A stretch of 12,540 nt of DNA, taken from Pseudomonadota bacterium. Lineage in GTDB: Bacteria; Desulfobacterota; Syntrophia; Syntrophales; JADFWA01. Below the pieces are notes generated by a model that saw only the letters and a program-made list of their open reading frames with translations, had not been told where the DNA came from and did no database searches. The translations under genes and the position numbers were made by a program. The stretch is from NCBI GenBank assembly GCA_015222855.1, contig JADFWA010000077.1, forward strand, positions 1 through 12,540. Reading direction: 5' to 3'. Shown piece by piece: positions 1 to 12,540 of the stretch. Within the stretch, counting starts at the first letter, position 1; each line of letters opens with the position of its first letter.

Positions 1-26
1 CGGCTGTCTAAGCGATTCACCATTAT

Positions 27-47
27 GGACAGGCGGGACGCCTGTCC
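27..47. repeat. REP-like short palindrome
   Basis: An 8-bp perfect inverted repeat, GGACAGGC and GCCTGTCC, surrounds the 5-nt loop GGGAC. It is followed by TAC and not by a T-run, so it does not look like a terminator. It resembles short extragenic palindromes that are dispersed in many bacterial genomes. Only one copy is seen in this window, so its repetitive nature is inferred from its form. Confidence 0.5.
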
Positions 48-94
48 TACTGTGTTGGAAGGGTCAATCTCTATTTTGTGGCGGAATATAATCC

Positions 95-123
95 TTGACG
101 AATATGTCGATTTTAATTAAAAT
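95..123 (+). promoter_or_regulatory. Probable sigma-70 promoter of pdxS
   Basis: A TTGACG box (5 of 6 to the -35 consensus) at 95-100 and TAAAAT (5 of 6 to the -10 consensus) at 118-123 are separated by an optimal 17 bp in an A+T-rich stretch. Transcription would start near 130, leaving a leader of about 44 nt with a GGAGG ribosome site at 160-164. No riboswitch-like structure is evident in the leader. Confidence 0.55.
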
Positions 124-173
124 ATAAAGTTATTTTTTAGATAAAGTCTAAACTCTTATGGAGGCATATAAAA

Positions 174-1055
174 GTGGATGAAAAGAGGTATGAGTTAAAT
201 GTTCAACTTGCTCAAATGTTGAAAGGCGGCGTCATCATGGACGTTGTCACAGCAGAGCACGCAAAGATCGCCGAGGAGGCCGGAGCCGTAGCGGTTATGG
301 CCCTGGAGCGGGTTCCGGCAGATATTCGCGAGGAGGGCGGCGTTGCCCGCATGTCCGATCCTGCGCTTATCACAGAGATCAAGGAGACGGTATCGATACC
401 TGTTATGGCCAAGGTGCGCATCGGCCATTTCGTGGAGGCACAGGTGATCGAAGCTCTCAAGGTTGACTATATTGATGAAAGCGAAGTTCTGACCCCCGCC
501 GATGAGGAGTGTCATATTGACAAGACCAAATTCAGTCTTCCCTTTGTTTGCGGGGCACGCAATCTGGGTGAGGCGCTGCGCCGCATAGCTGAAGGGGCGG
601 CCATGATTCGCACCAAAGGCGAAGCGGGGACGGGAAATGTGGTTGAGGCGGTTCGTCATATTAGAACGATAAATCGTGAAATCAGGCAGCTCGTTAACAT
701 GCCGGTGGAGGAAGTCACCGGTTTTGCCAGGGACAACGGTTTTCCTTATGATCTCGCGCTTCAGGTTCGGAAGCTGGGCAGATTGCCGGTTGTCAACTTT
801 GCCGCGGGCGGTATCGCGACACCGGCTGACGCGGCATTGATGATGCAGCTTGGTTGTGACGGCATTTTTGTGGGATCCGGGATATTCAAGTCAACTGACC
901 CTGTCAAGCGGGCCCGTGCTATTGTTAAGGCAGCGGCATATTACAATGACCCGGCCAAGATTCTGGAGGCCTCAATAGGGCTTGGCGAGGCCATGCCCGG
1001 GCTCGAAATTTCCGATATTCCGGAAACGCAGATTCTTGCTACACGGGGCGGGTAG
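174..1055 (+). CDS. pdxS: Pyridoxal 5'-phosphate synthase lyase subunit PdxS
   Basis: This is the synthase subunit of the DXP-independent vitamin B6 pathway. It condenses ribose 5-phosphate (or ribulose 5-phosphate), glyceraldehyde 3-phosphate and ammonia from PdxT into PLP in the cytoplasm. The 293-aa protein has full family length and is one TIM barrel. Family hallmarks are visible: GGVIMDV with Asp23, [11 protein letters not shown] at 42-52, PVMAK with the Schiff-base Lys80, [14 protein letters not shown] at 99-112, [10 protein letters not shown] with the second lysine Lys148, and [21 protein letters not shown]. The start is GTG at 174, 9 nt after GGAGG (160-164), and no in-frame ATG precedes the conserved region. 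Its partner pdxT is downstream, but a terminator lies between them. Identification is essentially certain from conservation. Confidence 0.98.
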
Positions 1056-1103
1056 CGCTGAGGCATACCATAAGTTACAAATAAATCAGGAACACGGCAT
1101 ACA

Positions 1104-1135
1104 TAAGGGCGTATTTCGATACGCCCTTACTTTTT
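1104..1135 (+). terminator. Rho-independent terminator after pdxS
   Basis: A perfect 11-bp stem, TAAGGGCGTAT with ATACGCCCTTA, closes on a TTCG tetraloop (1115-1118) and is followed by C and TTTTT (1131-1135). This is a textbook intrinsic terminator. It lies between pdxS and pdxT, which in most genomes are co-transcribed. Confidence 0.9.
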
Positions 1136-1155
1136 AGTGAATGATTGTATGTTGT

Positions 1156-1184
1156 CTCTGCGTGCTCAGCGTTCTCAGCGGTGA
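1156..1184 (+). repeat. Solo copy of the 9-bp-period GCG repeat
   Basis: The sequence reads as CTCTGCGTG, CTCAGCGTT and CTCAGCGGTGA, three units with a GCG every 9 bp. It has the same 9-9-10/11 architecture as the sequences bounding the GxxExxY gene at 5771-5798 and 6196-6223. Its orientation matches the right-hand end (6196-6223). No associated gene remains here, so it may be a solo end left after loss of a cassette. Confidence 0.6.
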
Positions 1185-1205
1185 GCGGTAGAGTTTGGGG
1201 GGTAA

Positions 1206-1862
1206 ATGCTAGTGAAGACAATCGGTGTGCTTGATCTTCAGGGGGATGTTTCCGAACACCTTGATCACTTGGAGCGTCTGGGGATTGCCGGTGTGCGGGT
1301 GAAGGAGCCTGCAGACTTTGCTCATCTCGCGGGATTGATTATACCCGGCGGCGAAAGCACGTGCCTCTTCCGTTTGCTGAATATTTTCGGCATCAAGGAT
1401 GTTATTCTTCGTGAGTTTCAGCGTGGGCTGAAGCTGTGGGGGACGTGCGCGGGGGCAATTCTCCTTGCTAAAAATATTGTGGGTGAATCGCCCTGCCTTG
1501 GTCTTATCGATATTGAAATTGAGAGAAACGCCTTCGGGAATCAACTGGACAGCTTTGCGTGTGAGGCACTCATTCCCCGCGTAGCGCCGCAGCCGGTACC
1601 TCTCACTTTCATTCGCGCACCAAAAATTATTCGAGTGGGCATTGGCGTTGAAGTGTTGTTGCGGCAGGATGATTATATCGCTGCCGCGGAGAGTCCCGAC
1701 ATCCTGGTAACGATATTTCATCCGGAGCTTACGCCGTGTATTGCATTCCATCGCTATTTCGCGCTCAAGTGCGGTCTGAAACCACGCGATGACGCCGAAC
1801 ATTCCATAATCGATCCAACCTGGGACAGCAGAAGCTGGACCAGACACGCACAGGTCGCCTAA
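1206..1862 (+). CDS. pdxT: Pyridoxal 5'-phosphate synthase glutaminase subunit PdxT
   Basis: This class I glutamine amidotransferase subunit hydrolyses glutamine and channels ammonia to PdxS. The 218-aa protein shows LDLQGDVSEH near the N-terminus, the PGGEST motif at 47-52, the nucleophile Cys81 in WGTCAG, ERNAFGNQLDSF at 106-117, and the His172 and Glu174 of the triad in FHPELT. The last roughly 25 residues (RDDAEHS onward) go beyond the usual end of the family. Start choice is open. ATG at 1206 is only 3 nt after the GGGGGG run at 1197-1202. GTG at 1212 has better spacing and would give 216 aa. The gene is separated from pdxS by a terminator and a short repeat, so it may need its own promoter or read-through. 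Confidence 0.96.
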   Translation: MLVKTIGVLDLQGDVSEHLDHLERLGIAGVRVKEPADFAHLAGLIIPGGESTCLFRLLNIFGIKDVILREFQRGLKLWGTCAGAILLAKNIVGESPCLGLIDIEIERNAFGNQLDSFACEALIPRVAPQPVPLTFIRAPKIIRVGIGVEVLLRQDDYIAAAESPDILVTIFHPELTPCIAFHRYFALKCGLKPRDDAEHSIIDPTWDSRSWTRHAQVA

Positions 1863-1973
1863 GCCGAACCTCCTTGATTATTAAGGGAAATTTCATCATT
1901 ATTTGATATTTTCAGCTTGACCAACAGGGTCTTTTTCAGTATTGAAAACAGGTTTTATTTTGGAGGTAACACA

Positions 1974-3332
1974 ATGGCAGAGAAGGTCAATAAAGATCAT
2001 ATCTTTTACAGGAATCCGACAAAATACTACCCTACCGCCGAAAGGGGGGAGGGTATCTATATTTACGATTCGGAGGGAAAACAATATATTGATGGCTCCG
2101 GCGGAGCGGTTGTAGTTTCAATCGGCCATGGTGTTGAGGAGGTAAAAAAGGCGATGCTGGGGCAGGCAGGCAAAATCGCTTTTACCCATGGTTCCCAGTT
2201 TACAACCGAAGCCGCCATTGATCTGGCCGAAAAGCTCGTTAATATTTCACCGGAGGGTTTGGACAGGGTTTATTTTCTCTCAGGTGGTTCGGAGGCGGTT
2301 GAGACCGCCGTTAAAATGGCCCGTCAATACCAGGTGGATCGGGGTGCCCCTTCAAAATACAAGGTGATCTCCCGCTGGACAAGCTATCATGGAAATACAC
2401 TTGGAGCCTTGGCGCTCAGCGGACACACAGGACGAAGAAAGTATTATCAGCCGTTGATCCAGCATACCCCTCATATTGCGCCGGCTTATTGCTACCGGTG
2501 CTCCTTTGGGTCGGAACCGGGAAAATGTAATTTAGAGTGCGCTGAAGAGCTTGAGAAGGCCATTCTGTATGAGGGGCCAGAGTCAGTGTCCGCCTTTATG
2601 GCCGAGCCGGTAGTTGGTGCGACCGCCGGCGCGCTGGTTCCCCAAGACGGCTATTTTCAAAGAATTCGGGAGATATGTGACAAATACGATGTTCTGCTCA
2701 TTGTTGACGAGGTAATGACCGGTATCGGGAGGACGGGGAAAATTTTCGCCGTTGACCACTGGAATGTGGCGCCGGATATGCTTATCTGCGCCAAAGGCCT
2801 TGCCGGCGGCTATACACCCATATACTGCCTCCTGACAAAGGAGAAAATTTATCGAACCATAAAGGAGGGTAACGGGACATTTGTTCACGGTCACACCTAC
2901 AGCCAGAATCCTCTCTCCTCTGCCATCGCTTTGGCGGTACTCGTCTACATCGAAAAACATGACCTCGTGAACCGCTCCGCGAAAATGGGGGCATATCTGC
3001 TGGAAAAGTTGAAGGTCCTGGAAAGGCATCCGATTGTCGGAAATGTCCGTGGATTGGGGCTTTTCGCGGGACTGGAGTTTGTCAGGAATAAGGAAACGAA
3101 AGAGACCTTTGATCCCAAGCTGAAAGTGAATGTCTTGATCGGAAACCGCGTCTTTGAAAAGGGGTTGATAATCTATCCAGGTGGAGGAGGGGCCGATGGT
3201 GTTCATGGGGATCACATACTTGTTGCCCCGCCCTTCGTAATTACAGAGGAACAGATTGATCAGATCGTAAAAATCCTGGATGAATCCATCGCGGAGATAA
3301 CTGAAGAAAAGGGACTCGATGCAAGCGGTTAA
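1974..3332 (+). CDS. Class III PLP-dependent aminotransferase
   Basis: This 452-aa protein is a fold-type I, subgroup III transaminase (the acetylornithine / omega-amino acid family) that moves an amino group to a 2-oxo acid. Visible features are the cofactor phosphate loop SGGSEAVE (103-110), SYHGNT (137-142), Asp245 in LLIVDEV for the pyridine nitrogen, the Schiff-base Lys274 in ICAKGLAGGY, and HGHTYS with Thr308. A four-cysteine patch (Cys173, Cys176, Cys185, Cys189) follows the IAPAY segment. The start is ATG 1974, 7 nt after GGAGG (1962-1966). A longer in-frame reading from 1917 has no ribosome site and adds unconserved residues. The BKACE gene starts 32 bp downstream, so the likely product is a beta-keto acid, but the substrate cannot be read from the sequence. 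Alternatives are a beta-alanine, taurine or 4-aminobutyrate type transaminase. Confidence 0.9.
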   Translation: MAEKVNKDHIFYRNPTKYYPTAERGEGIYIYDSEGKQYIDGSGGAVVVSIGHGVEEVKKAMLGQAGKIAFTHGSQFTTEAAIDLAEKLVNISPEGLDRVYFLSGGSEAVETAVKMARQYQVDRGAPSKYKVISRWTSYHGNTLGALALSGHTGRRKYYQPLIQHTPHIAPAYCYRCSFGSEPGKCNLECAEELEKAILYEGPESVSAFMAEPVVGATAGALVPQDGYFQRIREICDKYDVLLIVDEVMTGIGRTGKIFAVDHWNVAPDMLICAKGLAGGYTPIYCLLTKEKIYRTIKEGNGTFVHGHTYSQNPLSSAIALAVLVYIEKHDLVNRSAKMGAYLLEKLKVLERHPIVGNVRGLGLFAGLEFVRNKETKETFDPKLKVNVLIGNRVFEKGLIIYPGGGGADGVHGDHILVAPPFVITEEQIDQIVKILDESIAEITEEKGLDASG

Positions 3333-3364
3333 TATTGTAACAAAAAACTTGAGAGGTGAGTTTA

Positions 3365-4192
3365 ATGGATAAAGTGATTATTACCGCGGCCATTACCGGA
3401 AGCCGGATGATGAGGGATATTGCGCCTTACATTCCCATTACGCCGGGGGAGATAACTCAATCCGCCATAGAATGCTGGGAGGCCGGTGCGGCCGTTGTCC
3501 ATATCCATGTCCGGGATCCTGAAACCGGCCTTGGAAGCCAGGACCTGGATCTTTTTCGGCAGGTTGTGGAGCCTTTGAGGGAGAAAACCGATCTTGTTAT
3601 TTGTTTGACCACAAGCGGTATCCCAGGGCGGAACCTTCCGATTGATGAACGGCTGGCTCCTCTGACATTGAAACCTGAACTGGCTTCATTTGATGCCGGG
3701 TCGATCAATCTGGGGAGTGGTGTCTTTAGCAATCCTCCCGAGTTTCTTGATGAAGCTGCCAGAAGAATGAAGGAAGAGGGGGTTAAACCCGAGATCGAGG
3801 CGTTTGACCTCGGTATGATAATGACTGCCCTGCGCATGAGGGATGAGGGTAAACTGGAGGACCCTCTCCATTTTCAATTCGTTCTCGGCACACCCTCGGG
3901 TGCCCCCGCAACGCCAAAATCATTCCTGCATTTTTATGAGCATATCCCTGAAAACGCAACCTGGTCCAACATCGGTATTGGATGGCGGCAACTTCACATG
4001 GCGATGATGGCGCTCATTATGGGGGGGCATATCAGGGTAGGTATGGAAGATAATATCTACTTAAGGCATGGGGTTATGGCTAAAACCAACGCCGAGCTTG
4101 TCGAACGTGTTGTCCGTATCTGCAGGGAATATGGCAGAGAAATAGCCACCCCGGATGAAGCGAGGACAATTCTCGGATTGAGGAAGCGGTAG
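3365..4192 (+). CDS. Beta-keto acid cleavage enzyme (BKACE, DUF849 family)
   Basis: Enzymes of this family (type member Kce, 3-keto-5-aminohexanoate cleavage enzyme) carry out a Zn-dependent retro-Claisen exchange. A beta-keto acid plus acetyl-CoA gives acetoacetate plus a new acyl-CoA. The 275-aa protein has family length. It shows TAAITG at 7-12, the zinc ligands His46 and His48 in HIHVRD, Glu143 in PEIEAFD, FVLGTPSGAPATP at 172-184, and HIRVGMEDN (222-230) with Arg224, Glu228 and Asp229 matching the Kce Arg-Glu-Asp set. The start is ATG 3365, 8 nt after GAGAGG (3351-3356). GTG at 3356 would overlap that site. Position 14, Glu in Kce as I recall, is Arg here, and no other lysine-fermentation genes are nearby. 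The substrate is therefore probably not 3-keto-5-aminohexanoate. The gene probably shares an operon with the aminotransferase. Confidence 0.93.
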   Translation: MDKVIITAAITGSRMMRDIAPYIPITPGEITQSAIECWEAGAAVVHIHVRDPETGLGSQDLDLFRQVVEPLREKTDLVICLTTSGIPGRNLPIDERLAPLTLKPELASFDAGSINLGSGVFSNPPEFLDEAARRMKEEGVKPEIEAFDLGMIMTALRMRDEGKLEDPLHFQFVLGTPSGAPATPKSFLHFYEHIPENATWSNIGIGWRQLHMAMMALIMGGHIRVGMEDNIYLRHGVMAKTNAELVERVVRICREYGREIATPDEARTILGLRKR

Positions 4193-4197
4193 GGGGT

Positions 4198-4350
4198 TAG
4201 TTAGAGTCCGTCCAGAAATGAGGATTTTTGTTCAAGTTCAAGAAAGGCGAAAAATTTAACCGCAGGAATACATTGAGTATTTTGAGGATTAAAATTTGAG
4301 ACTGACGCAGAAATTGAACAAAAAGACCATTTCTGGATGGACTCTAGTTA
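4198..4350. mobile_element. MITE-like palindromic element, copy A, with flanking direct repeat
   Basis: The 141-bp element (4204-4344) has terminal inverted repeats GAGTCCGTCCAGAAATG and, at the right end read in reverse complement, GAGTCCATCCAGAAATG (16 of 17 identical). The interior is also self-complementary, so the whole element can fold into one long imperfect hairpin. The direct repeat TAGTTA flanks it at 4198-4203 and 4345-4350, like a target-site duplication. If only TA is the duplication, it would fit an IS630/mariner-type insertion. It has no coding capacity. A diverged second copy is at 10539-10681. Confidence 0.75.
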
Positions 4351-4367
4351 TGTTTCCCCCTCCCCTT

Positions 4368-4404
4368 TTTCCCCTCCCACCAGGGGAGGGGAAATTTGGT
4401 TTTT
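4368..4404 (+). terminator. Probable terminator after the aminotransferase-BKACE unit
   Basis: An 11-bp stem, TTTCCCCTCCC with GGGAGGGGAAA, encloses a 5-nt loop and is followed by TTTGGTTTTT on the + strand. It sits between convergent genes (BKACE + and the response regulator -). The T-rich tract favours + strand termination; on the - strand the stem is followed by purines. The tail is interrupted by GG, so its efficiency is uncertain. CCCCTCCC palindromes can also be dispersed repeats. Confidence 0.55.
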
Positions 4405-5743
4405 AATTTTGCTTTAATCCATACTTCTTTAGCTTATACCGCAGCATACGTTCGTTGATGCCGAGCATCTCGGCGGCTTTCGTCTGGTGGTGGCCGGTTT
4501 CTTCCATGGCCTCCCGGATCAGTTGACGTTCCAGGGCATCAAGTGATTCTTTCAGCTTTTTCCGGCTGCCTGTGGAATAGAAGGGAAGGTCTGCCATAGT
4601 TATCACCGTTCCTCTTGAGATAACCACCGCTCTTTCGATGATGTTCTCAAGCTCCCTGACGTTGCCTGGATAATCGTATTTCATAAGAAGGTCTCTGGCC
4701 TCACTGCTTATACCTTCAATATCTTTTCCGTTTTCGACGGCAAAGCGGTGCAGGAAGTGTTCAATCAGCGGAGGAATATCCTCTTTCCTTTCCACCAGTG
4801 GCGAAATGGACATAATGACCACGTTAATTCTGAAAAAGAGGTCTTCCCTGAAGCTGCCTTCCCTTACTCTTGTTTCCAGATCCTGGTTGGTTGCGCTGAT
4901 TATTCGAACATCTGAATGGATGGTTCGATTTCCCCCCAAACGTTGAAATTCATGTTCCTGGAGGAATCGGAGGAGTTTGACCTGAACGGGGAGTGACATT
5001 TCGCCAATCTCATCCAGAAAAATGGTTCCCCCGTCGGCCTCTTCGAATCGTCCTATTCTTCTTCCCGTTGCTCCCGTAAATGCACCCTTTTCATGGCCGA
5101 AAAGTTCGCTTTCGAGCAGGCTTTCAGGAAGCGCCCCGCAATTTACCACAATCATCGGCTTTTCCGAGCGGGGGCTTAGATTATGGATCAGTCTGGCAAT
5201 GAGTTCCTTGCCGGTGCCGCTTTCCCCCTGTATCAGGATAGTGGCACGGCTGGGAGCGACCCTCCCTGCCATATTGATCAGGTTTTCCATTTTGGGGCTT
5301 CCGTATATTATCCTGTCTGTTGTAACTCCTTTAACCCTCAACTCCTGTCGAAGGATTTCATTTTCCCTGATAAGCGTTTGCCGCTCTGAAATCCGGTCGA
5401 TTATAATATTCAGCTCATCCAGCTCTATGGGCTTGGTAACGTAATCCAGGGCACCGGCCTTCATGGCCTCGACCGCTGTTTCTAACGTTCCGTAAGCGGT
5501 CATCATCATAACGTCAATTTCCGGATTGATACTCTTTACCTTCTTAAGTACCTCCATCCCATTCATTTTAGGCATTTTATAATCGAGGAGCAACAGGTCA
5601 AAATGGCCTTCGAGAACTTGATTTATCGCGACATTCCCGTCTTCAGCTTCCGCAACGACATGCCCTTGTTTGGTAAGAAAATCCCGAAGCATTTCCCGTT
5701 GTGGTTGACCATCCTCGACAATAAGGATATGTAATTTATTCAT
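4403..5743 (-). CDS. Sigma-54-dependent response regulator (NtrC/AtoC class)
   Basis: This 446-aa cytoplasmic transcription activator is phosphorylated by its partner kinase and then remodels sigma-54 RNA polymerase. The receiver domain (about 1-120) has the acidic pair Glu10/Asp11, the phosphoacceptor Asp54, Thr82 and Lys104. The AAA+ domain (about 145-370) has Walker A GESGTGKE at 173-180, the sigma-54-contacting GAFTGA loop at 220-225, and a Walker B in GGTIFLDEIGEMS. A Fis-type helix-turn-helix ends the protein (TKAAEMLGINERMLRYKLKKYGL). The ATG at 5743 follows a GAGAGGA site on the minus strand. The histidine kinase gene lies upstream on the same strand, separated by the inserted GxxExxY cassette. 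No -24/-12 promoter was found in the window, so its target is unknown. Confidence 0.95.
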   Translation of the reverse strand: MNKLHILIVEDGQPQREMLRDFLTKQGHVVAEAEDGNVAINQVLEGHFDLLLLDYKMPKMNGMEVLKKVKSINPEIDVMMMTAYGTLETAVEAMKAGALDYVTKPIELDELNIIIDRISERQTLIRENEILRQELRVKGVTTDRIIYGSPKMENLINMAGRVAPSRATILIQGESGTGKELIARLIHNLSPRSEKPMIVVNCGALPESLLESELFGHEKGAFTGATGRRIGRFEEADGGTIFLDEIGEMSLPVQVKLLRFLQEHEFQRLGGNRTIHSDVRIISATNQDLETRVREGSFREDLFFRINVVIMSISPLVERKEDIPPLIEHFLHRFAVENGKDIEGISSEARDLLMKYDYPGNVRELENIIERAVVISRGTVITMADLPFYSTGSRKKLKESLDALERQLIREAMEETGHHQTKAAEMLGINERMLRYKLKKYGLKQN

Positions 5744-5770
5744 GGTCGAAATATCCTCTCTCGTAATAGT

Positions 5771-5798
5771 TCACCGCAAAGGCGCAAAGAGCGCAGAG
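5771..5798 (-). repeat. Left terminal repeat of the GxxExxY cassette
   Basis: Read on the minus strand it is CTCTGCGCT, CTTTGCGCC and TTTGCGGTGA. It is inverted relative to 6196-6223. The next bases outward, TCGTAATAG (5761-5769), are also shared with the relic at 7988-7996, so the true element edge may lie further out. Confidence 0.7.
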
Positions 5799-5800
5799 TT

Positions 5801-6184
5801 TTAAAGACCATTCACAATTCTCTTTATTCCATTTTTCAGAATTGGGACATTAAAATTAATCAATATTCCTAATTTTATATCTGATAACTTTAAATACGTT
5901 AGGAGTTGTGCTTCATGAATTGGTTCAATCTTGTTAGCCGCCTTTAATTCCAAGATTACCAGTCCTCCAACAACTATATCCAGTCGATATCCACAATCCA
6001 GTTTTACTCCTTTATAAGACACCGGAATAGGTTTTTGCCGTTCAAAAGTAAGACCACGAATAGCCAGTTCTCGACAAAGACACTCTTCGTAGGCTGATTC
6101 CAACAATCCTGGTCCCAGATTGCGATGTACCTCAATTGCTGCCCCAATGATTTCCTTTGAGAGCTTATTTTCCTCTTTTATCAC
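5801..6184 (-). CDS. GxxExxY-family protein (PD-(D/E)xK nuclease fold)
   Basis: The 127-aa protein carries the family signature GLLESAY (Gly26, Glu29, Tyr32) in a helix preceded by GAAIEVHRNLGPG. It also shows a nuclease-superfamily core: Asp69 in YRLDIVV, then Glu79-Leu80-Lys81 in LELKA, and Gln93 to Tyr97 (QLLTY), like the QxxxY motif of RecB/Cas4-type nucleases. The family has no established function; DNA cleavage or DNA binding is an inference. The start chosen is GTG at 6184, which gives the usual family length. A longer reading to 6331 would translate the repeat and overlap the kinase gene in another frame. The ribosome site is weak (AAAGA). The gene is A+T-richer than its neighbours and bounded by inverted repeats, suggesting acquisition. 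Confidence 0.85.
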   Translation of the reverse strand: MIKEENKLSKEIIGAAIEVHRNLGPGLLESAYEECLCRELAIRGLTFERQKPIPVSYKGVKLDCGYRLDIVVGGLVILELKAANKIEPIHEAQLLTYLKLSDIKLGILINFNVPILKNGIKRIVNGL

Positions 6185-6195
6185 TTTAGATCTTT

Positions 6196-6223
6196 CTTTG
6201 CGTCCTTTGCGTCTTTGCGGTAA
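6196..6223 (+). repeat. Right terminal repeat of the GxxExxY cassette
   Basis: It reads CTTTGCGTC, CTTTGCGTC and TTTGCGGTAA on the + strand: two identical 9-bp units plus a terminal unit. It is the inverted partner of 5771-5798, sharing the GCG period and the GCGGTRA end. It lies 7 bp from the kinase stop codon. Confidence 0.7.
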
Positions 6224-6230
6224 GGTGAGC

Positions 6231-7970
6231 TTATCCCGCTTTTTCTGCCGGCAGCAGGATTTCAAAGGTTGTTCCTGAACCCTGCTTGCTCTGCACGTGA
6301 ATTTCCCCCCTGTGTCCCCGTATGATTTCATGGGCTATGGGAAGGCCCAGACCCAATCCTTTCTCTTTTGTTGTATACTCCGGGTTGAAGATACGATCCA
6401 CCTCTTCGGGTGTTAATCCGGAACCCGTATCTGAAATTTTAATACTCACCTTATTCTTTCCGTCCGGTTCAACAGAAATCGTTATGGTTCCCCCGTCGGT
6501 AATCGATTCCATTCCATTTTTTAAAATATTGTAGATGGCCTGTTCAAATTTGTCCACATCCATGGAAACCATGGCATCGTTACCATTCCAGATAGTTTTT
6601 ATCGTGATTCCTTTGGATTTGACCTCCTCTTCTATAAGGTCGACAATCTTTTGCAGGACATCTACAACAGAGTGGTTGTGAAATTCCAGCCGGCGACTTC
6701 TGAAGAAGGTGGCAAACTCTTCGATGATACCGTTCAAACGTCTGATCTCATCACGAATGATTCTTGTGATATGAGAAAATTCCTTCTTCTTTTCTTCGCC
6801 TTCGGGTGAGTATTCCAGTTGGAGTCTCTGGCTGGCCATGCTGATAGCATTCAGAGGGTTGCGGATTTCATGGGCCACGCCGGCGGCAAGTTGGCCGAGG
6901 GCGGAAAGCTTTTCAGCTCGCTGGAGCCGTTTTTCCATTTCCTCCATTCTTGTTAGGTGTCTGTTCTGATTCCAGTAAAGCGCCCACATAGACACGATAC
7001 CGATCAGCACAATGAATATCATGGAAAGGAGCATGCGCTCCCTGTTTTTTTTAAGGATTTCGTCGGCCTTATCCCTTTTAAGACCAATCCGCGCATATCC
7101 GGCCACCATCGTATCCAGGTGAAACGGAGTAAGTATCTCGAGAACTTTTCCACCGTCAAACTGGATATCACGACTCGTCATCTTCAATTTTCCTGACATG
7201 ATGTTTTGAACAAGCGCGTCCGTTTCCGTGAATTTTCGTGGGATTTCACCCGCCTGGCCCAGTATATTCCCATGCTGATCTATAACCATCAGATAGGCCA
7301 GACCCTGCCCCCATCCAACTTCCTCGATGACTTTATTGACGGTAATCCTGGTGCTCCAGTATTTTGTTCTTTTATCATCCAGGGCGATAATGATGGTACC
7401 GCTCTTATCCTTCCGGGGGAAGGTAATGTAACTGATTTCATCAAGCTTTCCGAATATGTTCAATAGATATGCAATAATTTCCTTGTTTGTGGCTATAATT
7501 GTTGGAGCCGTCCATGAACCGACATCATGAAGAAATTTTTTGCTCTGAAAAATGACCTTCCCCCGTTTATTGAGAAAGGTGATGAGCGAGATGTTTTCAC
7601 GGTCGGCTACTTCTCGTAGCTCTTTTTTACTTAGATGCTCCGTCTTCCATTTTGTATCAATTTCATGTGCCAGATCCACAAGGGCCTTTACAAGGGCTTC
7701 CTGGTACGAAAGCACTTTGCCGGTGAGCTTGCCGCCCCCTTCAGGTTCTTTAAGGGCCTGGCGCAGATAATTTATATTTTCCTGTGCGACATTCTCGACG
7801 GTCGTAATGATATCGAGCCCCCTGTTTTCCATAAAACCGACCAGTGTCTTATCAAGTCTTCCCAACTCCATGATACCCATAACCACGATGAGGGAGATAA
7901 AAACAATTACAACGAGAGATACGGTGAGGGGCATAATATATTTTGATGTTGTTTTCCTGTTTAGATCCAC
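6231..7970 (-). CDS. Membrane sensor histidine kinase
   Basis: This 579-aa inner-membrane kinase is the likely partner of the downstream response regulator. It has a short cytoplasmic N-terminus, TM1 at about 13-35, and an extracytoplasmic sensor domain of about 275 residues (Cache/PAS-like strands such as YLMVIDQHGNILGQ at 226-239). TM2 is at about 313-333, followed by a coiled linker. The HisKA domain has the phosphoacceptor His367 in LAAGVAHEIRNPLNA. The HATPase domain has the N box (Asn485), G1 DTGSGL (514-519) and G2 GLGLGL (538-543). The start is GTG at 7970, about 10 nt after an AGGA site; the next in-frame ATG (residue 13) would cut into TM1. A strong promoter-like sequence lies upstream. 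The ligand is not deducible. Confidence 0.94.
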   Translation of the reverse strand: MDLNRKTTSKYIMPLTVSLVVIVFISLIVVMGIMELGRLDKTLVGFMENRGLDIITTVENVAQENINYLRQALKEPEGGGKLTGKVLSYQEALVKALVDLAHEIDTKWKTEHLSKKELREVADRENISLITFLNKRGKVIFQSKKFLHDVGSWTAPTIIATNKEIIAYLLNIFGKLDEISYITFPRKDKSGTIIIALDDKRTKYWSTRITVNKVIEEVGWGQGLAYLMVIDQHGNILGQAGEIPRKFTETDALVQNIMSGKLKMTSRDIQFDGGKVLEILTPFHLDTMVAGYARIGLKRDKADEILKKNRERMLLSMIFIVLIGIVSMWALYWNQNRHLTRMEEMEKRLQRAEKLSALGQLAAGVAHEIRNPLNAISMASQRLQLEYSPEGEEKKKEFSHITRIIRDEIRRLNGIIEEFATFFRSRRLEFHNHSVVDVLQKIVDLIEEEVKSKGITIKTIWNGNDAMVSMDVDKFEQAIYNILKNGMESITDGGTITISVEPDGKNKVSIKISDTGSGLTPEEVDRIFNPEYTTKEKGLGLGLPIAHEIIRGHRGEIHVQSKQGSGTTFEILLPAEKAG

Positions 7971-7987
7971 AGTTTTTTAATCCTGTT

Positions 7988-8085
7988 TCGTAATAATTTA
8001 CCGCAAAGGCGCAAAGAGCGCGGAATTTAAAAGACATCCACAATTTTCTTTAAACTCCCGTCATATGCCGCATCATATTAAAATT
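7988..8085 (-). pseudogene. Relic of a second GxxExxY cassette (left end and C-terminal codons)
   Basis: Read on the minus strand, this segment aligns with the 3' end of the intact GxxExxY gene plus its terminal repeat. An Asn-Phe-Asn codon run at 8085-8077 matches NFN in the intact protein. A SLKKIVDVF-stop stretch (stop at 8027-8029) corresponds to GIKRIVNGL-stop. A 28-bp repeat copy (7998-8025) and TCGTAATA (7988-7995) follow. The distance from NFN to the stop is 59 nt against 57 nt in the intact gene, so it is frameshifted. The rest of the gene and the right end are absent. It forms the leader of the kinase gene. Confidence 0.6.
7998..8025 (-). repeat. Relic copy of the cassette left terminal repeat
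   Basis: On the minus strand it reads TTCCGCGCT, CTTTGCGCC and TTTGCGGTAA. It is nearly identical to and in the same orientation as 5771-5798, with the outer 9-bp unit the most degraded. Confidence 0.65.
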
Positions 8086-8099
8086 GCCTTAAAAGTCAA
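8072..8099 (-). promoter_or_regulatory. Probable sigma-70 promoter of the kinase gene
   Basis: On the minus strand TTGACT (plus coordinates 8094-8099) and TATGAT (8072-8077) are each 5 of 6 to consensus, with a 16-bp spacer. Transcription would start near 8065 and run through the cassette relic to the GTG at 7970, a leader of about 95 nt. It partly overlaps the relic's NFN codons, so one of the two readings may be coincidental. Confidence 0.5.
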
Positions 8100-8125
8100 T
8101 GTTTTCCTTCGCACGATAATTTATG

Positions 8126-8154
8126 TTGCAATCTCTTGCATAAACTGGTATGAC
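8126..8154 (+). promoter_or_regulatory. Candidate fadR promoter overlapping its operator
   Basis: TTGCAA (8126-8131) and TATGAC (8149-8154) are separated by 17 bp, each 4 of 6 to the -35 and -10 consensus. The -10 box lies inside the palindrome at 8145-8164, so a bound repressor would block polymerase. This arrangement suggests autoregulation. Confidence 0.4.
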
Positions 8155-8164
8155 CTCATACCAG
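8143..8164. promoter_or_regulatory. Candidate FadR operator (20-bp perfect palindrome)
   Basis: CTGGTATG at 8145-8152 and CATACCAG at 8157-8164 are perfect inverted repeats around ACCT. The segment 8143-8159 also fits the E. coli FadR-type consensus AACTGGTCNGACCAGTT at 12 of 16 informative positions. TGGTATGACC is the general operator form for FadR/PdhR-subfamily GntR regulators. It lies 22 bp upstream of the FadR-like gene, whose DNA-contacting residues are conserved. Confidence 0.65.
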
Positions 8165-8185
8165 CAGTGTTAGGAGAAACAAAGA

Positions 8186-8890
8186 ATGGATATACAATTG
8201 GAACGGCCGCTTCACCCTTCAAGATATACAGAGTATAAATTGGTGACATCAATATTGGACGGCACGTATCCGCAAGGGTCGGCATTGCCGGGCGAGAGGG
8301 CACTGTCCGAGCAGATTGGAGTAACCAGGCCTACGTTGCGGGAAACCCTGCAGCGTCTTGCAAGCGAAGGGTGGATCACGATACAGCACGGAAAACCTAC
8401 GGTAGTCAACGATTATTGGAAAGAGGGCGGTTTAAGTCTGCTTGGTACCATGGCAAAGTATGGAGATTTTTTGCGTGAAGATATCATCATACATCTCCTC
8501 GAATTCAGGATCATTTTGGTTCCATTTTTTGCCAGGCTTGCGGCGGTGCATGCCCCAAAAATAATATCGGAATATCTTGATCATACCCAGGACATTGAAG
8601 ATAAAGCAGAGGCTTTCGCGGACTTTGACTGGGAATTGCAGGTTCTCATGGCCAGGTACTCCCGTAACCCGATATATCCATTGCTTCTCAATGATTTTGG
8701 TGCGATATTCAAAGCCATGGCTCTTCGTTACTTCAGCGTGCAAAAAGCAAGGGATGTTTCTCGGCTCTATTATCTGGAACTTGCCCGTGCTCTCGATAAG
8801 AGTGCGGAAGATGTCGAACAGGTAGTCCGGTCAGTCATGGAAAAAAGCACGGACATCTGGAGGGAACGCAAAACCTTCCAGGGAGGGTAA
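8186..8890 (+). CDS. fadR: FadR-type acyl-CoA-responsive GntR regulator
   Basis: This 234-aa protein is close in length and motifs to E. coli FadR (239 aa), which binds DNA until long-chain acyl-CoA releases it. The winged helix (about 10-75) contains LPGERALSEQIGVTRPTLRETLQRLASEGW and IQHGKPTVVNDYW. Arg38, Arg48, Arg52 and His68 match the E. coli DNA-contact residues Arg35, Arg45, Arg49 and His65. The C-terminal domain has the FadR-specific FADFDWELQVL and SRNPIYPLLLNDF, and Ser221 and Trp225 align with Ser219 and Trp223, reported to affect acyl-CoA response. The ATG at 8186 follows TAGGAG (8171-8176). The gene is followed after 3 bp by the AGPS-like gene, so it probably controls that operon and itself. 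Whether it senses acyl-CoA is inferred. Confidence 0.88.
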   Translation: MDIQLERPLHPSRYTEYKLVTSILDGTYPQGSALPGERALSEQIGVTRPTLRETLQRLASEGWITIQHGKPTVVNDYWKEGGLSLLGTMAKYGDFLREDIIIHLLEFRIILVPFFARLAAVHAPKIISEYLDHTQDIEDKAEAFADFDWELQVLMARYSRNPIYPLLLNDFGAIFKAMALRYFSVQKARDVSRLYYLELARALDKSAEDVEQVVRSVMEKSTDIWRERKTFQGG

Positions 8891-8893
8891 ATA

Positions 8894-10486
8894 ATGGAAC
8901 GATGGAACGGTTGGGGTGATGATACGGTTTCTATGGATTTACCGCCGCAGGGTAGTGACTTATTACGGGAGCTGATTGGTAAAGGAACAACAAAAATGGA
9001 TTGTCCGCTTGAGGAAATGTTGTCACGTATTCCTGCCGCACGCCTGCCTCGTCATCGTCTTATTTCTACAGATGCAAAAGAGAGACTCATTCACGCGCAC
9101 GGTCAGAGCCTGCCTGATTGGATAGCCCTGCGTGGAGGAACGTTGCGGCGTTTCCCCGATGGTGTGGCCTTTCCGGATACACTTGATGATGTTCAGGAAC
9201 TCCTGAAATTTGCCGAAAAGCATAAGATAATTATCATTCCTTATGGTGGTGGGACGAATGTTTTGGGCCATCTTCAAGTGCCGGAAGATAAGAGGTCTGT
9301 GCTTGTCCTGTCTCTTAAGCGTTTAAACCGATTGATAGAACTCGATTCTTATAACTTGCTTGCCACCTTCGAAGCCGGTGTTCGCGGTCCTGATCTTGAA
9401 GCCCAGCTCAGGGCGAAGGGTTTTACATTGGGGCATTTTCCCCAGTCATTCGAATATTCTTCGCTTGGCGGCTGGGTTGTCACGCGTTCCAGCGGTCAGC
9501 AATCCATGTATTATGGAAGGATAGACCAGGTTTTTGCAGGGGGAGAGGTACTCACTCCGAGAGGCGCCATGCGATTTCCCACATTTCCCGCGTCGGCAGC
9601 GGGTCCCGATCTTCGACACCTGTTGCTCGGATCAGAAGGAAGAATGGGTGTACTTACCAGGGCCACGCTGAAGATTTTCCCCTTGCCTGAAATGGATGAC
9701 ATATACGGCGTTTTCTTTCCGAACTGGGATTATGCGGTGGAGGCTGTACGGACACTGGCAGGCATGCATTTGCCACTTTCCATGATACGCTTGAGTAACC
9801 CTATGGAAACCATAACAAACCTGGCTCTTACCGGACATGAAAAGCAGGTCGTTCTACTTAAGAGATATCTTCGCCTGCGGAGAATTCCTGAAGATGGGGC
9901 GTGCATGTGTTTGATCGGCTTCATCGGTTCGCGCCGACTGGCGACATCAGGAAGGAGTGGATCACTTTCTGTTATTCGCGGGCACAAAGGGGTTGTTATT
10001 GGAAAATCGATGGGGGAATCCTGGAAGAAAAACCGTTTCCGTATACCCTATTTACGCAATACCCTCTGGGATATGGGTTATGCAGTGGAAACATTGGAGA
10101 CCGCCGTGACGTGGGACAAGGTCACCTCAACGGTGCAGGCTATTGAGAAAGCCGTTAAAGACGGTTTGGAACCATGGAATGAAAAAGTACACGTCTTTAC
10201 GCATCTTTCCCGCCTCTATTCAACCGGTTCAAGCATTTATACATCCTTTATCTTCCGTCTGGCGGATACGCCTGAAGAGACATTGGCCAGGTGGAAGGTT
10301 CTCAAAGAGGCGGCAAGTTGCGTGATCATTGAGGCCGGAGGAACCATCAGTCATCAGCACGGTGTAGGAATAGACCATAAGCCTTACCTGGAAGCGGAGA
10401 AAGGGTCTGTCGGGATTGGTATATTAAAGCAGCTCTTCGCACATATCGATCCGGATAAACGTATGAATCCCACGAAGTTGATTTGA
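8894..10486 (+). CDS. Alkyl-DHAP synthase-like FAD enzyme (AGPS family)
   Basis: In eukaryotes AGPS exchanges the acyl chain of acyl-dihydroxyacetone phosphate for a fatty alcohol, forming the ether bond of plasmalogens. This 530-aa protein opens with the family signature RWNGWG. It has a vanillyl-alcohol-oxidase-type FAD domain: IPYGGGTNV (115-123), GHFPQSFEYSSLGGWVVTRSSG (180-201), GSEGRMGVLT (246-255). Arg388 in PYLRNT, Tyr449 in SIYTSF and the His-rich loop HQHGVG (487-492) align with Arg515, Tyr578 and HHHGVG of human AGPS. The loop is His-Gln-His instead of His-His-His. The ATG at 8894 is 6 nt after GGAGGG, which lies in the end of fadR, so the two are co-translated. A GlpD-like gene follows. 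No acyl-DHAP-forming acyltransferase is in the window. A glycolate/lactate-type oxidase activity is the main alternative. Confidence 0.85.
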   Translation: MERWNGWGDDTVSMDLPPQGSDLLRELIGKGTTKMDCPLEEMLSRIPAARLPRHRLISTDAKERLIHAHGQSLPDWIALRGGTLRRFPDGVAFPDTLDDVQELLKFAEKHKIIIIPYGGGTNVLGHLQVPEDKRSVLVLSLKRLNRLIELDSYNLLATFEAGVRGPDLEAQLRAKGFTLGHFPQSFEYSSLGGWVVTRSSGQQSMYYGRIDQVFAGGEVLTPRGAMRFPTFPASAAGPDLRHLLLGSEGRMGVLTRATLKIFPLPEMDDIYGVFFPNWDYAVEAVRTLAGMHLPLSMIRLSNPMETITNLALTGHEKQVVLLKRYLRLRRIPEDGACMCLIGFIGSRRLATSGRSGSLSVIRGHKGVVIGKSMGESWKKNRFRIPYLRNTLWDMGYAVETLETAVTWDKVTSTVQAIEKAVKDGLEPWNEKVHVFTHLSRLYSTGSSIYTSFIFRLADTPEETLARWKVLKEAASCVIIEAGGTISHQHGVGIDHKPYLEAEKGSVGIGILKQLFAHIDPDKRMNPTKLI

Positions 10487-10538
10487 GACGGGGAGTCAGA
10501 CAACTGACACCGGTTTATGAGTTTTACCATAAAAGAAT

Positions 10539-10681
10539 AAGACCTTTTCAAAATGTTCAATTTTGTTCAAGATCAAGGAAGACGAAAATTTTAACCGCAG
10601 GAATACACGCTCGTATTTTGAGGATTAAAATTTGAGTCTGACGCAGAGATTGGGCAAAAGGGGACGTTTTGTAAAGGTCTT
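10539..10681. repeat. MITE-like palindromic element, copy B
   Basis: The left arm starts AAGACCTTTTCAAAATGTTC and the right arm, in reverse complement, AAGACCTTTACAAAACGTCC (17 of 20 identical). The arms can be aligned over roughly 60 nt, so the whole element forms one imperfect hairpin. The interior, including TTAACCGCAGGAATAC, GTATTTTGAGGATTAAAATT and CTGACGCAGA, matches copy A at 4204-4344, while the outer tips differ. No target-site duplication is visible. It lies in the 208-bp gap between the AGPS-like and GlpD-like genes, so it is probably transcribed with them. Confidence 0.7.
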
Positions 10682-10694
10682 GGGGATGTTGATT

Positions 10695-12383
10695 ATGGAC
10701 ATCAAAGATCTGCCGGAAAACTGGGATATTGTTATAGTCGGCGGGGGAATCACTGGCGCGGGAATCTTCCGGGAGGCCGTCCGAATGGGTTTGAAAGTGC
10801 TTCTCGTGGAACGAATGGATTATGCATGGGGCACTTCAAGCCGTTCTTCAAAATTGGTTCATGGTGGGCTGCGCTACCTCGGAGAGGGACAAATACTTAT
10901 GACCAAGGCCTGTGTCGAAGAACGGGAACGTCTTCTCAATGAAGCCCCCGGACTGGTTGAGCTTCTCGGGTTCCTGATGCCTGTTTACAAGGATCAGAAG
11001 CCGGGGAAAAAGATACTCAATGCCGGTCTTGCTTTATATGATCTAATGGCACGTGAGAAACGGCATAAATTTTACGGCGCTCATGAATTCTCCATGATGG
11101 CGCCGCATATTAAGCAGGAGGGTCTTATCGGGGGTTTTCGTTTTTTTGATGCCCAGGTTGATGATGCCAGGCTTGTCCTGCGTCTGATCAACGAGGGTGT
11201 TGAATCCGGTGGTTGCGCGTTGAATTATACATCTGTAATTGAAATAAGACGTAATGAACGAGGAGAAGTTATCGGTGTAGTGGTGGAAGATACGGAAACA
11301 CAGTTAAGAAAAACATTATCAGCCGCTGCAGTCATAAATGCCACCGGTCCGCAGGCTGAGGAGCTACACCCTTCTCCTGAGCCCAAACGCCATATACGGC
11401 CCTTGCGTGGCAGCCATCTCGTTTTTCCTTCCTGGGTCTTGCCTGTTGCCCAGGCTATGTGTTTTGTGCATCCGAGAGACAACAGGATGGTTTTTGTTAT
11501 TCCCTGGGAAGGAGCCGTACTCTTCGGTACTACCGATGTTGATCACATGGGAGATATTTCAGAAGAACCCGCCATTACCGAAGAAGAAATTACATATCTG
11601 ATGGAAGGTCTAAGGACGTTTTTTCCATCCCTTGACATCTCTCTGGATAATTGCATTTCCACTTTCGCGGGAATCAGGCCGGTACTCAGCGAAGGGGAGG
11701 CTGCTCCTTCCGAGGAATCTCGTGACCATGTAGTTTGGGAAGACAAAGGTCTTGTGACGATAACAGGGGGGAAACTCACGACATTTCGCAGGCTTGCATG
11801 GGATGCGCTCAAGGCAGTCAGGCCGTTTTTGCCGTCAGATCAGGTTCCCGGCAAGAATGATCCTGTCTTCTCAGTGGTACCCGAAAGACCGAAGGAGGAT
11901 TATGGATTATCCCTGCATATGTGGGAGCGTCTTTACGGTCGATATGGAAAGGCTGCAGAAGAGCTTGTCGCTATGGCTTCTCCCGATGATCTCACGCCTA
12001 TCCCCGGCACCTGTACTCTCTGGGCGGAGATACCCTTTGCGGCAAAACATGAGCAGGTGAGGCATCTTGCCGATCTTCTCTTGAGGCGGGTGCGGATAGG
12101 GTTGTTGACGCCGTGGGGAGGGAAAGAGTATATTGATCGCATTAAAAAGATCTGCCAATCCGTATTGCCGTGGGATGACAGGCGCTGGAATGAAGAAATA
12201 GATATGTATATGTCCCTATGGATGCGTTCTTATGCATTGCCTGGCAAGGAAGTTCCAATCATCGCTAAGCGGGAAGGGTTTTTCTCAAGGAGCCTGGATT
12301 TCCTGGAAACGCTTTTCCCGCGCTGTTTTCGGGTGGTCCGGACCTTGGCAGGGCGGCTGAAAATCTATCTGCGGATGAGATAA
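10695..12383 (+). CDS. glpD: FAD-dependent glycerol-3-phosphate dehydrogenase (GlpD-like)
   Basis: GlpD oxidises sn-glycerol 3-phosphate to dihydroxyacetone phosphate at the cytoplasmic membrane and passes electrons to quinone. The 562-aa protein has the dinucleotide-binding motif IVIVGGGITGAG (12-23), the GlpD hallmark GTSSRSSKLVHGGLRYL (46-62), FGTTD (277-281), AGIRP (325-329) and TGGKLTTFR (357-365), then a DAO_C-type C-terminal domain (about 390-500). The Arg in GIRP and the Lys in GGKLTT match substrate-binding residues of E. coli GlpD. A basic C-terminal tail (RTLAGRLKIYLRMR) could aid membrane contact. The start is ATG 10695, 8 nt after TGGGGA; ATG 10686 is possible. An upstream in-frame TTG at 10632 lies inside repeat B. 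With the AGPS-like gene it suggests DHAP supply for ether lipids, though plain glycerol catabolism is possible. Confidence 0.88.
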   Translation: MDIKDLPENWDIVIVGGGITGAGIFREAVRMGLKVLLVERMDYAWGTSSRSSKLVHGGLRYLGEGQILMTKACVEERERLLNEAPGLVELLGFLMPVYKDQKPGKKILNAGLALYDLMAREKRHKFYGAHEFSMMAPHIKQEGLIGGFRFFDAQVDDARLVLRLINEGVESGGCALNYTSVIEIRRNERGEVIGVVVEDTETQLRKTLSAAAVINATGPQAEELHPSPEPKRHIRPLRGSHLVFPSWVLPVAQAMCFVHPRDNRMVFVIPWEGAVLFGTTDVDHMGDISEEPAITEEEITYLMEGLRTFFPSLDISLDNCISTFAGIRPVLSEGEAAPSEESRDHVVWEDKGLVTITGGKLTTFRRLAWDALKAVRPFLPSDQVPGKNDPVFSVVPERPKEDYGLSLHMWERLYGRYGKAAEELVAMASPDDLTPIPGTCTLWAEIPFAAKHEQVRHLADLLLRRVRIGLLTPWGGKEYIDRIKKICQSVLPWDDRRWNEEIDMYMSLWMRSYALPGKEVPIIAKREGFFSRSLDFLETLFPRCFRVVRTLAGRLKIYLRMR

Positions 12384-12399
12384 GTGAAATGTAACTACT

Positions 12400-12507
12400 C
12401 AGGTTCAAAGTTCAAGGTTCACGGTTCAAGGTTCACGGTTCAAGGTTCACGGTTCAAGGTTCAAGGTTAGAGAACTGCTAACCGTAAACTTTGAACTTGA
12501 TAACCTG
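12400..12507. repeat. Heptamer tandem repeat within an imperfect palindrome
   Basis: After glpD the sequence has at least eight 7-bp units of the form GGTTCAM, largely alternating GGTTCAA and GGTTCAC (14-bp period), at about 12402-12468. The block is bracketed by an inverted repeat. The left arm (12400-12426) begins CAGGTTCAAAGTTCAAGG. The right arm (12479-12507), read in reverse complement, begins CAGGTTATCAAGTTCAAAG. The structure could act as a transcript end, but it has no clean T-tail. No ORF of note is present in 12384-12540. Confidence 0.7.
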
Positions 12508-12540
12508 AATAGAGTACATATTGCCCAACGAATTCAAAGA

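Follow-up and report, generated by a model that had tools for sequence, protein, structure and literature searches.

A GxxExxY nuclease gene between inverted heptamer arms in a kinase-regulator operon: a probable copy of a mobile single-gene cassette

In the stretch of DNA analysed here (the window, 12,540 nucleotides), one small gene of the GxxExxY family lies between a sensor histidine kinase gene and the gene of a sigma-54-dependent response regulator, and repeated short words flank it in inverted orientation. This raises the question of how the gene came to be there and whether gene and flanking repeats travel as one unit. A preliminary description of the sequence had proposed that a nuclease-fold gene with inverted ends splits the operon. 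The open reading frames and Pfam assignments agree with a split by one gene, and all three genes lie on one strand (Table 1).

Cassette layout and the empty site in the sister species

Table 1. Features of the kinase-regulator locus in the window
Feature	Position	Strand	Basis and details
Sensor histidine kinase (HisKA, HATPase_c)	6231-7970	minus	ORF and Pfam; upstream neighbour of the GxxExxY gene
Sigma-54-dependent response regulator	4403-5743	minus	ORF and Pfam; downstream neighbour of the GxxExxY gene
GxxExxY gene	5801-6184	minus	GTG start at 6184, 127 codons and stop; Cas4/RecB-like PD-(D/E)XK fold
Regulator-side inverted arm	5773-5798		CGCAAAG 5775-5781, CGCAAAG 5783-5789, CGCAGAG 5792-5798
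Kinase-side inverted arm	6196-6221		CTTTGCG at 6196-6202, 6205-6211 and 6213-6219
Insertion, outer limits	5760-6240		BLAST against the sister species

Each arm consists of three heptamers of the form CGCARAG, separated by 1 and 2 nt, and the kinase-side arm carries three CGCAAAG words with the spacers mirrored relative to the regulator-side arm. The heptamers therefore follow one another in steps of 8 and 9, and the strict 9-bp period that had been claimed is not found. Inverted repeats are indeed present at both edges; the ungapped test gives 26 nt at 85% complementarity instead of the 28 bp first described. The inverted-match score of the arms is 16, whereas dinucleotide shuffling of the flanks never exceeded 14 in 1000 trials. 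As the program-listed ORF (5801-6331) reads through the kinase-side arm into the kinase, we chose the GTG at 6184 as start codon. The kinase-side arm is then located directly upstream of the start, so that its inner heptamers may supply the purine-rich ribosome-binding sequence of the GxxExxY gene. Around the window copy, no target duplication is visible, and a clear GTAAC tip, as described below for relatives, is absent with loose resemblance only.

The encoded protein belongs to the GxxExxY family (156.5 bits against TIGR04256, cut-off 35) and matches PF13366 (PDDEXK_3) with 149.4 bits (cut-off 22); the Pfam search gave nothing beyond PF13366 at E<=0.001, and no sequence relative in the PDB was found at E<=1. 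Among the top chains listed by Foldseek, the fold lies near Cas4, lambda-type exonucleases and Hjc. A D...ExK core in a restriction-endonuclease-like fold places the protein in the PD-(D/E)XK superfamily. The Asp...Glu-x-Lys core and the QxxxY-like motif noted earlier are both conserved in the 44 relatives compared, with D69, K81 and Y97 invariant and E79 and Q93 present in at least 90%. D...ExK...QxxxY is also the motif of the Cas4, RecB and lambda exonuclease nucleases. The window protein shares fold and residues with these enzymes but differs from them as a stand-alone protein of 127 aa inside inverted arms. The GxxExxY protein is under strong purifying selection.

One other genome of the genus was searched (G001). 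Its kinase orthologue is 80% identical, and kinase and regulator are adjacent there. BLAST aligns window positions 4402-5759 with 135-1492 of the sister locus (L024) and 6241-7977 with 1502-3229, so that 9 bases replace 481 window bases, and no arm is left at the empty site. The GxxExxY gene is thus not fixed at this syntenic kinase-regulator pair. With polarity taken from two species, the most likely course is that the window cassette entered the operon once its lineage had separated from that of the sister species. The alternative, deletion in G001, would need near-exact removal of the cassette without leaving an arm.

Arms, words and gene-less hairpins beyond the window

Flanking inverted repeats are often present at GxxExxY genes elsewhere. 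With 300-bp flanks, strong arms (score at least 16) occur at 110 of 183 unique loci and a score of at least 14 is reached at 131; 73 loci lie below 16. None of 20 kinase control loci (genes from G000 and G001) has strong arms. In named genomes, 49 of 80 relatives, the best 80 of 570 confirmed, score at least 16, against a background of 0.25% in 400 dinucleotide shuffles and 3.4% in mismatched locus pairs, the latter because arm words are common to different loci; two archaeal loci are among these 80, one armed (L173, 19) and one not (L110, 8.5). An early arm comparison used 12 of 30 first-set loci, 27 of 30 loci of the four-helix family described below and 20 of 30 kinase loci, leaving out fragments, copies at contig ends and the kinase of the window itself. 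In the window's genome, four GxxExxY genes were found, all beside arms of repeated short words, with one side visible for the copy whose contig ends just past the gene (L004). Since the sister site is empty and most loci sampled are armed, the gene is neither always fixed at this locus nor bare of repeats elsewhere, the two outcomes that the preliminary description had named as speaking against it. Its 9-bp period does not extend across the family: over 107 armed loci, the best step between words is 9 in 47, 8 in 36, 10 in 20 and another value in 4. Two further observations concern single loci. The second copy of the window's genome (L002, 1501-1905) lacks the usual C-terminus beyond LLI, apparently through a frameshift, and L286 (G209:C3:168900-173000) holds three tandem GxxExxY genes with CACGAAA arms around each.

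The arm words vary among loci and agree within a locus; CGCAGAG, CACGGAG, CACGAAA, CGCAGAT, CACGGAT, ACAGGAT, TCAGGAA and CACCAAG are found, among others. Arm similarity grows with protein identity (Mantel r 0.39, 0 of 500 permutations). At 70-90% protein identity, 89% of 27 pairs share arms (score at least 14), and at 35-40% identity about 1% of 1216 pairs do. This covariation needs no more than the joint descent of gene and arms as a single unit. Direct recognition of the arm words by the GxxExxY protein would be a further step that we infer.

GxxExxY genes occur in 58 of 158 sampled genomes of the phylum and in many other phyla too. A triple of CGCARAG words is present in 33 of the 158 genomes, and 29 of the 33 also contain a GxxExxY gene (p 1e-11, where shared ancestry makes the genomes non-independent and the arms of the gene itself add to the triple-pattern count). 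Read backwards as a control, the triple pattern is found in two of 158 genomes, once in G178 and 16 times in G201. Triple-word sites far outnumber genes: G181 contains 57 sites and 8 gene matches, and 13 of the 15 sites in the window's genome are away from any GxxExxY gene. With sites near sampled genes removed and gene sampling incomplete, further triple sites remain in 10 of the 11 genomes whose gene has CGC arms, compared with 16 of the 37 whose arms carry other words (p 0.006). Many of the stretches fetched are intergenic hairpins, about 65-150 bp long. At orthologous sites in the sister species, a different hairpin is found at some and none at others. Two such sites (L205, L203), where the window's genome carries a GxxExxY cassette (L002) or a gene-less hairpin (L005), are occupied by another hairpin in the sister species and are possibly insertion hot spots.

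On mobile replicons, the family was found in 8 of 72,556 plasmid records and in none of 50,697 phage records, and one relative was obtained among 70 pattern-matching stretches of viral contigs. Two viral contigs (L413, L414) were inspected: one has an armed GxxExxY gene, and the other has several gene-less intergenic hairpins together with genes read as phage head-tail genes. In titles and the first lines of abstracts, with most subscription journals outside the search, no description of a GxxExxY cassette was found, nor were six spellings of the repeat strings in the literature searched. In the excerpts covered, the name GxxExxY is rare and appears in passing.

A parallel arrangement exists around genes of the four-helix-bundle type (TIGR02436; L079-L104, L108). 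PF05635 and TIGR02436 both denote the S23/four-helix-bundle protein. Inverted arms with a score of at least 16 flank 14 of 27 of these loci and are built of 7-bp tandem words (lag-7 identity 0.72, next 0.43). We had observed this step before comparing it with a report on the 23S intervening sequence (IVS) of Coxiella, which describes a 28-bp inverted stem, heptamer repeats GACAGAT and a four-helix-bundle-type protein, and calls the origin of such sequences unclear (PMC4990558). The agreement suggests a parallel family of armed cassettes to which 23S intervening sequences belong. The window cassette resembles an IVS in that inverted ends with heptamer repeats enclose a single small gene. Its protein is unrelated, however, the IVS step is 7 bp, and the IVSs of the literature sit in 23S rRNA, whereas the window cassette encodes GxxExxY between two protein genes and is thus not itself a 23S IVS.

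GTAAC tips and 8-bp target duplications

Evidence for movement comes from related genomes. In G030, near-identical GxxExxY copies are present at several unrelated sites, where the assembly is broken, and one of them has an in-frame stop. These copies begin with GTAACTGTTCAG... and end with ...CTGAATAGT(T/C)AC. Contig ends pair through the 8-bp repeats TATAATTT and AAAAACTT, a pairing chosen among 5 left and 4 right contig ends, and an internally deleted copy within one contig has GCCTTAAC on both flanks. Complete tipped gene copies in single contigs have 8 of 8 (L316, G113), 7 of 8 (L056, G002) and 3 of 8 (L291, G107) duplicated bases. In total, tipped GxxExxY copies are found in four genomes of the phylum and the 8-bp duplication in three of them (G030, G113, G002). 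The mobility that had been proposed for the family is thus supported by target duplications around gene-bearing copies. Terminal inverted repeats and duplication, the hallmarks of a MITE, are seen in these three genomes, and the window copy has the inverted arms with no visible duplication.

A further G030 site (site A, TTCGGAAA, empty in G014) was not counted as a duplication, as its 8-bp repeat flanks an insertion with an unassembled middle: on the left, the contig runs into a GxxExxY copy that has an in-frame stop, and the right contig starts in a different, gene-less element. Beside site A in G030 and G014 (L190, L328) lies the short sequence TGTCATTTCGNGCAAAGCGAGAAATCC; sequences similar to it we assume to be dispersed repeats.

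The tips are far more numerous than the genes. GTAAC-tip sites number 194 in G030, 64 in G014, 104 in the window's genome and 19 in G001 (381 in total), and the reversed-tip control gives 9, 5, 10 and 4, respectively (28 in total). Most are not beside a GxxExxY gene, and in G014 this gene was not found at all. In a set of 26 tipped elements of 105-244 bp (20 from G030, 5 from G014 and 1 from the window's genome), 13 have at least 7 of 8 duplicated bases, a result obtained in 0 of 2000 null trials. The duplication is exactly 8 bp long, with a mean identity of 0.67 at 8 and at most 0.32 at other lengths. The set included L369 and L372, already known at 7 of 8, and left out L347 (2 of 8); 13 of 27 with L347 is the fair count, and 11 of 24 remain without all three. 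A contig-edge element (L388) and identical copies had been dropped. Three tipped elements of G181 (L407, L409, L412) also have 8-bp repeats, read by eye. We regard L369 (window's genome), L372-L392 (G030, G014) and the three G181 elements as one MITE family with tips GTAACTNNTCAG and an 8-bp duplication. The tipped elements bear either GxxExxY-type or 7-bp-type arms. A transposase for this family was not found; a 455-aa ORF beside a tip in G030 (contig C40), considered as the autonomous partner, was read as a membrane transporter.

Both tips are present within one mismatch at 3 of 172 gene loci (0 of 860 shuffles), and 164 of the 172 have no tip. Given that so few gene loci carry both, the GTAAC tip either surrounds a wider cassette as a shell particular to certain lineages or has decayed elsewhere. 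Around other arms, direct repeats of at least 6 occur in 39 of 107 loci (26.5% in mismatched pairs), of at least 7 in 13 (8.1%) and of at least 8 in 5 (2.6%), a weak excess. Target duplications are clear only with GTAAC tips.

What moves the cassette

Our preferred explanation, to which we give a probability of roughly 0.55, is that the window feature belongs to a family of mobile cassettes with a single gene, built as arm, GxxExxY gene and arm, in which the nuclease acts on the arms. We are highly confident that the mobile cassette is real; action of the nuclease on the arms falls somewhat short of an even chance. The encoded Cas4/RecB-like nuclease would most likely use the arms as its DNA sites, and its action on them would spread the cassette. 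Gene-less hairpins with the same words would be dispersed non-autonomous derivatives, as REP elements are to RAYT proteins. In some lineages, the cassette is located inside GTAAC-tipped elements and would transpose there by a staggered cut, because these elements duplicate 8 bp of target. Self-mobilisation by the nuclease, taken together with the parallel four-helix-bundle family, is possible, though less likely than not. PD-(D/E)XK enzymes are not known to perform strand transfer on their own, and the abundant tips, mostly away from the gene and also found with 7-bp-type arms, suit a separate transposase. From the original picture of a self-contained unit without classical transposase, mobility has held up through the duplications in relatives, and no consistent transposase was found; that the nuclease itself would be the mobility enzyme, or a homing enzyme, gained no support.

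A close known parallel is the REPtron, in which the RAYT (TnpA-REP) gene is flanked by palindromes and many gene-less palindromes are scattered in the genome. In the window's genome, the same palindromic units are likewise found at the gene and through the genome. The proteins differ, RAYT being an HUH nuclease and the window protein a PD-(D/E)XK protein (PF13366) and not an HUH/Y1 transposase, and the window arms are spaced heptamers whose word changes from locus to locus. A GTAG tetranucleotide beside the palindrome defines REP (PMC8266576). GTAG is absent on either strand at 5761-5805 and 6181-6245.

The main rival treats gene and arms as passengers of a MITE: a conventional DDE transposase (IS66-like tips) would mobilise them in trans, with GxxExxY uninvolved. 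We consider this a serious possibility, though one that falls well short of even odds. The target duplication of IS66 members is 8 bp long. Gene-bearing and gene-less elements alike show GTAAC tips and 8-bp duplications, tips are plentiful where the gene was not found, and identical tips carry 7-bp-step arms. IS66 members are reported to have GTAA ends (PMC12888890). However, among the 20 draft assemblies searched an IS66 transposase is present in 7, so that IS66 was rejected as general mover, although a gene may be missed in a draft, and the draft assembly of G030, with its recent copies, has only a 28-bit IS66 fragment with two stops. The tip is missing at most gene loci, the cassette carries a conserved nuclease gene, and the strong selection on the protein would be left unexplained.

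Homing-like conversion is an unlikely alternative. Here, the nuclease would cut gene-less hairpins or cruciforms, repair from a gene-bearing copy would convert the site, and recombination would keep the arms alike. The fold near Cas4, lambda-type exonucleases and Hjc, the dispersed hairpins with the same words, the other hairpins at some orthologous sites and the scarcity of target duplications at most armed loci all agree with it. The G030 copies at unrelated sites, with 8-bp duplications where ends can be paired, point to transposition instead, and the window's empty site in G001 is without an arm.

Still less probable is an RNA-level element, in which the arms form a processed stem in the operon transcript, as with RNase III and the 23S IVS, and insertion is neutral. 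All three genes share a strand, and the Coxiella stem is reported to be cut by RNase III in vitro (PMC4990558). Gene-less hairpins in both arm orders and in viral contigs speak against it. An RNA stem as arm function was also rejected on wobble pairs, which show no bias (57/57 at scores of at least 16, 62/65 at 14, 42/35 at 20). That the arms arose by chance, or form an ordinary palindrome of the terminator type around a gene fixed here, has a negligible probability: short palindromes are common between genes, but the shuffles, the empty site and the armed loci already contradict this explanation.

Returning to the mobile cassette with a nuclease that acts on its arms, its structure gives the GxxExxY family a testable role, that of a nuclease with cognate heptamer arms, and the covarying words and proteins would be a natural data set for nuclease DNA choice. 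A broader proposal is tentative and, in our judgement, less likely than not: a large undescribed class of prokaryotic transposable elements whose PD-(D/E)XK nuclease, about 125 residues long, would recognise spaced heptamer arms, move or copy its own gene and scatter gene-less hairpins, with four-helix-bundle IVS proteins as a second class that would explain the origin of 23S IVSs. The 7-bp arms of the four-helix-bundle genes give the question of where 23S intervening sequences come from a concrete starting point. GxxExxY cassettes and their gene-less arms, found in many bacteria and at least one archaeon, look like widespread and poorly recognised mobile DNA.
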